DNA from: an uncultured Prevotellaceae bacterium
Lineage (GTDB): Bacteria > Bacteroidota > Bacteroidia > Bacteroidales > Bacteroidaceae
Length of the DNA stretch: 61,359 nt
NCBI GenBank assembly: GCA_900313615.1
Contig: OMRP01000020.1
Coordinates: forward strand, 1-61,359
Direction of reading: 5' to 3'
A program made the translations under genes and the position numbers. The notes under the pieces are model-generated. The model searched no databases. It saw only the letters and a list, made by a program, of their open reading frames with translations, and was not told where the DNA came from. Within the stretch, counting starts at the first letter, position 1; each line of letters begins with the position of its first letter. Of the stretch, positions 1-61,359 are shown piece by piece.

Positions 1-163
1 CAATGTGTTTGTGGCGGCCCTCATCCTTGTGCTGGCCATCGGCGTGAAATATGGAGCCAACGACGACATCGCCATCGGTCCCATCCACCTGTCGGGCCTC
101 GCCATCGCTGCCATCGTCGGCATTTTCATCAATGCCATCATGCCAACCAAGATAAATTCCTAG
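1..163 (+). CDS. uraA: Uracil permease (NCS2 family), C-terminal fragment
   Basis: Only the last 53 codons are inside the window, read from base 2 to a TAG at 161-163. The fragment holds two hydrophobic segments separated by a short polar stretch (GVKYGANDDIAIGPIHLSG) and ends in a small-residue helix (AAIVGIFINAIMP). This matches the last two membrane helices of nucleobase:cation symporters of the NCS2 family as I know them from Bacteroidales uracil permeases, which import uracil across the inner membrane. With so little sequence the substrate is inferred from family resemblance only; another NCS2 permease (xanthine or uric acid) is possible. Confidence 0.7.
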   Translation, partial: NVFVAALILVLAIGVKYGANDDIAIGPIHLSGLAIAAIVGIFINAIMPTKINS

Positions 164-230
164 TTAAAAAATGAACAGGGTACGGGTGTGTCCATGTTCC
201 GCCCGTGCAGTCCTCATTCGGCAAGAAACA

Positions 231-354
231 ACTATCTTTTAGACGAAAAGTGTGATGTTGCTACAAAAAAAGTACACTAAGTCTTCCGGATTTAAATAAA
301 GTTCACTACCTTTGCAGACGAAAAGTGTGACATTGTAACAAAAAAAGTACATAT
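231..354 (+). promoter_or_regulatory. Promoter and leader of the DUF4143 ATPase, with a decayed upstream duplicate
   Basis: A Bacteroidetes -7 element TACCTTTG lies at 307-314, and the leader from 317 runs directly to the ATG at 355. The same promoter-plus-leader unit (305-351) is present a second time at 231-275: both begin ACTAyCTTT, continue into GACGAAAAGTGTGA and end with a run of A then GTACA, with only a few differences. The upstream copy has TATCTTTT instead of TACCTTTG, so it is probably inactive. No gene follows the upstream copy. Confidence 0.7.
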
Positions 355-1659
355 ATGGTCATAAAAAGAGACAGATATCTGAAACAGATTGTCGCAAAGG
401 AGAAAGACGGTATGATTAAGATTGTAACCGGCATACGCCGTTGCGGCAAATCATATCTGCTAAATGTCTTGTTCCGGCAGCACCTGCTTGAAGAGGGCGT
501 GGAGGAACGTGACATTATTATGCTGGCACTCGATGAAGATGTGAATATACGCTATCGTAATCCTTTGGAATTAGGCAAATATATCCGTGAATTGTGTGCC
601 GACCGGTCACGTTACTTTTACGTCTTGTTGGATGAGATACAAAAGGTGGATAGCATTCAGAATCCCTATCTGCCAGACAATCCGAAAGAGAGAATAGGTT
701 TCGTAGATGTCTTGTTGGGATTAAAGAACATTCCCAATGTGGACCTATATGTCACGGGCAGCAACTCAAAAATGCTCTCTAAAGATATATTCACCGAGTT
801 CAAAGACCGAGGCGAGGAAATCCGAGTCAATCCGCTCACTTTTGATGAGTTTATGTCAGCCTATCAAGGAGATAGCCGAATGGCTTGGACGGAATTCATG
901 ATGTATGGCGGTATGCCGTTCGTATTGAGCAAGAAAGATCATACGGACAAAGCCGCCTATTTGGTTGGTCTTTTTGAGCGTACCTACATCTCTGATGTCA
1001 TTGAACGCAACAACCTCAAAGGCAACAAAGACATATTGGAAGACCTTCTGAACATTCTGGCCTCCTCGGTTGGTAGTCTGACGAATACAACGAAACTGGA
1101 AAACACCTTCAAATCTGAGAGGGGTGTCAGGATTTCACACAACACCATTTCAGCATATATCGATACCTTCATTGATGCCTTCATTATAAAGAAGGTCGCA
1201 CGCTATGACATCAAGGGGCGTAAATACATAGGTGCTCAGCAAAAATATTTCTACAGCGATGTGGGACTGCGTAATGCACGCCTGAACTTTAGGCAGCAGG
1301 AAGAGAACCACATCATGGAGAATATCTTATATAATGAGTTGACTGCGCGAGGCTTCAGTGTGGATGTAGGCGTTATAGAAACGATGATTGTCAATGCCAA
1401 GGGTAAGCGCCAACGCTCACTCTTGGAGGTGGATTTCGTGTGTCATCGGGGCCATGCCCGCTATTATATACAATCTGCATTGACGGTAGCGGAGGAGAGC
1501 AAGCGCCAGCAGGAGACCCGTTCGCTCTTGAAGATCAACGACTCTTTTGTGAAGATTGTGGTTGTCCGCGACAACATCGTTCGCTGGTTTGATGAAGCGG
1601 GCCTCCTTTATATCGGCATAGAAGACTTCTTGCTCAATTACATCAATACGATGGAATAA
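355..1659 (+). CDS. AAA family ATPase with DUF4143 domain
   Basis: The 434-residue protein has a P-loop near residues 25-35 (GIRRCGKSYLL), a Walker B segment (YFYVLLDEIQK) near residue 92 and a sensor-like VTGSNS. This is the AAA_14 type ATPase module, followed by a C-terminal DUF4143 region that in this family resembles a nuclease fold (conserved LEVDFVCHRG near residue 362). It is a very common, often multicopy cytoplasmic protein in Bacteroidales; its biological role is not established. The start follows the duplicated leader described upstream. It is monocistronic; the next gene is 86 bases away and differs in composition. Full length for the family. Confidence 0.9.
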   Translation: MVIKRDRYLKQIVAKEKDGMIKIVTGIRRCGKSYLLNVLFRQHLLEEGVEERDIIMLALDEDVNIRYRNPLELGKYIRELCADRSRYFYVLLDEIQKVDSIQNPYLPDNPKERIGFVDVLLGLKNIPNVDLYVTGSNSKMLSKDIFTEFKDRGEEIRVNPLTFDEFMSAYQGDSRMAWTEFMMYGGMPFVLSKKDHTDKAAYLVGLFERTYISDVIERNNLKGNKDILEDLLNILASSVGSLTNTTKLENTFKSERGVRISHNTISAYIDTFIDAFIIKKVARYDIKGRKYIGAQQKYFYSDVGLRNARLNFRQQEENHIMENILYNELTARGFSVDVGVIETMIVNAKGKRQRSLLEVDFVCHRGHARYYIQSALTVAEESKRQQETRSLLKINDSFVKIVVVRDNIVRWFDEAGLLYIGIEDFLLNYINTME

Positions 1660-1745
1660 AGCCCCTGTTAAGTTGCCGAAAGGTACATTGCCAATATTTG
1701 GGAATAAATAAGACTCCCGCTGCACGGTGCAAATGGCGTATTCCA

Positions 1746-2012
1746 ATGAAAGAACTGAATTTATATGATATTCCTCGCGAACATATTATATTTATTGTGC
1801 CAAAGGAGGAAGAATTAAAGGGGTATGCTGTCGATTGGGATTTCGATGTTGATTTTGATTATGATCATGGAGAAAGTCATCCATATTTAATCGAAACTAC
1901 CAAAGAAACTCGATCTTGGAAGGGATTTTCAATTGATCAAATAAAAGAAATAGAGAATGATTTTGTGTTGAGTGCTCGTACAAATACCCAAATCATAGGT
2001 GAAAAGATATAA
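1746..2012 (+). CDS. Small acidic hypothetical protein
   Basis: An 88-residue reading frame from the ATG at 1746; an in-frame TTG at 1698 would extend it but lacks support. The product is acidic, with an Asp-rich stretch (DWDFDVDFDYDH) near the middle, and has no signal peptide or membrane segment. The gene is AT-rich compared with its neighbours, which suggests recent acquisition. I do not recognise the family. Its position just downstream of a DUF4143 ATPase could be chance. A hairpin at 2033-2058 follows it, supporting a real transcript end. Confidence 0.5.
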   Translation: MKELNLYDIPREHIIFIVPKEEELKGYAVDWDFDVDFDYDHGESHPYLIETTKETRSWKGFSIDQIKEIENDFVLSARTNTQIIGEKI

Positions 2013-2032
2013 TCTTATCACTTAAAAAGAGA

Positions 2033-2070
2033 ACACCCAACTTTACATTTTTGGGTGTAAAATTGGGTGT
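2033..2070 (+). terminator. Hairpin downstream of the small acidic gene
   Basis: ACACCCAA at 2033-2040 pairs perfectly with TTGGGTGT at 2051-2058 across a 10-base loop. The right arm is repeated exactly at 2063-2070, so two alternative hairpins are possible. There is no strong T tract after either, so a factor-independent terminator is only a reasonable guess. Confidence 0.4.
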
Positions 2071-2105
2071 AAATCTTGTAATTCACTGATAATCAAGTGA
2101 TATTG

Positions 2106-2190
2106 CGGAGAGAGAGGGATTCGAACCCCCGACACCTCTCGGTGTGCCGGTTTTCAAGACCGGTGTAATCGACCACTCTACCATCTCTCC
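2106..2190 (-). tRNA. tRNA-Ser (anticodon UGA)
   Basis: Read on the minus strand from 2190, the acceptor stem GGAGAGA pairs with TCTCTCC at the other end, with G as discriminator. The anticodon loop reads CTTGAAA (anticodon UGA), there is a long variable arm typical of class II serine tRNAs, and the T loop is GGTTCGAATCC. The CCA end is not encoded. Confidence 0.95.
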
Positions 2191-2228
2191 TTTAGACCGA
2201 AAATGATGTTTGGTTGTTTTAGCGGGTG

Positions 2229-2236
2229 CAAAAGTA
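2229..2236 (-). promoter_or_regulatory. -7 element for tRNA-Ser
   Basis: On the minus strand the octamer TACTTTTG, followed by CA, matches the Bacteroidetes -7 consensus TAnnTTTG and lies about 40 bases upstream of the tRNA 5' end. Confidence 0.55.
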
Positions 2237-2362
2237 GTTAGAAAAATTCGAAAAATGATGGTGGTGCCATTGTTTTTGGTGGGTTTTTGCATTTATTAAC
2301 ATCGCGGTCGGCGTTTTGCGGAATAGCATGATTAATTTTGCAGAAAAATGGAGAGTACTCTT

Positions 2363-2600
2363 AAAATTAAAAAATTAAAAAATTAAAAAATTAAATTATT
2401 TAAATTGAAAGAGGTTGGGACTGTATTTGACAAGCCACCCTACCCCTCCTAAAATTAAAAAATTAAAAAATTAAATTATTTAAATTGAAAGAGGTTGGGA
2501 CAGTATTTGACAAGCCACCCTACCCCTCCTAAGATTAAAAAATTAAATTATTTAAATTGAAAGAGGTTGGGACATTGTTTAACATGCCACCCAACCCTTC
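2363..2600. repeat. Three tandem intergenic repeats with a hairpin-forming core
   Basis: This 477-base gap (2191-2667) holds three direct repeats, roughly 2363-2450, 2451-2530 and 2531-2600. Each has an AT-rich head made of AAATTAAA-type units of shrinking length, then ATTTAAATTGAAAGAGGTTGGGA, then a tail with CCACCC and CCCTTCC/CCCCTCC. GAGGTTGGG near the middle and CCCwACCC near the end of each unit can pair, so each unit can form a stem-loop. Units 1 and 2 are nearly identical; unit 3 has drifted. A -7-like TAATTTTG at 2333-2340 precedes the array and may be the promoter of the gene at 2668. Confidence 0.8.
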
Positions 2601-2667
2601 CAGGAGGAGAATGTGAGGGAAATGAGAGGAGGAAGATAAAAGGAAGAATCTTAACTATTAAATCACT

Positions 2668-4773
2668 ATGAAAAAATACTATTTGACATTCATGTTTTTT
2701 GCGTTATTGTTTCCAATGACGTTATGTGCACAATCTGGGACTATGTATGTACCTAAGATTATCACAGGAGTTGTGAAGGCCGACTCGTGGACGATGGACA
2801 ACAACAAGGAAGGTATCTACGAGTTGGAGGTAAAGGAAGGTGGCACATTGACACAGTTGAACGAAGGTCGTGATGTGTACCTCGCCCCATTAGGCGGAGC
2901 CGCTTATTATGATGGCAAGATGCATGGTATCCATTTCCGCACCATCGAAGACCCATATACCGAGGCCGGTTTTTCATACGTCATCTACCATGTGGAATAC
3001 GACATGGAGACATGGACACAAACGAAAAGGAAAGCGTTATCGGACATGTATGGCAATCTGATTTCATCGTGTGGCATCGCGCATGACCCAACCACCGGCC
3101 TGAACTACGGCATCATGTATAACTTCGACATGAACTACAATGTGTTGGGCACCCGTCTATGTACCATTGACTATTCGACGGACACTCCCACGAAGACCAT
3201 TATCGCCGACATATTCACCCCATTTGCCGCCATCACCTGCAATGCCAGCGGTTACATTTATGGCGTGGGACGTGACGGTTGGTTGTATATCATTGACAAA
3301 GACGGCATGCTCTATCCGCTCGGCGACCTTGGCATCAGCAACATATCCTCTAATCCCAGTTCCTTGACCATCGACCCGAAGACGGACAAGATGTATTGGA
3401 GTTATGTATCGACACAAGGCAAGAGTTACCTGTATGAGATTAATCCGACGATTGGCTCTGTTTCCGCACAGATGGTGATGCAAGTGCCTGACAACGCATA
3501 TCTAGTGAACATGTATATCGCGCCCCCACAGGCCACTGACGCTGCACCAGCCGCCGTCAGCAACTTGCAAGCATTATTCGAAGGTTCGTCATTAACGGGT
3601 ACTGTATCCTTCACTGCCCCCACCACCACCTATCTTGGCGATGCCTTGGCAGGAGCGCTCAACTACACCATCAAAGCCAATGGCAATGAGGTGGCAACGG
3701 GTGAGACCGAGGCAGGAGCTGCATGTGATGTGGAAGTGACGGTGGAGCCGGGTGACAATGAGATTGTGGTAACCGTGGAAAACGCTTTTGGTATTAGTCC
3801 TGAAGCGAAGGTTAGCATGTATGTGGGTCCTGAAACACCAAAAGCACCGACTGCTGTCCTATTCAACTACGACTATGAGACACATTCCGTGTTGTTGAGT
3901 TGGGAAGCCCCGACAACAGGTATCCACGAACAGGCTTTAGACATTGACGAACTCACCTATCGTATTGAGCGTAGCGACGGTACGGTAGTGGAGGAAGGTG
4001 TGACAGGCACCACTTGGAGCGAGACATTCGATCCCTCTACCCTTGCAGCCTACACCTATAGTGTAAGTGCCACCAATACAGGTATGACCGGCGAGGCAGC
4101 CATGAGCAACAAGGCCGTCATTGGTCCTGCCCTGAACGTACCCTACAGCCAGAATTTTGCCACGAGTAGCAGTTTCGACCTGCTGAGTGTGTTGGACATG
4201 AACAACGACGGTGCCACATGGAAGTGGGACAAAGGATTCAGCAGCAACCGAGCCATGTATTACTGCACCACGGGCATGGCAGGTGATGACTGGTTATTGT
4301 CGCCTCCTCTGCAGTTGGAAAAAGGAGCCACCTATAAGTTTAAGATGACCGCCTGCGAATACACTGGAGCGAACTACGACTTTTTCTCTGTAGGTTATGG
4401 ACGTGACCTGAAAGTAGGAGCATACGAGGAAGTGATAGGTGAAACGACCCTGATTACCCCTGTTGATACTGACTATGAGAAAGACAACATTGTGCCCGAG
4501 GAGTCGGGTGTGTATTACTTCGGCATCCATATCACCTCACCAGAGGGACAAGGAGCTTTGCTGTTGAAGAATTTCAGCATCGTCAAGACGAAGGATGCGC
4601 CACAACCAGACGGTATTGAGACGATCATGGCCGAAAAAGATGTAATGATTGAAATATATACCCTCACAGGAGAAAAAGTGTATCAAGGGTATAGTATGCC
4701 GCAGTTGAAACGAGGGATGTATGTGATTCGGGGAAAAGGAGAAGGAAAGGTAATAGTGAAAAGTGAAGAGTGA
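2668..4773 (+). CDS. Secreted multidomain protein with type IX secretion C-terminal domain
   Basis: The 701-residue product begins with a signal peptide (MKKYYLTFMFFALLFPMTLCAQ). Residues about 40-290 look like a beta-propeller-like region with repeated aromatic/Gly patterns, about 300-480 contain two fibronectin-III-like segments (for example SYTFSV-like TYSVSATNTG), and about 490-640 look like a cleaved-adhesin or choice-of-anchor-J-type jelly roll (YSQNF, then DDWLLSPPLQL). The last 65 residues form a Por secretion tail: TLTGEKVYQG, then LKRGMYVIR and a short basic end. Such proteins are exported by Sec and then through T9SS to the surface. Carbohydrate or protein binding is plausible; no catalytic residues were identified. 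Confidence 0.75.
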   Translation: MKKYYLTFMFFALLFPMTLCAQSGTMYVPKIITGVVKADSWTMDNNKEGIYELEVKEGGTLTQLNEGRDVYLAPLGGAAYYDGKMHGIHFRTIEDPYTEAGFSYVIYHVEYDMETWTQTKRKALSDMYGNLISSCGIAHDPTTGLNYGIMYNFDMNYNVLGTRLCTIDYSTDTPTKTIIADIFTPFAAITCNASGYIYGVGRDGWLYIIDKDGMLYPLGDLGISNISSNPSSLTIDPKTDKMYWSYVSTQGKSYLYEINPTIGSVSAQMVMQVPDNAYLVNMYIAPPQATDAAPAAVSNLQALFEGSSLTGTVSFTAPTTTYLGDALAGALNYTIKANGNEVATGETEAGAACDVEVTVEPGDNEIVVTVENAFGISPEAKVSMYVGPETPKAPTAVLFNYDYETHSVLLSWEAPTTGIHEQALDIDELTYRIERSDGTVVEEGVTGTTWSETFDPSTLAAYTYSVSATNTGMTGEAAMSNKAVIGPALNVPYSQNFATSSSFDLLSVLDMNNDGATWKWDKGFSSNRAMYYCTTGMAGDDWLLSPPLQLEKGATYKFKMTACEYTGANYDFFSVGYGRDLKVGAYEEVIGETTLITPVDTDYEKDNIVPEESGVYYFGIHITSPEGQGALLLKNFSIVKTKDAPQPDGIETIMAEKDVMIEIYTLTGEKVYQGYSMPQLKRGMYVIRGKGEGKVIVKSEE

Positions 4774-4804
4774 ATAATTGGAGGAGGAAAGAAAATAACG
4801 TTAG

Positions 4805-7185
4805 ATGACATATCCGAATGGTTTTGAAGAGAAGATAGGTTTTGATGAGGTGCGTTCGCATCTGAAAGAACACTGTTTGTCCACCCTTGGCAAGGAAAGG
4901 GTGGATGGACTATGTTTCTTGACCGATGCCACAATTATCAATGACCACTTGATGCGCGTGCGAGAGTTCCGAAAGATGATGGAACAAGAGGAAAGACTGC
5001 CTTTGCAGTATTTCTATGACGTGCGTCCTGCCGTGACCCGTCTACGACTGGCTGGCACTCACATTGATGAACGTGAATTGTTCGACTTGCGCCGTTCTCA
5101 GCAGACCGTGGCTGATTTCGTGACTCTTCTGAACAAACAAGACGACGAGGAGTTTCGCTACCCCACCCTACAACGACTGACAGAGGATGTGCAGGCGCTC
5201 CCACAACTGATGCGCCGCATCGACCAAGTATTGGATAAATATGGCCATATCCGTGATGACGCATCGCCAGAGTTGCAGCGCATCCGCAAAGAACTGTCGC
5301 GTACGGCAAACAGCATCTCCAATATCCTGAACACTATCCTGCGTGGAGCCCAAAGCGAAGGATTGGTAGACAAAGATGTGACCCCCACACTTCGTGACGG
5401 TAGATTGGTGATACCCGTAGCCCCAGCAATGAAACGGCGTCTGCGTGGCATCGTCCATGACGAGAGCGCCACTGGCAAGACAGTCTTCATAGAACCCGCC
5501 GAAGTGGTGGAAGCCAACAACCATATCCGTGAGTTGGAAAGTGACGAGCGCAGAGAAGTGATACGCATCCTGACGGAAGTGTCGGACGACTTGCGTCCTC
5601 AAGTTCCGACGCTGATGAACAGTTACCATTTTCTTGCCGAGATAGACCTCATCCAAGCAAAGGTACAATGGTCCGAGAAAATCGGCGCCACAGAGCCAAA
5701 GGTGCTCACACATCCCCATATCGACTGGATACGCGCCCAGCACCCCCTACTCCGTCTGTCGTTGGAGCGTCAAGGTAAGCAAGTGGTGCCCCTCGACGTC
5801 ACCCTCACCTCTGAACGTCGTCTGCTCATCATCTCCGGTCCGAACGCTGGTGGCAAATCAGTATGTCTGAAAACCGTCGGTCTGTTGCAATATATGCTAC
5901 AATGCGGCTTACCCATCAGTCTGGACGAGCGCTCGAAGACGGGTATTTTTGAGCATATCATGATAGACATCGGTGACGAGCAGAGTATAGAAGACGATTT
6001 GAGCACCTATTCGAGTCACCTGACCAATATGAAGCAGATGATTCTCCGTGGTAACCGCCATACACTGTTGCTCATTGATGAGTTTGGCGGTGGCACAGAG
6101 CCCCAAATAGGCGGTGCCATTGCCGAGGCCGTGCTAAAGCTGTTCTGCGAGAAGAAAGCCTGGGGTATCATCACCACCCACTATCAGAACCTGAAACATT
6201 TCGCCGAGAGTCACGACGGCGTGGTGAATGGCGCCATGTTGTACGACCGCCAAGAGATGCGGCCTCTGTTCCAATTGGCCATAGGGCAACCCACAAACGT
6301 TATTGGGAAGGCAAGCGACAGACCATCCACCAACAGGAGAAACAGCTGGAACAAGCCAAAGCCCGTTATGAACGCGTTCTTGCCGACTTGGAGTCGAGTC
6401 GCAAAGAGGTGCTTCAACGTGCCAAAAAACAAGCCGAAGAGCTGTTGTTAGAAAGTAACAAGAAGATAGAGAATACTATTCGCGAAATTAAGGAGAGTCA
6501 AGCCGAGCGCGAGGAGACACGTCGCATCCGTGAAGGTCTGAGTACCTTCCGTCAGGAGGTGAACGACCTGAACACCAGCGAGAGCGATGAGATGATAGCC
6601 CGCAAAATCAAACAGATACAAGAGCGTAAGGAACGAAAGGCGAAACGAAAGAAGGAAAAAGCCGAGCGTGAAGAACAGGCCGCCCATGCATTGAAAAATG
6701 CCATTGAGAAACAGAAAGAAGGTCTTTCCCTACAAGAGGGCGACACCGTGCGCATGAAAGGCCAACATACTGTCGGCACCATCGAAACTATCGAGGGTAA
6801 GATGTGCACCGTCATTTTCGGCGGCATACGCACAAAGACCCGTTTGGAACGTCTGGAGCATGCCGATAAGTCCAAGGAGGAGCCCTTATCCGCCATTCCT
6901 ATGAGCAGGATGACTCGTGAAACCATAGATGAGCGGCGACATGATTTCCGTCCGGATATCGATGTGCGTGGCATGCGTGGTGACGAAGCATTGAATGCCG
7001 TGATGTATTACATCGACGACGCCATCTTGATGGGCGTAAGTCAGGTGCGCATACTGCATGGCACTGGCAATGGCATCTTGCGGCAACTGATACGACAGTA
7101 TTTGGGTACGGTGCCACTAGTGCGAAGCTACCGTGATGAGCACGTGCAATTTGGCGGTGCAGGTATTACGGTGGTGGAGTTATAA
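4805..7185 (+). pseudogene. mutS2: MutS2 family protein, interrupted by an internal deletion with frame change
   Basis: The first frame (4805 to a stop at 6451) encodes the MutS2 clamp region and ATPase: P-loop SGPNAGGKSVCLKT near residue 345 and Walker B LLLIDEFGGG near residue 425. Homology ends after GQP (bases 6284-6292). The continuation DKRYWEGKRQTIHQQEKQ resumes at once at 6293 but in another frame, then runs through a coiled coil, a KOW-like segment and the C-terminal Smr nuclease domain (DVRGMRGDEA, HGTGNG) to 7185. The missing piece is the roughly 45-residue segment after the D-loop region of the ATPase, so this is a deletion of about 130 bases that is not a multiple of three. MutS2 normally rescues collided ribosomes or limits recombination. 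An assembly error cannot be excluded. Confidence 0.85.
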
Positions 7186-7187
7186 GG

Positions 7188-7313
7188 GCCTCTTGTCGGA
7201 TTAGATATCCGGGCGCCTGCCGCGGGCAGGCCTACAAACAATAATCTTCGATGTCATTTGAAAGCAAGCTTTCGCTGAGATCGAAGATTATTGTTTGAGC
7301 CTCTTGTCGGATT
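7188..7313. repeat. 15-bp direct repeat of the tRNA-Thr 3' end flanking palindromes
   Basis: GCCTCTTGTCGGATT at 7188-7202 is an exact copy of 7299-7313, the 3' end of the adjacent tRNA-Thr gene. Between the copies lie a GC-rich palindrome at 7215-7231 (GCCTGCC, GCG, GGCAGGC) and a perfect 18-bp inverted repeat with arms 7235-7252 and 7280-7297; its 27-base loop contains a further 6-bp stem (GAAAGC/GCTTTC). The arrangement resembles an attachment-site scar or a very small palindromic mobile element. The 18-bp hairpin directly after the tRNA may also act as its terminator. Confidence 0.75.
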
Positions 7314-7371
7314 CGAACCAACGACCCCGAGATTACAAATCACGTGCTCTGGCCAACTGAGCTAAAGAGGC
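7298..7371 (-). tRNA. tRNA-Thr (anticodon UGU)
   Basis: Read on the minus strand from 7371, the acceptor arms GCCTCTT and AAGAGGC pair, followed by discriminator U. D-loop AGCTCAGTTGG, anticodon loop TTTGTAA with anticodon UGU, and T arm GGTTCGAATCC are all present. The gene starts four bases after the end of the SRP RNA and is probably cut from the same transcript. CCA is not encoded. Confidence 0.95.
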
Positions 7372-7375
7372 GGGT

Positions 7376-7471
7376 GGGCAAGCTACTTACATCGCGCCGC
7401 TACAACCAACTACCTTTGCTACGTTCCCGTCCTGGAGGATTCGAAGGGAGCTGGCCGTGCAAGACTTGCCC
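7376..7471 (-). ncRNA. ffs: Signal recognition particle RNA (4.5S type)
   Basis: On the minus strand the 96-base segment begins GGGCAAG and ends CTTGCCC, which pair. Its centre holds the SRP-specific asymmetric loop region (GGACGGGAACGTAGCAAAGG) and, towards the 3' side, GCGATGTAAGTAGCTTGC, which parallels the GGGATGTAGCTGGC of E. coli 4.5S RNA. It would bind Ffh and direct membrane and secretory proteins to the Sec translocon. A -7 element (TAACTTTG, minus strand 7497-7490) lies 19 bases upstream. Confidence 0.85.
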
Positions 7472-7489
7472 GTTTTCAAATAGCGAATG

Positions 7490-7497
7490 CAAAGTTA
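7490..7497 (-). promoter_or_regulatory. -7 element for the SRP RNA / tRNA-Thr transcript
   Basis: TAACTTTG followed by CA on the minus strand fits the phylum's -7 consensus. It is the only such element upstream of the SRP RNA and the tRNA four bases behind it, so both are probably transcribed from here. Confidence 0.6.
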
Positions 7498-7572
7498 CGC
7501 AAAAAGATGGAATGAACGAATAAAAGAGCTTTGGAAAATTAAGCGTTTAACGTATTTTTAGAATTCCAGGGA

Positions 7573-8130
7573 CTAATGACGGTCAAGATTACTGTCAGTA
7601 TTGTTTTTTCTGCTGCGTTTTACGTATATCCAAAGTGCAATGGCGAGAATGAGAATGATGGCAGAGAAGACCAATTGCTGTTGTTTGCTCTCCAGTTTGA
7701 AGAAGAAATACATCTGTCCTACATTGACAATGATAAGAGCCAATGCCCCAAGGAATATGATGGTGGCACCATATAGCATCGCTTTGCCAGACTTCCGTAA
7801 TTCTTTATCGCCTGCGTAAACCATGAATAGTCTGACCATCGGGATAATGGCGATGACGGAAGTGACAATAACCAGAATATTCCATAGTCTATCGTTCTCC
7901 TCTCGTTGTTGTTCCTGTTCTTCTATTCTCTTTAGTTCAGCCTGCATTTTGTCGTATGTTTTACGACTATCTTCATCGAGATATTGCTTGTATACGTTTT
8001 CGATGTCGTTGCTTAAAATGACACTATCTGTTGAGGTTGCTGACACTGTGGTATCCACAGTATGGATGGGGATAACCATGAGACACACGACCAAAGACAA
8101 AAGAAAAATGAACGATTGCTTTTGAGCCAT
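7573..8130 (-). CDS. Small multi-pass membrane protein of unknown function
   Basis: The 185-residue product has an N-terminal signal sequence or first membrane segment (FIFLLSLVVCLMVIP), a charged helical region with EELKRIEEQEQQREE-like coiled-coil character at about 60-80, and three further hydrophobic segments at roughly 85-105, 122-142 and 155-172, ending in a basic tail. I do not recognise a family. It starts five bases after the stop of the phosphodiester glycosidase-like lipoprotein gene, so it is the last gene of the probable manC operon. A role at the envelope is the only safe inference. Confidence 0.75.
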   Translation of the reverse strand: MAQKQSFIFLLSLVVCLMVIPIHTVDTTVSATSTDSVILSNDIENVYKQYLDEDSRKTYDKMQAELKRIEEQEQQREENDRLWNILVIVTSVIAIIPMVRLFMVYAGDKELRKSGKAMLYGATIIFLGALALIIVNVGQMYFFFKLESKQQQLVFSAIILILAIALWIYVKRSRKNNTDSNLDRH

Positions 8131-8135
8131 AATGT

Positions 8136-9041
8136 TTACCGTTTAAAAGTAAGCCAATTGGTAGTAAAAGGTATTTGGATGAGAGGATGTAGGTATTCCA
8201 CTTTATCGTCTGAGGAACGATACCACGCATAATTCCAGCCACGTCCCATGTCGAGATAGATGGCGTTGGTGACATGCTGTTGTTCGAGGAGGGAGATAAA
8301 CCGTTCGAATGTGATGACATTCTTGCTCTCGATGATGCAAAGTCGATGGTCTTTCTCACAAAGTGCACGGTATTGCGTCTTATTTTTCCTCATACGTTCC
8401 CACATGGGTTGCGTCTTCCCATCAAGGATGAGCAAGCGTTGGCAAAACGCCATGCCCCCTTTATCAGCCACTGGGTGGAGGTCGACGGGTTTCTTGGCAA
8501 AACGCCAGGAACTATTGTACCACATGAACGCCCCCGTGTTCGCCTTACAAGTATAGCCCTTATACCACTGTCCACCCGAGACATGCGGGTCAGCAATGTT
8601 GGAGTGTTTAAAATCGAGCATCAGCTCTCCAGTAAACGCCGCCTCACAACAGAAAACGACATCGCTGTCCGTTTCAGGTTTGGGCATGGTTTTGCACACC
8701 AAGTCGATGGTAGAAAAATGAGGGAAAAAGATAAAGAGTTGGTCAGTGGTAATTAGTTCGACGGGAGAAGAGGATTGTGAGGGTTGCGTTGAAGACGACG
8801 AAGGTGGAGCGGATGATGGTTGTGATTGCCGTGGAGATGTGTCGAGTTGAGCGAATGCAGAATCAACAGCATCCATCTCCAAAGGCTGGTATTTTTTGGC
8901 TGTAGATGACTGGCAGGAAACAAAAAGAAAGCTGCAGAAGAGGATGAGAAGAATGAAGGCCTCCCCCCATCCCCCTCCCAAGGAGGGGGTGACGTGGCGG
9001 AGAGAACGCCACTTTAAGGAAAAAAGGGGTGAGTGAATCAT
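8136..9041 (-). CDS. Lipoprotein with phosphodiester glycosidase (NAGPA/DUF2233) domain
   Basis: The 301-residue product has a lipobox (FLFVSC) at about residue 43, a Ser/Pro/Gln-rich linker to about residue 95 and then a domain with the pattern of phosphodiester glycosidases related to the mammalian uncovering enzyme: GAFM, an RLLILDGK block and a late YLDMGRGWNYAWYR segment. Such enzymes remove sugar or phosphate caps from glycans, and it would face the periplasm or outside. The N-terminal 30 residues are encoded by two palindromic repeats (8971-9012) and are unlike a signal peptide; the true start may have been a codon after them, but no Met is available there. Confidence 0.7.
   Translation of the reverse strand: MIHSPLFSLKWRSLRHVTPSLGGGWGEAFILLILFCSFLFVSCQSSTAKKYQPLEMDAVDSAFAQLDTSPRQSQPSSAPPSSSSTQPSQSSSPVELITTDQLFIFFPHFSTIDLVCKTMPKPETDSDVVFCCEAAFTGELMLDFKHSNIADPHVSGGQWYKGYTCKANTGAFMWYNSSWRFAKKPVDLHPVADKGGMAFCQRLLILDGKTQPMWERMRKNKTQYRALCEKDHRLCIIESKNVITFERFISLLEQQHVTNAIYLDMGRGWNYAWYRSSDDKVEYLHPLIQIPFTTNWLTFKR
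8971..9012. repeat. Two adjacent hairpin repeats inside the lipoprotein N-terminus
   Basis: CCCCCTCC at 8971-8978 pairs with GGAGGGGG at 8982-8989 over three bases, and GTGGCG at 8994-8999 pairs with CGCCAC at 9007-9012 over seven bases. On the minus strand they translate as RSLRHVTPSLGGGWGEA, a type of insert I know as a recurring intergenic/genic palindrome in Prevotella-like genomes. Confidence 0.65.
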
Positions 9042-9062
9042 AGAGGGGTGAAGGGAGGAATT

Positions 9063-9617
9063 CTAGATGGAGAAGGGAGAATCGAGCTCTGCCAAAGAGG
9101 GGTGTTTCATGTCCTTGGCAGAAAGGATGATACTATCTTTGGGCAGTTGCCATGCAATGTCCAGTTGAGGGTCATCCCATGCGATGGCTCCTTCGGCTTC
9201 AGGATGGTAGAAATTGTCACATTTATATTGGAAGAGAGCTTCTTTGCTCAAAACGCTAAATCCGTGAGCGAACCCCCGAGGGATAAACAGTTGAAGTTTA
9301 TTATCTTCTGAGAGTTCCACGGCCTCCCATTTCCCGTATGTGGGCGAACCTTTACGAATGTCGACCGCCACATCGAGCACAGTACCCTTTATGACACGCA
9401 CCAATTTGCTTTGCGCATAGGGTGGCTTTTGGAAATGCAGTCCACGCAACACGCCATAAGAAGACTTACTCTCATTGTCCTGGACGAAATGAATATCTCC
9501 TACTTCTTTTTCAAAGTCACGTTGAGAATAGGACTCGAAGAAATAGCCCCTGCTATCACTAAAAATACGCGGACGGATAATGACGAGACCTTCGATGGAG
9601 GTTTTTATAATTTCCAT
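9063..9617 (-). CDS. rfbC: dTDP-4-dehydrorhamnose 3,5-epimerase
   Basis: This 184-residue cupin protein is full length for RmlC/RfbC. It has the start EGLVIIRPRIFSDSRGYFFES, the catalytic-His motif VLRGLHFQ near residue 60, IPRGFAHGFSVLS and the substrate Tyr region QYKCDNFYHPEAE. The enzyme epimerises C3 and C5 of dTDP-4-keto-6-deoxyglucose on the way to dTDP-rhamnose in the cytoplasm. The other rhamnose genes (rfbA, rfbB, rfbD) are not in this window, so it is separated from its usual partners and sits instead behind the GDP-fucose genes, 68 bases after fcl. A simple GAGTTTTT-type repeat fills that gap. Confidence 0.93.
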   Translation of the reverse strand: MEIIKTSIEGLVIIRPRIFSDSRGYFFESYSQRDFEKEVGDIHFVQDNESKSSYGVLRGLHFQKPPYAQSKLVRVIKGTVLDVAVDIRKGSPTYGKWEAVELSEDNKLQLFIPRGFAHGFSVLSKEALFQYKCDNFYHPEAEGAIAWDDPQLDIAWQLPKDSIILSAKDMKHPSLAELDSPFSI

Positions 9618-9685
9618 GTTTGGGAGTTCTTTTAAGTTCTTAAGTTTTTGAGTTCTTAAGTTTTTGAGTTCGTGAGTTTGGAGAA
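9618..9685. repeat. Degenerate AAGTTTTTGAGTTCTT repeat
   Basis: The gap between fcl and rfbC is built of short units such as AAGTTCTTAAGTTTTTGAGTT. The same kind of sequence recurs at 44743-44800 and 56137-56198, always between genes of one strand. Confidence 0.7.
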
Positions 9686-10858
9686 CTATACGAGGGTGGA
9701 TTTATACCATTGGAAGAGTTTTTCGACACCTTCTTCAATCTCTACTTTGTGAGTCCATCCCAATCGGTGGAGCTTGGTCACATCGATGAGTTTTCGGGGT
9801 GTACCATCCGGCTTTGTCGCATCGAATTCCACTTGACCTTTAAAATCCACCGTTTTTACTACGAGCATGGCCAATTCGCGTATGGTCAGTTCCTTTCCTG
9901 TTCCCACATTAATGTGGCAGTTACGTATTTCTCCGAGACTGGGTATCGCCCCACCCCTCCCTTCTGAGTGGTTACGGTCGACCGAACCATCTGCCTTGGT
10001 GCCATAATGCACCGACGAATACTTCTCTATTCCTATGACATCGCTGAAGTCGACATTAAGCAATACGTGGACACTGGCATCCGCCATATCCTCGCTCCAA
10101 AGGAACTCACGCAAAGGAGTACCCGTTCCCCACAGCACCACACGGTTGTCATGAATGCCATATTTGGACAACACCTCTCGTATGACCTCTTCTGGAGCTG
10201 AACCGTCGACCCCTTCTACCGGTCGCGTGTCAATATCTTTTCTAATGGCCTTCCAGTCGCCTTCATGGATAAGTTTGGCAAGATACACCTTTCTCATCAT
10301 GGCCGGCATGACATGGCTATTTTCAAGATGGAAATTGTCATTCGGCCCATAAAGGTTCGTCGGCATCACCGCTATGTAGTTAGTGCCATATTGCAGGTTG
10401 AAGCTCTCACACATTTTCAATCCCGCTATTTTGGCAATGGCATACTCCTCATTGGAATACTCAAGAGGAGACGTGAGCAATTGGTCCTCGGTCATGGGCT
10501 GCGGTGCATTCTTCGGATAGATGCAAGTAGAACCGAGAAAGAGCAGTTTCTTTACCCCATGACGATAAGCCTCACCTATGACATTGCACTGGATGAGCAT
10601 ATTCTGCATGATGAAATCAGCACGATACAGTGAGTTTGCCATGATGCCGCCGACGAAAGCAGCAGCAAGGACCACACCTTTAGGCTGTTCCTCATCGAAG
10701 AACTGTTTTACCGCTTTTTGGTCGGTGAGGTCGAGTTCACTATGTGATCGTCCGACAAGGTTATTATACCCCCGTTGTTTGAGGTTGTTCCATATGGCCG
10801 ACCCCACCAATCCACGGTGACCCGCCACATATATCTTATCGTTTTTTTCGAGTTTCAT
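9686..10858 (-). CDS. fcl: GDP-L-fucose synthase
   Basis: The 390-residue short-chain dehydrogenase/reductase has the N-terminal NADP-binding glycine motif GHRGLVGSA, the Ser region LFLGSTCIYP and the catalytic YAIAK. It converts GDP-4-keto-6-deoxymannose to GDP-L-fucose by epimerisation and reduction in the cytoplasm. It is about 70 residues longer than E. coli Fcl because of an insertion near residues 185-235 (KAIRKDIDTRPVEGVDGSAPEE), a feature I associate with Bacteroidales versions. It follows gmd by 17 bases, its direct supplier of substrate. Confidence 0.93.
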   Translation of the reverse strand: MKLEKNDKIYVAGHRGLVGSAIWNNLKQRGYNNLVGRSHSELDLTDQKAVKQFFDEEQPKGVVLAAAFVGGIMANSLYRADFIMQNMLIQCNVIGEAYRHGVKKLLFLGSTCIYPKNAPQPMTEDQLLTSPLEYSNEEYAIAKIAGLKMCESFNLQYGTNYIAVMPTNLYGPNDNFHLENSHVMPAMMRKVYLAKLIHEGDWKAIRKDIDTRPVEGVDGSAPEEVIREVLSKYGIHDNRVVLWGTGTPLREFLWSEDMADASVHVLLNVDFSDVIGIEKYSSVHYGTKADGSVDRNHSEGRGGAIPSLGEIRNCHINVGTGKELTIRELAMLVVKTVDFKGQVEFDATKPDGTPRKLIDVTKLHRLGWTHKVEIEEGVEKLFQWYKSTLV

Positions 10859-10875
10859 TATTTTGGAGGGGTTTA

Positions 10876-11958
10876 TTATTCGTCAACTTTAGCCTTGAGA
10901 TAGAGTTTCTTGACGAATTTCATGTCATGTTCCACCATGATTCGCACCAGTTCCTTGAACGATGTCTTTGTGGGGTTCCATCCCAGTTTTTTCTTTGCCT
11001 TGGACGGATCACCCAGCAATTGGTCCACTTCAGCCGGACGGAAATATTTCGGGTCGACCTCGACAAGCGCTTTTCCTGTGGCCTTGTCGTATCCCTTCTC
11101 GTCAACGCCCTCACCTTTCCATTCCAATTCGATGCCCACCTCGTGGAAAGCCAAGGTGGCAAATTCGCGTACGGTATGATATTCACCAGTAGCTATGACG
11201 AAGTCGTCGGGCTCTGGTTGTTGCAAGATGAGCCACATGCACTCCACGTAGTCGCGAGCGTAACCCCAGTCGCGCAACGAGTTCAGGTTTCCGAGATATA
11301 ACTTGTCTTGGAATCCCTGGGCGATACGTGCCGCCGCAAGCGTTATTTTTCTTGTGACAAATGTCTCGCCACGTCGTTCACTCTCATGGTTGAAAAGGAT
11401 GCCATTGCAACAATACATGCCATAAGACTCCCTGTAGTTCTTGATAATCCAATAGCCATAGAGTTTGGCCACGCCATAAGGTGAACGCGGATAGAACGGC
11501 GTTGTTTCCTTTTGCGGCACCTCCTGAACCAATCCAAACAGTTCAGATGTCGATGCCTGGTAGATACGGCACTGTTTTTCAAGTCCACAAATACGCACCG
11601 CCTCAAGCAGTCGGAGCACTCCCACAGCATCCGTGTCAGCCGTATATTCCGGCACATCGAATGACACTTTCACGTGACTTTGAGCCGCAAGATTATATAT
11701 CTCCGTCGGTTTCGTCTCACCAATGATACGTATAAGCGACGAAGAGTCGGTCATATCCGCCCAATGAAGGTTGACGAGACGTTTTTGTTTCATGTCCCTC
11801 ACCCATTCGTCGAGATAGAGATGTTCTATACGTCCAGTGTTAAAAGACGACGAGCGACGGAGCAAACCGTGTACTTCATATCCTTTTTCAATAAGGAATT
11901 CGGCGAGGAAGGAACCATCCTGTCCTGTGATGCCGGTGATAAGCGCTATTTTAGACAT
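10876..11958 (-). CDS. gmd: GDP-mannose 4,6-dehydratase
   Basis: The 360-residue protein is full length for GMD. It shows the N-terminal [15 protein letters not shown] nucleotide-binding motif, the R-rich substrate segment [26 protein letters not shown], the catalytic [10 protein letters not shown] and [16 protein letters not shown]. It dehydrates GDP-D-mannose to GDP-4-keto-6-deoxy-D-mannose, the first committed step to GDP-L-fucose. Its position between manC and fcl completes the route from mannose-1-phosphate. The product could feed capsule, O-glycans or surface fucosylation. Confidence 0.95.
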
Positions 11959-12034
11959 GAGTTTATAATAAATTATGATTTGTTATATACAATAGCGTCA
12001 GACCGGACCAACGCTGTGGATATGGGGTGATAAG

Positions 12035-13102
12035 TTAGGATTCTCCAGAGAATTGCTTGATGCGCTGTTCTTCAGAAAGTTTGCAAATGAGTAACGTGCC
12101 GTTGTTTTCGGCAACTATATACCCATCGAGCCCTTGAACCACCACCTTTTTCATTCCTGTGGTATGGATAATGGAATTGTTGGTGTCGAAGGTCGCTATG
12201 TCAGGGCCGATTTTTCCATTTCCGTACATGTCTTTTGGAGTCTGCACTAACAGCGAGCCCCATGTGCCTAGATCGCTCCATCCAAAGTCGGCAGGACACA
12301 CAAAAATCTCTTCCGCTTTTTCCATAATGGCATAGTCGATTGAGATGCTCTCACACTCAGGGTATCGTTGGTTGATGATTTCCTGTTCCTGTGGTGTTCC
12401 ATACACGCTGCCAAGGCTTTCAAACTGTTTATTAAGAGCAGGTTTATAGATACGGAATGCATTGACGATAGTGCTGACACTCCAGATGAAAATACCCGCG
12501 TTCCAGAAGAAATTTTTCTGTTTGATATATTGTTGTGCCGTTTCGAGGTCAGGTTTTTCCCTAAACTTGTCAACACGGAATATCTCCTTGTTTCTCGGTG
12601 AGTTGGCCGTAAGGTCTGCTTGAATATATCCATAGCCCGTCTCAGGCCTTGTCGGTTTCATGCCGAGGGTGACGATAGCATCTGTTTCCCCAGTAAATTT
12701 GAGGCATTGTGTGACGACCCTCCTAAATTCTTCTGTATTGGTCACGATATGGTCGCTTGGGGTCACCACAATATTCGCCTTGGGGTCTTGTGTCTTAATG
12801 CGCCAGCTGACATAAGCGATACATGGCGCCGTATTGCGACGACACGGCTCGCAAAGGATATTTGCAGCAGGCATTTCGGGTAATTGTTTTATACAAATGT
12901 CACGATATGCCTGATTGGTGACAATCCATACATTCTCTGGGGGACAAATTCCTTTGAATCGGTCGAATGTCAATTGGAGCAGTGATCTACCCACGCCCAG
13001 CACATCGATAAACTGCTTAGGCATCTCTTGGGTGCTCATGGGCCAGAACCTACTGCCCACTCCACCGGCCATGATGACGAGATGTTGATGATTGTTAGCC
13101 AT
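12035..13102 (-). CDS. manC: Mannose-1-phosphate guanylyltransferase
   Basis: The 355-residue protein starts with the nucleotidyltransferase signature VIMAGGVGSRFWPMS, then PKQF, VTPSDHIV, the mannose-binding GYGYIQ and FREKP, and late SIDYAIMEKA. It makes GDP-mannose from mannose-1-phosphate and GTP. It lacks the C-terminal isomerase domain of the long bifunctional ManC/AlgA type. It is the first gene of the probable minus-strand operon manC-gmd-fcl-rfbC and the two genes behind them, with a -7 element at 13138-13131. Confidence 0.95.
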   Translation of the reverse strand: MANNHQHLVIMAGGVGSRFWPMSTQEMPKQFIDVLGVGRSLLQLTFDRFKGICPPENVWIVTNQAYRDICIKQLPEMPAANILCEPCRRNTAPCIAYVSWRIKTQDPKANIVVTPSDHIVTNTEEFRRVVTQCLKFTGETDAIVTLGMKPTRPETGYGYIQADLTANSPRNKEIFRVDKFREKPDLETAQQYIKQKNFFWNAGIFIWSVSTIVNAFRIYKPALNKQFESLGSVYGTPQEQEIINQRYPECESISIDYAIMEKAEEIFVCPADFGWSDLGTWGSLLVQTPKDMYGNGKIGPDIATFDTNNSIIHTTGMKKVVVQGLDGYIVAENNGTLLICKLSEEQRIKQFSGES

Positions 13103-13130
13103 ACTCTATATATGTAATGAATAATTGGTG

Positions 13131-13138
13131 CAAAGTTA
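13131..13138 (-). promoter_or_regulatory. -7 element for the manC operon
   Basis: TAACTTTG followed by CA on the minus strand, 29 bases before the manC ATG; divergent from the symporter promoter at 13279. Confidence 0.6.
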
Positions 13139-13278
13139 CGTAAAATCGAGTGGAGAACAAAATAAACTAGTTTATTTTTTATTCCAAGAAGAAATAACTT
13201 ATACAAAGTTGGGGATATTTCTCTCATTTGGAAATCAAAATACTTTTTCATTTCACACACATAATCGAAATTTTGCAT

Positions 13279-13286
13279 TACCTTTG
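13279..13286 (+). promoter_or_regulatory. -7 element for the alanine symporter
   Basis: TACCTTTG followed by CAG, 42 bases before the ATG at 13328, matches the phylum consensus TAnnTTTG. Confidence 0.6.
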
Positions 13287-13327
13287 CAGATTGAAGAGGA
13301 GATGATAGAATTGATTCCTTTTTTGAC

Positions 13328-14680
13328 ATGGACTTTTTGAATGATTTTTTTTCCAATCTGAGTGGTATTTTATGGGGATGGCCAATGATCATTCTCCTTT
13401 TAGGTACCCATCTATTTCTTACCATACGTCTGCGTTTTCCCCAAAGGAAGATGTGGACCGCCATTAAGCTGTCAGTACGTAAGGACAAGGGTGCCGAAGG
13501 CGACGTGTCGCAGTTTGCCGCTTTGGCCACCGCCTTGGCCGCTACAATTGGAACTGGTAATATTATTGGTGTTGCAACGGCCATTTCATTGGGTGGTCCT
13601 GGAGCCGTGTTATGGTGTTGGCTCACCGGCGTTTTCGGTATCTCCACGAAATACGCTGAGGGCTTGTTGAGCATCAAATACCGCGTGAAGACGAGTGACG
13701 GCAAGATGTTGGGCGGTCCGATGTACGCCTTGGAGCGCGGGCTGGGATGGAAATGGCTAGCCGTGCTGTTTGCCATCTTCACCGCCCTCGCCTCATTCGG
13801 CATTGGCAACACCGTCCAAGCCAACGCTATCGCCACAATAGCCAAGGACACCTACTCTATAACGCCCTACCTCACTGGCATCGTGGTCTGTGGTCTTACC
13901 GCCGCCGTGGTGTTGGGTGGTGTGAAGAGCATCGCAAAGGTATGTAGCCGTCTGGTACCATTCATGGCCTTCTTCTACGTGTTGGGATGTCTATATATCC
14001 TTGTGATGAACAGCGCATACGTTTGGCCCGCCATACAATTGATTGTGGAGAGTGCTTTCTGTCCTCAAGCTGCTGGTGGCGGTTTTGTAGGCACCACGGT
14101 GATGATGGCTGCCCGTTTCGGTATCGCCCGAGGTTTGTTCTCGAACGAGTCGGGTTTGGGCAGCGCCCCCATTGTGGCTGCCGCCGCACAGACACGCAAT
14201 CCCGTTCGTCAGGCCTTGGTTTCGAGCACTGGCACCTTTTGGGACACTGTCGTCATCTGCGCCCTCACTGGTCTGGTCATTGTGAGCAGCATCATCGCTC
14301 ATCCCGACATCAGTTACGCCGACGGAGCGGCACTGACGAAAGCTGCCTTCAGCAAGATACCTTATGTTGGCGCTCCACTATTAAGCTTCGGTCTGCTCAC
14401 CTTCGCTTTCAGCACGATTCTAGGTTGGTGCTACTATGGTGAACGAGCCGTGGAATATCTAAAAGGCAAACGATGGACACAGGTGTACCGTGTAATCTAT
14501 ATCATTGCTGTGTTCTTTGGCAGCGTGCTAAACCTAGGAGTGGTATGGAATATGGCCGACTGCATGAACGCACTTATGGCGATACCCAACCTTATATCGT
14601 TATTGCTGCTGAGTGGCGTTTTAGTCAAGGAGACACGGAAATATTTGTGGGAAGGGAGGTTGGACGACGTAGAAGAATGA
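13328..14680 (+). CDS. Sodium:alanine symporter family (AGCS) transporter
   Basis: The 450-residue membrane protein carries the AGCS signature region: FAALATALAATIGTGNIIGVATAI near residue 65, GPGAVLWCW, GGPMYALERGLGWK, and RGLFSNESGLGSAPI near residue 270. About ten to eleven hydrophobic segments are evident. AGCS proteins import alanine or glycine with Na+ across the inner membrane. It is monocistronic, has its own -7 element at 13279 and faces a minus-strand small RNA gene whose terminator lies 124 bases past its stop. Substrate specificity between Ala and Gly cannot be read from the sequence. Confidence 0.9.
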   Translation: MDFLNDFFSNLSGILWGWPMIILLLGTHLFLTIRLRFPQRKMWTAIKLSVRKDKGAEGDVSQFAALATALAATIGTGNIIGVATAISLGGPGAVLWCWLTGVFGISTKYAEGLLSIKYRVKTSDGKMLGGPMYALERGLGWKWLAVLFAIFTALASFGIGNTVQANAIATIAKDTYSITPYLTGIVVCGLTAAVVLGGVKSIAKVCSRLVPFMAFFYVLGCLYILVMNSAYVWPAIQLIVESAFCPQAAGGGFVGTTVMMAARFGIARGLFSNESGLGSAPIVAAAAQTRNPVRQALVSSTGTFWDTVVICALTGLVIVSSIIAHPDISYADGAALTKAAFSKIPYVGAPLLSFGLLTFAFSTILGWCYYGERAVEYLKGKRWTQVYRVIYIIAVFFGSVLNLGVVWNMADCMNALMAIPNLISLLLLSGVLVKETRKYLWEGRLDDVEE

Positions 14681-14799
14681 TTTAGTAATTCACTACGAAT
14701 TAGATTATGCGAATGATGAATGATTAGACTTCGAGTTGTTCGGATTACAAGAACGAAAATGATTTACAAGAGTAGGACAAGGGATATTGCATTAAAGGC

Positions 14800-14972
14800 T
14801 CCATAAAAAAGAACCTGCGGACCCCGGTCTAATGTGGGATTCGCAGGAGAGAGCGGTAGTTTCGATACTTACTGTTTAAATAATCATGCGTGTCATCACG
14901 CCTTTACCATTTTTACATGCAACTATTACTTACCTATTGAAAAATGCTTATCTCTATTCTCTGTTTCTTTTG
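14800..14972 (-). ncRNA. Unassigned small RNA with its own promoter and terminator
   Basis: A -7 element (TAACTTTG, minus strand 14986-14979) points into a gene-free stretch, and about 125 bases further on lies a strong factor-independent terminator on the same strand: CCTGCG at 14814-14819 pairs with CGCAGG at 14842-14847, the stem extends to 12 positions with one mismatch, and it is followed by TTCTTTTTT. In between, GCGTG and CACGC form a stable hairpin (about 14889-14901). No protein-coding frame fits. Length (about 170 bases) and context would suit a 6S-like RNA or the Rfam Bacteroidales-1 class; I cannot confirm either. Confidence 0.65.
14804..14847 (-). terminator. Factor-independent terminator of the small RNA
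   Basis: Minus strand: stem 14847-14836 with 14825-14814, a 10-base loop, then TTCTTTTTT at 14812-14804. Eleven of twelve positions pair (one G-U). The T tract is on the minus strand only, which fixes the direction. Confidence 0.8.
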
Positions 14973-14978
14973 ACGGTG

Positions 14979-14986
14979 CAAAGTTA
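14979..14986 (-). promoter_or_regulatory. -7 element for the small RNA
   Basis: TAACTTTG followed by CA on the minus strand. The nearest protein gene in this direction is antisense, so the element is best explained by the small RNA that follows. Confidence 0.55.
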
Positions 14987-15059
14987 CACACGTTATCATG
15001 GGATGAAATACAATTCTGTCAAAAAAATAGAGAATTCGCAGAGCAATCGTTTGCATAAG

Positions 15060-15172
15060 GAAAAATTTAAAAATTAAAGAATTAAAAGATCAGAAAAATA
15101 GAAAATTAAAGAATTAAAAGATTAGAAGATTAAAAAATTTAAGAATTAAAAGATTAAAAAGAAGGAAAAAGA
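15060..15172. repeat. AT-rich ATTAAAAGATTAAAAA repeat
   Basis: A run of degenerate AAAATTAAAGAATTAAAAGAT units. Related tracts lie at 2361-2600, 16029-16065, 17232-17280, 28385-28432, 47534-47590, 50098-50170 and 59676-59712, always between genes. Confidence 0.7.
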
Positions 15173-15191
15173 AGGAAGATGTACAACATGT

Positions 15192-15227
15192 TTATCTGAA
15201 CAGATAACACGAAAGAATTTATATTTG
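15192..15227 (+). promoter_or_regulatory. Promoter of the MBL-fold lipoprotein with an upstream dyad
   Basis: TATATTTG at 15220-15227 is a -7 element. Twelve bases upstream, at 15192-15207, is the perfect dyad TTATCTG, AA, CAGATAA. Its placement between the expected -33 and -7 elements is that of an operator. Confidence 0.5.
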
Positions 15228-15283
15228 ACGACAAATTACACGAATTGAACGAATCGAATAACGAACATTAAACCATAATAAAT

Positions 15284-16030
15284 ATGAAAGCTATAATATC
15301 ATTATTTACTGTTGGAGCCCTATTGTTGGGTTGCCAGTCATCACAATCACAAAATACCAGCGATATGGATACATTTAAGACCCCAGGGGGTAAGGAAGTG
15401 ACCTTTCACCCCATCAAACATGCCAGCATGGGTATCACCTATGATGGCCGAGAGATTCAAGTAGACCCCGTCATCGATGCTGTAAAGCCTGTGACGGACT
15501 ACACACAATGGCCGAAAGCCGACTTTATCCTCATCACCCACGAGCATTTTGACCATTTGGACAAGAATGCCGTGGAACAGTTGTCGAAGAGTGGAACTGT
15601 AGTGGTAACGAACAAAAATAGTGCAGCCATTCTCGGTAAGGGCGAGATTATGGCCAATGGTGACAGTCTGCGCTTGGCCAACGACATTATGCTCTATGCA
15701 GTTCCCGCCTACAATATCACCGAGGGACATCTGCAGTTCCACCCGAAAGGTCGCGACAATGGTTTTATCTTGGAGTTAGACGGTCTTCGAATTTACATCG
15801 CCGGAGATACGGAGGACATCGAGGAAATGAGAGAGGTGAAAGACATCGACATAGCTTTCTTGCCCTGCAACCAACCATTCACGATGTTGCCCGAACAGAT
15901 GCGTCGAGCTGCCGACATGGTGAAGCCCAAGGTCCTGTATCCCTATCACTTTGGCGAGACTTCGGAAGAAGCAATGATCAAGGCGATGGAAGGATCAGGC
16001 ATTGAGGTGAGGATTAGGAATTTCCAGTAA
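15284..16030 (+). CDS. Metallo-beta-lactamase-fold hydrolase, lipoprotein
   Basis: The 248-residue protein has a lipoprotein signal (MKAIISLFTVGALLLGCQ, Cys at about 17). Metal ligands are visible: THEHFDHLDK (HxHxDH, about residues 85-93), IAGDTED near residue 172 and YPYHFGET near residue 223. The layout fits the UlaG-like/COG2220 branch, not the class B beta-lactamases. Substrate is unknown; anchoring in the envelope is inferred from the lipobox. It has its own promoter with an operator-like dyad, so it may be inducible. Full length for the family. Confidence 0.85.
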   Translation: MKAIISLFTVGALLLGCQSSQSQNTSDMDTFKTPGGKEVTFHPIKHASMGITYDGREIQVDPVIDAVKPVTDYTQWPKADFILITHEHFDHLDKNAVEQLSKSGTVVVTNKNSAAILGKGEIMANGDSLRLANDIMLYAVPAYNITEGHLQFHPKGRDNGFILELDGLRIYIAGDTEDIEEMREVKDIDIAFLPCNQPFTMLPEQMRRAADMVKPKVLYPYHFGETSEEAMIKAMEGSGIEVRIRNFQ

Positions 16031-16152
16031 AATTAAAAGATTATAAAATTTAAAGATTAAAGGGGGTAAATGAACGATAGTAAAAGGCAAAGTATTGTAC
16101 ATCCCCCCCCTTATTAACTTCCATGAACGAAGTGGATTTACTTCCTACTTCG

Positions 16153-17220
16153 TTAAATTTTGATATAGATTTTCTTTTTAAAGAGGGGATAACCTACGAG
16201 GGCACAGATGAGGACGTTGGTGAGGGCGAAGAAGAAGGAGGTCCAATAAGTATTGGACACGACAGTATGGATACCATTATATAGCACCTCACTGACACCA
16301 AAACGACCGAAAAGGATGGCCATCACCTCGCTGAACACATAAAGGAACAATGGATTGACGCCAAAGACGAGAAAAGGCGTGGTCCATTGTTTCTTTCCTT
16401 TTATATCAATAAGGTACATAAGTAGTCCTTGCAATGATGCCGCCAGCCCACAGGTCATTAGCACGAAAGAGGGGCTCCATATACTTTTGTTGAGAGGCAG
16501 ACCATATTGCAGCAGATACCCTACAAATACCATCGTTGCCCCTGCAATCATGAAACTGAGCACCTTATTGTTCGTCTCTTTCGTTTCCATCATCAGTTTT
16601 CCACAGAAAAAGCCGATAAGCGTATGTGCTATGGCCGGGAGCGTGCCCAACAGCCCCTCCGGATCGACCGCAGTATGGTATAAATGATTCTCACCAAGGA
16701 TAGCACGGTCGATAGCCACAGCAATATTCGATGGGTCCTCAGTGTAGCCATTACCAATGAGCAAGATAACAGCATAGATAACAAGAATGCCCATGATGCA
16801 TGGCATGATGTATCGATGACTTACCAATATGGCGAAGAACGACACCACACAGTAGCAAAGCGCAATACGTTGGAGCACCGCCATGATACGGAGGTGAGAA
16901 AGTGATGCGTCGCCCCACACCGCAGAACCGAGCCAATTGATTGCCAGTCCAATGGCAAAGATGACAATCGTTCGCTTGATGATTTTCCAAACTACCTTAG
17001 ACGACATTTGGAAATTAAATTTCCGCAACGACAAATAAGTGGAGATACCCATGATGAAGAGGAAGAATGGGAACACCAAATCACAGGGAGTCATGCCATT
17101 CCATGCAGAGTGCTTGAGAGGGGCGAAGGTGTCACCCTGTCCTGCGTTGACGAGAATCATGCCAGCCACAGTAATACCACGGAGAACATCAAGTGAGATG
17201 AGGCGGGATTGCTTGGACAT
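16153..17220 (-). CDS. DUF5009 / heparan-glucosaminide acetyltransferase-like membrane protein
   Basis: The 355-residue product begins RLISLDVLRGITVAGMILVN, the signature of the YeiB/HGSNAT-like acyltransferase clan, followed by NGMTPCDLVFPFFLFIMGIS. About ten membrane helices follow, ending in a lysine-rich tail. Members transfer acetyl groups across membranes onto sugars. It is 88 bases downstream of the GH31 gene and on the same strand, so it may act on the glycans released by the glycosidases, or may be a housekeeping envelope acetyltransferase. Catalytic His is not assigned with confidence. Confidence 0.8.
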   Translation of the reverse strand: MSKQSRLISLDVLRGITVAGMILVNAGQGDTFAPLKHSAWNGMTPCDLVFPFFLFIMGISTYLSLRKFNFQMSSKVVWKIIKRTIVIFAIGLAINWLGSAVWGDASLSHLRIMAVLQRIALCYCVVSFFAILVSHRYIMPCIMGILVIYAVILLIGNGYTEDPSNIAVAIDRAILGENHLYHTAVDPEGLLGTLPAIAHTLIGFFCGKLMMETKETNNKVLSFMIAGATMVFVGYLLQYGLPLNKSIWSPSFVLMTCGLAASLQGLLMYLIDIKGKKQWTTPFLVFGVNPLFLYVFSEVMAILFGRFGVSEVLYNGIHTVVSNTYWTSFFFALTNVLICALVGYPLFKKKIYIKI

Positions 17221-17308
17221 TGATGGTAATCTATTAAAATTTAAATTTAAAAATTATAATATTATAAGATTAAAAGAAAGAGGAGAAAGACAACTGATTA
17301 TTCCAATA

Positions 17309-19621
17309 TTATTGTGAGACGATTTGGACATCGTTGTCACCTGGGCGTAAGAGGAGGCCGGTACAGGAAGGCGCATCGACTTTATAAGGAGTCCACTCCA
17401 GTTTGTCCCATTCGATGCGGTCTGTGGACTGAGCCACGGGTACATGCGGTATGAGCGAGCCATCACGAACAAGGATGACACATGGTATCTTTCCCGCTTT
17501 AATATTGCGGTAACCTCCCGCATATACCTCACCAGTCTGATAATCTATCCATTTTCCTTCGGGCAGGTATACCGTCCTTTCATTGCCCGACTCCATAAGT
17601 GGTGCAACAAGTATCTGCGAGCCATACATATACTGATCCTCACAATACCATGCTCCTTGGTCGTGTGGGAACTCCACGAACATCGCCCGCACCATCGGCA
17701 GTCCACGGTTAGAGCAGTCCTTGGCCTGTGCGTAGACATATGGCATGAGACGGTATTTCATTTCCGCGCTCTCACGGAACGCATCGGTGAACGATTCGCT
17801 GATAAGCCACGGTTCGGTAGGAGGCGCACCATGAGCCCTTGTATGCGACGATAAAAATCCAAAGGGCAGCCAACGACGGTAGATGTCTTCTGGTGATGCT
17901 GTGACGAAGCCGCCCATGTCATGGCTCCAGAACGAAAAGCCTGATAGTCCGAACGACAATCCCCCACGCAAGTCACCCATCATGCCCGTGTTATTCGTTG
18001 CCGCGTCGCCACCCCAATGCAGTGGATAGCGCTGCGACCCCGCCCATGCCGAACGAGCCCATATGACCCCTTCGCCATTGTTCGTTTGGTTGACGATTTC
18101 CCATAGAGCCTTGTTATAGCGCAACGGATATAGGTTATGTTCGTAGAACCCTGTCTTCCCCGAGGCATACAAACCGTTGAGCGGTGCAGCCTCTCCAAAG
18201 TCGCATTTAATGGCCCCTACCCCTTGCCGCAGCAGTCCTGCTATCTTCTCTTGATACCAGTTCACTGTAGCAGGGTTGGACAAATCGAGCACAGCATCCT
18301 CGTATGGCATTCCACCCATTGCGTTTTTCACGTGCAGGCCCTTTTGCACCAGTTCATTGAAATATCGGTTTTTCGGAGTGAAATACGGCAGTTGCCACAG
18401 GCACACATGAAAACCGTCACGTTTCATCTGCGACAGCATCGCCGTGGGGTTCTCAAAGCGGTCTTTAGCAAATTGGTAGTCGCATTGCCAATCCACGCCG
18501 AACCATCCTGTGTCAAAATGTATCACATCACATGGTATTTTGTGAGAACGCAGTTGCGAAGCTATTTCCAGACCCTCTTTCTGCGAGAAATAAGTGATGC
18601 GGCTCATCCACGTGCCGAATGTCCACAGCGGCAACATCGGACTTTTTCCCGTAATGTCCGTATAGGCATCAAGAATTTCCTTTGGTTCACCGAAGAAGAT
18701 AAAGAAATCCATCGTCTCATCGCCCATGAAAAGTCGGTCAGCGCCGATGTATGACGCGCCGAAATCGGCAGTCACAGGTGCGCTGGTATGCATGAACATG
18801 CCATAACCACGGTTGCTGAAGAAGAATGGTATGGGTTTGTACATACCATCTGTTTCCGGTCCCTGCGGATCAGTAACAAACAGATGCACTTTCTGTCCCA
18901 CTTTGTTGAGCGAGGTAAACGATTCACCACACCCATAGATACGTTCACCCGGCGAAAGCAAAAATACAGGGTTGATGCTTCGCGAGTTATCCGCCCCTCG
19001 TTTAATGAAACAGAAGGGAATCAGTTTCACCTGTGTGGAATCATTGTCGATGAGAGCCCTTGTCTGCGTAAGGATTTTTCCGGTTTTATCTTTGAGGATA
19101 ATACGCCAGGGATATTTCTGAATCTCCACAATCCCAAATTCACTCTCGTAACGAACCACTTTCCCATTGTCGGAAGCGCGCCATGAGTTATCCGTTGGTG
19201 GCACTTTTGCCAACATTGGGTCGGTGGAATCCTCATTTGGCGGTACAATGGGCGTGGTGAGCATGGTGATACGCACCGTGCGTGGTGATACAAAACGCAC
19301 CTGCATACGTAGATTCGGATCGTTGTCGTATGCCGCATCGGGAAAATCGAGCATCTGTAGCCTTTGAGGCCAGTACCCATTGAGGTTGAATGCCTGTCGC
19401 GGTGCCAATCGATAACGTTTCCAATTGACAAGTCCCTCTCCTGTGGCCATATTGAACGAGGCAAGGCTGTCAGCGAAAAAATACGTGTTTGACAAATCGT
19501 TGAAATCAGCCGACATGTCTTTAGGTTGAGCTTGAAGATACTGTATGCCGCCATTCGTTTGTATCTGTGCCTGTGCCGTGATGGTGAGAAAACAGGCGAA
19601 AGTGAGGATGATTTTTTTCAT
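17309..19621 (-). CDS. Glycoside hydrolase family 31, alpha-xylosidase-like
   Basis: The start is the ATG at 19621, which opens a clear signal peptide (MKKIILTFACFLTITAQAQ); an upstream TTG overlaps the stop of the GH2 gene. The 770-residue protein has the GH31 order: N-terminal beta-sandwich, then the catalytic barrel with GYGCGESF-like and FDTGWFGVDW, the nucleophile in AIKCDFGEAAP (Asp about 474), and GGDAATN as acid/base region, then C-terminal beta domains. The KxDFGE form is that of YicI-type alpha-xylosidases. It is periplasmic or exported. With the PA14-GH31 and the GH2 upstream it probably trims alpha-xylosyl units from an oligosaccharide. Confidence 0.88.
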   Translation of the reverse strand: MKKIILTFACFLTITAQAQIQTNGGIQYLQAQPKDMSADFNDLSNTYFFADSLASFNMATGEGLVNWKRYRLAPRQAFNLNGYWPQRLQMLDFPDAAYDNDPNLRMQVRFVSPRTVRITMLTTPIVPPNEDSTDPMLAKVPPTDNSWRASDNGKVVRYESEFGIVEIQKYPWRIILKDKTGKILTQTRALIDNDSTQVKLIPFCFIKRGADNSRSINPVFLLSPGERIYGCGESFTSLNKVGQKVHLFVTDPQGPETDGMYKPIPFFFSNRGYGMFMHTSAPVTADFGASYIGADRLFMGDETMDFFIFFGEPKEILDAYTDITGKSPMLPLWTFGTWMSRITYFSQKEGLEIASQLRSHKIPCDVIHFDTGWFGVDWQCDYQFAKDRFENPTAMLSQMKRDGFHVCLWQLPYFTPKNRYFNELVQKGLHVKNAMGGMPYEDAVLDLSNPATVNWYQEKIAGLLRQGVGAIKCDFGEAAPLNGLYASGKTGFYEHNLYPLRYNKALWEIVNQTNNGEGVIWARSAWAGSQRYPLHWGGDAATNNTGMMGDLRGGLSFGLSGFSFWSHDMGGFVTASPEDIYRRWLPFGFLSSHTRAHGAPPTEPWLISESFTDAFRESAEMKYRLMPYVYAQAKDCSNRGLPMVRAMFVEFPHDQGAWYCEDQYMYGSQILVAPLMESGNERTVYLPEGKWIDYQTGEVYAGGYRNIKAGKIPCVILVRDGSLIPHVPVAQSTDRIEWDKLEWTPYKVDAPSCTGLLLRPGDNDVQIVSQ

Positions 19622-19638
19622 GATGATATGAGCAATGT

Positions 19639-22122
19639 TCAACGTTCAACATTCAAGGTTATTTGTGCATCTTGTAGACCGACTGCACGTGCTTTCAGAG
19701 AGACAGAGCCGGGTTGTTTATCCGCTTTGAGGACAACGAGACATTTACCATTGAATGCATGGCGCTTGTTGTCCTGGAAACGTTCTAGAGATGTTTGCAG
19801 ACCATTGTCGACGCCCTCAATGGTTGCTGCGCCTTCTAAAGTGAAAAACACTTGGTTGTCCGCCAAGGGACACAGATTATTGTCCTCATCGAGCACCTCG
19901 ACGGTTACGAAAGCAAGGTTCCGGCCATCGGCAATAAGCGATGTCCGGTCAGGAGTTAAACGTAGGTGATGTGGCTGTCCTGCCGTGCGTATGGACTTTT
20001 CGCCCACCTTATTCCCGTCTTTGCGTGCCACCACCTTTACCTCCCCTGGTTGGTAAACCACACGCCATGCAACATGGTATTCCGTTTCCATCTCTTGGAG
20101 AGGAGCGCCAACCTTTTTGGAACGAACACCTTGGCTTTGTCCGTTGACAAACAGTTCCACTTCATCGGCCATGTTGTAATAGCACCATACATCTATGGTA
20201 TCCCCGGGCAAGTGGTTCCAGTGAGGGAAGAGATGGAGAACCTGTTTGTCTGTCCATTCACTTTGGTACATGTAATACACATCTTTCGGGAATCCAGCGA
20301 GGTCGATGATGCCAAAATAACTGCTCCGTGCCGGGTAGGCATATGGCGTAGGTTCACCGATATAGTCGAAACCTGTCCAAATGAACTGCCCCCCAACAAA
20401 ATCATTATGCTTGACCACGTCCCATGTTTCCTCGTGCGTGCTACTCCACGACGCGTGCATATTATCGTAGGCACTACATGAGAATGACGGGTCAGTATAA
20501 GGGAGCCACCACTCTTTGGGAGCCTTATAGACCGAATCGCTAGGCATCATATAAAAACCCCTTGTCTGCAATGCGGACACACTTTCAGAAAAAATAAATG
20601 GTTTGTTCGGGAAATTATTAGGCACATCTTTCACCCACTCATGATGGTAGTTGAACCCGATGATATCAATGGCACCACTTTTGAAAAGATGGTTGTTAGG
20701 GTTCGGCTCGTTGCATCCTGCCGTAATGGGTCGTGAGGAGTCATATCGTTTCACTATTTCTGCCAAGTGTTGTGTGAGCAGTGAATTGACACTCATCTCG
20801 CCCTCCTTGGCCAATGTCGAAGCATCATGGCCAGCGTTGAGGATAAGGTTCGCTTGTTCAAGCGTCAGCGTATCCGCTTCAGCGGACGACCATTGTTCAA
20901 GCACCTCGTTGCCAATGCTCCACATGAGAATTGAAGGGTGGTTTCGGTCGCGCAAAATAAGGTCAGAGAGGTCGCGTTCGTGCCACTCATCAAAGAAACG
21001 GGCATAGTCATTCTGCGTTTTCTTGCGCCGCCACATGTCGAACGACTCATCCATGACGATGAATCCCATTGTATCACACATGTTGAGCAGTTCTGGTGCC
21101 GGAGGGTTGTGTGAACATCGTATGGCATTCACGCCCATGTTGCGCAGAATAATAAGTTTTCGGTGTAAGGCATCCTCATGTATAGCCGCTCCGAGGCAAC
21201 CCAAATCATGGTGCTCACATACCCCATTGATTTTGAAGTTTTCGCCATTGAGCCAAAACCCCGTTTTGGGGTCGAAACGGAAAGAACGGAATCCCGTTGT
21301 TGTTGACACCTCGTCGACCACTGTACCCGCTTGGATGATTTGTGTCTTCACCATATAGACCTTAGGGGAAGATACGGACCACAGCAACGGCCTCTTTACT
21401 TTCATCCGCATGGAAGCCATTTTTGTTTTTGATAAATCTATACTGGCCGTTTTCTCCGCCACCTGGTTTCCATAGAGGTCGTAGACAACGTTTTTCACTT
21501 GGCATTGGGGAGCGGTAGTGGACATGTTTTCAACTGTAACATTTACCATCATGTTTCCATCGGCTTCCGTTGCGACATGCGTTCCCCAGTGCGCCACGTG
21601 AATGAGATTGGCACGCGTAAGCCATACATGTCGGTAGATGCCACATCCGCTGTACCAACGCGAGTTGGGTTGGTCGCTATTGTCTACGCGTACGGCAATG
21701 ACATTATCGCCACGCTTCAGATAACGAGTGATGTCATATTCGAACGAACTGTATCCATAGGGACGATAACCCACCTTCTGCCCGTTGACGTATACCGTTG
21801 AATTCATATAAACGCCATCAAATTCTATGAAGAACGCATCGTCGCCAATGTTGTCAATTTGCAGGTGCTTACGATACCACCCTATCCCACCAGGCAACGC
21901 TCCCCCACCAGCTCCCGAGGGGTTTGCAGGCGAGAAGTCACCTTCTATAGCCCAGTCGTGAGGCAAATCGAGTGTCCGCCATTGGTTGTCGTCGTATTCT
22001 GGGGCAGCGAAGTGAGCTGAATCAGCCAAGTTGAACTGCCAATTGAAATCGATGTTTTGGTGATCACGCGCAGAGAGAGAGAGTACGAGGAGAAAGAGGG
22101 AAAGGCAAAGGATTTTTCTCAT
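19639..22122 (-). CDS. Glycoside hydrolase family 2, beta-galactosidase-like
   Basis: The 827-residue protein has a signal peptide (MRKILCLSLFLLVLSLSA) and the GH2 domain order: sugar-binding jelly roll to about 170, Ig-like to about 285, barrel with acid/base Glu at WSIGNEVLEQW (E406) and nucleophile Glu in FIFSESVSALQ (E513), then DUF4982 and Ig-like C-terminal domains. Such enzymes cleave beta-galactosides, sometimes beta-glucuronides. The gene lies between two GH31 genes on one strand. In xyloglucan loci a GH2 beta-galactosidase removes the galactose that caps xylose, so an exo-acting partner role is likely. Confidence 0.9.
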   Translation of the reverse strand: MRKILCLSLFLLVLSLSARDHQNIDFNWQFNLADSAHFAAPEYDDNQWRTLDLPHDWAIEGDFSPANPSGAGGGALPGGIGWYRKHLQIDNIGDDAFFIEFDGVYMNSTVYVNGQKVGYRPYGYSSFEYDITRYLKRGDNVIAVRVDNSDQPNSRWYSGCGIYRHVWLTRANLIHVAHWGTHVATEADGNMMVNVTVENMSTTAPQCQVKNVVYDLYGNQVAEKTASIDLSKTKMASMRMKVKRPLLWSVSSPKVYMVKTQIIQAGTVVDEVSTTTGFRSFRFDPKTGFWLNGENFKINGVCEHHDLGCLGAAIHEDALHRKLIILRNMGVNAIRCSHNPPAPELLNMCDTMGFIVMDESFDMWRRKKTQNDYARFFDEWHERDLSDLILRDRNHPSILMWSIGNEVLEQWSSAEADTLTLEQANLILNAGHDASTLAKEGEMSVNSLLTQHLAEIVKRYDSSRPITAGCNEPNPNNHLFKSGAIDIIGFNYHHEWVKDVPNNFPNKPFIFSESVSALQTRGFYMMPSDSVYKAPKEWWLPYTDPSFSCSAYDNMHASWSSTHEETWDVVKHNDFVGGQFIWTGFDYIGEPTPYAYPARSSYFGIIDLAGFPKDVYYMYQSEWTDKQVLHLFPHWNHLPGDTIDVWCYYNMADEVELFVNGQSQGVRSKKVGAPLQEMETEYHVAWRVVYQPGEVKVVARKDGNKVGEKSIRTAGQPHHLRLTPDRTSLIADGRNLAFVTVEVLDEDNNLCPLADNQVFFTLEGAATIEGVDNGLQTSLERFQDNKRHAFNGKCLVVLKADKQPGSVSLKARAVGLQDAQITLNVER

Positions 22123-22191
22123 GGGTTTTAGTATTGATAGCAGCTATAGTATTTATAGGAACTATAGCTTTGGAAGATACTTTATAGAATT

Positions 22192-22227
22192 GATAGACGC
22201 TATAGACCAAGGCCTATAGCGTCTATC
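22192..22227. terminator. Perfect 14-bp hairpin between GH31 and GH2 genes
   Basis: GATAGACGCTATAG at 22192-22205 is exactly complementary to 22214-22227 across an 8-base loop. It belongs to a stretch (22130-22237) rich in CTATAG words. It has no T tract, so it may be an attenuating or mRNA-stabilising element between operon genes, or simply a repeat. Confidence 0.55.
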
Positions 22228-22237
22228 GAATAAATGG

Positions 22238-25171
22238 TTATAGTTTCACTCTCAATTCTTTACCACTGTAATTAACCATTTTACCTTGTGGCTGTTCCAG
22301 GTCGAGCGGTTGTACCTTTGAAGGAGATACGACAACGATGTTGAAACGACGATTCTGCAACATACCATCGAAGGAGCCTTTTCTTTCACCAAAGGTTATG
22401 GTTTTTGAAGCCTCATCATAATAGATGTCGATGGTGGAGTATTTCCCACGTTCGTAATTGTAGTTCGTACCCTCATCCTCATAGAGTTGGAAGGAAGCGT
22501 TACGCCCTTGGTAAACATAAAGGTTAATGAGTTCAGCCGGTTTCTCGTCGCACCACTCCATTTCCGGGCCAAAAGGTATGATGGAGCCTTCAGGCACAAA
22601 TACCGGAATGCGTTCAAACGGAGCATCCGCCATAATGGTCTGTCCACCGTTATAATGGCGTCCAGTATAGAAGTCATACCATCCCTTTTGTTTGGGTAGA
22701 TACACCTGTCGTGAATAAGTCTTATAATAGCCCACGGGACATGCCATGAGTGATGGTCCAAACATCCATTGGTCTTTGATGTCGTAGACATTGTCGTCGC
22801 CATTGAAGTCCATCACCAATGCCCGCATTAGCGTATAGTCACGGAAATGAGCCCATCCTGCCATGGAATAGAGGTACGGCATGAGACGGTAGCGCAGGCG
22901 GTCATACCATACGATGGTCTTGTATGTGGGGTGGTTTTCCGGAGCGATGTTCCACACCTCGCGCAATGGCCACTGGCCATGGGCACGGTAGAGCGGGATG
23001 AAGCAGCCGAACTGGTTCCAACGGGCTTGTAATTCACGCCACTCCTTGAGGTCATCGTTTTCCTCGCCCGTACTGTCGAAGAGTTGTTGAGCCGCCACAT
23101 ACCTGTTTTCAACACAGAATCCACCTTGGTCCATTCCCCAGAACGGCAATCCCGCCATTGAATAGTTCATGCCCGCCGTCATCTGTGCGCGCATATCCTC
23201 CCATCGTGTACCGATGTCGCCACTCCATGTTGCCGTACTATAACGTTGTTCACCGGCAAAGCCACTACGAGTGAGCAAGAACACACGTTGGTTTGGATTG
23301 GTAGCCCTTTGACCATTGTAAATGGCATCCGCATTGACGACGGAGTAGGCATTGAAATATTCAGTCGATGACCCGAGCACCGTAGGACCACTAAGCGCCT
23401 TGCGGTACCACATCGGCGTGCAGTCGCGCACATTTGGCTCCGAGGCATCCATCCACCACGCGTCAATACCGTACTTATATTTCGTATAGAGGTTTTCGTT
23501 CATCTGCCGCCAGAACATCTGTCGTGCACCAGCGCTGTACGCATCGTAGAAAGAACCACGATATCCCAGCCAGTCGTGAATGTCATCCTTAATAGCCTGG
23601 TGGTATATCCAACCGTTAGCATCCAGTTCCTTGTAGTTATCCACTGTATCATAGAATTTGGGCCATACAGAAATCATGAACCGTCCGTGCATGGCATGCA
23701 CACTGTCGAGCATTGCCTGTGGGTTGGGATAGCGCGAGGCCTCGAAGGTATGGTCACCCCATGAATCCAGTTTCCAATAGTTCCAATCCTGCACGATATT
23801 GTCGACAGGAATATGACGACGGCGGAACTCGGCCAGTGTCTCTTCAATCTCGAGCGAAGACTTGTAACGTTCACGGCTCTGCCAGAATCCGAGCACCCAT
23901 TTGGGATAGACGGATGCTTTGCCTGTAAGTGCACGGTAACCCGCTATCACCTCGTCAAGATTGTTTCCCGCGATGAAATAATAATCCATATCGCGCGCCA
24001 TCTCATTCCAGATGCTCAGTTGTCCCTGTTCTTTTTCCGTAGCAGGCGTAGCAGCCCTCAGTCCGCAGTAACTCACGCCACCATCAGGCAGCCATTCAAT
24101 GCGCAGTGGTACACGTTTTCCCTGCTGCATCTGAAAAGTGAATTTCCACGCATTGGGGTTCCATGCTGTTCGCCACCTCTCAGGCACCACCTCTTTTCCA
24201 TCGAGGAACACCTTCATGTAACCTGCATAATAAAGAATGAAGTGGTAATTGTTCGTCACTGGAGCCTCCAGGAATCCCTCGTATACAACTTTCGCGCCTT
24301 CGAGGTTGAAGCCCTTTGGCAAAGCGTCTACGCCCAAATCCCTTGCGTGCCATTCGTTACATTCTGGTATGGCGTGTTCGTAATAGATACTATCTTCGGC
24401 CTGAACTATAGTCTGTCCATTCTTATCCGTATATGTTCCCGTAAGAGAGCCTTTTTTGCCCTGCTTGTCATAGAGTGTGAATGCCTTATGAAGTTGTTCA
24501 TAAGGATTGGGGTTCCCCCATCGGCAGTAGCTATAACTATCCCACAGGATGCCATAACAACGGTTAGATATAACGAACGGAACGCTCACCTTCGTATTGT
24601 ATTGGAACAGGTCTTCATTTTTCCCTTTCATGTTCAGTTCTTCCGCCTGATGCTGCCCGAGGCCATAGAACGCTTCATTGTCAGGGCTATCGAAAAGAGC
24701 GTGCCAAGTCCACCCGTTGCGTTGTTCTTCAGTGAGAGTCCCCACTCCAATTTCCCGTTCAGGCACTATAAATCGTGTGAAAGTTTTTCCACCTTGGTCC
24801 TGTTCATTGAGGATGATTTCACCTTTTGAATTGGTGAACTGCACATGGCCAGTGTTTACATCAACCAAGGCGTGGATATTATTCGTTTTCACATCAACAG
24901 TGTTTCCTGTCTGAGAAATTTGAAACACCGCGAATGTAGATTGCGGCACGATGATGAGACTTTGTTTCTCAGGCACTGAACTTTCCGGCGTGGCCTGCAC
25001 CCGGATGATATTGTCATTGATAATTTGCAGACGTACCACTTTCGGCCCGTTGGCAGCGCCATTTTTAACAGGAATGGTGACGAAATTTCCGTTTACGGTG
25101 TAATCAGCAGCGTATGACCATGAAGCACTGGCCAAAAACACCGCTGCGAGAATAGTTTTTAGGTAATTCAT
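22238..25171 (-). CDS. Glycoside hydrolase family 31 with PA14 insert (xyloglucan alpha-xylosidase type)
   Basis: The 977-residue protein starts with a signal peptide (MNYLKTILAAVFLASASWSYAA). An N-terminal beta-sandwich is interrupted at about 230-385 by a PA14 domain (GFLEAPVTNNYHFILYYAG, VFLDGKEV). The barrel follows with GFWQSRERY, the nucleophile in AWWMDASEPN (Asp575) and WSGDIGTRWEDM as acid/base region (about 675), then two beta domains. This architecture is that of the alpha-xylosidases of xyloglucan utilisation loci that remove terminal xylose from the non-reducing end. It is the first gene of the GH operon, with a -7 element at 25215-25208. No SusC/SusD genes accompany it here. Confidence 0.9.
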   Translation of the reverse strand: MNYLKTILAAVFLASASWSYAADYTVNGNFVTIPVKNGAANGPKVVRLQIINDNIIRVQATPESSVPEKQSLIIVPQSTFAVFQISQTGNTVDVKTNNIHALVDVNTGHVQFTNSKGEIILNEQDQGGKTFTRFIVPEREIGVGTLTEEQRNGWTWHALFDSPDNEAFYGLGQHQAEELNMKGKNEDLFQYNTKVSVPFVISNRCYGILWDSYSYCRWGNPNPYEQLHKAFTLYDKQGKKGSLTGTYTDKNGQTIVQAEDSIYYEHAIPECNEWHARDLGVDALPKGFNLEGAKVVYEGFLEAPVTNNYHFILYYAGYMKVFLDGKEVVPERWRTAWNPNAWKFTFQMQQGKRVPLRIEWLPDGGVSYCGLRAATPATEKEQGQLSIWNEMARDMDYYFIAGNNLDEVIAGYRALTGKASVYPKWVLGFWQSRERYKSSLEIEETLAEFRRRHIPVDNIVQDWNYWKLDSWGDHTFEASRYPNPQAMLDSVHAMHGRFMISVWPKFYDTVDNYKELDANGWIYHQAIKDDIHDWLGYRGSFYDAYSAGARQMFWRQMNENLYTKYKYGIDAWWMDASEPNVRDCTPMWYRKALSGPTVLGSSTEYFNAYSVVNADAIYNGQRATNPNQRVFLLTRSGFAGEQRYSTATWSGDIGTRWEDMRAQMTAGMNYSMAGLPFWGMDQGGFCVENRYVAAQQLFDSTGEENDDLKEWRELQARWNQFGCFIPLYRAHGQWPLREVWNIAPENHPTYKTIVWYDRLRYRLMPYLYSMAGWAHFRDYTLMRALVMDFNGDDNVYDIKDQWMFGPSLMACPVGYYKTYSRQVYLPKQKGWYDFYTGRHYNGGQTIMADAPFERIPVFVPEGSIIPFGPEMEWCDEKPAELINLYVYQGRNASFQLYEDEGTNYNYERGKYSTIDIYYDEASKTITFGERKGSFDGMLQNRRFNIVVVSPSKVQPLDLEQPQGKMVNYSGKELRVKL

Positions 25172-25207
25172 ATTTTCAGTTTATAGTTATTTATTAGTAA
25201 ATTGATG

Positions 25208-25215
25208 CAAAGATA
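25208..25215 (-). promoter_or_regulatory. -7 element for the glycosidase operon
   Basis: TATCTTTG followed by CA on the minus strand, 37 bases before the GH31 start codon. Confidence 0.6.
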
Positions 25216-25289
25216 CTGTTTTTTTACGTAGAAAGTTATCCGCAAAGGTCAAAATCTTTGAAAAAGGCGTGTTTTTTTTGAAAAAGCCG

Positions 25290-25297
25290 TAATTTTG
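25290..25297 (+). promoter_or_regulatory. -7 element for the BASS transporter
   Basis: TAATTTTG followed by CAG, 39 bases before the ATG at 25336; no well-spaced TTTG was found upstream. Confidence 0.5.
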
Positions 25298-25335
25298 CAG
25301 GCCAAAAGAAAAAACGTGATTTAACTATTGTCTGT

Positions 25336-26259
25336 ATGAAAAAAATCTGTCATTACATATCCGAATATTTGGGTGTTCTGGTATTGTTGGCCGCTGTGTT
25401 GGCGTTAGTTTTCCCCGAAGTGACAAGGCAAGTGTCTCCGAAGGTCATCAATTACTTATTGGGGTTGGTGATGTTTGGTATGGGCCTGACGTTGAACCTT
25501 CATGATTTCAAGGTAGTGTTCAGTCGTCCAAAAGATGTCATCTGCGGCTGTCTCGCCCAATTTACCGTCATGCCTTTATTGGCCTGGTTATTGGCACGTC
25601 TGTTTTCTCTTGACGATGCCTTGGCACTGGGAGTGGCATTGGTTGGTTGTTGTCCTGGTGGGACCGCTTCGAATGTCATCACCTATCTCTCAAAGGGCGA
25701 TTTAGCCCTGTCTGTAGGTATGACAAGCGTATCCACGCTATTGGCACCATTGCTCACCCCCCTATTGACGTGGCTTTTGGCGGGCCATCGAGTAAACGTT
25801 GATGTGATGAGTATGTTTCTGAGCATTCTATGGGTTGTCATCCTGCCCATCGTCATTGGTTTCCTCGTGAAACATTTCTTACCGAAATTTACCCATGAGG
25901 CCGTTGATTATCTTCCCGCCTTCTCTTCCCTGGCCATCGCTGCGATAGTCGCCATCGTTATTGGCGCCAATGCCGAGAAGCTGTTGGTTGGCGGTCTGAC
26001 AATAGTCGTGGTGGTGATGCTGCACAACCTATGTGGTTTGTCTATAGGTTATGCCATTGGGCGCCTATTGAGACTTTCCCGTCCTAAGCGCAAAGCCATC
26101 TCCATCGAGGTGGGTATGCAGAATTCTGGTTTGGCCAGTAGCTTGGCCACCCTTCATTTCGCCGCTTATCCCATGGCCACTATTCCCGGTGCGATATTCA
26201 GTGTTTGGCACAATATTTCCGGTGCCATCGTAGCTCGTGTTTATTCGCGTAAACTGTAA
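25336..26259 (+). CDS. Bile acid:sodium symporter family (BASS) transporter
   Basis: The 307-residue inner-membrane protein has about nine to ten hydrophobic segments and the BASS hallmarks GLVMFGMGLTLNLHDF, VGCCPGGTASNVITYLSKGDLALSV (the crossed-helix Na+-site region) and EVGMQNSGLASSLA. Relatives in bacteria carry bile acids, pantoate or 2-keto acids; the sequence does not decide which. It is preceded by its own -7 element and separated from the polyene cluster by 137 bases including a second promoter, so it is probably an independent gene. Confidence 0.88.
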   Translation: MKKICHYISEYLGVLVLLAAVLALVFPEVTRQVSPKVINYLLGLVMFGMGLTLNLHDFKVVFSRPKDVICGCLAQFTVMPLLAWLLARLFSLDDALALGVALVGCCPGGTASNVITYLSKGDLALSVGMTSVSTLLAPLLTPLLTWLLAGHRVNVDVMSMFLSILWVVILPIVIGFLVKHFLPKFTHEAVDYLPAFSSLAIAAIVAIVIGANAEKLLVGGLTIVVVVMLHNLCGLSIGYAIGRLLRLSRPKRKAISIEVGMQNSGLASSLATLHFAAYPMATIPGAIFSVWHNISGAIVARVYSRKL

Positions 26260-26329
26260 AAAAGGCCAAAAAGAGTATTAGAAATCTAAAGATTTCGGTT
26301 AAGGATGGGGATAATTGGGAAAAAAAGTG

Positions 26330-26337
26330 TATTTTTG
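26330..26337 (+). promoter_or_regulatory. -7 element in front of the polyene cluster
   Basis: TATTTTTG followed by CA, 60 bases before the first cluster gene. No further matching element is seen in short gaps until 40609, so this promoter may drive genes up to about 40440. Confidence 0.55.
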
Positions 26338-26396
26338 CAAGATATTTACTTTGGAGGATTTTGGTGAGGGTATAAAATTGATTATTGACTTACAAG

Positions 26397-27128
26397 ATGA
26401 AATATACATTAGTAACGGGCGGATCGAGAGGTATAGGTCGCGCCATTTGTGTGGAGTTGGCCAAGATGGGCCAACCTGTGATTATCAATTACCAGTCGAA
26501 TGTAGCCGCTGCAGAAGAGACGAAAGCTCTCATTGAATCAGCCGGCGGCACAGCCGAATTATTACCTTTCAATGTAGCCAACGAAGAAGAGGTGGACCAA
26601 GCGTTGAACACTTGGGAGAGCAATCATCCAGACGACTATATCTCCGTATTGGTGAACAACGCAGGAGTGCGCCACGACAACGTGATGTTCATGATGTCGG
26701 ACGAAGAGTGGAATGATGTGTTGTGCATCACATTAAATGGTTTTTTCTTTCTTACCCGTCGTCTATTGAAACACATGATGCCCCGGAAACGTGGTGGTCG
26801 AATCATCAATATATCCTCGTTGTCGGGTGCCAAGGGCTTACCCGGTCAGGCAAATTACAGCGCCGCCAAAGCAGGACTCATAGGTGCCACGAAAGCGTTG
26901 GCCCAGGAAGTGGCTGCCCGTGGCGTGACGGTTAACGCCGTGGCCCCAGGTTTTATCGAAACAGACATGACAAAGGATCTGCCCGAGGAAGAGTTGCGCA
27001 AGACCATTCCCATGAACCGTTTTGGCAAGCCAGAGGAAGTAGCGGCAGTGGTTGCTTTCCTCGCTTCTGAGCAAGCAGGTTATATTACAGGTGAAGTGAT
27101 TCACATCAACGGAGGTCTATATACGTAA
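26397..27128 (+). CDS. fabG: 3-oxoacyl-ACP reductase of the polyene cluster
   Basis: The 243-residue short-chain dehydrogenase starts at the ATG at 26397 (an upstream TTG is less likely). It has TGGSRGIGRA for NADPH binding, NNAG, the catalytic Ser in NISSLSG, and YSAAK (Tyr154, Lys158), and ends GGLYT. It reduces the beta-keto group after each condensation; in E. coli aryl polyene synthesis the equivalent is ApeQ. As first gene of the cluster, 48 bases before a ketosynthase, it is likely dedicated to the polyene and not the housekeeping FabG. Confidence 0.92.
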   Translation: MKYTLVTGGSRGIGRAICVELAKMGQPVIINYQSNVAAAEETKALIESAGGTAELLPFNVANEEEVDQALNTWESNHPDDYISVLVNNAGVRHDNVMFMMSDEEWNDVLCITLNGFFFLTRRLLKHMMPRKRGGRIINISSLSGAKGLPGQANYSAAKAGLIGATKALAQEVAARGVTVNAVAPGFIETDMTKDLPEEELRKTIPMNRFGKPEEVAAVVAFLASEQAGYITGEVIHINGGLYT

Positions 27129-27176
27129 GCCCCCAACCTTAGGAAACATGTAGAGAGGCAAGCGAGCATTAGATAT

Positions 27177-28400
27177 ATGGCAAGAAGAGTAGTGATAACA
27201 GGAATGGGTATTTGGTCCTGCCTAGGAACAGATATTGCGACGGTGAAAGATTCTCTCTTTCATGGAAAGTCAGGCATTGGCTTGGCTCCAGACCGTCTTC
27301 AGTATGGTTATCGTTCATGCCTGACGGGATTGGTTGCCGAGCCCCTCATCACCAAGCAGATGCTTGACCGCCACATGCGTTCAGCCATGTCGGAAGAGTC
27401 GCGTTACGCCTATATGGCCAGCCAACAAGCGTTGGCGCAAGCAGGTATTGACGACGCCTATTTACGCGGCAACGAGGTAGGCTGTATTTTTGGCAACGAC
27501 TCCTCTGCAGTTTCTGTGATTGAGACTGCCAAGATTATGGAAGAGAAGCACGACAGTGCCATGCTCGGTTCAGGCATTCTTTTTCGCTCATTGAATTCCA
27601 CCGTGACGATGAACCTGAGCAGCATTTTCCATTTGCGCGGTGTAAACTTTACGGTGAGTGCCGCCTGTTCCAGTGGAAGTCACTCTATCGGTTTGGCGTA
27701 TACCTTCATCAAACATGGCATGCAGGATATGGTCTTATGCGGTGGGGCCCAAGAGGTGAACCATCTCGCCATGTCTTCTTTCGACGCATTGCTGGCTTTC
27801 AGCGTACGTATGGACGCCCCCATGGTAGCCAGTCGTCCATTCGACCGTGACCGCGATGGTCTTGTCCCTAGTGGTGGAGCCGCAGCGTTGGTGTTGGAAG
27901 ATTATGAACATGCCGTGAAGCGAGGAGTTCCCATCCTTGCAGAAATCATTGGCTATGGCTTTTCGAGCAATGGACAAGGCATGTCGCAGCCAGATGACGA
28001 GGGCAGTTACGTTGCCATGAGTCGGGCTGTAAAAGAAGCCGGCATCACCCTTGACGACATTGACTATGTGAACGCCCATGCCACATCAACCATTCAAGGT
28101 GACAAATACGAGGCCATAGCCCTTGGCCGCCTATTTCATGGTCAGCGTGCCTTGATCAGTTCAACGAAGTCGATGACTGGTCATGAATGTTGGATGTCAG
28201 GAGCCAGCGAGGTCGTGTACTCCACGATTATGATGCACAACCATTTTGTGGCACCGAATATTAACTTTGAAAACCCTGACGAATATTCAGAGAAACTGAA
28301 AATCACCGCCAAGACTGTTGAGACCGATGTGAATTGTGTGTTAAGCAACTCGTTCGGTTTCGGTGGAACCAATTCGGCTTTGATAATTAAAAAATTATAA
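27177..28400 (+). CDS. Beta-ketoacyl-ACP synthase (first ketosynthase)
   Basis: The 407-residue KASI/II-type ketosynthase has the complete triad: Cys164 in SAACSSGSHSI, His in NAHATSTIQGD and His in MTGHECWMSGA, and ends GFGGTNSALIIKK. It resembles the FabB/ApeR branch in length and GDKYE wording. It would condense an acyl starter with malonyl-ACP in the cytoplasm. Unlike the other two ketosynthases in the cluster it has no C-terminal extension. It starts 48 bases after fabG and is followed by an AT-rich gap of 139 bases. Confidence 0.9.
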   Translation: MARRVVITGMGIWSCLGTDIATVKDSLFHGKSGIGLAPDRLQYGYRSCLTGLVAEPLITKQMLDRHMRSAMSEESRYAYMASQQALAQAGIDDAYLRGNEVGCIFGNDSSAVSVIETAKIMEEKHDSAMLGSGILFRSLNSTVTMNLSSIFHLRGVNFTVSAACSSGSHSIGLAYTFIKHGMQDMVLCGGAQEVNHLAMSSFDALLAFSVRMDAPMVASRPFDRDRDGLVPSGGAAALVLEDYEHAVKRGVPILAEIIGYGFSSNGQGMSQPDDEGSYVAMSRAVKEAGITLDDIDYVNAHATSTIQGDKYEAIALGRLFHGQRALISSTKSMTGHECWMSGASEVVYSTIMMHNHFVAPNINFENPDEYSEKLKITAKTVETDVNCVLSNSFGFGGTNSALIIKKL

Positions 28401-28539
28401 AATTTAATAATTAAATAATTTAAAAAATTGAGGCCGACGTTTTTTCCGTTTTTCAAACTACATGTATCGCAAAAGACAAAAAAGATAGTACAAAAAAGAA
28501 TCAACAAAATACAAAATCAATTTTTAAGGAATAAGAGAT

Positions 28540-29055
28540 ATGAAGAAAACGATATTAGCGACCTGTATGCTGCTGGTAAGCCTCTGTGCCATTGCCAGCA
28601 ACGGAATTGTCATTACAGAAGGAACAACATCGTTTCTCCGTGAATACGAGACAGCCAATGTAGTGTTCAACTGGAACGAAGCCACTTGGGACATCACCCT
28701 TCCCCTATCCGAACATTGGGGCAGCAACAGCGACAGTATGAAAGCCGCAGGCAAGCGTTATTTCGTGGATGGATTTAACGACACGAGTAAGAAACTACGT
28801 ATCAACGACAACAGTGGCTGTAAATACCGTATTGAAGTACATATCACCAACCTATCCTATTTCACTAGTCCACTACCCTTTTTAACCGGATACAGGCATC
28901 GGGTGAGCGGCAGCATTACGGTTGTGGCCAATGCCACGAATGAAACCGTCTGCGTTATATTTGTCGATTCATTCGTTGGGGGTCGAGACACGGACTTCAA
29001 CGACAGTTATACCGAGTGTATGGAAGACCTCGGCAAAAAATTGGCAAGCCTATAG
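28540..29055 (+). CDS. Secreted protein of unknown function in the polyene cluster
   Basis: The 171-residue product has a signal peptide (MKKTILATCMLLVSLCAIAS). The rest is rich in beta-strand-like alternation with the segments FVDGFNDTSKKLRI, YRIEVHITNLSYF, VSGSITVVANATNETV and a C-terminal DFNDSYTECMEDLGKKLA. This pattern (signal, then a sheet with a terminal helix) is unlike an enzyme I know. It lies between a ketosynthase and a methyltransferase on the same strand, so it may help carry or anchor the product in the periplasm. Function unknown. Confidence 0.75.
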   Translation: MKKTILATCMLLVSLCAIASNGIVITEGTTSFLREYETANVVFNWNEATWDITLPLSEHWGSNSDSMKAAGKRYFVDGFNDTSKKLRINDNSGCKYRIEVHITNLSYFTSPLPFLTGYRHRVSGSITVVANATNETVCVIFVDSFVGGRDTDFNDSYTECMEDLGKKLASL

Positions 29056-29131
29056 AATAGGCGTTTAGGCTGCTCAGGACATCAGCAAAGAGGGAAATTC
29101 CTAATTGTTACAAAACAAACGACACCTCCCC

Positions 29132-30238
29132 ATGAACCTATCCCCATCGTTAAAAGACCGATATACGAAGGAACAACTTTCCGCTCGCGAAGCCCAGCGT
29201 CAGGCTGAGTTCATCGCGTGGGGACCTGTGGTGTTTCAGGTGTCACGTCTGATGGTGAAGTTTGGCATTCTCGATCTGTTGCGTGACGCTCCCGAAGGGT
29301 TAACCCGTATGGAACTGCGTGAGGCCACCGGGTTGAGCGACTATGCCGTTAAATGCCTGACAGAAGCTAGTCTGAGCATCGGCACTATCTTAGTGGACCC
29401 CACTACCGATCGTTTTACTTTGTCGAAAACTGGCTGGTTTCTACTCAACGACCCTGCCACACGGGTGAACATCGATTTCAACCACGACGTGAACTATGAA
29501 GGGTGGTTTCATCTGGAAGAGTCGTTGAAGAATGGCAAGCCCGAAGGTCTTAAGCACTTCGGTTCATGGTCTACTGTATATGAAGGATTGTCATCTTTGC
29601 CCGAACATGTTCAAAAGAGTTGGTTTGGTTTCGACCATTTCTACAGTGATTCCTCTTTTGGCGAAGCGCTGGGGATTATCTTCGACAAACACCATGTGAA
29701 AACCCTGTATGATGTAGGTGGCAACACTGGCAAGTGGGCCTTGCGTTGCGTGGATTATTCAGAAGATGTACACGTCACCATACTCGACCTTCCACAACAG
29801 ATAGCGATGATGGAAGAGCATATCGCCGGCAAGAAGGGAGCGGAGCGCATTAGCGGTTGCGGCATCAACCTCTTGGACGAGCAGTCGGCTTTCCCTTCGC
29901 CCACCACAACACTTGACGGCATTTGGATGAGTCAGTTCCTCGATTGTTTCAGTATGGAAGAAATTATCGGCATCCTTTGTCGCGCCAAAGAAATCATGTC
30001 GGAGAATACCCGTCTATTTATCATGGAAACGTTGTGGGACCGCCAACGTTATGAACCCGCCGCATTTTGCTTGACGATGACAAGTTTATATTTTACTGCC
30101 ATCGCCAACGGCAACTCGAAGATGTACAACACCGAGGATTTGAGTGCATGCATTGCCCAGGCAGGCTTGGAGGTGGAACGGATATACGACCATCTTGGAC
30201 AGGGTCATTCGATTGTGGTATGTAGAAATCGAGGATGA
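29132..30238 (+). CDS. SAM-dependent methyltransferase of the polyene cluster
   Basis: Starting at the ATG at 29132 (368 residues). An N-terminal winged-helix dimerisation region (TRMELREATGLSDYAVKCL) precedes a class I methyltransferase fold with motif I LYDVGGNTGKWAL, an acidic residue ending the second strand (VTILDLPQQ) and the late motif IFMET-like LFIMETLWDRQ. This is the plant-O-methyltransferase-like layout. In aryl polyene pathways methyltransferases modify the aryl head group or the carboxylate; here the substrate is open. It is followed after 32 bases by an acyl carrier protein. Confidence 0.85.
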   Translation: MNLSPSLKDRYTKEQLSAREAQRQAEFIAWGPVVFQVSRLMVKFGILDLLRDAPEGLTRMELREATGLSDYAVKCLTEASLSIGTILVDPTTDRFTLSKTGWFLLNDPATRVNIDFNHDVNYEGWFHLEESLKNGKPEGLKHFGSWSTVYEGLSSLPEHVQKSWFGFDHFYSDSSFGEALGIIFDKHHVKTLYDVGGNTGKWALRCVDYSEDVHVTILDLPQQIAMMEEHIAGKKGAERISGCGINLLDEQSAFPSPTTTLDGIWMSQFLDCFSMEEIIGILCRAKEIMSENTRLFIMETLWDRQRYEPAAFCLTMTSLYFTAIANGNSKMYNTEDLSACIAQAGLEVERIYDHLGQGHSIVVCRNRG

Positions 30239-30270
30239 GGGATAAGAAAAAGAAAATGTAATTAATAAAT

Positions 30271-30516
30271 ATGACAAGAGCAGAGATTGAGGACAAGGTG
30301 AAAGCCTTCCTCGTTGACGATTTGGAAATTGACGAAGAAAAAATTTTCGCCGATGCCCGTCTAAAGGAAGATATGGGTATCGACAGTCTTGACTTTGTTG
30401 ATATTGTGGTCATCGTAGACAAATATTTCGGTTTTAAGATTAAGCCCGACGAAATGGCTGAGGTGAATACCTTCAGCCAGTTTGTAGATTATATTGAAAG
30501 GAAGATTGGCGAGTGA
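30271..30516 (+). CDS. Acyl carrier protein 1
   Basis: The 81-residue acidic protein has the phosphopantetheine site GIDSLDFVD (Ser about 40) and the usual four-helix pattern with a C-terminal basic tail IERKIGE. It would carry the growing chain or the starter. It is one of three carrier proteins in this cluster; E. coli aryl polyene clusters have two. Full length. Confidence 0.93.
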   Translation: MTRAEIEDKVKAFLVDDLEIDEEKIFADARLKEDMGIDSLDFVDIVVIVDKYFGFKIKPDEMAEVNTFSQFVDYIERKIGE

Positions 30517-30559
30517 CGAGTTATGAGTGACGGGATGAAGGAGAGCGTATAAAAAATAG

Positions 30560-31456
30560 ATGACCGAGAAGAAAGCAGAAAAGGAATGGGCAGGAACAAC
30601 CTATGGCAACCGATGGATGCATCGTTGGTTAATTCGGCTGCTGAAGGTGACGGACGTGAGGATAATATATCTTTTCACGTCAGTTTTTGTCATACCGTTT
30701 TGTTTACTTTTCAATCGCAGTGGTAAGATTATCTATCATTTTTTTCGTAAGAGGATGGGATATCCTCTACTTCCATCATTGTGGAAGGCTTACCGCAACC
30801 ACTGTCTATTTGGCCAGGTCGTGATTGACCGTTTTGCCATGTATGCCGGGAAGCATTTTAATATTGACATAGAAGGTTATGAACATTTCCAATTTTTAGC
30901 CAAGCAAGAGAGCAGTTTCATCCAGTTGAGTTCTCATGTGGGCAACTATGAGATAGCCGGCTATACCCTTGTCGCTGAGGACAAGCCTTTCAACGCCCTA
31001 GTCTTCGGCGAAGAAAAAGCCATTGTGATGGAACAGCGCAACGAGATGTTCACCAATACCAATATCAAGATGATTGCCGTGAAAAACGACATGAGTCATC
31101 TATTCGAGATAGACCATGCTCTAAGTGAAGGCGAGACAGTGAGCATGCCCGCCGACCGAATTTGGGGTTCACCCAAACACTTGGTCATTTCCTTTTTGGG
31201 CAAGAATGCCCGTTTTCCCGCCGGCCCTTTCAAAGTCGCCACAGTTCGTAGCACCGATGTCTTGGCCGTAAATGTAATGAAAACCTCGACTAAGACATAC
31301 AAGATATACGTCACCCCTCTCACCTATGACAAAAGAGCCAATCGACAGGAACAAGTTCGCCAGTTGTCGATGGCGTACGTCAAGGAACTGGAAAGGATAG
31401 TAAAACTCTATCCCACACAATGGTATAACTATTTTGATTTTTGGAAAGATGAATGA
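30560..31456 (+). CDS. LpxL/HtrB-type lysophospholipid acyltransferase
   Basis: The 298-residue protein has a hydrophobic segment at about 33-52 (membrane anchor) and the acyltransferase motif SSHVGNYEIAG, i.e. HxxxxE with His126 and Glu131, followed by a substrate block (MPADRIWGSPK, FPAGPFKVA). This is the late lipid A acyltransferase family. In aryl polyene clusters an equivalent enzyme is thought to attach the polyene to a lipid. Its last eight bases overlap the start of the dehydratase gene (ATGAATGA), a sign of coupled translation. Confidence 0.85.
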   Translation: MTEKKAEKEWAGTTYGNRWMHRWLIRLLKVTDVRIIYLFTSVFVIPFCLLFNRSGKIIYHFFRKRMGYPLLPSLWKAYRNHCLFGQVVIDRFAMYAGKHFNIDIEGYEHFQFLAKQESSFIQLSSHVGNYEIAGYTLVAEDKPFNALVFGEEKAIVMEQRNEMFTNTNIKMIAVKNDMSHLFEIDHALSEGETVSMPADRIWGSPKHLVISFLGKNARFPAGPFKVATVRSTDVLAVNVMKTSTKTYKIYVTPLTYDKRANRQEQVRQLSMAYVKELERIVKLYPTQWYNYFDFWKDE

Positions 31457-31907
31457 AGACCCACGCTACCCCACCCCGGTTTTTTTGCGCACGATAGACA
31501 TCCATGAGTTGCTACCCCAACAAGAACCGTTTGTGATGATTGACCGCTTGGTGTCATTCACAATGGAACGGACTGTATCGGAGACCACCCTCCGTGCTGG
31601 CAATCTGTTCCTGGACGGCGAAACATTCAATGCCTCTGGTTTGGTGGAAAATATCGCCCAGACCTGTGCCGCCCGCATTGGTTACATCAACAAATACATC
31701 TTGAAGAAAGGTATTCAATTGGGATTCATTGCCGCCGTTCGTGACATGACCATCCACGCCAAGCCCCATGTAGGTGACACCATCGAGACAAGTATTGACA
31801 TCGTGGCCGAAGTGATGGGCATGATATTGGCCACTGGTACCGTGACCTGTGGTGGCAAAACTTTAGTGACGACCAACATCAAGATAGCTGTGAAAGAAGG
31901 AGAATGA
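31449..31907 (+). CDS. Hot-dog dehydratase-like protein 1 (Glu subunit)
   Basis: Start at the ATG at 31449, overlapping the previous stop. The 152-residue product has the FabZ-like opening IHELLPQQEPFVMIDRL and the central helix SGLVENIAQT. The catalytic Glu position is filled (Glu67), but the His that should lie 14 residues before it, in a GHFP motif, is absent (Leu53; the local sequence is NLFLDGETFNASG). It therefore cannot form a normal FabZ homodimer site. The second hot-dog protein at 37725 has the His and lacks the Glu. It probably dehydrates 3-hydroxyacyl chains only as part of a heterodimer. Confidence 0.82.
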   Translation: MNEDPRYPTPVFLRTIDIHELLPQQEPFVMIDRLVSFTMERTVSETTLRAGNLFLDGETFNASGLVENIAQTCAARIGYINKYILKKGIQLGFIAAVRDMTIHAKPHVGDTIETSIDIVAEVMGMILATGTVTCGGKTLVTTNIKIAVKEGE

Positions 31908-31911
31908 GAAA

Positions 31912-32349
31912 ATGGAACAACAAGAACTAAAAGCGACAAAGGAACTGGCCATTCGTTTCAGCGAAGTAGACTCTATGGGAGTGGCGTGGCACGGGTCGTA
32001 TGTAACTTATTTTGAAGATGCACGCGAATATTTCGGAGAACTATTCGGACTGAGTTACAATTTCTATATCGATAATGGTTATTACGCCCCTATCGTTGAC
32101 TTGAACATCCAATACAAGAAAGCCATCCGTTATGGCATGAAGCCACGAATCACCATCACCTATCATCCCACGGTAGCCGCCAAGATTGTGTTCGACTACG
32201 AGATTGTGGATGGAAGTGACGGCAGTCTCATTGCCACGGGAAGTACTGTCCAAGTATTCATGAACATGAATTATGAGTTGGTGTGGGCCAATCCTGATTT
32301 CTATCTACAATGGAAAGAGGAACACGGTGTTCTCGACATTAAAGAATAA
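31912..32349 (+). CDS. 4-hydroxybenzoyl-CoA thioesterase-family protein
   Basis: The 145-residue single hot-dog protein has the 4HBT signature VDSMGVAWHGSYVTYFEDAR, with the conserved Asp about residue 20 and His about 28, and the following YAPIVDLNIQYKKA. This is the YbgC/FadM branch. It would release the finished acyl chain from the carrier protein or clear stalled intermediates. It begins four bases after the dehydratase stop and is 27 bases before a ketosynthase, so it belongs to the same operon. Confidence 0.88.
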   Translation: MEQQELKATKELAIRFSEVDSMGVAWHGSYVTYFEDAREYFGELFGLSYNFYIDNGYYAPIVDLNIQYKKAIRYGMKPRITITYHPTVAAKIVFDYEIVDGSDGSLIATGSTVQVFMNMNYELVWANPDFYLQWKEEHGVLDIKE

Positions 32350-32376
32350 GTTTGGCACATCCATTGTATCCAAGAC

Positions 32377-34164
32377 ATGGTTTACAAAATAGCAGACAAC
32401 ATCACATCACCATTAGGAATGACGACAGCAGAGAACTATTCCGCTGTTAAGGATGGACATAGCGTTCTGCGTCATTTTGTCGGCAAGTGGGGCATCCCCG
32501 AGCCGTTTTGCGCTTCGCTGTTCAGCGATGTCCAAAACGACGCCATGCTTATCGATGGAATGACTCGTTTTGAGTCAATGGTTGTCTGTAGCATTCGACA
32601 TGCCCTGAAAGACATCACTTTCAACATAGCTGGCCCTGATGTGGTATTTCTATTAGCCACCACGAAAGCCAACGTGGAACAGTTAGGTTGTGATATGACA
32701 ACCCCCTCAGTGGTTTATCCTGGCGAGAGTGCCCTTCATATTAGTCAAGCAATAGGTATAACTACCACACCGATTGTTGTGAGTAATGCCTGTATATCCG
32801 GTCTCAGTGCCATCATCGCAGGCTGTCGATTATTGGAATTAGGACAGTATGCCCACGCTATCGTCTGCGGCGCCGACGTGTTGAATCGTTTCGTGATTTC
32901 GGGTTTCCAATCTTTGAAGGCACTGTCAGAGGACACCTGCAAGCCTTTCGATATGGAACGGTTAGGACTGAATCTAGGTGAAGCAGCCGCTACGATAGTA
33001 TTGTCCGTAGAGCCAGGCAATGAATCCCGTCCTTGGTCTATTCTTTCGGGAGCCATTCACAATGACGCTTATCATATCAGCGCCCCTTCAAAACGAGGTG
33101 ATGGTGCCTATCTTTGTCTGAAAGAAGTGCTTCAAGGCATTGACATAAATGATTTGGCTTTTGTTAATGCCCATGGCACCGCCACATTGTTCAACGACCA
33201 GATGGAATCTGTGGCTATTGAACGGGTTGGGTTGGGTGACATTCCCGTAAACGCTCTGAAAGGCTATTATGGCCATACCCTTGGAGCCGCAGGCGTTGTT
33301 GAAACCCTTTTGTGTATGCGCTCTTTGGATGACCATACGGTGTTAGGTACCAAAGGGTATGAAGAGTTGGGCGTTTCAGGCAAGATTCGCATATCTTCGA
33401 CGCATGGGACCACTGACAAGAACTGTTTTGTGAAGATGATTTCGGGTTTTGGTGGTTGCAATGCCACGTTGGTGGCTGGACTAGTGACAAGTGAAGTATT
33501 ACGATTGAGGAGTAAGGACAAAGAACCTATGCCTCTCCTTCTGAAAGAGAGAGAGAAAAAGAACATACTTTACGAGACGAAGGATGAAATATGTATCATG
33601 CCCGAGGGTGTGACACTGAATGATCAGGCGTTAACCTGTCATGGTCATGGTAAGGAGTTATTAACAAACCTTTATAAGGAGTATGTAGGCGACTATCCCA
33701 AATATTACAAAATGGATGGTCTGAGCAAGTTGGGCTTTATCGCAAGTGAACTGTTGCTGCATAGTGGACGAGGAAACAAGACCGAGACAAGTGATGACGC
33801 GGAATTTACCTTTGGACGATGTGCCATCATCTTGTTCAACCATTCATCGTCACTTTGCGCTGACAAGCATTATCTTGAATCCATTGAAGACAAAGACAAT
33901 TATTTCCCTAGTCCTTCGTTATTTGTATATACCCTGCCCAATATTGTGACAGGTGAAATAGCCATCAAGAATGGATTGCATGGAGAAACGGCGTTCTACA
34001 TTCTACCCGAACGTAACGAAACGACAATGCGTCAAGTGGTGGATGCCACATTTCTAGACCCTAGCATCGACAGTATGATTACGGGGTGGATCGATTACGA
34101 GGACGACCAGCATTTCGAGGCAGACATGAGGATGATAAGAGTAAAACGTGAAAAGCCACGATGA
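32377..34164 (+). CDS. Ketosynthase fused to a degenerate ketosynthase-like half (second ketosynthase)
   Basis: Residues 1 to about 375 form an active-looking ketosynthase: Cys139 in VSNACISGLSA, His in NAHGTATLFND and His in YYGHTLGAAGVVE. A charged linker (KEREKKN) leads to about 390-595, a second segment with the look of the N-terminal half of a ketosynthase or chain-length factor (RCAIILFNHSSSL, LFVYTLPNIVTGEIAIKNG), without Cys in the active-site position. In flexirubin and aryl polyene loci this half is usually a separate short gene. The fusion may act as a built-in chain-length partner. The stop overlaps the upstream frame of the next carrier protein gene. Confidence 0.85.
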   Translation: MVYKIADNITSPLGMTTAENYSAVKDGHSVLRHFVGKWGIPEPFCASLFSDVQNDAMLIDGMTRFESMVVCSIRHALKDITFNIAGPDVVFLLATTKANVEQLGCDMTTPSVVYPGESALHISQAIGITTTPIVVSNACISGLSAIIAGCRLLELGQYAHAIVCGADVLNRFVISGFQSLKALSEDTCKPFDMERLGLNLGEAAATIVLSVEPGNESRPWSILSGAIHNDAYHISAPSKRGDGAYLCLKEVLQGIDINDLAFVNAHGTATLFNDQMESVAIERVGLGDIPVNALKGYYGHTLGAAGVVETLLCMRSLDDHTVLGTKGYEELGVSGKIRISSTHGTTDKNCFVKMISGFGGCNATLVAGLVTSEVLRLRSKDKEPMPLLLKEREKKNILYETKDEICIMPEGVTLNDQALTCHGHGKELLTNLYKEYVGDYPKYYKMDGLSKLGFIASELLLHSGRGNKTETSDDAEFTFGRCAIILFNHSSSLCADKHYLESIEDKDNYFPSPSLFVYTLPNIVTGEIAIKNGLHGETAFYILPERNETTMRQVVDATFLDPSIDSMITGWIDYEDDQHFEADMRMIRVKREKPR

Positions 34165-34232
34165 CCTGTGGCGCTAAAATACAACGAACCAAAGAAGTAC
34201 ACGGAATAATAAAATACTTAAACTCACATACA

Positions 34233-34493
34233 ATGGAAGAGTTAAAATTGGAATTGAAAGAACAGATTATCAAGGCGTTAAACCTTGAAGAGATGACACC
34301 TGACGACATCGACGAAGATGCCGCTCTTTTTGGCGACGATGGTCTAGGACTTGACTCCATCGATGCCTTGGAACTAATCGTACTGCTTGAGAAGCGTTAC
34401 GGCATCAAGCTGGCTAATCCCGCCGAAGGGAAAGCCATTTTCAAGAACGTATCGACCATAGCTGAATATGTGAGTAAGAACAGGAAACGGTGA
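34233..34493 (+). CDS. Acyl carrier protein 2
   Basis: Start at the ATG at 34233, which opens a normal 86-residue carrier protein (MEELKLELKEQI); an in-frame start further upstream would add an unrelated 24-residue tail. The phosphopantetheine site is GLDSIDALEL (Ser about 42), preceded by an acidic DIDEDAALFGDDGLG. Its stop overlaps the GTG start of the next ketosynthase by four bases (GTGA), so the pair is probably translated together and works together. Confidence 0.92.
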   Translation: MEELKLELKEQIIKALNLEEMTPDDIDEDAALFGDDGLGLDSIDALELIVLLEKRYGIKLANPAEGKAIFKNVSTIAEYVSKNRKR

Positions 34494-36271
34494 GCAATAA
34501 AATTGTGATAACGGGAGAAGGCATCGTATGCGCCATTGGCCATGACAAGGCCAGTGTGGTGGATGCGTTGCTTCATGGACGGACAGGAATCCACGCCATG
34601 AAGCACCTTGGTTCCGTGCACAAGGAGTTGCCCGTGGGTGAGGTGGACCTCAGCAATGATGAGATGCAAGCCCTGTTGGGGTTAGGACCTTCTGAGGAGG
34701 TGAGCAGAACCACCATGATGGGCATGATGGCAGTGGAGCAGGCTCTAATAGATGCAGAGATTAATGACGGGAAGGATGAAAGGGGGATAAAAAGTCAACG
34801 TATCGTGCTTGTTTCCGGCACTACCGTTGGTGGTATGGACATCACCGAGAAATATTTTGGCCATTTGAAAGTTTCCGACGAACACCTCGACACTCTTCGA
34901 CATCATGATTGTGGAAGTTGCACCCATGATATTGCCAACTATTTCGGCATTTTTGATGACTGCACTACCATTAGTACCGCATGTTCGTCGGCCGCCAATG
35001 CCATCGTTCTAGGAGCCCAACTATTACAATCGGGACAAGCTGATATTGTTGTCGCCGGTGGCACCGAAGCCCTGTCGTTATTTCATCTGAATGGATTCAA
35101 TTCATTGATGATACTTGACAAGGAACGCTGTCGTCCTTTCGATGCCACTCGTGCGGGACTTAACCTCGGCGAGGGAGCCGCATATATTGTGATGGAACGT
35201 GAGGATATGGCCCAAGAGAGGAACGCCACCATCCATGCCTATCTTGCAGGATATGGCAATGCCTGTGACGCCTTTCATCAGACAGCCTCGTCGGATAATG
35301 GCGAAGGCGCCTACCTCGCCATGCGTGAAGCCATCGAAATGGCAGGCATAACAGTAAGCACTATCGATTATGTGAATGCCCACGGCACTGGCACCCCTAA
35401 CAACGACCTATCGGAAAGCGTCGCCCTGCACCGCATTTTTGGGAATGACATGCCACCCGTATCGAGCACAAAATCATATACTGGACATACGACAAGTGCC
35501 TCTGGGAGCATAGAAGCCGTGATATGTCTATTGGCCATGCGACACCGATTTATCCCCTCGAACTTCGGTTGGCAACATGCAATGGAGGGAGGCATCCTAC
35601 CTTCGATGGGTGTTTCCAATATCGCTCTTCGTTATGTGCTATGCAATGCTTTCGGCTTCGGAGGCAACGACACCTCGTTGTTGTTCAGCGCCCAAGTCCC
35701 AATGGTTAGCCTTCCCGCCATCCATTCCAACATAGCCCTCAAAGAATTGTCCCGCGTTGAGGTAAACACAGAAGAAGACCTAAAAGAGCTAAAAACATAC
35801 GTCAGCGTATTGGAATCCCGTAGAATGGGAAAGTTGATGAAGGCTTCGTTGCTCACCTCTTTGAAAGCCCTCGACATTGCCGGCATTGAGCGCCCTGATG
35901 CCATCATTACCGCCACCGCCATGGGTTGTTTGGAGAACAGTGAGCGTTTGTTGGAGCAGATAGAAGCCGAAGGTGAGACAAGTGTCAAACCTACCTATTT
36001 CATGCAAAGCACCCACAACACATTGGGCAGCAATATCGCCATTCGCACCAAATGTCATGGTTGGAATGTAACATTTACCCATGGTAAACAGTCATTAGAT
36101 TGGGCCCTCCGTGAAGCCAAAATGCTTTTGGGCAGTGGGCGTTACAAACGAGTGCTGGTGGGCGTTCATGATGAGTCAACCCCTCTGTATCGTACTTTGC
36201 AAGACAGACTCGGTGAGAGCGAATCGCCCATTGTTTATTCCTTATCATTGATACTGACATGTGGAGAATAA
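34490..36271 (+). CDS. Ketosynthase fused to a beta-ketoacyl synthase N-terminal-like domain (third ketosynthase)
   Basis: A GTG start coupled to the carrier protein stop. Residues 1 to about 400 hold a complete ketosynthase with Cys165 (STACSSAAN), His in NAHGTGTPNND and His in TGHTTSASGS. From about 410 to 593 follows a Ketoacyl-synt_2-like domain (PF13723 as I know it): DAIITATAMGCLENSERLL, FMQSTHNTLGSNIAIR, VLVGVHDE; this is normally an independent protein in Bacteroidetes polyene loci and has no catalytic Cys. Its role may be chain-length control. The end overlaps the next gene by 13 bases. Confidence 0.87.
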   Translation: MSNKIVITGEGIVCAIGHDKASVVDALLHGRTGIHAMKHLGSVHKELPVGEVDLSNDEMQALLGLGPSEEVSRTTMMGMMAVEQALIDAEINDGKDERGIKSQRIVLVSGTTVGGMDITEKYFGHLKVSDEHLDTLRHHDCGSCTHDIANYFGIFDDCTTISTACSSAANAIVLGAQLLQSGQADIVVAGGTEALSLFHLNGFNSLMILDKERCRPFDATRAGLNLGEGAAYIVMEREDMAQERNATIHAYLAGYGNACDAFHQTASSDNGEGAYLAMREAIEMAGITVSTIDYVNAHGTGTPNNDLSESVALHRIFGNDMPPVSSTKSYTGHTTSASGSIEAVICLLAMRHRFIPSNFGWQHAMEGGILPSMGVSNIALRYVLCNAFGFGGNDTSLLFSAQVPMVSLPAIHSNIALKELSRVEVNTEEDLKELKTYVSVLESRRMGKLMKASLLTSLKALDIAGIERPDAIITATAMGCLENSERLLEQIEAEGETSVKPTYFMQSTHNTLGSNIAIRTKCHGWNVTFTHGKQSLDWALREAKMLLGSGRYKRVLVGVHDESTPLYRTLQDRLGESESPIVYSLSLILTCGE

Positions 36272-36612
36272 TACCCTTTGCCCTTGTTCAGAGCATATTG
36301 TTGGCCGCAGGCCAGGTGTTTCTGAAGTTTGCCATGGTCCGCATGGCCCCATTCGGTTGGACCAAAGAGTTTTGGGGTAGTCTGTTGCTGAATTGGCAGT
36401 TTGCAGCCTGTGGCATCAGTTTTGCAGCCGCTTCGGTCTTATGGATGTGGATGGTGAAGCAGTTTCCACTGAGCGTTGTCTATCCCATGATCAGTCTGAG
36501 TTATGTGTTTGGCATGATAGCCGCCATCGTGTTTTTCCACGAAGATGTATCAGCGATGAAATGGGTTGGTGTAGTGCTTATTATGGCAGGTTGTATATTA
36601 ATAGCAAGATAA
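36259..36612 (+). CDS. EamA/SMR-like four-helix membrane protein
   Basis: The 117-residue protein consists of four hydrophobic helices with short loops, opening MWRIIPFALVQSILLAAGQVFLKFAM and containing FPLSVVYPMISLSYVFGMIAAIVFFHEDV, the pattern of half-size drug/metabolite transporters such as SMR and ArnE/ArnF proteins. It would work as a dimer in the inner membrane. In the cluster it could flip a lipid-linked intermediate, as ArnE/F are thought to do, but that is inference. It starts inside the end of the ketosynthase gene. Confidence 0.8.
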   Translation: MWRIIPFALVQSILLAAGQVFLKFAMVRMAPFGWTKEFWGSLLLNWQFAACGISFAAASVLWMWMVKQFPLSVVYPMISLSYVFGMIAAIVFFHEDVSAMKWVGVVLIMAGCILIAR

Positions 36613-36614
36613 AC

Positions 36615-37232
36615 ATGAAAAATAAAATCATACTCTTATCGCTTTTGGTGCTGTCATTTCACAACGTGTGGAGTCAGACTGAGCGTCAGGTGAAAGCCGT
36701 CGTTGACCAAGCTTCCGCTCAGCTGAAAACCATGCAATGCGATTTTGTTCAGACAAAGCATCTGAAACTCCTCAATGACCGTATGGTGTCGAAAGGCAAG
36801 ATGTATTACCAACAACATGACAAACTACGTTGGGAATACGTGTCGCCCTATCAATATACCTTCATTATGAACGGACAACAAGTGTTGTTGAAAAACAACG
36901 GTCGCAAGGACATGATTGACGTGAATCAGAGCAAGGCCTTCAAGAGTATCGCCCAAATCATGTTGAACAGTGTGGTGGGCAAATGTCTGACTGCCGACAA
37001 AGATTTCCGCAGTAGCATTGACATCAGCGGCTCTGAATATATAGCCACATTGCAGCCTTTAAAGAAAGAGCTGAAGAGCATGTTTGAAAAAATAGTTCTC
37101 CATTTCGACAAACAACGATTGTTAGTGACCAAGGTAGAGTTGCTAGAGAAGAAAGGCGACCGCACCATTATTGAATTACGCAATATCGTGACCAATGCCA
37201 GTATACCTTCGAACACGTTCTCTGTTCATTAG
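36615..37232 (+). CDS. LolA-like outer-membrane lipoprotein carrier
   Basis: Starts at the ATG at 36615, two bases after the previous stop. The 205-residue protein has a signal peptide (MKNKIILLSLLVLSFHNVWS) and the LolA fold pattern: MQCDFVQTKHL, KGKMYYQQHDKLRWEYVSPYQY, then alternating strands to VTNASIPSNTFSV. LolA-type proteins ferry lipidated cargo across the periplasm. Together with the MMPL pump, a dedicated copy in a polyene cluster suggests transport of the lipid-like product to the outer membrane. Its end overlaps the next gene by 38 bases. Confidence 0.88.
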   Translation: MKNKIILLSLLVLSFHNVWSQTERQVKAVVDQASAQLKTMQCDFVQTKHLKLLNDRMVSKGKMYYQQHDKLRWEYVSPYQYTFIMNGQQVLLKNNGRKDMIDVNQSKAFKSIAQIMLNSVVGKCLTADKDFRSSIDISGSEYIATLQPLKKELKSMFEKIVLHFDKQRLLVTKVELLEKKGDRTIIELRNIVTNASIPSNTFSVH

Positions 37233-37632
37233 TCTACTGCTTGCTCTGTACGTCCAAGCCGTAGCCCAATCGTTGCTCCCTCCCGAGGGCGGCACTGAGC
37301 GTTATGCTGTTTCCATCGAGATGCCACGAGGATACATCAGCGGCATCAGCATCATGAAAAACGATGGCGAGCGGATGATATGCAGTGTGTTCAACGAATT
37401 TGGCGTGTCTGCCATGGATTTCACCTATGACCTCAATCGTAAGAAAGTGAAGTTGTTAAGCGTAATGTCGATGTTGGATAAATGGTATATCAGAAGAGTG
37501 CTTCGCAAGGACCTTCGCGCCCTTCTTGACCACATGAGTCGAGGTGAGACTATGTATGAAAACAAGAAACGACATGTCGTTTATCGGTTTGATACAATGA
37601 AAGCCGAAGAAAAAATAGAGGATATGGAGTGA
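37195..37632 (+). CDS. Secreted protein of unknown function (polyene cluster)
   Basis: The 145-residue product has a signal peptide (LRTRSLFISLLLALYVQAVAQ) and a small mixed domain with GGTERYAVSIEMPRGYISGI and MICSVFNEFGVSAMDFTYD, then a helical basic C-terminus. There is no lipobox. I do not recognise a named family; its position after LolA parallels small envelope proteins or lipoproteins seen in aryl polyene loci. It may be a partner of the LolA-like carrier. The start overlaps the end of the LolA gene. Confidence 0.7.
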   Translation: MPVYLRTRSLFISLLLALYVQAVAQSLLPPEGGTERYAVSIEMPRGYISGISIMKNDGERMICSVFNEFGVSAMDFTYDLNRKKVKLLSVMSMLDKWYIRRVLRKDLRALLDHMSRGETMYENKKRHVVYRFDTMKAEEKIEDME

Positions 37633-37724
37633 GGAGTTTGACATTCCATCCTTCATCTTCCATGGAGAACGAAGATGGTTTGAAAAAGGGATACAAGATA
37701 ACTAAGAAAAGGAAAAAATATAAT

Positions 37725-38099
37725 ATGATACTACGAGACGATTTATACATACTGGACAAAAAGACACAAGCAGGTGACAGTTGGCAATGCCAGGTCACGC
37801 TGAACCCAGCTTGTTCCATCTATCAAGCCCATTTCCCCGGTGAACCCATCACACCTGGCGCCTGCCTATTGCAGATAGCAAAAGAGTTATTGGGAGACAT
37901 CCTACATCATCCATTGGAGATAGTATATATCAAGGATGTGAAGTTCACCTCCGTAATTAGACCCGAAGAAACGCCCAACGTCACCTATTGTTTCAGCCAT
38001 ATCGAAGAGGCAGGAGACAATGAGGTGAAAGCCAAGATTATGGTGGAGCACGAAAGCCATCCATTGTGCAGCATCGCCTTCACCTGCAAGAAATGTTGA
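37725..38099 (+). CDS. Hot-dog dehydratase-like protein 2 (His subunit)
   Basis: Start chosen at the ATG at 37725 (MILRDDLYIL), which gives a compact 124-residue hot-dog; upstream in-frame starts add a lysine-rich tail with no match to the family. It has the FabA/FabZ block AHFPGEPITPGACLLQ: the catalytic His is present (His36), but the residue 14 positions on, which is Glu in FabZ and Asp in FabA, is Gln50. This is the mirror image of dehydratase-like protein 1. A joint active site in a heterodimer is the simplest reading. Confidence 0.82.
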   Translation: MILRDDLYILDKKTQAGDSWQCQVTLNPACSIYQAHFPGEPITPGACLLQIAKELLGDILHHPLEIVYIKDVKFTSVIRPEETPNVTYCFSHIEEAGDNEVKAKIMVEHESHPLCSIAFTCKKC

Positions 38100-38109
38100 C
38101 ACTATTGTC

Positions 38110-39594
38110 ATGACCGACCCACGAAAGACCCTCAACGAACGCCACATCTGCGTTGTCATCCCCACCTACAACAATTGTGGGACGATAGTTCATGTGGTGG
38201 AGGAGACGAAGTTGTATTGCGACAACATCATCGTGGTTAACGACGGTAGTACTGATGACACAGCATCCGTTCTATCAAACATTGATGCCATCACCGTCAT
38301 TAGTTATCCAAAGAACCGCGGCAAAGGCTATGCTTTGAAACAAGGGTTCAGGAAAGCCCTGTCCATGGGCTATTCTTATGCCATCACTTTAGATGGCGAT
38401 GGACAGCACTACCCCAAAGACATTATTGAGTTCCTTCATGCCAACCAAGAGCATCCAGGCGCTCTTATTATTGGCAATAGAAACCTACATGGCGTGGAGC
38501 GTTCGAAAGGCAGTTCATTTGCCAACCGCTTTTCCAATTTCTGGTTTTTCGTCCAGACTGGCAAACGGTTGGGAGACACCCAAAGTGGCTACCGCCTGTA
38601 CCCATTGAAAAAGTTACATGGCTTGTCGCTTCTGACCTCAAAATACGAAGCAGAGTTGGAGCTATTGGTTTTCCCTTCATGGCACGGTGTGGAGTTGAAA
38701 GAGATACCTATCGACGTGTATTATCCTCCCAAAGAAGAACGAGTCAGCCATTTCCGCCCTGGTAAGGATTTCACCCGCATCAGTATCTTGAACACCATTT
38801 TGTGTGTGTTGGCTGTGGTTTACGGACTCCCTCTCCGTCTGTTCCGTTTTCTTGCCAAATGGGGCCGCACACTTTATTCGTTGTTGTTGTTCGTCGTGCT
38901 CATGTTGTTCATCATTACCCCTTTTGTATGGGTGTATACGAAGTTTGGCAAGATGACGGAGAAGAAACGTGAGACCCTCCATCGAATTATTTACAACATC
39001 TCTCGTTTTTTCATGCTGAAACATGGTATTCCCGGAACCCATTTTACCTACCATGTAGCCGAGGGTGTTGACTTCAACAAGCCCAAAGTGATTATCTGTA
39101 ATCACCAGTCCCATCTGGACCTCATGTGCCAGTTGATTTTCACCCCCAACATGATATTCCTAACTAACGACTGGGTATGGAAAAATCCCTTCTATGGACT
39201 CTTGATTAGGAATGCCGAATACTTCCCCGTTGCCAATGGTATCGATGCTTTGTTGCCCAAGTTACGATCATTGGTGGAGCGAGGTTATAGCATCGCTCTT
39301 TTCCCTGAGGGCACCCGTTCGAAGGATTTACGCATTGGTCGTTTCCACAAAGGAGCCTTTTATATTGCCGAGCAACTGGGAGTGGACATATTGCCCATGT
39401 GCCTATATGGCACAGGACGCGTTTTGCGCAAGGGAACCCACCATCTTAACAAAGGTCCCATACATATTGACGTGCAAGCCCCTATCACGGGCCAAACATT
39501 GCATGAGCATGGAGAACTTCGACAGCAAGCCTCATGGATGCGCAAAGAATACAAGGAGTGGTATGAGAAACTGGCAAACAAGTTTGAAGTATGA
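38110..39594 (+). CDS. Bifunctional GT2 glycosyltransferase / PlsC-type acyltransferase
   Basis: Residues about 12-240 form a GT2 domain of the dolichyl-phosphate mannose synthase type: VVIPTYNN, VVNDGSTDDT, nucleotide-metal DGDGQ (95-99) and DTQSGYRLYPL. Two membrane helices lie at about 225-275. Residues about 300-494 are a PlsC acyltransferase with NHQSHLD (His332, Asp337) and FPEGTRSKD near 405. In E. coli aryl polyene clusters related glycosyltransferase and acyltransferase genes are separate. It may build the sugar-lipid anchor of the polyene at the inner membrane. The last four bases overlap the next start. Confidence 0.88.
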   Translation: MTDPRKTLNERHICVVIPTYNNCGTIVHVVEETKLYCDNIIVVNDGSTDDTASVLSNIDAITVISYPKNRGKGYALKQGFRKALSMGYSYAITLDGDGQHYPKDIIEFLHANQEHPGALIIGNRNLHGVERSKGSSFANRFSNFWFFVQTGKRLGDTQSGYRLYPLKKLHGLSLLTSKYEAELELLVFPSWHGVELKEIPIDVYYPPKEERVSHFRPGKDFTRISILNTILCVLAVVYGLPLRLFRFLAKWGRTLYSLLLFVVLMLFIITPFVWVYTKFGKMTEKKRETLHRIIYNISRFFMLKHGIPGTHFTYHVAEGVDFNKPKVIICNHQSHLDLMCQLIFTPNMIFLTNDWVWKNPFYGLLIRNAEYFPVANGIDALLPKLRSLVERGYSIALFPEGTRSKDLRIGRFHKGAFYIAEQLGVDILPMCLYGTGRVLRKGTHHLNKGPIHIDVQAPITGQTLHEHGELRQQASWMRKEYKEWYEKLANKFEV

Positions 39595-40442
39595 GTAAGC
39601 GCATAACCACCTCCATCGTCTTTATAATTATTACCTTCTTGGCCTTTGGCCAGGACAAAGAAACAAATATCTGGGAAGGCACATCATGCCACAAAACAGT
39701 GGAGATGACTCCGTATATAGCCCCTGGCGATGACAACATGGCCGTGGTGGTATGTCCCGGTGGTAGTTATTTCTGGCATGACATGGAAACCGAAGGTCAT
39801 GCTGTTGGACGTTGGTTGCAGAGCCATGGCATCAGTGCTTTCGTATTACGTTATCGCACCGCCTATGTTCCCGCTTTCCTATTTCGTTTCCGCTATGTGT
39901 TCAGGGGCAACCGATATCCCGACCCTCAGGATGACCTGCGCCAAGCCATCCGCTATATAAAGAGTCACCATGAAATATTCCACATTGACAGCACCCGTAT
40001 AGGAGCCATGGGGTTTTCCGCTGGTGGTCATCTGGTAATGTCGGCTGCAGAATTATTCGTTGGCAATGACAGGCCTTGGTTTGTGGCTCCCATCTATCCT
40101 GTGGTGACGATGACCGAAGCGTGTGTTCACAAACGGTCACGCAGGGCACTACTAGGTGAGAGCCGTCTTCATAATGAACTTTTAAAAGACCTATTGTCGT
40201 TAGAGCGGCATGTGCCATCGGACTGCTGTCCCGTCTTTTTGGTCAACTGCAAGGATGACCCTGTGGTGGATTACCGCAACAGTGTGTTGCTAGACTCAGC
40301 ACTTACCGCCAAGGGAGTGCCACATATATACCTACAGTATGAAGAAGGAGGACATGGTTTCGGAGCCAGCAACACGAAAGGAAGCGAAGAATGCAGAGGG
40401 TGGAAAGAGGCGTTTTTGGAATGGCTGAGGCATATTGAGTGA
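39591..40442 (+). CDS. Alpha/beta hydrolase (esterase-like), exported
   Basis: Start ATG overlaps the previous stop by ATGA. The 283-residue protein has a signal sequence (TTSIVFIIITFLAFG) and an alpha/beta hydrolase fold: oxyanion region VVVCPGGSYFWH, nucleophile GFSAGGH (Ser143), acid KDDPVV and late His in EGGHGFG. It resembles acetyl-xylan and other carboxyl esterases of the BD-FAE type. In this setting it may trim an ester of the envelope-bound product; that is inference. It closes the first transcription unit of the cluster. Confidence 0.85.
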   Translation: MSKRITTSIVFIIITFLAFGQDKETNIWEGTSCHKTVEMTPYIAPGDDNMAVVVCPGGSYFWHDMETEGHAVGRWLQSHGISAFVLRYRTAYVPAFLFRFRYVFRGNRYPDPQDDLRQAIRYIKSHHEIFHIDSTRIGAMGFSAGGHLVMSAAELFVGNDRPWFVAPIYPVVTMTEACVHKRSRRALLGESRLHNELLKDLLSLERHVPSDCCPVFLVNCKDDPVVDYRNSVLLDSALTAKGVPHIYLQYEEGGHGFGASNTKGSEECRGWKEAFLEWLRHIE

Positions 40443-40608
40443 TTATAGGAATACTTTGTTGGTGCTGATTGTTTTACAGGTTATAATTGTTATAGCGACA
40501 ATAGACACCATAGGTAGTTAATAGTGACGATAGATTTTATAAGAGGGGTTGATTATCCCTGTTTTTTATTTTTTAGGGAAATTATTCTTTTTTTTTGAAA
40601 GAATTGAT

Positions 40609-40616
40609 TAGTTTTG
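40609..40616 (+). promoter_or_regulatory. Internal promoter of the polyene cluster
   Basis: TAGTTTTG followed by CA, 54 bases before the ATG at 40670, in the largest gap of the cluster (40443-40669). The gap also contains CTATAG/ATAGTGA-type repeat words (40478-40545). It would start a second transcription unit running to 47368. Confidence 0.5.
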
Positions 40617-40669
40617 CATTTTAGGCTTGAGAAGTAAATACCATTTGAGATGGTAATGAGAGCCTATCC

Positions 40670-41836
40670 ATGATGAGAAGGAGCTTCTATTCAAAAAAGA
40701 ATATGTTGAAAGACCCTAGATTTGACGATATCCGTCCATACTACGAAGAAGAGATTCCCGCAGCCATGCAACGCATTGCGAACTGCGAAGTGTTTCCCTT
40801 GCTCTCCTCGTTTGTTTATCCCGACAAATCCATAGAGGAGATACGTAGTCATGTGTCCTCGTTTACCAGTACCCGTGCTTTCCAGCACGACACGATGTAT
40901 AAAGTAAACGAGCAGATTATCAAACGGAGCATCACAAGTTTCACCTGTTCTGGAATGGAACGTCTCGACCCCAAAGCACAATATCTCTTCGTGTCTAATC
41001 ACCGCGATATCGTTCTAGACGCCTGCCTGCTTCAATATGCCTTTGTGAAAAACGGTTTCGAGACTACCGAAATCACCTTCGGTGCCAACCTGATGATCAA
41101 TCCTACTGTTGTGGACATCGGCAAGAGCAACAAGATGTTCAGGGTGGAACGTCCTGGAGGCAACCTGAAAGATTTCTACAAGAGTTCGCTCCATTTGTCG
41201 GAATATATCCGTCACACCATTCTGGAAAAGAAACGCAGTGTGTGGATAGCACAGCGCAATGGAAGGACAAAAAACGGCATCGACTCTACAGACCAAGGTA
41301 TCATCAAGATGTTTTGTATGAGCGAACCCAACGACAAGGTCAAGGCCATAGACGACCTACATATCGTTCCTATCTCCGTGAGTTACGAATGGGAGTCATG
41401 CGATGTGTTAAAAGCGTTGGAACTATATGAGTCGCAGTTCAGGAAATATACGAAGAAACCAGGTGAAGACCTCAACAGCATCATCACCGGGATTCTTCAG
41501 CCCAAGGGTCGCGTTCATTTTTCATTATGTGAGCCAATCACCACTGCTGAACTTACTGCCTTTGAGCAGCAGACGAGAAACGAATACCATAAGTCGGTAG
41601 CCCACCTAATTGACAAACGCATCAATAGCGCCTACCGCCTCTACCCCAACAATTATATCGCCCACGACTTATTATATGGCAGCAGTCGCCATGCGCATAT
41701 GTATACGAAGGCCGAATACGATGCCTTTGTGAAACGCCTGGATTTACTGTACGCATATGACACCTGTGACCTAGAACGTTTGAAGGAAATCTTCATCAGC
41801 ATCTATGCCAATCCTGTCAGAAACTGCGAACGGTGA
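40670..41836 (+). CDS. PlsB/PlsC-like glycerolipid acyltransferase
   Basis: The 388-residue cytoplasmic-looking protein has the block YLFVSNHRDIVLDACLL near 105-120, which stands where acyltransferases have HxxxxD, and later FRVERPGGN and WIAQRNGRTKNG. The catalytic spacing here is His-x5-Asp (His111, Asp117), a variant I know from Bacteroidetes glycerol acyltransferases. The Met at 12 could also be the start. It may be the third acyl-transfer step of the cluster, or a general lipid enzyme. It opens the second transcription unit. Confidence 0.75.
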   Translation: MMRRSFYSKKNMLKDPRFDDIRPYYEEEIPAAMQRIANCEVFPLLSSFVYPDKSIEEIRSHVSSFTSTRAFQHDTMYKVNEQIIKRSITSFTCSGMERLDPKAQYLFVSNHRDIVLDACLLQYAFVKNGFETTEITFGANLMINPTVVDIGKSNKMFRVERPGGNLKDFYKSSLHLSEYIRHTILEKKRSVWIAQRNGRTKNGIDSTDQGIIKMFCMSEPNDKVKAIDDLHIVPISVSYEWESCDVLKALELYESQFRKYTKKPGEDLNSIITGILQPKGRVHFSLCEPITTAELTAFEQQTRNEYHKSVAHLIDKRINSAYRLYPNNYIAHDLLYGSSRHAHMYTKAEYDAFVKRLDLLYAYDTCDLERLKEIFISIYANPVRNCER

Positions 41837-41892
41837 ATGATAATAACATGCGCAATGAACAGTGAGGGTTAAGGGTTAGAAAAAGAAAAGAG

Positions 41893-44763
41893 ATGACAGC
41901 ATTTGTGACGAAAACTTATGACTATTTACGGTCGCACCGGACCTTGCGCCGGTGCAGTTTTGTCGTAGTCACTCTCCTACTTATTGGATTGTTTATCGGT
42001 CAGCGTTACCAAGAAGACATCACCGATTTTCTCCCATTAGGAGCACAGCACCGCAAAGCCATGTCCATCTATCAGGAGATATCCGGTGCCAATCGCTTGT
42101 TTGTGCTCTTTCAATCAAAAGACAGCACAGAGTTGCCACCCGACAGTTTGGTGTCAGCCATGGAGACCTATCAAGACATCTTGTCGTCATCAGATACCGA
42201 AGGCGAGACTGCCGGTCTTTTCACTCAAGTGGATTATGACCAATTAAGTGAGACTGCCGATTTCGTGTACCGTAACATCCCTTATTTTCTGACTGACGCC
42301 GACTACAAACGCATGGACAGTCTGCTCAGTCAAGAGCATTATATCACCGAGCAATTACATGCCGACAAACAAATGCTGATGTTTCCCGTTTCAGGGCTAT
42401 TCAGCGACAATATGCAGCGCGACCCCCTGAACCTGTTCACACCCGTGGTATCAACATTGGAACAGAGAGCCAGTGGAATGAACTATGAAGTCCACGATGG
42501 ATACATCTTCAGTCCCGACATGCGTCGCTCACTGATGATGTTATCATCGCCTTACGGTTCGAGTGAGACCGAGCATAATGCCCATTTGGTGCATTTGCTT
42601 GAGTCAGTCGCCGATTCCACCACCTTATCTCACAGCGGTTTGTCCATTCACATTACTGGTGGTCCCGCCATCGCTGTGGGCAATGCCCGTCAGATTAGAC
42701 AAGACAGTCTGTTGAGCGTATCGTTGGCCGTCTTGCTCATCGTCGGACTGCTATACTATTCTCTGCGCAGCGTGAGGAATCTGTTGCTTATCGTGCTGTC
42801 GATAAGTTGGGGTTGGCTTTTCGCCATGGGCTTGTTATCCGTGGTTCACGACAACGTGTCGATGATTGTCATCGGCATCTCTTCGATTATCCTCGGCATA
42901 GCCTTCAACTATCCCCTCCACCTGATAGCCCATATGCAACACACCACTACGGTGCGCTCAGCGCTGAAGGAGATAGCCCCCCCCCTGATAGTGGGAAATA
43001 TTACCACGGTAGGAGCATTTCTAGCCCTTGTCCCCTTGTCATCGCAAGCTCTCCGCGACTTAGGCTTATTCAGTTCGTTTCTGCTCATTGGCACCATATT
43101 GTTTGTCCTCATCTACCTACCCCATGCCGCCAAGGCACGACAAGGACACAGCACCCCCGCCATCATCAGTAAAATAGGACTGTTCGAACTCGAGAACAAA
43201 CGATGGCTCGTTGTTGTTGTGGCTGTCCTAACCCTCGTGTTCGGTTATTTCAGTTTAGGAACCACTTTTGACGTGAACCTCAGCCACATCAACTACATGA
43301 CTGAAGAGCAACGAGCCGACATGGACTATATGCAACAATCAATGAGCAGCACGAACGGCGAGAAGACCCTTTACGTGGTATATGAAGGAAAGACAATGGA
43401 CGAAGCCCTTGACCGCTGCCAGTCTAACCACAGCAAGGCAGATTCGCTATTGAAAATCGGAGCGGTGTCGGGCATTAGGAGTAGTTTCCCCCTCCTTTGC
43501 ACGAAGAAAGAACAGGAACGACGTTTGGCACAATGGTCACAATTCCTTTCCAAGCACCAAGATGCCTTTGAACGCATCCTACCCTCCGAAGCCCGCCGGG
43601 CGGGTTTTGCCGATGGTTCCTTCGACGACTTTTATACTATCCTTCATTCCCATTATGAGCCACAAGACCATTCCTACTTCGCATCATTCAGCGCCACCGC
43701 GTTAGCCGGCACAGTCAATATCGACAGTATTGGGGGAGTCTATAGCGTAGTCGACCACCTGTACGCTGATAGCAGTCATATAGCAAGTGTAATGCAACAA
43801 TACCCCAATACGGATACCGGCGTTTACGCCTTTGACATTGGACACATGAACAGCGCGATAGCCACTACCCTATCCGACAATTTCAACTACATTGGTTGGG
43901 TCTGCGGACTGATTGTCTTTTTCTTCCTATGGTTCTCTTTGGGAAGTTTTGAACTGGCCATTCTCTCATTCCTTCCCATGGCCATCAGTTGGTTGTGGAT
44001 TATGGGCATCATGACCCTTTTAGGCATCCATTTCAACGTGGTGAATGTTATTTTAGCCACTTTCATCTTCGGTCAAGGCGATGACTACACCATTTTCATG
44101 GCCGAAGGATGCCAATATGAATACGCCTACCGCAAGAAGATGATTGCATCGTACAAAAACAGCATCATCATCTCAGCACTAATTATGTTTTTCGGTATCG
44201 GCACCTTAATCTTCGCCAAACACCCTGCCCTTCATTCTTTGGCCGAAGTGACCATCATCGGCATGTTTACCGTGGTGTTTATGGCATATCTCATTCCTCC
44301 ACTCCTATTCAAATGGTTGGTATCTAAGAACGGTACGTACCGTAAGCGTCCATTGACCATTCGTCGGCTGTTACACATCAGCAACAACGACGAGGTGTCA
44401 CTGGTGCTGGACCGATACCGTTACAAAGGCCATGAAGTCCTTGCATCAGTGAGACGACACTTGCGTCAACATGACGAATATACGTCATGGACAAAGGAAA
44501 AAGACATGAAGGAACAAGTTGTTGTAGTGAACAGTGGCTATGGCGAGTTCCCATTGCTGATGGCCCTCCACCACCCCGACAAAACATTTGTTACCTATGA
44601 ACGGGATGAGGAAAAACGTCTCTTGGCGAAATATAGCGCAGAAGGATTGGTGAACAACCTGAATGTGCTGCCTTTGGAGGAAATGGGGGCAAAAGTGTCT
44701 GTCGACTCCACAGTGATTGTGTTGGATGAGGACGGAGGAGTTCTTAAGTTTTTGAGTTCTTGA
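41893..44763 (+). CDS. MMPL/RND-type exporter with a C-terminal methyltransferase-like tail
   Basis: The 956-residue protein has the MMPL layout: helix 1 near residue 25, a large periplasmic loop to about 265, five or six helices (about 275-420), a second loop and five helices (about 665-810). GIAFNYPLHLIAH and FGQGDDYTIFM are the proton-path motifs. Residues about 865-956 look like a degenerate class I methyltransferase start (VVVVNSGYGEFPLLMAL, TFVTYERDEEKRLLA). In Bacteroidetes polyene loci I recall MMPL proteins fused to both an acyltransferase and a methyltransferase; here the acyltransferase is missing and the tail ends in simple-repeat sequence. It probably exports the polyene lipid. 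Confidence 0.85.
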   Translation: MTAFVTKTYDYLRSHRTLRRCSFVVVTLLLIGLFIGQRYQEDITDFLPLGAQHRKAMSIYQEISGANRLFVLFQSKDSTELPPDSLVSAMETYQDILSSSDTEGETAGLFTQVDYDQLSETADFVYRNIPYFLTDADYKRMDSLLSQEHYITEQLHADKQMLMFPVSGLFSDNMQRDPLNLFTPVVSTLEQRASGMNYEVHDGYIFSPDMRRSLMMLSSPYGSSETEHNAHLVHLLESVADSTTLSHSGLSIHITGGPAIAVGNARQIRQDSLLSVSLAVLLIVGLLYYSLRSVRNLLLIVLSISWGWLFAMGLLSVVHDNVSMIVIGISSIILGIAFNYPLHLIAHMQHTTTVRSALKEIAPPLIVGNITTVGAFLALVPLSSQALRDLGLFSSFLLIGTILFVLIYLPHAAKARQGHSTPAIISKIGLFELENKRWLVVVVAVLTLVFGYFSLGTTFDVNLSHINYMTEEQRADMDYMQQSMSSTNGEKTLYVVYEGKTMDEALDRCQSNHSKADSLLKIGAVSGIRSSFPLLCTKKEQERRLAQWSQFLSKHQDAFERILPSEARRAGFADGSFDDFYTILHSHYEPQDHSYFASFSATALAGTVNIDSIGGVYSVVDHLYADSSHIASVMQQYPNTDTGVYAFDIGHMNSAIATTLSDNFNYIGWVCGLIVFFFLWFSLGSFELAILSFLPMAISWLWIMGIMTLLGIHFNVVNVILATFIFGQGDDYTIFMAEGCQYEYAYRKKMIASYKNSIIISALIMFFGIGTLIFAKHPALHSLAEVTIIGMFTVVFMAYLIPPLLFKWLVSKNGTYRKRPLTIRRLLHISNNDEVSLVLDRYRYKGHEVLASVRRHLRQHDEYTSWTKEKDMKEQVVVVNSGYGEFPLLMALHHPDKTFVTYERDEEKRLLAKYSAEGLVNNLNVLPLEEMGAKVSVDSTVIVLDEDGGVLKFLSS

Positions 44764-44800
44764 GTTTTTGAGTTTGTTAGTTTTTAAGTTTTAGAATTTA
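44743..44800. repeat. GAGTTCTTGAGTTTTT repeat overlapping the MMPL gene end
   Basis: The same degenerate repeat as at 9618-9685 and 56137-56198. Here it supplies the last codons (VLKFLSS) and stop of the MMPL gene. Confidence 0.7.
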
Positions 44801-44828
44801 TTAGTTGGAAAGTTTGACAATAACAGAT

Positions 44829-45053
44829 ATGAAAGAAAAGATAAGAGCAATAATAGAAGAAGCCGCTCCGCTCGTTGACGCCGACAGTGATTTTCTGTTC
44901 AGCGAATTGGACTCTCTTGGAGTGACACATATCTTGATGTCACTATCAGAAGAATTCGGGATTGAGTTGGAATCCTCTGATGCCACACCGAGAAATTTGA
45001 AGAACCTCGATAGCATTGTGGCGATGGTGGAGAGGAAAATGGGAAATAAGTGA
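44829..45053 (+). CDS. Acyl carrier protein 3
   Basis: Start at the ATG at 44829; the upstream TTG is unlikely. The 74-residue protein has the phosphopantetheine site SELDSLGVTHILMSL (Ser about 29) and the expected acidic helices. It directly precedes the acyl-AMP ligase, which suggests that the ligase loads it with the starter acid. Full length. Confidence 0.88.
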   Translation: MKEKIRAIIEEAAPLVDADSDFLFSELDSLGVTHILMSLSEEFGIELESSDATPRNLKNLDSIVAMVERKMGNK

Positions 45054-45100
45054 CGATGAGTCGTTATTCGATAAAGAAATGGGATTTTCAATAGTGAGTT

Positions 45101-46423
45101 GTGAATTGTATAGAAGACTATATTAAGAAGCACGCCCGGGAACATCCTGAGAAGGTGGCTGTTGTGTGTGGTGGCATTTCCACCACTTACGGAGAATTGT
45201 GTGGTCAGATAATGGCTTGCGTAGAGGAATTGCGTAGAGAAGGTATCACCGCTGGTAATGTCATTACATTCCGCAATACCCAGAGTTTGACATTCCTTCT
45301 CACCTATTTTGCCCTGCATGAGATAGGAGCCGTCGCTCTCCCTTTGGAAAGCGATGTCAGCGACGAACAGTTACACATCATAGCCAACCATTATTCTTCG
45401 TTTACCCCACCCAAAGGCGTGGCAGACATCTTGTTCACTACGGGCACCACCGGTCGCAGCAAGGGAGTGATGGTGAGCCACACCACCATTCTTGCCGAAG
45501 CAGAGAACCTTATTTACGCCCATGGTTATACCGCCGACCATTTATTTATCATCAATGGTCCACTCAACCATATTGGCTGTCTGTCAAAAATTTATCCTGT
45601 AATGTTCACCGGCGGCACCCTTTACTTGTTAGAAAGCATGAAAGACCTAAATGCCTTCTTCCATGCCCTCGACTATCCTTGCGACAAGGTCGCCACTTTT
45701 CTTGTTCCCACGAGTGCCCGCATCCTGATACAGTTGGCCTCACAGCGGTTGAGCAGTTACCGTGACAAAATTGATTTCATAGAGACTGGCGCTGCTCCCA
45801 TGTCACACTCTGACATGCAGACACTATGCCAATTGCTCCCCCACAGTAGACTATATAACACCTATGCATCTACCGAGACCGGCATCATCAGCACCTACAA
45901 TTTCAACGATGGTCGTTGTCAGCAAGGTTGCCTTGGAAAACCAATGAAACACTCATCCTTCTTTATCACCCCCGAAGGTCAAGTAGCCTGTAGTGGCAAG
46001 ACCCTCATGGTAGGTTATGCCGGTGAAGAAGCGCTCACGCGCACTGTTCTTCGAGACGGAGTGATATATACTGCCGACAATGGTTATTTAGACGATGAAG
46101 GGATGCTGCATCTCACTGGCAGAAATGACGATGTGATTAACGTTGGCGGTTTCAAGATTTCACCTTCCGAGGTGGAAGATGTGGTACTCGGCCATCCCAG
46201 CGTGAAAGATTGCATCTGCATCGGCGTTTCTTCTCCCCTTACAGGACACGCACTGAAACTGCTATACGTGCTTCACGAAGGCAAAGAGTTGGACAAGCGT
46301 GAGATTGCCCGTTTCATCAACGCCCATTTGGAGCGATATAAGGTACCTCAGTATTATGAATGTGTTGCAGAGGTGAAGCGTACATTCAACGGCAAATTGG
46401 ACAGAAAAGCCTATCAAGAATGA
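45101..46423 (+). CDS. AMP-dependent acyl/aryl ligase (starter-activating)
   Basis: A GTG start gives 440 residues; the segment IEDYIKKHAREHPEKVAVV is the usual N-terminus. ANL-family motifs follow: TTGTTGRSKGVMVSH, YNTYASTETG, YTADNGYLDDEG, LTGRNDDVINVGGFKI and the catalytic lysine in NGKLDRKAY. It would activate a free acid as adenylate and transfer it to the carrier protein encoded 47 bases upstream; E. coli ApeH activates an aromatic starter in this way. Specificity cannot be read here. Somewhat shorter than typical ligases (about 500), with the N-terminal part compact. Confidence 0.88.
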   Translation: MNCIEDYIKKHAREHPEKVAVVCGGISTTYGELCGQIMACVEELRREGITAGNVITFRNTQSLTFLLTYFALHEIGAVALPLESDVSDEQLHIIANHYSSFTPPKGVADILFTTGTTGRSKGVMVSHTTILAEAENLIYAHGYTADHLFIINGPLNHIGCLSKIYPVMFTGGTLYLLESMKDLNAFFHALDYPCDKVATFLVPTSARILIQLASQRLSSYRDKIDFIETGAAPMSHSDMQTLCQLLPHSRLYNTYASTETGIISTYNFNDGRCQQGCLGKPMKHSSFFITPEGQVACSGKTLMVGYAGEEALTRTVLRDGVIYTADNGYLDDEGMLHLTGRNDDVINVGGFKISPSEVEDVVLGHPSVKDCICIGVSSPLTGHALKLLYVLHEGKELDKREIARFINAHLERYKVPQYYECVAEVKRTFNGKLDRKAYQE

Positions 46424-46475
46424 GGTTTTGCTTTACGAAGAAGATTCCCGAATTGTATATTGTTAATTAAGCATT

Positions 46476-47368
46476 ATGATCATCGATAAGTATTTCAACG
46501 ATTTTGAGGACACCGTAGCCTATCTGAAGAGCGTCCCTTATGACGTGACTCGCAAGGAGTTATATGGAGCCAGCTCCCTCTATGCCGGTTATGATGTTGA
46601 CGATGCGTCGACCATTGAGACATGCCATGATACGTTGGCCACGGAATGCATCAAGCTCTGGCCCGTTTTTTCAACACCCATGTCCCCATACGTTGTGTCG
46701 GTATCATGGGGGGCCATTCCCTCTTGCGCACCGACACAATGTTCGAAGCCATCGCCCATATCAGCAAGCGGTTGACCGAAGATGGTTTTTACATGCTCAG
46801 CGGAGGTGGTCCCGGTGCCATGGAATCCACCCATTTAGGAGCGTGGATGGCCGGCCAAAGCGACGCCGACCTGTCGGAAGCCGTCCATATGTTATCGTCG
46901 GCTCCATGTTTCCGCGATGAAGGATGGTTGGAAACCGCCTTTCGTGTGATGCAACGCTATCCGCAATCCACATACGACAGTTTGGGCATTCCCACATGGC
47001 TTTATGGCCATGAGCCCTCCACACCCTTTGCCACTCATATCGCCAAGTTCTTCGAGAATAGTATCCGCGAAGACAGCATTCTAACCTTGGCTTTCGGTGG
47101 CATCATCTATACCCCTGGTAGTGCCGGCACCCTTCAAGAGATTTTCCAAGATGCCGTTCAAAACCATTACCTTTCATTTGGTTTTGCCAGTCCGATGGTG
47201 TTCCTTGGCAAAGATTTTTGGACGAAAGAAGTGCCCATCTATCCTCTGTTGGAGGACATGATGGCGCGTGGAAAATACAAGAATCTTCTTTTGACGCTGA
47301 CCGATGACGAGGATGAAGTGGTGGGTGCGCTGAAGGATTTTCAGGAGATGACGAGCAAGAAAGATTGA
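46476..47368 (+). pseudogene. LOG-family Rossmann-fold protein, frameshifted
   Basis: The first frame starts at the ATG at 46476 and holds the family N-terminus (MIIDKYFNDFEDTVAYL), then loses homology after ATEC (near 46645). A second frame resumes immediately with HQALARFFNTHVPIRCVGIMGGH and continues as a LOG/lysine-decarboxylase-like Rossmann domain with SGGGPGAMEA-type GGGPGAMESTHLG and GIIYTPGSAGTLQE to 47368. One missing base near 46648 would explain the break. Intact relatives are nucleotide-monophosphate nucleosidases. It may be a real pseudogene or a sequencing error. Position at the end of the cluster may be chance. Confidence 0.8.
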
Positions 47369-47496
47369 TGCCATGGTCCGTTGCGGCCTTTTGCTATTGG
47401 ATAGTTTTTAAAGAAACATTAAAAATGCCACGTAGGTCGCTAATAGCCGTTAACGACGGTAATTTGATTGTTAAAAGTGGACAAATATTATGACGA

Positions 47497-47530
47497 TTTG
47501 TCGGAAAAACGAAAATTGCTCCTAAATTTG
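47497..47530 (+). promoter_or_regulatory. Promoter of the Do-family protease
   Basis: TTTG at 47497-47500 and TAAATTTG at 47523-47530 are separated by 22 bases, close to the phylum consensus. The 222-base gap before the protease holds this promoter and an AT-rich repeat (47534-47590). Confidence 0.6.
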
Positions 47531-47590
47531 CAGCAAAATTTAAAGACTAAAAGATAATAAGATTATAAAATTAAAAGACTATAAGATATA

Positions 47591-49060
47591 ATGACAATGA
47601 ACATGAAAATGAAAAGTATGATGGTGGTTATCGCCCTTAGTGGTATGACCCTGTCGATGGGAGGCATCCGCGAGGCGAATGCCGCTCCCCTTCCCCCCGC
47701 TGGTCATGTAGACCTGACCTACGCTGCAGAGAAAGCCCTTCCCGCTGTGGTGCACATCAAATATGTGCAGACCTCGAAAGTGCGTTCTGTTGACGTTCAG
47801 TCAGACCCGTTTGAAGACTTTTTCAGCGACCCCTTCGGGTTCTTTGGCAATCCCGGTGGCGGCAGTGGTAAGGGCGGCACACAACGTCGTCAGGTGCAGA
47901 CCCCTCGTAGAGAGGCTTCGGGCAGTGGAGTCATCATCAGCAGCGACGGCTATATTGCCACGAATAACCATGTTGTTGACGGAGCCGATGAATTAACGGT
48001 GACGTTAAACGACAACCGCGAGTTTTCCGCCCGCATCATCGGAACCGATCCCACCACCGACCTGGCATTGATTAAGATTGACGCCAATGGTCTACCCGCC
48101 ATTACCATTGGCGACTCAGAGAAGTTAAAAGTAGGCGAATGGGTATTGGCCATCGGCAACCCGTTCAACCTGAACAACACCGTTACCGCTGGTATCGTCA
48201 GCGCTAAGGCCCGTTCATTGTATGCCAACGGTGTAGAGTCGTTTATCCAGACCGATGCAGCCATCAATGCTGGTAACAGCGGTGGTGCTTTGGTGAACAC
48301 CAACGGAGAGTTGGTTGGCATCAATGCCATGCTCTATTCCCAGACTGGTAGTTACAGTGGTTACGGCTTTGCCATCCCCACCTCGATTATGACCAAGGTC
48401 GTTGACGATTTGAAGCGTTACGGAACCGTTCAGCGCGCATTGTTAGACATACAAGGACAGGATGCCCACAACTATATCGACGCAAAACGCTCTCAAGGCG
48501 AAGAAGTAGACTTAGGCACCAATGAAGGTGTTTATGTGGCCAAGGTGAACGAAGGCGGTGCTGGTAGCGATGCCGGTTTAGTAGAAGGTGACGTTATCAT
48601 CTCTTTAGACGGCAAGGCCGTTACCAAAATGGCTGAGTTGCAAGAGATTCTTGCCAGCAAGCGTCCCGGTGACAAGATACGCATCGAATTCCTCCACAAC
48701 AAGAAACGTCAGGAGAAGACTGTGACATTGAAGAACGCCCAGGGCAACACAGGTATTGTGAAACCCGCCGACTTGGATGTTCTCGGAGCCAGTTTCAAGG
48801 AGTTGGACGATGCCAAGAAACGTCAGTTGGGTATCAGCTATGGTCTGGAAGTTATCAAGGTGAACAATGGTGCCTTGAAAGATGCCGGTGTGGTGAAAGG
48901 CTTTATCATCCAGAGAGTGAACGATGAAGTGGTACGTTCGCTTGATGACCTGCAGAAGATTGTAAAGGAAGCCTCGACGAGCAAGGAGCCCGTTCTCTAC
49001 ATCCAAGGTGTCTTCCCCACAGGCAAGAAGAAATATTTCGCCATTCCTCTTGAGGACTAA
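47591..49060 (+). CDS. degQ: Do-family periplasmic serine endopeptidase (DegP/HtrA-like)
   Basis: The 489-residue protein has a signal peptide, then a trypsin-like domain with the full triad: His127 (ATNNHVVDG), Asp157 (PTTDLALIK), Ser230 (NAGNSGGAL). A Gly-rich insert (FGNPGGGSGKGG) lies at about 85-100, before the catalytic core. Two PDZ domains follow (about 290-385 and 400-480). It degrades or refolds misfolded proteins in the periplasm. It has its own promoter and a terminator hairpin (49080-49128). DegP versus DegQ assignment is not possible by eye. Confidence 0.93.
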   Translation: MTMNMKMKSMMVVIALSGMTLSMGGIREANAAPLPPAGHVDLTYAAEKALPAVVHIKYVQTSKVRSVDVQSDPFEDFFSDPFGFFGNPGGGSGKGGTQRRQVQTPRREASGSGVIISSDGYIATNNHVVDGADELTVTLNDNREFSARIIGTDPTTDLALIKIDANGLPAITIGDSEKLKVGEWVLAIGNPFNLNNTVTAGIVSAKARSLYANGVESFIQTDAAINAGNSGGALVNTNGELVGINAMLYSQTGSYSGYGFAIPTSIMTKVVDDLKRYGTVQRALLDIQGQDAHNYIDAKRSQGEEVDLGTNEGVYVAKVNEGGAGSDAGLVEGDVIISLDGKAVTKMAELQEILASKRPGDKIRIEFLHNKKRQEKTVTLKNAQGNTGIVKPADLDVLGASFKELDDAKKRQLGISYGLEVIKVNNGALKDAGVVKGFIIQRVNDEVVRSLDDLQKIVKEASTSKEPVLYIQGVFPTGKKKYFAIPLED

Positions 49061-49079
49061 GAAATATGTGGCAAGACGT

Positions 49080-49128
49080 AAGGGGTGAGGGATAAGAGAT
49101 TACCTTAGTGACAATTCTCTCACCCCTT
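49080..49128. terminator. Hairpin after the protease gene
   Basis: AAGGGGTGAG at 49080-49089 pairs perfectly with CTCACCCCTT at 49119-49128. The loop is long (29 bases), so its strength as a terminator is uncertain, but its place 20 bases after the stop is fitting. Confidence 0.55.
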
Positions 49129-49135
49129 GTCTCTT

Positions 49136-49180
49136 TATAACAAACAAATTCGCAAAATCTTTGCGAATTTGTTTGTTATA
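49136..49180. promoter_or_regulatory. Perfect 21-bp dyad overlapping the rpoD promoter
   Basis: Bases 49136-49156 are exactly complementary to 49160-49180, with a 3-base centre (ATC). The right arm contains TTTG at 49172-49175, the -33 element of the sigma factor gene. It may be an operator, or a hairpin that ends protease transcripts before they reach rpoD. Confidence 0.7.
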
Positions 49181-49202
49181 TTTGGGAAATGCATTATTTT
49201 TG
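49172..49202 (+). promoter_or_regulatory. rpoD promoter (-33 and -7 elements)
   Basis: TTTG at 49172-49175, 19 bases, then TATTTTTG at 49195-49202, followed by CAG. This is an exact match to the consensus layout. It lies just upstream of the ATG at 49228 and rules out an earlier in-frame ATG at 49189, which is inside the promoter. Confidence 0.75.
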
Positions 49203-49227
49203 CAGATGCTATCAACGACAAAACACC

Positions 49228-50091
49228 ATGAGACAGTTAAAAATAACCAAATCGATTACCAATCGCGAGAGTGCCTCTTTAGACAAATATCTACAAGAGA
49301 TTGGCCATGAAGAACTTCTTTCCGTAGAGGAGGAAGTGGAATTGGCACAGCGTATCCGCAAAGGTGACCGTGAAGCGTTGGAGAAACTGACCCGTGCCAA
49401 CCTGCGTTTTGTCGTTTCCGTAGCTAAGCAATACCAAAACCAAGGGTTGAGTTTGCCTGACCTCATCAACGAAGGCAACCTGGGCCTTATCAAGGCCGCC
49501 GAGAAATTCGACGAGACCCGTGGTTTTAAATTCATCAGTTATGCCGTATGGTGGATTCGCCAGAGCATCCTTTCCGCCATTGCCGAGCAGAGTCGTATCG
49601 TGCGCATCCCTTTGAATCAGGTGAGCAGTGTTGGCAAGATTAACCGTGCCCTGAGTAAGTTTGAGCAGGAGCACGAGCGCCGTCCCAGTGTTGACGAGAT
49701 TGCCGATCGTGTTGACCTACCCCATGACAAGATAGAAGACGCCTTGAAGGTAGGCACACGTCACGTCTCCGTAGACGCTCCCTTCTCTGAGGGCGACGAA
49801 AACAGTCTGTTGGATGTGCTTCCGAACCCCGACACCCCCATGGCCGACAATGAACTGGTAGCAGAGTCGTTGCGTGATGAGATAAAACGTGCCTTACAAT
49901 CGCTGAATGAACGTGAGCGCAACATCATCGAAGCTTTCTTCGGCATCGACCAGCCCGAGATGACGTTGGAAGAGATTGGCGAAAAATTCGGTCTTACCCG
50001 TGAGCGTGTTCGTCAGATAAAGGAAAAAGCCATCCGCAGATTGCGCCATAACACCAAAAACAAGACGTTGAAGTCGTATTTGGGACAGTGA
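49228..50091 (+). CDS. rpoD: Primary RNA polymerase sigma factor (sigma-70 family, RpoD/SigA type)
   Basis: The 287-residue protein is of the short Bacteroidetes type: region 1.2 ([15 protein letters not shown]), region 2 ([33 protein letters not shown]), region 3 ([12 protein letters not shown]) and region 4 with the -35-recognition helix-turn-helix ([20 protein letters not shown]). It has no acidic region 1.1. It directs RNA polymerase to the TAnnTTTG promoters listed here. The start at 49228 is fixed by the promoter at 49172-49202. Confidence 0.95.
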
Positions 50092-50257
50092 AAGAGAAAT
50101 TTTAAAATTATAAAATTAAAATATTTAAAAATTTAAGATTTGAGAATTGAAAGATTCAAGAATTGTAAAATGATTGGGTTAAAGGAGGAGAAGTAAAAGG
50201 AGAAGGTATAAGGTGAAAGGGGGGCGAGGGATTAATCCAAAGAAATATACAGACAGA

Positions 50258-50785
50258 ATGAGAATATTCAAGATTTTGGGCGTATTGCTATTGTTTACGT
50301 TCATGAGTATCGAGGTTGGCGCTCGTGGTGTGGAATGCACGCGGGTGTATGCCTTTGGTTTTTCCGCGTCGTTTAACGATTCCATCGTCTATTTCACAGA
50401 AATACAAACTATTGACAGTGCCTATTTGGAAGGTCGCACCCATTTCTTGGTAGAACGTCAGGAGTATTCGGCTCAGTTGAAGAATTACTTCACGTCGATT
50501 GGCGAGGAAGGACGAACCTGTGTCATCTTTTACGCCACTTCGGAAAAGGAAATTATGAAGAAGTACCTGAAGTTGCGCAAAGAATATGAAAACCCCAAGA
50601 AAGGGCATCCACGTTTCCGTGTGGTAAACGTGATGAAAGACAGTTTTGTTTTCCAGGCCGTAGAGCCGACGAAGAGTTATAAAGACCCTGCCGAAGTACG
50701 CAAAGAACAAAAGGCAGCGCGTAAGGCTGCCAAGAGAGCCGCAAAAGAAGCCACCAAGAGTCAGATACAGCAATTAAAGCGATAG
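50258..50785 (+). CDS. Secreted small protein of unknown function, first gene of a peptide-modification-like cassette
   Basis: Start at the ATG at 50258, which opens a signal peptide (FKILGVLLLFTFMSIEVGA). The mature part (about 150 residues) has an alternating strand pattern (CTRVYAFGFSASFNDSIVYFTEIQTIDSAYL), a helix-rich middle and a strongly basic C-terminus (RKEQKAARKAAKRAAKE). I do not recognise a family. It is five bases before the HPr-kinase-like gene, so co-expression is likely. It could be an envelope or periplasmic accessory. Confidence 0.75.
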   Translation: MRIFKILGVLLLFTFMSIEVGARGVECTRVYAFGFSASFNDSIVYFTEIQTIDSAYLEGRTHFLVERQEYSAQLKNYFTSIGEEGRTCVIFYATSEKEIMKKYLKLRKEYENPKKGHPRFRVVNVMKDSFVFQAVEPTKSYKDPAEVRKEQKAARKAAKRAAKEATKSQIQQLKR

Positions 50786-50789
50786 GCCG

Positions 50790-51686
50790 ATGGAAGCGAA
50801 CATCAACGATTTTATCATCGCCGACCTTCCTATTCGGATTATCTTTGCCCCGAGTCGTTACAACGGAATGCACCTATTGCGTTCTTTTGAGCCTTTCCGC
50901 GTACCGCATATTGATGGCACCCCACATTTGGAAGTAACGGTTGATGACACAACACCACCCATGCCCAAGGAGCGTCGTGAGCGTATCCGCACCTTCGACA
51001 CCGGCAACGGCGATACCGTGGTGGACCTATTGGATGATGGAGGCTACCAATTCATCATTCGTGACATCCGTGGTTATGACTGTTGTCTATTACAATCCGA
51101 CAAGGGTTTTCATCATTGTCGTGTGGCCCTGAATGGCAATTACGACATGCGATGCTACGGGCTAAACAACGCCATGATGTTGTCGTTTGGTTTCAGTTCT
51201 GCCAAATACCGCACTCTACTGATTCACGCCTCTTTGGTGCGTAAGGATGGCTATGGTTATGCCTTTACTGCAAAGAGCGGCACTGGCAAGTCTACGCAGG
51301 TGAGCAATTGGCTCCGCAACATACCCGGATGCGACTTGATGAACGACGACAACCCCATTGTACGCGTCATTGAGGGCCAAGCATATATCTATGGCAGTCC
51401 TTGGAGCGGCAAAACGCCCTGTTACCGTAATGTGAAAGCCCGTTTGGGAGCCGTCACGCGTATTGACCGTGCTTTGGAAAACAGCGTGGAGAAACTATCT
51501 CCTATCCAAGCCTTCGCTAGTTTCCTCCCATCTTGTAGTTCAATGAAATGGGACCCCGACATCTACCATGAAGTGTGCGACACCGTCACCCAAGTGGTGG
51601 AAAGCACCGGCATATATATCCTACACTGTCTACCCGATGCCGAATCCGCATGGGTATGTTATCAGGCCATTGGCATAAAGGATTAA
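50790..51686 (+). CDS. HPr-kinase-like protein
   Basis: The 298-residue protein has a P-loop FTAKSGTGKST (about 159-169) and a downstream acidic NDDNPIV, the core of the HprK/PEPCK-type kinase fold, and YIYGSPWSGKT near 205. It lacks the N-terminal HprK domain and the standard HPr partner gene. Proteins of this type occur with PqqD-like proteins in ribosomal-peptide loci, where some phosphorylate peptides. Here its neighbours (an S26-like peptidase and a PqqD-like protein) fit the same theme. Substrate unknown. Confidence 0.75.
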   Translation: MEANINDFIIADLPIRIIFAPSRYNGMHLLRSFEPFRVPHIDGTPHLEVTVDDTTPPMPKERRERIRTFDTGNGDTVVDLLDDGGYQFIIRDIRGYDCCLLQSDKGFHHCRVALNGNYDMRCYGLNNAMMLSFGFSSAKYRTLLIHASLVRKDGYGYAFTAKSGTGKSTQVSNWLRNIPGCDLMNDDNPIVRVIEGQAYIYGSPWSGKTPCYRNVKARLGAVTRIDRALENSVEKLSPIQAFASFLPSCSSMKWDPDIYHEVCDTVTQVVESTGIYILHCLPDAESAWVCYQAIGIKD

Positions 51687-51692
51687 GTCTTC

Positions 51693-52235
51693 ATGAATAT
51701 GCTGAAATGGTTCAAGAGGCTCTTCCGGAGGGGCAAAAATACACCTCAGAAGAAGAGGGCAAAAATCAACAAGATACAGTTTCCAAACGAGGTGTTGCTG
51801 CCCATGGTAGTCGCTGATTTGGAGCGAGGCAAGACCGTCACCTTGAACCTCCGTGGGTTCAGCATGCGACCTTTTTTGGAAAACGACCGCGACAAGGGAC
51901 TGCTGACGTTGGCTGTCAACCCCAAGGTTGGCGATGCTGTCTTGGCAGAGATATCGCCAAAAAAATATGTCTTGCACCGTATCATAGCCGTTGATGGAGA
52001 TGACGTAACCCTTCGTGGTGATGGCAATTTGAGTGAGGAGCATTGCAAGATTAGTGACGTGAAAGGGAAGGCCCTGGGTTTTTACCGCAAGGGAAGTTCC
52101 AAGTTGGACAGCACTGACGGCAAGAAATGGAAAATCTATTCCTGGTGGTGGACCCGCCTATACCCCATCCGCCGTTATCTGTTGGCCTTTCACCGAAGGA
52201 TTTGGCTGAAAATATTTAAACCGAAAATACAATGA
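51693..52235 (+). CDS. S24/S26-like peptidase
   Basis: The 180-residue protein has the S26 serine block LNLRGFSMRPFLE with Ser57 and the second block KKYVLHRIIAV with His95 in place of the usual Lys, followed by RGDGNLSEE. The Ser-His arrangement is that of SipW-like and eukaryotic-type signal peptidases. A basic N-terminus is present and there is no clear membrane anchor. It starts seven bases after the kinase-like gene and overlaps the next by four. It may cut a leader peptide from a product not seen here. Confidence 0.75.
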   Translation: MNMLKWFKRLFRRGKNTPQKKRAKINKIQFPNEVLLPMVVADLERGKTVTLNLRGFSMRPFLENDRDKGLLTLAVNPKVGDAVLAEISPKKYVLHRIIAVDGDDVTLRGDGNLSEEHCKISDVKGKALGFYRKGSSKLDSTDGKKWKIYSWWWTRLYPIRRYLLAFHRRIWLKIFKPKIQ

Positions 52236-52501
52236 GAGCAAAAGAAGGATTTGTCCTGCGTACGATCGCAGGCGAGAAGATTATCGTTGCCGAGGGAAAG
52301 CAGAACATCGACTACGGCAATATCATCAGTATGAACGAGAGTGCCGCTTATCTCTGGGAGGCCATCCAGGGCAAGGAGTTCACGGCAAAAGATTTGGCCA
52401 AATTGTTGACCGACGAGTATGACGTGGATGAGGAAACTGCTTTGAAGGACAGTGAATCCATCATCAAGAGTTGGTTGGAAACAGAAATTGTTGAAGAATA
52501 A
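52232..52501 (+). CDS. PqqD-like peptide-binding protein
   Basis: The 89-residue protein has the PqqD pattern: FVLRTIAGEKIIVAEG, a central SMNESAAYLWEAIQ and a C-terminal helical part with VDEETALKDSESIIKSWLE. PqqD domains bind leader peptides of ribosomally made natural products and pass them to modifying enzymes. The start overlaps the peptidase stop by four bases (ATGA). Together with the kinase and the peptidase it gives the usual skeleton of a modification locus, but no maturase or precursor is visible. A strong terminator follows at 52594. Confidence 0.85.
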   Translation: MRAKEGFVLRTIAGEKIIVAEGKQNIDYGNIISMNESAAYLWEAIQGKEFTAKDLAKLLTDEYDVDEETALKDSESIIKSWLETEIVEE

Positions 52502-52593
52502 ATGAAGGGTAAAAGGGTAAAAAAGTAAAAAGGTAAAAAAGTAAAAGTGCTATAGTACTGATAGTATTGATAGCATCACAAGTTTTTATAATC

Positions 52594-52629
52594 ATAAATA
52601 AGGCGAGCACTTTTGCTCGCCTTATTTAT
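52594..52629. terminator. Strong bidirectional terminator
   Basis: A perfect 16-bp stem (52594-52609 with 52614-52629), loop CTTT, with a GC-rich top (GGCGAGCA) and AT-rich base that gives T tracts in both directions. It lies between the convergent PqqD-like and aminotransferase genes and can end both transcripts. Confidence 0.85.
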
Positions 52630-52646
52630 TGTGCAACATGATAGTA

Positions 52647-53957
52647 TCATGTGGGATTGTTTTGGTGGAACAGTTGCATGCGCTCGTCGAGGATGGCATA
52701 TTGATGGTCCTCAATGAAAGATGTGCATACACGAAGACCCTCCTGATGGCTGCCTGTAGTGATGAGGCAGATGGCACTCACACCATAGTACATCAGTTCG
52801 TGGGCCAATGTGCCGCTGTCCATGCCCGGATAGCCAATGGTGAAATAGAAACCATCGGCAATGGGTTGGTCGATGTCCGTATCATAGACGATGTGGAAAC
52901 CATGGCGCAAGAAAATCTCCTTGAGTTTCTTCGCCCTCTTGCCATAGACCATCACATCGTCACGGAAATTGTACTCACCATCACATGCCGCTCGCATCAT
53001 CTCCGCCATGGCATATTGAGCGCTATGACTCGTTCCCGATGACAGCGCATAGAGCATACGCGTAGAGAACACCAGGCCGAAAGGCAGCCCTTCGTAGCGT
53101 GCCGAGAGATCGTTGAAATGACGATGGAACAGTTTGTCGCCGATGCATGTCACACCGATACGTTCACCCGCATAACTGAAAGCCTTTGATCCACTGATGA
53201 GCAGGATATAATTGTCGGTGTATCGTGCCACGGTAGGCTGATAAGGAGGTTGGAAGGGCACACTGAGGTCCTGTCGGAAGTCCATCGCAAAATATGCCAG
53301 GTCTTCCATGACGATGGCGTCGTATTTGTTCGCCAACGCACCTATGCACGCCAGTTCCTCCTCGTTGAGACATATCCACGCCGGGTTGTTCGGGTTACTA
53401 TAGACGATGGCACAGATGTTTCCGTTGGAGAGATACGACTCCAGTTTGGGAGCCAGTTTATCACCTCGGAAGTCATAGACATCGAAAGTGATGTATTTCA
53501 CCCCCTGTACTTGCAACTGCATCTTTTGCACGGGGAAGCCTGGGTCAATGAAGAGGATTGTATCCTTTTTCTTGTCCGCTTGTGAGCATGTGAGGAACGA
53601 GGCGAACGTGCCTTGCATGGAGCCACACACCGGCACGCATCCTTCAGGAGAGATGTCCACGCCTATAAACGCCTTGACGAAACGCGACGCTTGTCGTTTC
53701 AGTTCAGGGTAGCCCTGAATATCCGGATAACTATGTGCAATACCCTCTTCGAGCGCCTTGATTTGCGCGTTCACGCCCACTTTGGCGGCGGGAAGTCCAG
53801 GAATGCCCATTTCCATCTTGATAAACTCTGTGCCCGTTTTTTCTTCAGCAAAGGCAGCGATGGCTTTCACCTCACGGATGGTCGCCTTGGCGAAATCCTG
53901 AATGCCATAGTCGCGTATGGCATTGTCAATGATATCCTTATTGATGGGAGTGTTCAT
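52647..53957 (-). CDS. PLP-dependent aminotransferase class I/II (aromatic amino acid type)
   Basis: The 436-residue fold type I enzyme has YPDIQGYPELK near residue 92, the PLP-Asn pair in YSNPNNPAWIC, the aspartate in MEDLAYFAMDF and the Schiff-base lysine in SGSKAFSYAGER. It probably transaminates aromatic or branched amino acids to 2-oxo acids, the substrates of the next two gene products; this is inferred mainly from context. Its start overlaps the iorB stop by four bases (ATGA), so coupled translation is likely. Confidence 0.88.
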   Translation of the reverse strand: MNTPINKDIIDNAIRDYGIQDFAKATIREVKAIAAFAEEKTGTEFIKMEMGIPGLPAAKVGVNAQIKALEEGIAHSYPDIQGYPELKRQASRFVKAFIGVDISPEGCVPVCGSMQGTFASFLTCSQADKKKDTILFIDPGFPVQKMQLQVQGVKYITFDVYDFRGDKLAPKLESYLSNGNICAIVYSNPNNPAWICLNEEELACIGALANKYDAIVMEDLAYFAMDFRQDLSVPFQPPYQPTVARYTDNYILLISGSKAFSYAGERIGVTCIGDKLFHRHFNDLSARYEGLPFGLVFSTRMLYALSSGTSHSAQYAMAEMMRAACDGEYNFRDDVMVYGKRAKKLKEIFLRHGFHIVYDTDIDQPIADGFYFTIGYPGMDSGTLAHELMYYGVSAICLITTGSHQEGLRVCTSFIEDHQYAILDERMQLFHQNNPT

Positions 53958-54526
53958 TTCTGCTCATTTTTACCCAAAGCCAGCGCCTTGATATTTGCGT
54001 CAACGACAGCCTGTCCTTTACGTTGGAAGACCCTTGTCACCGCCTCTTCCAGTTTATTGTATTCGATGCCCAATGCTTTTTGGGCCGCACCAAGAAGGAT
54101 AACATTTGCCGAGCGCGGTATGCCATTCTCCTTCGCCAATCGATCGATGTCGACCACAATGACATTACCCACCTTCTCCAGTTCCGCCATCACCTTCTCA
54201 ATATCAGGATAGTTGGGTATATTGACGAAGGGCGAAGCCGATGTGATGATCCATCCGTTTCTGTTGAGATACGGCAGATAGCGCAGTGCTTCCATCGGTT
54301 CCATGGAGATGATAACATCCGCCTGGGCGATTCCGATGAGGTCACTTGCTATGGGTTCCGACGAAATCCTGAGGTTACTCTGCACGTCGCCTCCACGTTG
54401 CGACATTCCATGTACCTCTGCCTGTTTGATATACAGGTTTTCGTTCATGGCCGCCTCGCCGATAATTGTCGCGATGGAGAGGATGCCTTGTCCTCCCACA
54501 CCACAAAGAATGATATCTGTTTTCAT
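53954..54526 (-). CDS. iorB: Indolepyruvate ferredoxin oxidoreductase, beta subunit
   Basis: Start at the ATG at 54526 (MKTDIILCGVGGQGILS); an in-frame upstream start would be inside iorA. The 190-residue protein has the 2-oxoacid-oxidoreductase gamma-type CoA-binding region GVGGQGIL and EVHGMSQRGGDVQSN. With IorA it oxidises arylpyruvates to aryl-acetyl-CoA using ferredoxin. The gene overlaps the iorA end by four bases. Full length for the family. Confidence 0.93.
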   Translation of the reverse strand: MKTDIILCGVGGQGILSIATIIGEAAMNENLYIKQAEVHGMSQRGGDVQSNLRISSEPIASDLIGIAQADVIISMEPMEALRYLPYLNRNGWIITSASPFVNIPNYPDIEKVMAELEKVGNVIVVDIDRLAKENGIPRSANVILLGAAQKALGIEYNKLEEAVTRVFQRKGQAVVDANIKALALGKNEQK

Positions 54527-56133
54527 TTTTTCTCCTCCTTGGCTTTTTTCTGTTTGAGATGACGTTGCAGCGTCTGCATACACTCCCTACGTGGAATAAT
54601 AACGCTGAGTCCCTTATATTCTATTTCCTCACGGATAGTCTTAGTTATCTCCTCCATATTTTTCGGTAATGGAATGACCACTTTGAGATGTTCGTCAGAG
54701 ACACCCAGTCCGCGGCATATCGCCTCGAACTTATTTGTTCCCGCCGAATCCTGCCCACCCGTCATAGCCGTAGTGAGGTTGTCGGAAATGATGACAGTGA
54801 TATTCGCATTTTCATTTACCGCATCGAGAAGACCCGTCATTCCTGAGTGAGTGAACGTTGAGTCGCCAATGATGGCGAGTGCCGGCCACTGTCCAGCATC
54901 AGCAGCACCTTTCGCCATAGTGATACTCGCACCCATATCCACACATGAGTGAATGGCCTTGTAAGGCGGTAGGAATCCCAATGTGTAACAACCAATGTCA
55001 CCGAAGACACGAGCATTGGGATAGTCAAGCAACACTTTGTTGAGTGCCGCATAGACATCGCGGTGACCACATCCCTGGCAGAGTGCAGGTGGACGATTAG
55101 CCACATTTTCCGCTTTCTCGAACACCTGTTCCACCGGCAAGCCCATAGCTTTCTTCACCCAGTCGGGATTCAGCTCACCCGTACGTGGCAGGTCGCCCGA
55201 GAGACGGCCTTTGACCGTATATTTTGACGGTAACGCACCAATCATCAACTCCTCGATGACCGGCTGTCCCTCTTCGATAACCATGAAGGTATCCGTTATC
55301 TCCGCTAGTTGTGCCAACAATTTTTTAGGCAGTGGATAGGCAGCCACTTTGAGTACCGGATAAGGACATCCTTCCGGGAAACATTCATTGAGGTAGTTGA
55401 TGGCGATGCCCGAAGCCACAACTGCCATGGAATGGTTATCAGCCATTGTGATGCTGTTGAAGGGACACGTTGCAGCCCACTCCTCCAGTTCCGCCTGTTG
55501 CGCTGTCACATGGTCGTTTCTTCTTCTTGCGTTTGCCGGCAGCAGCACCCAGTTGGCCGCCACGGCGTCGTAGTTCAGTTCGTTTTCATTGCGTGGAGTC
55601 TCCTTGATATTCACCACTGCCCTGGAGTGCGCCATGCGCGTAGTCACCCTCATGAGCACCGGTAGTTTCACCTTTTCGGAGTAGTCAAACGCCACCTCCA
55701 TCATATCGTACGCCTCCTGCTGCGAACTAGGCTCGAACACCGGTATCATGGCGAATTTGCCATAGAAACGCGAATCCTGCTCATCTTGTGACGAGTGCAT
55801 AGAAGGGTCATCGGCAGCAAGCACCACAACACCACCATTTGTGCCCGTCATACCCGAGTTGACAAAGGGGTCGGCACAAACGTTCATTCCCACGTGTTTC
55901 ATACAAACGAGCGCTCTTTTGCCCATGAACGACATACCCAACGCCGCCTCCATGGCCGTTTTTTCGTTTGTACACCACCTGCGGTGCAGGTTTCTCTGAT
56001 TAGCCACGGGCGACTCCTGGATATATTCCGTTATTTCCGTTGATGGAGTGCCCGGATAGGCGTATACGCCACTGATGCCAGCATCGATGGCACCTTGCGC
56101 AATAGCCTCATCACCTAATAAAAGTTTCTTCAT
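54523..56133 (-). CDS. iorA: Indolepyruvate ferredoxin oxidoreductase, alpha subunit
   Basis: The 536-residue protein begins LLLGDEAIAQGAIDAG and YAYPGTPSTEIT (pyrimidine-binding TPP domain), then has the TPP pyrophosphate domain with CQGCGHRDVYAAL, GDIGCYTLGFLPPYKA and the metal-site GDSTFTHSG...N near 445. The C-terminus ends in a basic VIIPRRECMQTLQRHLK, without the two CxxCxxC cluster domain found in archaeal and many bacterial IorA. It makes aryl-acetyl-CoA from transaminated Trp, Phe or Tyr, anaerobically. Confidence 0.93.
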   Translation of the reverse strand: MKKLLLGDEAIAQGAIDAGISGVYAYPGTPSTEITEYIQESPVANQRNLHRRWCTNEKTAMEAALGMSFMGKRALVCMKHVGMNVCADPFVNSGMTGTNGGVVVLAADDPSMHSSQDEQDSRFYGKFAMIPVFEPSSQQEAYDMMEVAFDYSEKVKLPVLMRVTTRMAHSRAVVNIKETPRNENELNYDAVAANWVLLPANARRRNDHVTAQQAELEEWAATCPFNSITMADNHSMAVVASGIAINYLNECFPEGCPYPVLKVAAYPLPKKLLAQLAEITDTFMVIEEGQPVIEELMIGALPSKYTVKGRLSGDLPRTGELNPDWVKKAMGLPVEQVFEKAENVANRPPALCQGCGHRDVYAALNKVLLDYPNARVFGDIGCYTLGFLPPYKAIHSCVDMGASITMAKGAADAGQWPALAIIGDSTFTHSGMTGLLDAVNENANITVIISDNLTTAMTGGQDSAGTNKFEAICRGLGVSDEHLKVVIPLPKNMEEITKTIREEIEYKGLSVIIPRRECMQTLQRHLKQKKAKEEKK

Positions 56134-56136
56134 TGT

Positions 56137-56198
56137 TTATTGAGTTTTATGAGTTTTTGAGTTTTGTGAGTTTGTAAGTTTTTAAGTTTGTGAGTTTT
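56137..56198. repeat. GAGTTTTTGAGTTTTGTGAGTTTG repeat
   Basis: Fills the gap between DUF4861 and iorA genes; same family as 9618-9685 and 44743-44800. Confidence 0.65.
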
Positions 56199-57420
56199 AG
56201 TTGATAGTAACGGAGAGTGGTGCATGGAGCGCATTGAGGTAGTTTTCGATACGCATCTTCCACTCATCGAACGTTGTGACATCATTTTTGCTCCATGCTG
56301 AACCGAAGTAATAAGTAAGTCGCTGGTTGCTTGTGTAGTTTTTCCACATTCCAACCACATGACCTGCGATACCGTTTTGCGGAGTCTCATCCCAAAGCGT
56401 CTTTGTCTCGTCTACCCCTTGTGGGAAGAGCGCCGCAACATAAATCTGGAAGTTTTGCGCTTGCGGATTATCCGTTGGATCGGCGTATGCCACATAGTCA
56501 CGTGCCGTTGCTATGGTTTGAGTGTCCTCTTGGTGGACAACCACACCAGCAGCCACATCACGCGGAGCCGACACACCCTCATACCAGAGTACCATCTTAT
56601 TGAAATTGGAGCCTTTATCAAGGCTGATGATTCGATGTTCAACCACCGTTTCACCCTTGACAACCGTAGGGTTATATGTCAATTCAACGGTGAAACGCAA
56701 CGGCCCGTTGTCGAGTATCTTATACTCTTTATAGCAATAAGGCAATAACAATTTCCCATCTACGACAAGTGCCGGGGCGCCACCACCAAGCGACGGTCCC
56801 ACTTTATAACAGTCGAGGCCGTAACCATGATCAAAATGATATGTCGTGGCATACTCCATCAGTTTCGCCTCCTTTGTCTTTCCCTGTTTTGTGAGTTCCT
56901 GTATCTCATGGTGATGAGCCAGTTCCAGCGCATAGCGTTTCTCCACCTCAAGGTCAGGTGTGTTTTTCACCCACACATCAACACCAAACGCCCTTTCTCC
57001 CGACCGTTGCAATGCCGGTCCATAAATACGATACGCAGTTCGGTCGTTCTCCCATGCTATGTCGTCGACACGTTCCGGGTATTGCCTACCACACACGAAC
57101 GTCTTCATCTCCTGTGGCGTTCCTTTAGCAATGTTGTAGACCGCCTCGCCACAGGGTCTTACTGCTGCATCAATGAGCAGCAAACCATCATATGTCAGTT
57201 GGTACGGCACCTCCTGCCCGAGAGCATTGGTGACCACCACTTTTTTATCAGCAGGAGCAATACCTAGTTTACTGAATACCTCCTGTGCATTTACTTCCAC
57301 CAATTGTTGCCGTTGTTGGCGTTCTTGGTTGGTTACTGTCACCGTTACAGTTTGGGCTTGAGCGGAGATGGTTGCCAAGAATAATACCGTAGTGAAGAGG
57401 GTGCGTGTTGTTTTTTTCAT
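56197..57420 (-). CDS. DUF4861 domain protein, secreted
   Basis: The 407-residue protein has a signal peptide (TTRTLFTTVLFLATISAQAQ) and a long beta-rich domain with AWENDRTAYRIYGPAL, HFDHGYGLDCYKVGPSLGGG and YYFGSAWSKNDV, the DUF4861 pattern I know from Bacteroidetes exported proteins often found with glycan-degrading enzymes. A catalytic role is not established. It starts two bases after the DPP-IV-like gene ends, so the two are co-transcribed. Confidence 0.83.
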   Translation of the reverse strand: MKKTTRTLFTTVLFLATISAQAQTVTVTVTNQERQQRQQLVEVNAQEVFSKLGIAPADKKVVVTNALGQEVPYQLTYDGLLLIDAAVRPCGEAVYNIAKGTPQEMKTFVCGRQYPERVDDIAWENDRTAYRIYGPALQRSGERAFGVDVWVKNTPDLEVEKRYALELAHHHEIQELTKQGKTKEAKLMEYATTYHFDHGYGLDCYKVGPSLGGGAPALVVDGKLLLPYCYKEYKILDNGPLRFTVELTYNPTVVKGETVVEHRIISLDKGSNFNKMVLWYEGVSAPRDVAAGVVVHQEDTQTIATARDYVAYADPTDNPQAQNFQIYVAALFPQGVDETKTLWDETPQNGIAGHVVGMWKNYTSNQRLTYYFGSAWSKNDVTTFDEWKMRIENYLNALHAPLSVTIN

Positions 57421-57422
57421 AA

Positions 57423-59639
57423 TTATTCCAAATTTTCAATGAAAAATTGTGAGATTTGTCGGAGGAGATGTTTCCGGGTATTTCCCCCGCGGATGCTGTG
57501 GTTTCGGTTGGTGTAGATGACCTCCTTGAAGTCGATATCATGTTGTACAAGCGCCTCAGAATATTCGAATGCGTTTTGAGGATGCACATTGTCATCCGCC
57601 AGGCCGTGGCAGACGAGCAGTTTTCCATGCAAATCTTTCGCTCTCGCTATGGGGTTGACACCATATCCCGTCGGGTTTTCGCGAGGTGTACGCATGAACC
57701 GTTCCGAATAGACAGAGTCATAGTAACGCCAATTGGTGACCGGAGCCACCGCAACACCAGCTTTAAATACCGGTCTGCCCTCACTCATACTCATGAGCGT
57801 ATTAAATCCTCCGTAACTCCATCCCCATATACCGATATTGTCCTTGTCGACGTACGGCAACTGTTGCAAGTAGAGCGCCGTTTCCACTTGGTCTTTCGAC
57901 TCTAGTTGTCCCAAACGGAGGTATGTGCATTTCTCGAAGTCGGCTCCACGGCCACCCGTTCCTCTACCATCGACACAAACGATGATGAAGCCCTGTTGAG
58001 TGAGGTAGGCATCGTACAGCCCACCCTGCCCCATCGAACCTATATTCCAAGCATCGACGACCTGTTGGTTTGCCGGTCCACTGTATTGGAACATGATGAC
58101 AGGATATCGTTTGCTTTCATCGAAATCGACTGGTTTCATCATCCATCCGTTAAGTTTTACGCCCTCCGATGTTGTGAAGTCAAAGAATGTTTTCCCTGGC
58201 AGGTTATAATCTTTTATTTTCGCGATTAGTTTTTCGTTTTCAACCAATGCTTTCACTTGTTTTCCCTGGTTGTCGACGATAGAGAACACATAAGGATGGT
58301 TTGCTGTGCTCCATGTGCAGACAAAATATTTGAAGTCTGCCGTGAAGAGGGCGCTGCTCGTTCCACCGTTGTTGGTGAGACATTTCGTTGGACCGTTGAT
58401 AACCGTGGCATACACCTCACGTTGCAATGGGGACTTCCCCGCCGCTTGGTAATAGAGTGTATTGGTCTTCTCGTCAAGACCATACACCTCCATCACTCCA
58501 TACGCCGCGTTGGTCGCCTTAGCCTCTAGTTGTCCATCCTGATTATAGACATACAACTGCATGAAGCCATCGCGGTCGCTAGGTACGACGATATGTTTTT
58601 TCGTGAATTTTATCTGTTCCATGGCCTCCTCCTTGACATATTTGTCCACTTTTTCAGTGAGCAGCGTCTGGTACGAGTCCGTCTTGGGGTTCCACGCCAC
58701 GATGTTGAGTTCATCCTGATGTCTGTTCATGGTGAAAAACACAACATGGTCAAAGTCGTTGGGTTGGAGGATTCGTGGGATATATCCATCCTCAATATAG
58801 GGCAGGTTGATTTTGTTTGTTGTTGCCGACGCTATGTCGTATGCCCACGCAGAGCATTTGGCATTGTCCTCTCCCGCCTTGGGATATTTGTATTCATACG
58901 CCCCAGGGTATACATCATATTGTTCGTATTTCGGTTTGTCGCCGGCAAAGAACTGCAAAGGGTACATTTTCACCATCGACTCATCGAACTTGAGGTAACA
59001 TATCTTTTTTCCGTCGGCCGAGAATGTCATGGCGTTGCTAAACCCGAACTCTTCCTCATAGACCCAATCGGGGATGCCGTTGATGATTTTGTTTTTCTCG
59101 CCGTCATCGGTTATCTGAGTCTCTGTAGAGTTTTTCAGGTCGAACAAGAAGATATTATTGTCCCTGACGAACGCTATTTTGTCGCCTTTCGGTGACCATA
59201 CGGGGTTTTGAAGTGGTCCGTTTTTCGACAACAGGATGATGTCTTTCGTTGCAATGTCGTAGACATAAAAGTCAGCCTTAAACGAACGACGGTAGATATA
59301 GTTGGTGTTCAACTGTAAGAGCATCTTTTTTCCGTCTGGACTCATTTCGTAGGCATCGAAGTCGGAGAGCGTGTTTTTCAGGTCTCCGCTGAGTTGATTT
59401 GCATCGAAAAGAACACCTGTCTGCTCTCCAGTCTTGACATCAAATTTGAGGATTCGTGCATTTTGGTAGTCAATTTGTGCATAACTCACTCCGTCAGCAA
59501 GCATATTCATCTCGTAGATATAATCACTGCGGAACGTACCATCTACCACTTCGCTAATGGTAAGGTTATTCCCCGCAAAAGTCGTTGCGGAGAACAGGCA
59601 CATCAAGAACAAAGAATATACTTTTTTCAATGTTTTCAT
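57423..59639 (-). CDS. S9 family dipeptidyl peptidase IV-like, secreted
   Basis: Start at the ATG at 59639 (MKTLKKVYSLFLMCLFSATTFA); a Met codon at 59657 lies within 10 bases of the -7 element. The 738-residue enzyme has the DPP-IV beta-propeller with the N-terminus-binding Glu motif DWVYEEEFGF, and the peptidase domain with the nucleophile GWSYGGFNTL, Asp in GLADDNVHPQN and His in NRNHSIRGG. It removes Xaa-Pro or Xaa-Ala dipeptides from peptides in the periplasm, feeding amino acids to the pathway encoded behind it. Confidence 0.92.
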   Translation of the reverse strand: MKTLKKVYSLFLMCLFSATTFAGNNLTISEVVDGTFRSDYIYEMNMLADGVSYAQIDYQNARILKFDVKTGEQTGVLFDANQLSGDLKNTLSDFDAYEMSPDGKKMLLQLNTNYIYRRSFKADFYVYDIATKDIILLSKNGPLQNPVWSPKGDKIAFVRDNNIFLFDLKNSTETQITDDGEKNKIINGIPDWVYEEEFGFSNAMTFSADGKKICYLKFDESMVKMYPLQFFAGDKPKYEQYDVYPGAYEYKYPKAGEDNAKCSAWAYDIASATTNKINLPYIEDGYIPRILQPNDFDHVVFFTMNRHQDELNIVAWNPKTDSYQTLLTEKVDKYVKEEAMEQIKFTKKHIVVPSDRDGFMQLYVYNQDGQLEAKATNAAYGVMEVYGLDEKTNTLYYQAAGKSPLQREVYATVINGPTKCLTNNGGTSSALFTADFKYFVCTWSTANHPYVFSIVDNQGKQVKALVENEKLIAKIKDYNLPGKTFFDFTTSEGVKLNGWMMKPVDFDESKRYPVIMFQYSGPANQQVVDAWNIGSMGQGGLYDAYLTQQGFIIVCVDGRGTGGRGADFEKCTYLRLGQLESKDQVETALYLQQLPYVDKDNIGIWGWSYGGFNTLMSMSEGRPVFKAGVAVAPVTNWRYYDSVYSERFMRTPRENPTGYGVNPIARAKDLHGKLLVCHGLADDNVHPQNAFEYSEALVQHDIDFKEVIYTNRNHSIRGGNTRKHLLRQISQFFIENLE

Positions 59640-59659
59640 AGGTCTACAATAAAACATTG

Positions 59660-59667
59660 CAAAGATA
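59660..59667 (-). promoter_or_regulatory. -7 element for the DPP-IV-like operon
   Basis: TATCTTTG followed by CA on the minus strand, 20 bases before the start codon at 59639. It probably drives DPP-IV-like, DUF4861 and perhaps iorA, iorB and the aminotransferase. Confidence 0.6.
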
Positions 59668-59966
59668 AGGAAAAAATGAAAGATTAAAGAATTAAAAGAT
59701 TAAAAAATTAAAAGAGGAGCAAGACCGTATAATTATACAATTGTAAGTCACGATTTCTAAAGAAGAGGAATGGGAGGTAAATAAAGATTACTATAATAAT
59801 AGCAGCTATAAGCTTCGGATGAAGGATATAGCTGCTATTGGGAGTTAAGATTAATAAGCGCTTGTGGGTAATGAAGATTATATAAATTATTATCTAAAAA
59901 CACTAAAATGTGCGGATTTTGAGTTTCTTTTTTAGCTTAAGGGGAAAATTTCTTCGATAGCAACGT

Positions 59967-59994
59967 AAAACTGCGACGAGCTGTCGCAGTTTTT
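59967..59994 (+). terminator. Orphan terminator-like hairpin
   Basis: AAAACTGCGAC (59967-59977), loop GAGCT, GTCGCAGTTTT (59983-59993) and further T. No gene on the plus strand precedes it within 300 bases, so it may end a small RNA or be left from a lost gene. Confidence 0.55.
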
Positions 59995-60042
59995 ACTTTG
60001 GGAGCCTACTGGCATAGGTGATAATACTATTATTATACGCGC

Positions 60043-60210
60043 ATGAGATTATGCCCAAGGGGAGAAATCGCGAACTTCTACCAATTCTGTCGTATTGCTG
60101 ATGCGCAAGAGGAAAAAAACTACCGGATAAAAACTTCGGAGCGTAAACTGGTGCAAATCTGCTATCTCTACATCTATTATATGGTTAAATATTTGCAAAA
60201 TCGTATATAA
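60043..60210 (+). CDS. Possible small ORF, low support
   Basis: An ATG at 60043 opens 55 codons ending at TAA 60208-60210 (EIANFYQFCRIADAQEE near the start). There is no promoter or family resemblance that I can name. It may be a fragment of an older gene or random. Confidence 0.2.
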   Translation: MRLCPRGEIANFYQFCRIADAQEEKNYRIKTSERKLVQICYLYIYYMVKYLQNRI

Positions 60211-60257
60211 TATACAAAAATGAACAAGTCATACGCCACTAATTTCAAATAATATTT

Positions 60258-60278
60258 GTAATTTTGTAGCAAAATTAC
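60258..60278 (+). promoter_or_regulatory. Promoter with a perfect dyad before the AAA ATPase gene
   Basis: TAATTTTG at 60259-60266 is a -7 element, 35 bases before the ATG at 60301. The same bases form a perfect 9-bp inverted repeat (60258-60266 with 60270-60278, centre TAG), suited to a repressor that covers the -7 element. Confidence 0.5.
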
Positions 60279-60300
60279 GATAATAAACAAAATATTTTGT

Positions 60301-61359
60301 ATGATACGAGATTTTTGGGTAAAGAACTATCTTTCCATTCGCGACAAGCAGGAATTAAGCTTCGTGGCCAAGGGACCATCTTCGGAACTTGTCACCGAAG
60401 TTGCTGATGGTGTGTTCTTATACAAGTTAGGCATCCTATACGGTTCAAATGCGTCAGGCAAGTCGAATATGCTGATTGCCATGAACGAAGTGTTCCGCCT
60501 CTTGGTCTTGCCAAAATCGGATGCAACTGACGGCATTGGAGGTTGCATTCCATTTGTGCTCACCAAAGATGAACCAACGGAAATGCATGTGTCATTCTAT
60601 GCCAATGACACTCGATATGACTACGATGTTAAGTTTGACGGCAAGCATATTTTGAGTGAAGCCTTGTACTATTATCCAAACAAATCAAAATCTCTGTTCT
60701 ATGAGCGCAGTTTTGTGGGCGAGAACGTACAAGCCGACATCAAGTTCGGTGCGAGTCTCAAACTGCAAGTCAAGACACAGGAAAGCATCCGCGAAAACAC
60801 CTTGAACAACCACAGTGTGTTGTCTGTTTGCCGAAAGGCTGCCTTGAAAGAAGACATAGCTCCGTTCAACACAGTTCACAGTTGGCTTATGGCCAATTAC
60901 CATGAAGTGGATGGCGATGTTGAAAAAGGAATTGTTGAAATCTTAAAGGATGCTTATAGCATTCCAAAGAAGCGTAAGTTCTATAACACCATGCTTCAGA
61001 AGGCCGACTTGAACATTTTGGAATATCGTCCAATCGTGGAAGACCGCTTTGTGCCCAACGATTTCCGTGAACGTATCCTGAAAGAGAATATACCGGTGGA
61101 AATGAAAGATGCCCTATTGAAGCCGACCACAGATTCCATCACTTTCTTGAATCATTCTGACAATGGCGATTTTAACATTCCGCTTAGATGGCAGTCAAAG
61201 GGTACTCAGAAGTATATCCGTATATTGGAAGCGTTGTATGACATGATAACAAGTCCTCATGTGTACTATCTTGATGAACTGGGCGAGGATTTGCACAACG
61301 ATCTGTTGTACTACTATCTCAACGTCTTCATCTTCAACTCTGACAAGTCGCAGCTGATT
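60301..61359 (+). CDS. AAA ATPase of the COG1106/RloA-like type, 5' part
   Basis: The reading frame opens at the ATG at 60301 and runs off the window end after about 353 codons. The N-terminus (DFWVKNYLSIRDKQELSFVAKG) is followed by the ABC-type P-loop LYGSNASGKSNML near residue 50, and the Walker B region VYYLDELGEDLH lies near residue 322. This is the COG1106 family (RloA-like), often paired with RloB or restriction genes and suspected to act in phage defence. The partner gene, if any, is outside the window. Defence function is inference. Confidence 0.85.
   Translation, partial: MIRDFWVKNYLSIRDKQELSFVAKGPSSELVTEVADGVFLYKLGILYGSNASGKSNMLIAMNEVFRLLVLPKSDATDGIGGCIPFVLTKDEPTEMHVSFYANDTRYDYDVKFDGKHILSEALYYYPNKSKSLFYERSFVGENVQADIKFGASLKLQVKTQESIRENTLNNHSVLSVCRKAALKEDIAPFNTVHSWLMANYHEVDGDVEKGIVEILKDAYSIPKKRKFYNTMLQKADLNILEYRPIVEDRFVPNDFRERILKENIPVEMKDALLKPTTDSITFLNHSDNGDFNIPLRWQSKGTQKYIRILEALYDMITSPHVYYLDELGEDLHNDLLYYYLNVFIFNSDKSQLI

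Follow-up and report, generated by a model that had tools for sequence, protein, structure and literature searches.

A putative ApeP-like/ApeI-like dehydratase pair with divided catalytic residues in an aryl-polyene-type gene cluster of an uncultured Prevotellaceae bacterium

Two hotdog proteins encoded in a window of 61,359 nt (the whole stretch analysed, contig OMRP01000020.1 of assembly GCA_900313615.1, from an uncultured Prevotellaceae bacterium, Bacteroidales) most probably work together as an ApeP-like/ApeI-like 3-hydroxyacyl-ACP dehydratase, in the form of a heterodimer with one working site. This reading is based on the residues of both proteins, the conservation of these residues, the profile match of each protein to a different partner and the cluster context, from which we infer an association between the two, activity at the site and the nature of the substrate. 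The ApeP-like subunit P1 (31449..31907, forward strand) is a FabZ-type hotdog without catalytic His (Leu53/Phe54) but with Glu67 and Gln71 (ExxxQ), whereas the ApeI-like hotdog subunit P2 (37725..38099, forward strand) has His36, Gln50 at the place of the acid and Glu54 (QxxxE). The open reading frame of P1 runs from an ATG at 31449 to the stop at 31907 (152 aa; longest possible start, TTG at 31434), and that of P2 from an ATG at 37725 to the stop at 38099 (124 aa; longest possible start, GTG at 37629).

As judged by gene content, P1 and P2 sit in a cluster of the aryl polyene type (type II polyketide), with all the genes given here on the forward strand. Upstream of the pair there are a ketoreductase-like gene (26391-27128), a ketosynthase gene (27177-28400) and the cluster acyl carrier protein (30271..30516). 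Between P1 and P2 there are a thioesterase-like hotdog protein that does not belong to the pair and is perhaps the counterpart of ApeK (31912..32349), a pair of ketosynthase genes that flank one for a carrier protein, the second ketosynthase having a C-terminal PF13723 domain (32377..36271), and a LolA-like carrier, perhaps the ApeL counterpart (36624..37232). P2 is followed by a glycosyltransferase-acyltransferase fusion (38110..39594) and an MMPL-family exporter (41893..44763), which may correspond to ApeJ and ApeM respectively, and by an acyl carrier protein with an AMP-dependent ligase (44805..46423). Of the cluster proteins tested, none besides P1 and P2 was recognisably FabZ-like.

By comparison of sequence profiles, P1 is homologous to ApeP and P2 to ApeI: with hhalign the P1-ApeP and P2-ApeI comparisons gave 98.8 and 98.6, and the crossed ones 0.2 and 3.2, so that alignment assigned each window protein to a different partner. 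The homology rests on such profile comparisons because neither protein reaches the score of the Pfam ApeP-like and ApeI-like models (PF22817 and PF22818), which call neither of them. In Pfam, P1 had no match at E values up to 1, and P2 reached 15.2 bits against a gathering cut-off of 28.5 for PF22818 and 17.4 against a cut-off of 23 for the FabZ/FabA model PF07977; both were also below the curated score of 113 of the FabZ model NF000582 (29.6 bits for P1 and 15.9 bits for P2). The predicted models of P1 and P2 aligned with the chains of PDB 6QSR, and about equally well with FabZ. FabZ chains outranked 6QSR chain B for P1 in a sequence-profile search of the PDB and in Foldseek, and 6QSR was absent among the 50 Foldseek matches listed for P2.

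Species overlap between the family, named and phylum sets of relatives, and conservation is therefore given on distinct core sequences, with 175 P1 rows reduced to 164 (tandem copies included) and 131 P2 rows to 128, near copies remaining in both. The named set comprised the best 80 of at least 564 confirmed loci, with P2 seen at 65 of these 80, and in the phylum set, with 33 genomes that had both proteins, the residues of P2 were read in 30 and those of P1 in 30. One genome (G073) was excluded from every count of relatives, and the tree set also lacked five loci that repeated others. The structure alignments drew on 42 of the 80 P1 relatives and 50 of the 65 P2 relatives.

The preliminary description of this DNA had proposed that P1 keeps the Glu and has Leu in the place of the FabZ catalytic His, and reading of the residues by script confirmed Leu53 and Glu67, with the refinement that the place is that of Phe54 if the alignment is shifted by one residue. 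Counting 14 residues back from Glu67 (codons of Glu67 to Gln71, 31647..31661), the spacing of FabZ, leads to Leu53, whereas in the profile alignment with ApeP there is a gap at that place and Phe54 pairs with a Phe of ApeP; neither of these two candidates (codons 31605..31610) is a His. Both Glu67 and Gln71 were kept in all 164 distinct relatives, and none had a His at 53 or 54. A His was present somewhere within positions 48-60 in 35/164 of them, but the window protein has none between residues 48 and 60, so a substitute His elsewhere in P1 was ruled out.

The complementary claim for P2, that His36 is kept and Gln50 stands at the place of the acid, also held, both in the residues read by script (codons 37830..37832 for His36 and 37872..37886 for Gln50 to Glu54) and in the relatives. 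His36 was conserved in 128/128 distinct sequences, while position 50 was non-acidic in 119 (Gln in 107) and acidic in only 9. The residue at position 54, four residues past Gln50 in the same predicted helix, was an acid in 126/128, including the 9 with an acid at position 50. Thus, compared with the ExxxQ of FabZ, the acid of P2 is moved four residues on. A tree of the P2 relatives, built from 125 columns and leaving many forks open, needs at least 7 switches between acid and non-acid, but well-supported branches require only 2, so that the number of acid losses is unsure.

This split pattern goes beyond chance because it is common to distinct relatives of P1 and of P2, and chance degeneration of one gene was ruled out for the same reason. 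As controls, the FabZ of the same genome, which is fused to LpxC, had the complete His/Glu/Gln set, with Gln at the place matching Glu54 of P2; a FabZ from a family relative also had the complete set in the P2 alignment, and in the P1 alignment it was misaligned at the position of the His. The sole apparent natural fusion of P1 and P2, in G073, turned out to involve FabZ instead and was discarded.

Both proteins were present together in 33 of the 345 genomes searched, 23 of which had one P2 and two P1-like genes. Relatives were also found in other families that belong to the same class as the window, in clusters which by gene content, inspected by eye, we take to be flexirubin-like. The likeness to flexirubin clusters, for which the dehydratases FlxF and FlxS have been described in Chitinophaga pinensis (PMC3992019), lies at the level of the cluster, and a difference is that many of the flexirubin-like clusters have two tandem P1-like genes. 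Sequence coupling between P1 and P2 was weak, the best antiparallel diagonal for the edge-strand pairing expected being equalled by 3.7% of all blocks (130 pairs).

In the proposed heterodimer, His36 of P2 and Glu67 (and Gln71) of P1 would come together across the interface to form a complete site, which would dehydrate the 3-hydroxyacyl-ACP at the end of every cycle of elongation and ketoreduction and so leave a double bond. The other interface site, where Leu53/Phe54 of P1 would face Gln50/Glu54 of P2, would be dead for dehydration because there is no His in it, and a canonical site would be out of reach for either protein alone.

Such an arrangement has precedents. ApeI and ApeP of Xenorhabdus doucetiae were solved together in 6QSR, a heterocomplex according to its title, a single-site heterodimer is stated for aryl polyene clusters in work on Acinetobacter baumannii (PMC8041823), and the E. 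coli ApeI:ApeP pair is given as c1196/c1188 (PMC8253772). The preliminary description was right about an E. coli pair of aryl polyene dehydratases (ApeI/ApeP), and the heterodimer with one full site that it suggested is the best reading in view of the distinct-partner profile matches, the 6QSR heterocomplex and the A. baumannii report. As in ApeI:ApeP, there are two hotdog subunits in one pigment cluster, one with His and the other with Glu and no His. When 8 of the 25 ApeP and 8 of the 20 ApeI plasmid matches were taken together with the E. coli CFT073 proteins (nine of each), Glu was present in 9/9 of the ApeP, and their alignment showed Phe or Tyr in the position of the His, but the nine ApeI, as well as 3ESI and chain A of 6QSR, keep an Asp where P2 has Gln50, with Glu54 four positions later. 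FabZ and FabA share the fold and, once P1 and P2 are combined, the positions of His, Glu and Gln; however, they are homodimers with the full set in each chain, whereas P1 and P2 hold half each. Mycobacterial HadAB, as described in PMC4491049, likewise has two hotdog subunits with one active site per heterodimer and the other site lost, but both of its catalytic residues come from HadB; a layout of this type was ruled out for the window pair, in which they are split between P2 (His36) and P1 (Glu67).

Activity of a P2 homodimer, in which Glu54 would supply the acid to His36 in the partner chain and P1 would be a helper, would agree with the conservation of both P2 residues, yet it seems very unlikely, since it leaves the invariant ExxxQ of P1 unexplained, Glu54 is also present in the relatives with an acid at position 50, the genome's own FabZ has Gln at the matching place, and P1 is retained alongside P2 in the same genomes. 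Pairing of P1 with the cell's FabZ or another His-bearing hotdog protein instead of P2 has a case in its favour in G084, whose cluster has a P1 relative with no P2 relative within the 20 kb read around it, so that other partners may serve some of the P1 relatives. Also, the genome of the window has a normal FabZ, and in the PDB profile search FabZ is closer to P1 than chain B of 6QSR is. Against this, P1 and P2 co-occur and their profile matches are specific for ApeP and ApeI, which makes such pairing extremely improbable for the window protein.

It is also conceivable that P1 and P2 form a pair that does not dehydrate but, for example, isomerises a double bond or decarboxylates its substrate. 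A shift of chemistry can occur among hotdog relatives of type II polyketide-like clusters: AmcE, first assigned as the dehydratase, is reported to catalyse a decarboxylation (PMC10698177). Nevertheless, the single site formed would have the full FabZ set of His, Glu and Gln, and the polyene pathway needs a dehydratase for which the cluster proteins tested offered no other FabZ-like candidate, so we consider this highly improbable.

The single-site dehydratase is therefore retained as the preferred reading. The idea of a split dehydratase with one site is already known, and the window pair is a variant with a stricter division of labour. Consequently, its presentation in the preliminary description as a clear residue-level case stands only in part: the single-site idea had been published, but the acid loss in the ApeI-like half differs from the nine proteobacterial ApeI. 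What is new is this loss, usual in the P2 relatives found, with ExxxQ turned into QxxxE. No report of this residue pattern in Bacteroidota was found by title or abstract opening in the open-licence literature, outside which the main ApeI:ApeP paper (Grammbitter 2019, JACS) lies. With this pair, the split dehydratase described for aryl polyene clusters of proteobacteria would extend to clusters of Bacteroidales and other families of the same class, and to proteins that Pfam does not call, with a residue-level assignment of the half held by each partner. As the ApeI-like half is mostly acid-less too, neither window partner would build a canonical site alone, and single-site catalysis could thus be tested more cleanly with this pair than with those examined from proteobacteria.

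A more speculative and unlikely idea, which draws on the acid kept at the new place in 126/128 P2 relatives, is that the second interface site is not dead but serves a separate task and that, in the 23 genomes with two P1-like genes, one His subunit serves two Glu subunits. If so, the second site could hold the ACP arm, set the geometry of the double bond, lock the mixed pair against homodimers or allow P2 to use its own His, and three genes would yield two dehydratases, perhaps for different chain lengths.

Glu54 of P2, near-invariant and absent from the preliminary description, has no role in the heterodimer model.

Both genes lie where the preliminary description had placed them, that of the ApeP-like hotdog subunit P1 (152 aa) at 31449-31907 and that of the ApeI-like subunit P2 (124 aa) at 37725-38099, both on the forward strand, and its reading of their catalytic residues was borne out, as P1 has the acid (Glu67) and no His, with Leu53 in its place, and P2 has the His (His36) and no acid, with Gln50 in its place. 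The position of the FabZ His in P1 corresponds to Leu53 by simple counting or to Phe54 by profile alignment with ApeP, neither of which is a His. Since the host genome has a complete ordinary FabZ elsewhere, fused to LpxC on a separate contig and with His, Glu and Gln all in place, P1 and P2 are additional proteins that belong to the cluster.

Conservation of these residues was counted in distinct core sequences pooled over the family, phylum and named sets, among which species overlap and near copies remain. His was absent at positions 53 and 54 from 164/164 P1 cores, and Glu67 and Gln71 were present in 164/164, while His36 was found in all 128 P2 cores. Of these 128, 107 had Gln at position 50 of P2, 9 an acid and the remaining 12 some other residue, and the P2 tree, which is poorly resolved, required at least seven changes between acid and non-acid, two of them forced by well-supported branches.

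The acid with a Gln four residues on (ExxxQ) found in FabZ and P1 is reversed to QxxxE in P2 (37872-37886), a motif absent from the preliminary description. Of 128 distinct relatives, 126 had an acid at position 54 of P2, also where Glu is still present at position 50; the two without it are G037 and L124. In the P2 model, positions 50 and 54 are both on helix 45-60 and His36 is at the end of a short helix, and in the P1 model Glu67 and Gln71 are on helix 62-84.

FabZ and FabA build their site from the His of one chain and the acid of the other. Thus, a P1-P2 dimer would have one complete site, in which His36 of P2 meets Glu67 and Gln71 of P1, and a second site without His; P1-P1 homodimers would lack the His and P2-P2 homodimers an acid at the usual place. 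The proposal in the preliminary description of a heterodimer with one complete site is supported; that the two subunits bind each other and are active together is inferred. The putative complex would dehydrate 3-hydroxyacyl-ACP, its presumed substrate, in each elongation round. A coupling analysis of 130 paired sequences weakly favoured the expected edge-strand contact, with 3.7% of blocks being equally good.

The principle behind such a one-site heterodimer is not new, having been described for aryl polyene clusters (PMC8041823), and its kind is already known. Mycobacterial HadAB also has a single site per heterodimer, but there both residues are supplied by HadB (PMC4491049). Nine proteobacterial ApeP examples had the Glu and the following Gln in 9/9 cases and carried Phe or Tyr where the His would be, whereas His and Asp were present in 9/9 proteobacterial ApeI, so that both residues are kept there, unlike in most P2 relatives. 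P1/P2 is a variant with a stricter residue split and the unexplained QxxxE motif.

Among 151 family genomes, 37 carried P1 relatives and 36 gave P2 matches, one of which (G073) is a FabZ fusion; 35 genomes had both. Two had P1 only: G106, on a contig merely 9.8 kb long, and G084, where no P2 relative was found in the 20 kb read around the cluster carrying P1. The P1-like gene of the latter (locus L237) has cluster-like surroundings, the first residues of its neighbours resembling a ketosynthase, a carrier protein and a ketoreductase. In the phylum search, the identical 33 of 345 genomes, as compared by eye, carried relatives of both proteins at 79 bits or more; the next matches reached at most 45 (P1) and 38 bits (P2) and, from their frame lengths, look like FabZ. 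All 33 belong to the window's own class or nearer, and none of the genomes labelled 'same phylum' among the 345 reached 79 bits. The named loci (best 80 of 564) are from Bacteroidales, mostly labelled Prevotella, Prevotellaceae, Muribaculaceae or uncultured Bacteroidales. In the 65 of these 80 showing both genes, P2 was downstream of P1 on the same strand, at about 2.9-6.4 kb in 57 and within about 0.5 kb in 8. Such co-occurrence is expected of any two genes in one cluster and is by itself no proof of binding.

Two adjoining P1-like matches with one P2 were counted by eye in 23 of the 33 pair-bearing phylum genomes. These genomes with two P1-like genes are probably Flavobacteriia, and their clusters look flexirubin-like. 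The second P1-like copies, of which 22 were read, also had the Glu and no His. The presence of two P1-like genes per P2 suggests a single His subunit serving two alternative Glu subunits. Tandem P1-like pairs of this kind, both members with the Glu and no His, lie beside one P2-like gene in genomes of other families of the class, at L238:3272-4180 and other loci among L193-L218. In G050 (L240:12448-13731) and G088 (L026), the P1 relative was inside an ORF of about 430-440 residues.

Regarding other genes of the cluster, the proteins encoded at 28540-29055 and 37195-37632 had no convincing Pfam match, and the latter is perhaps in place of the E. coli LolB-like DUF3261 protein. The 593-aa ketosynthase encoded at 34490-36271 matches PF13723 in its C-terminal part (437-591) and may be a fusion of a ketosynthase with a chain length factor. 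At the C-terminus of the first ketosynthase (32377-34164) is an extension which, judged by eye, is similar to a 214-aa ORF that stands separately in another cluster (L238:10270-10914).
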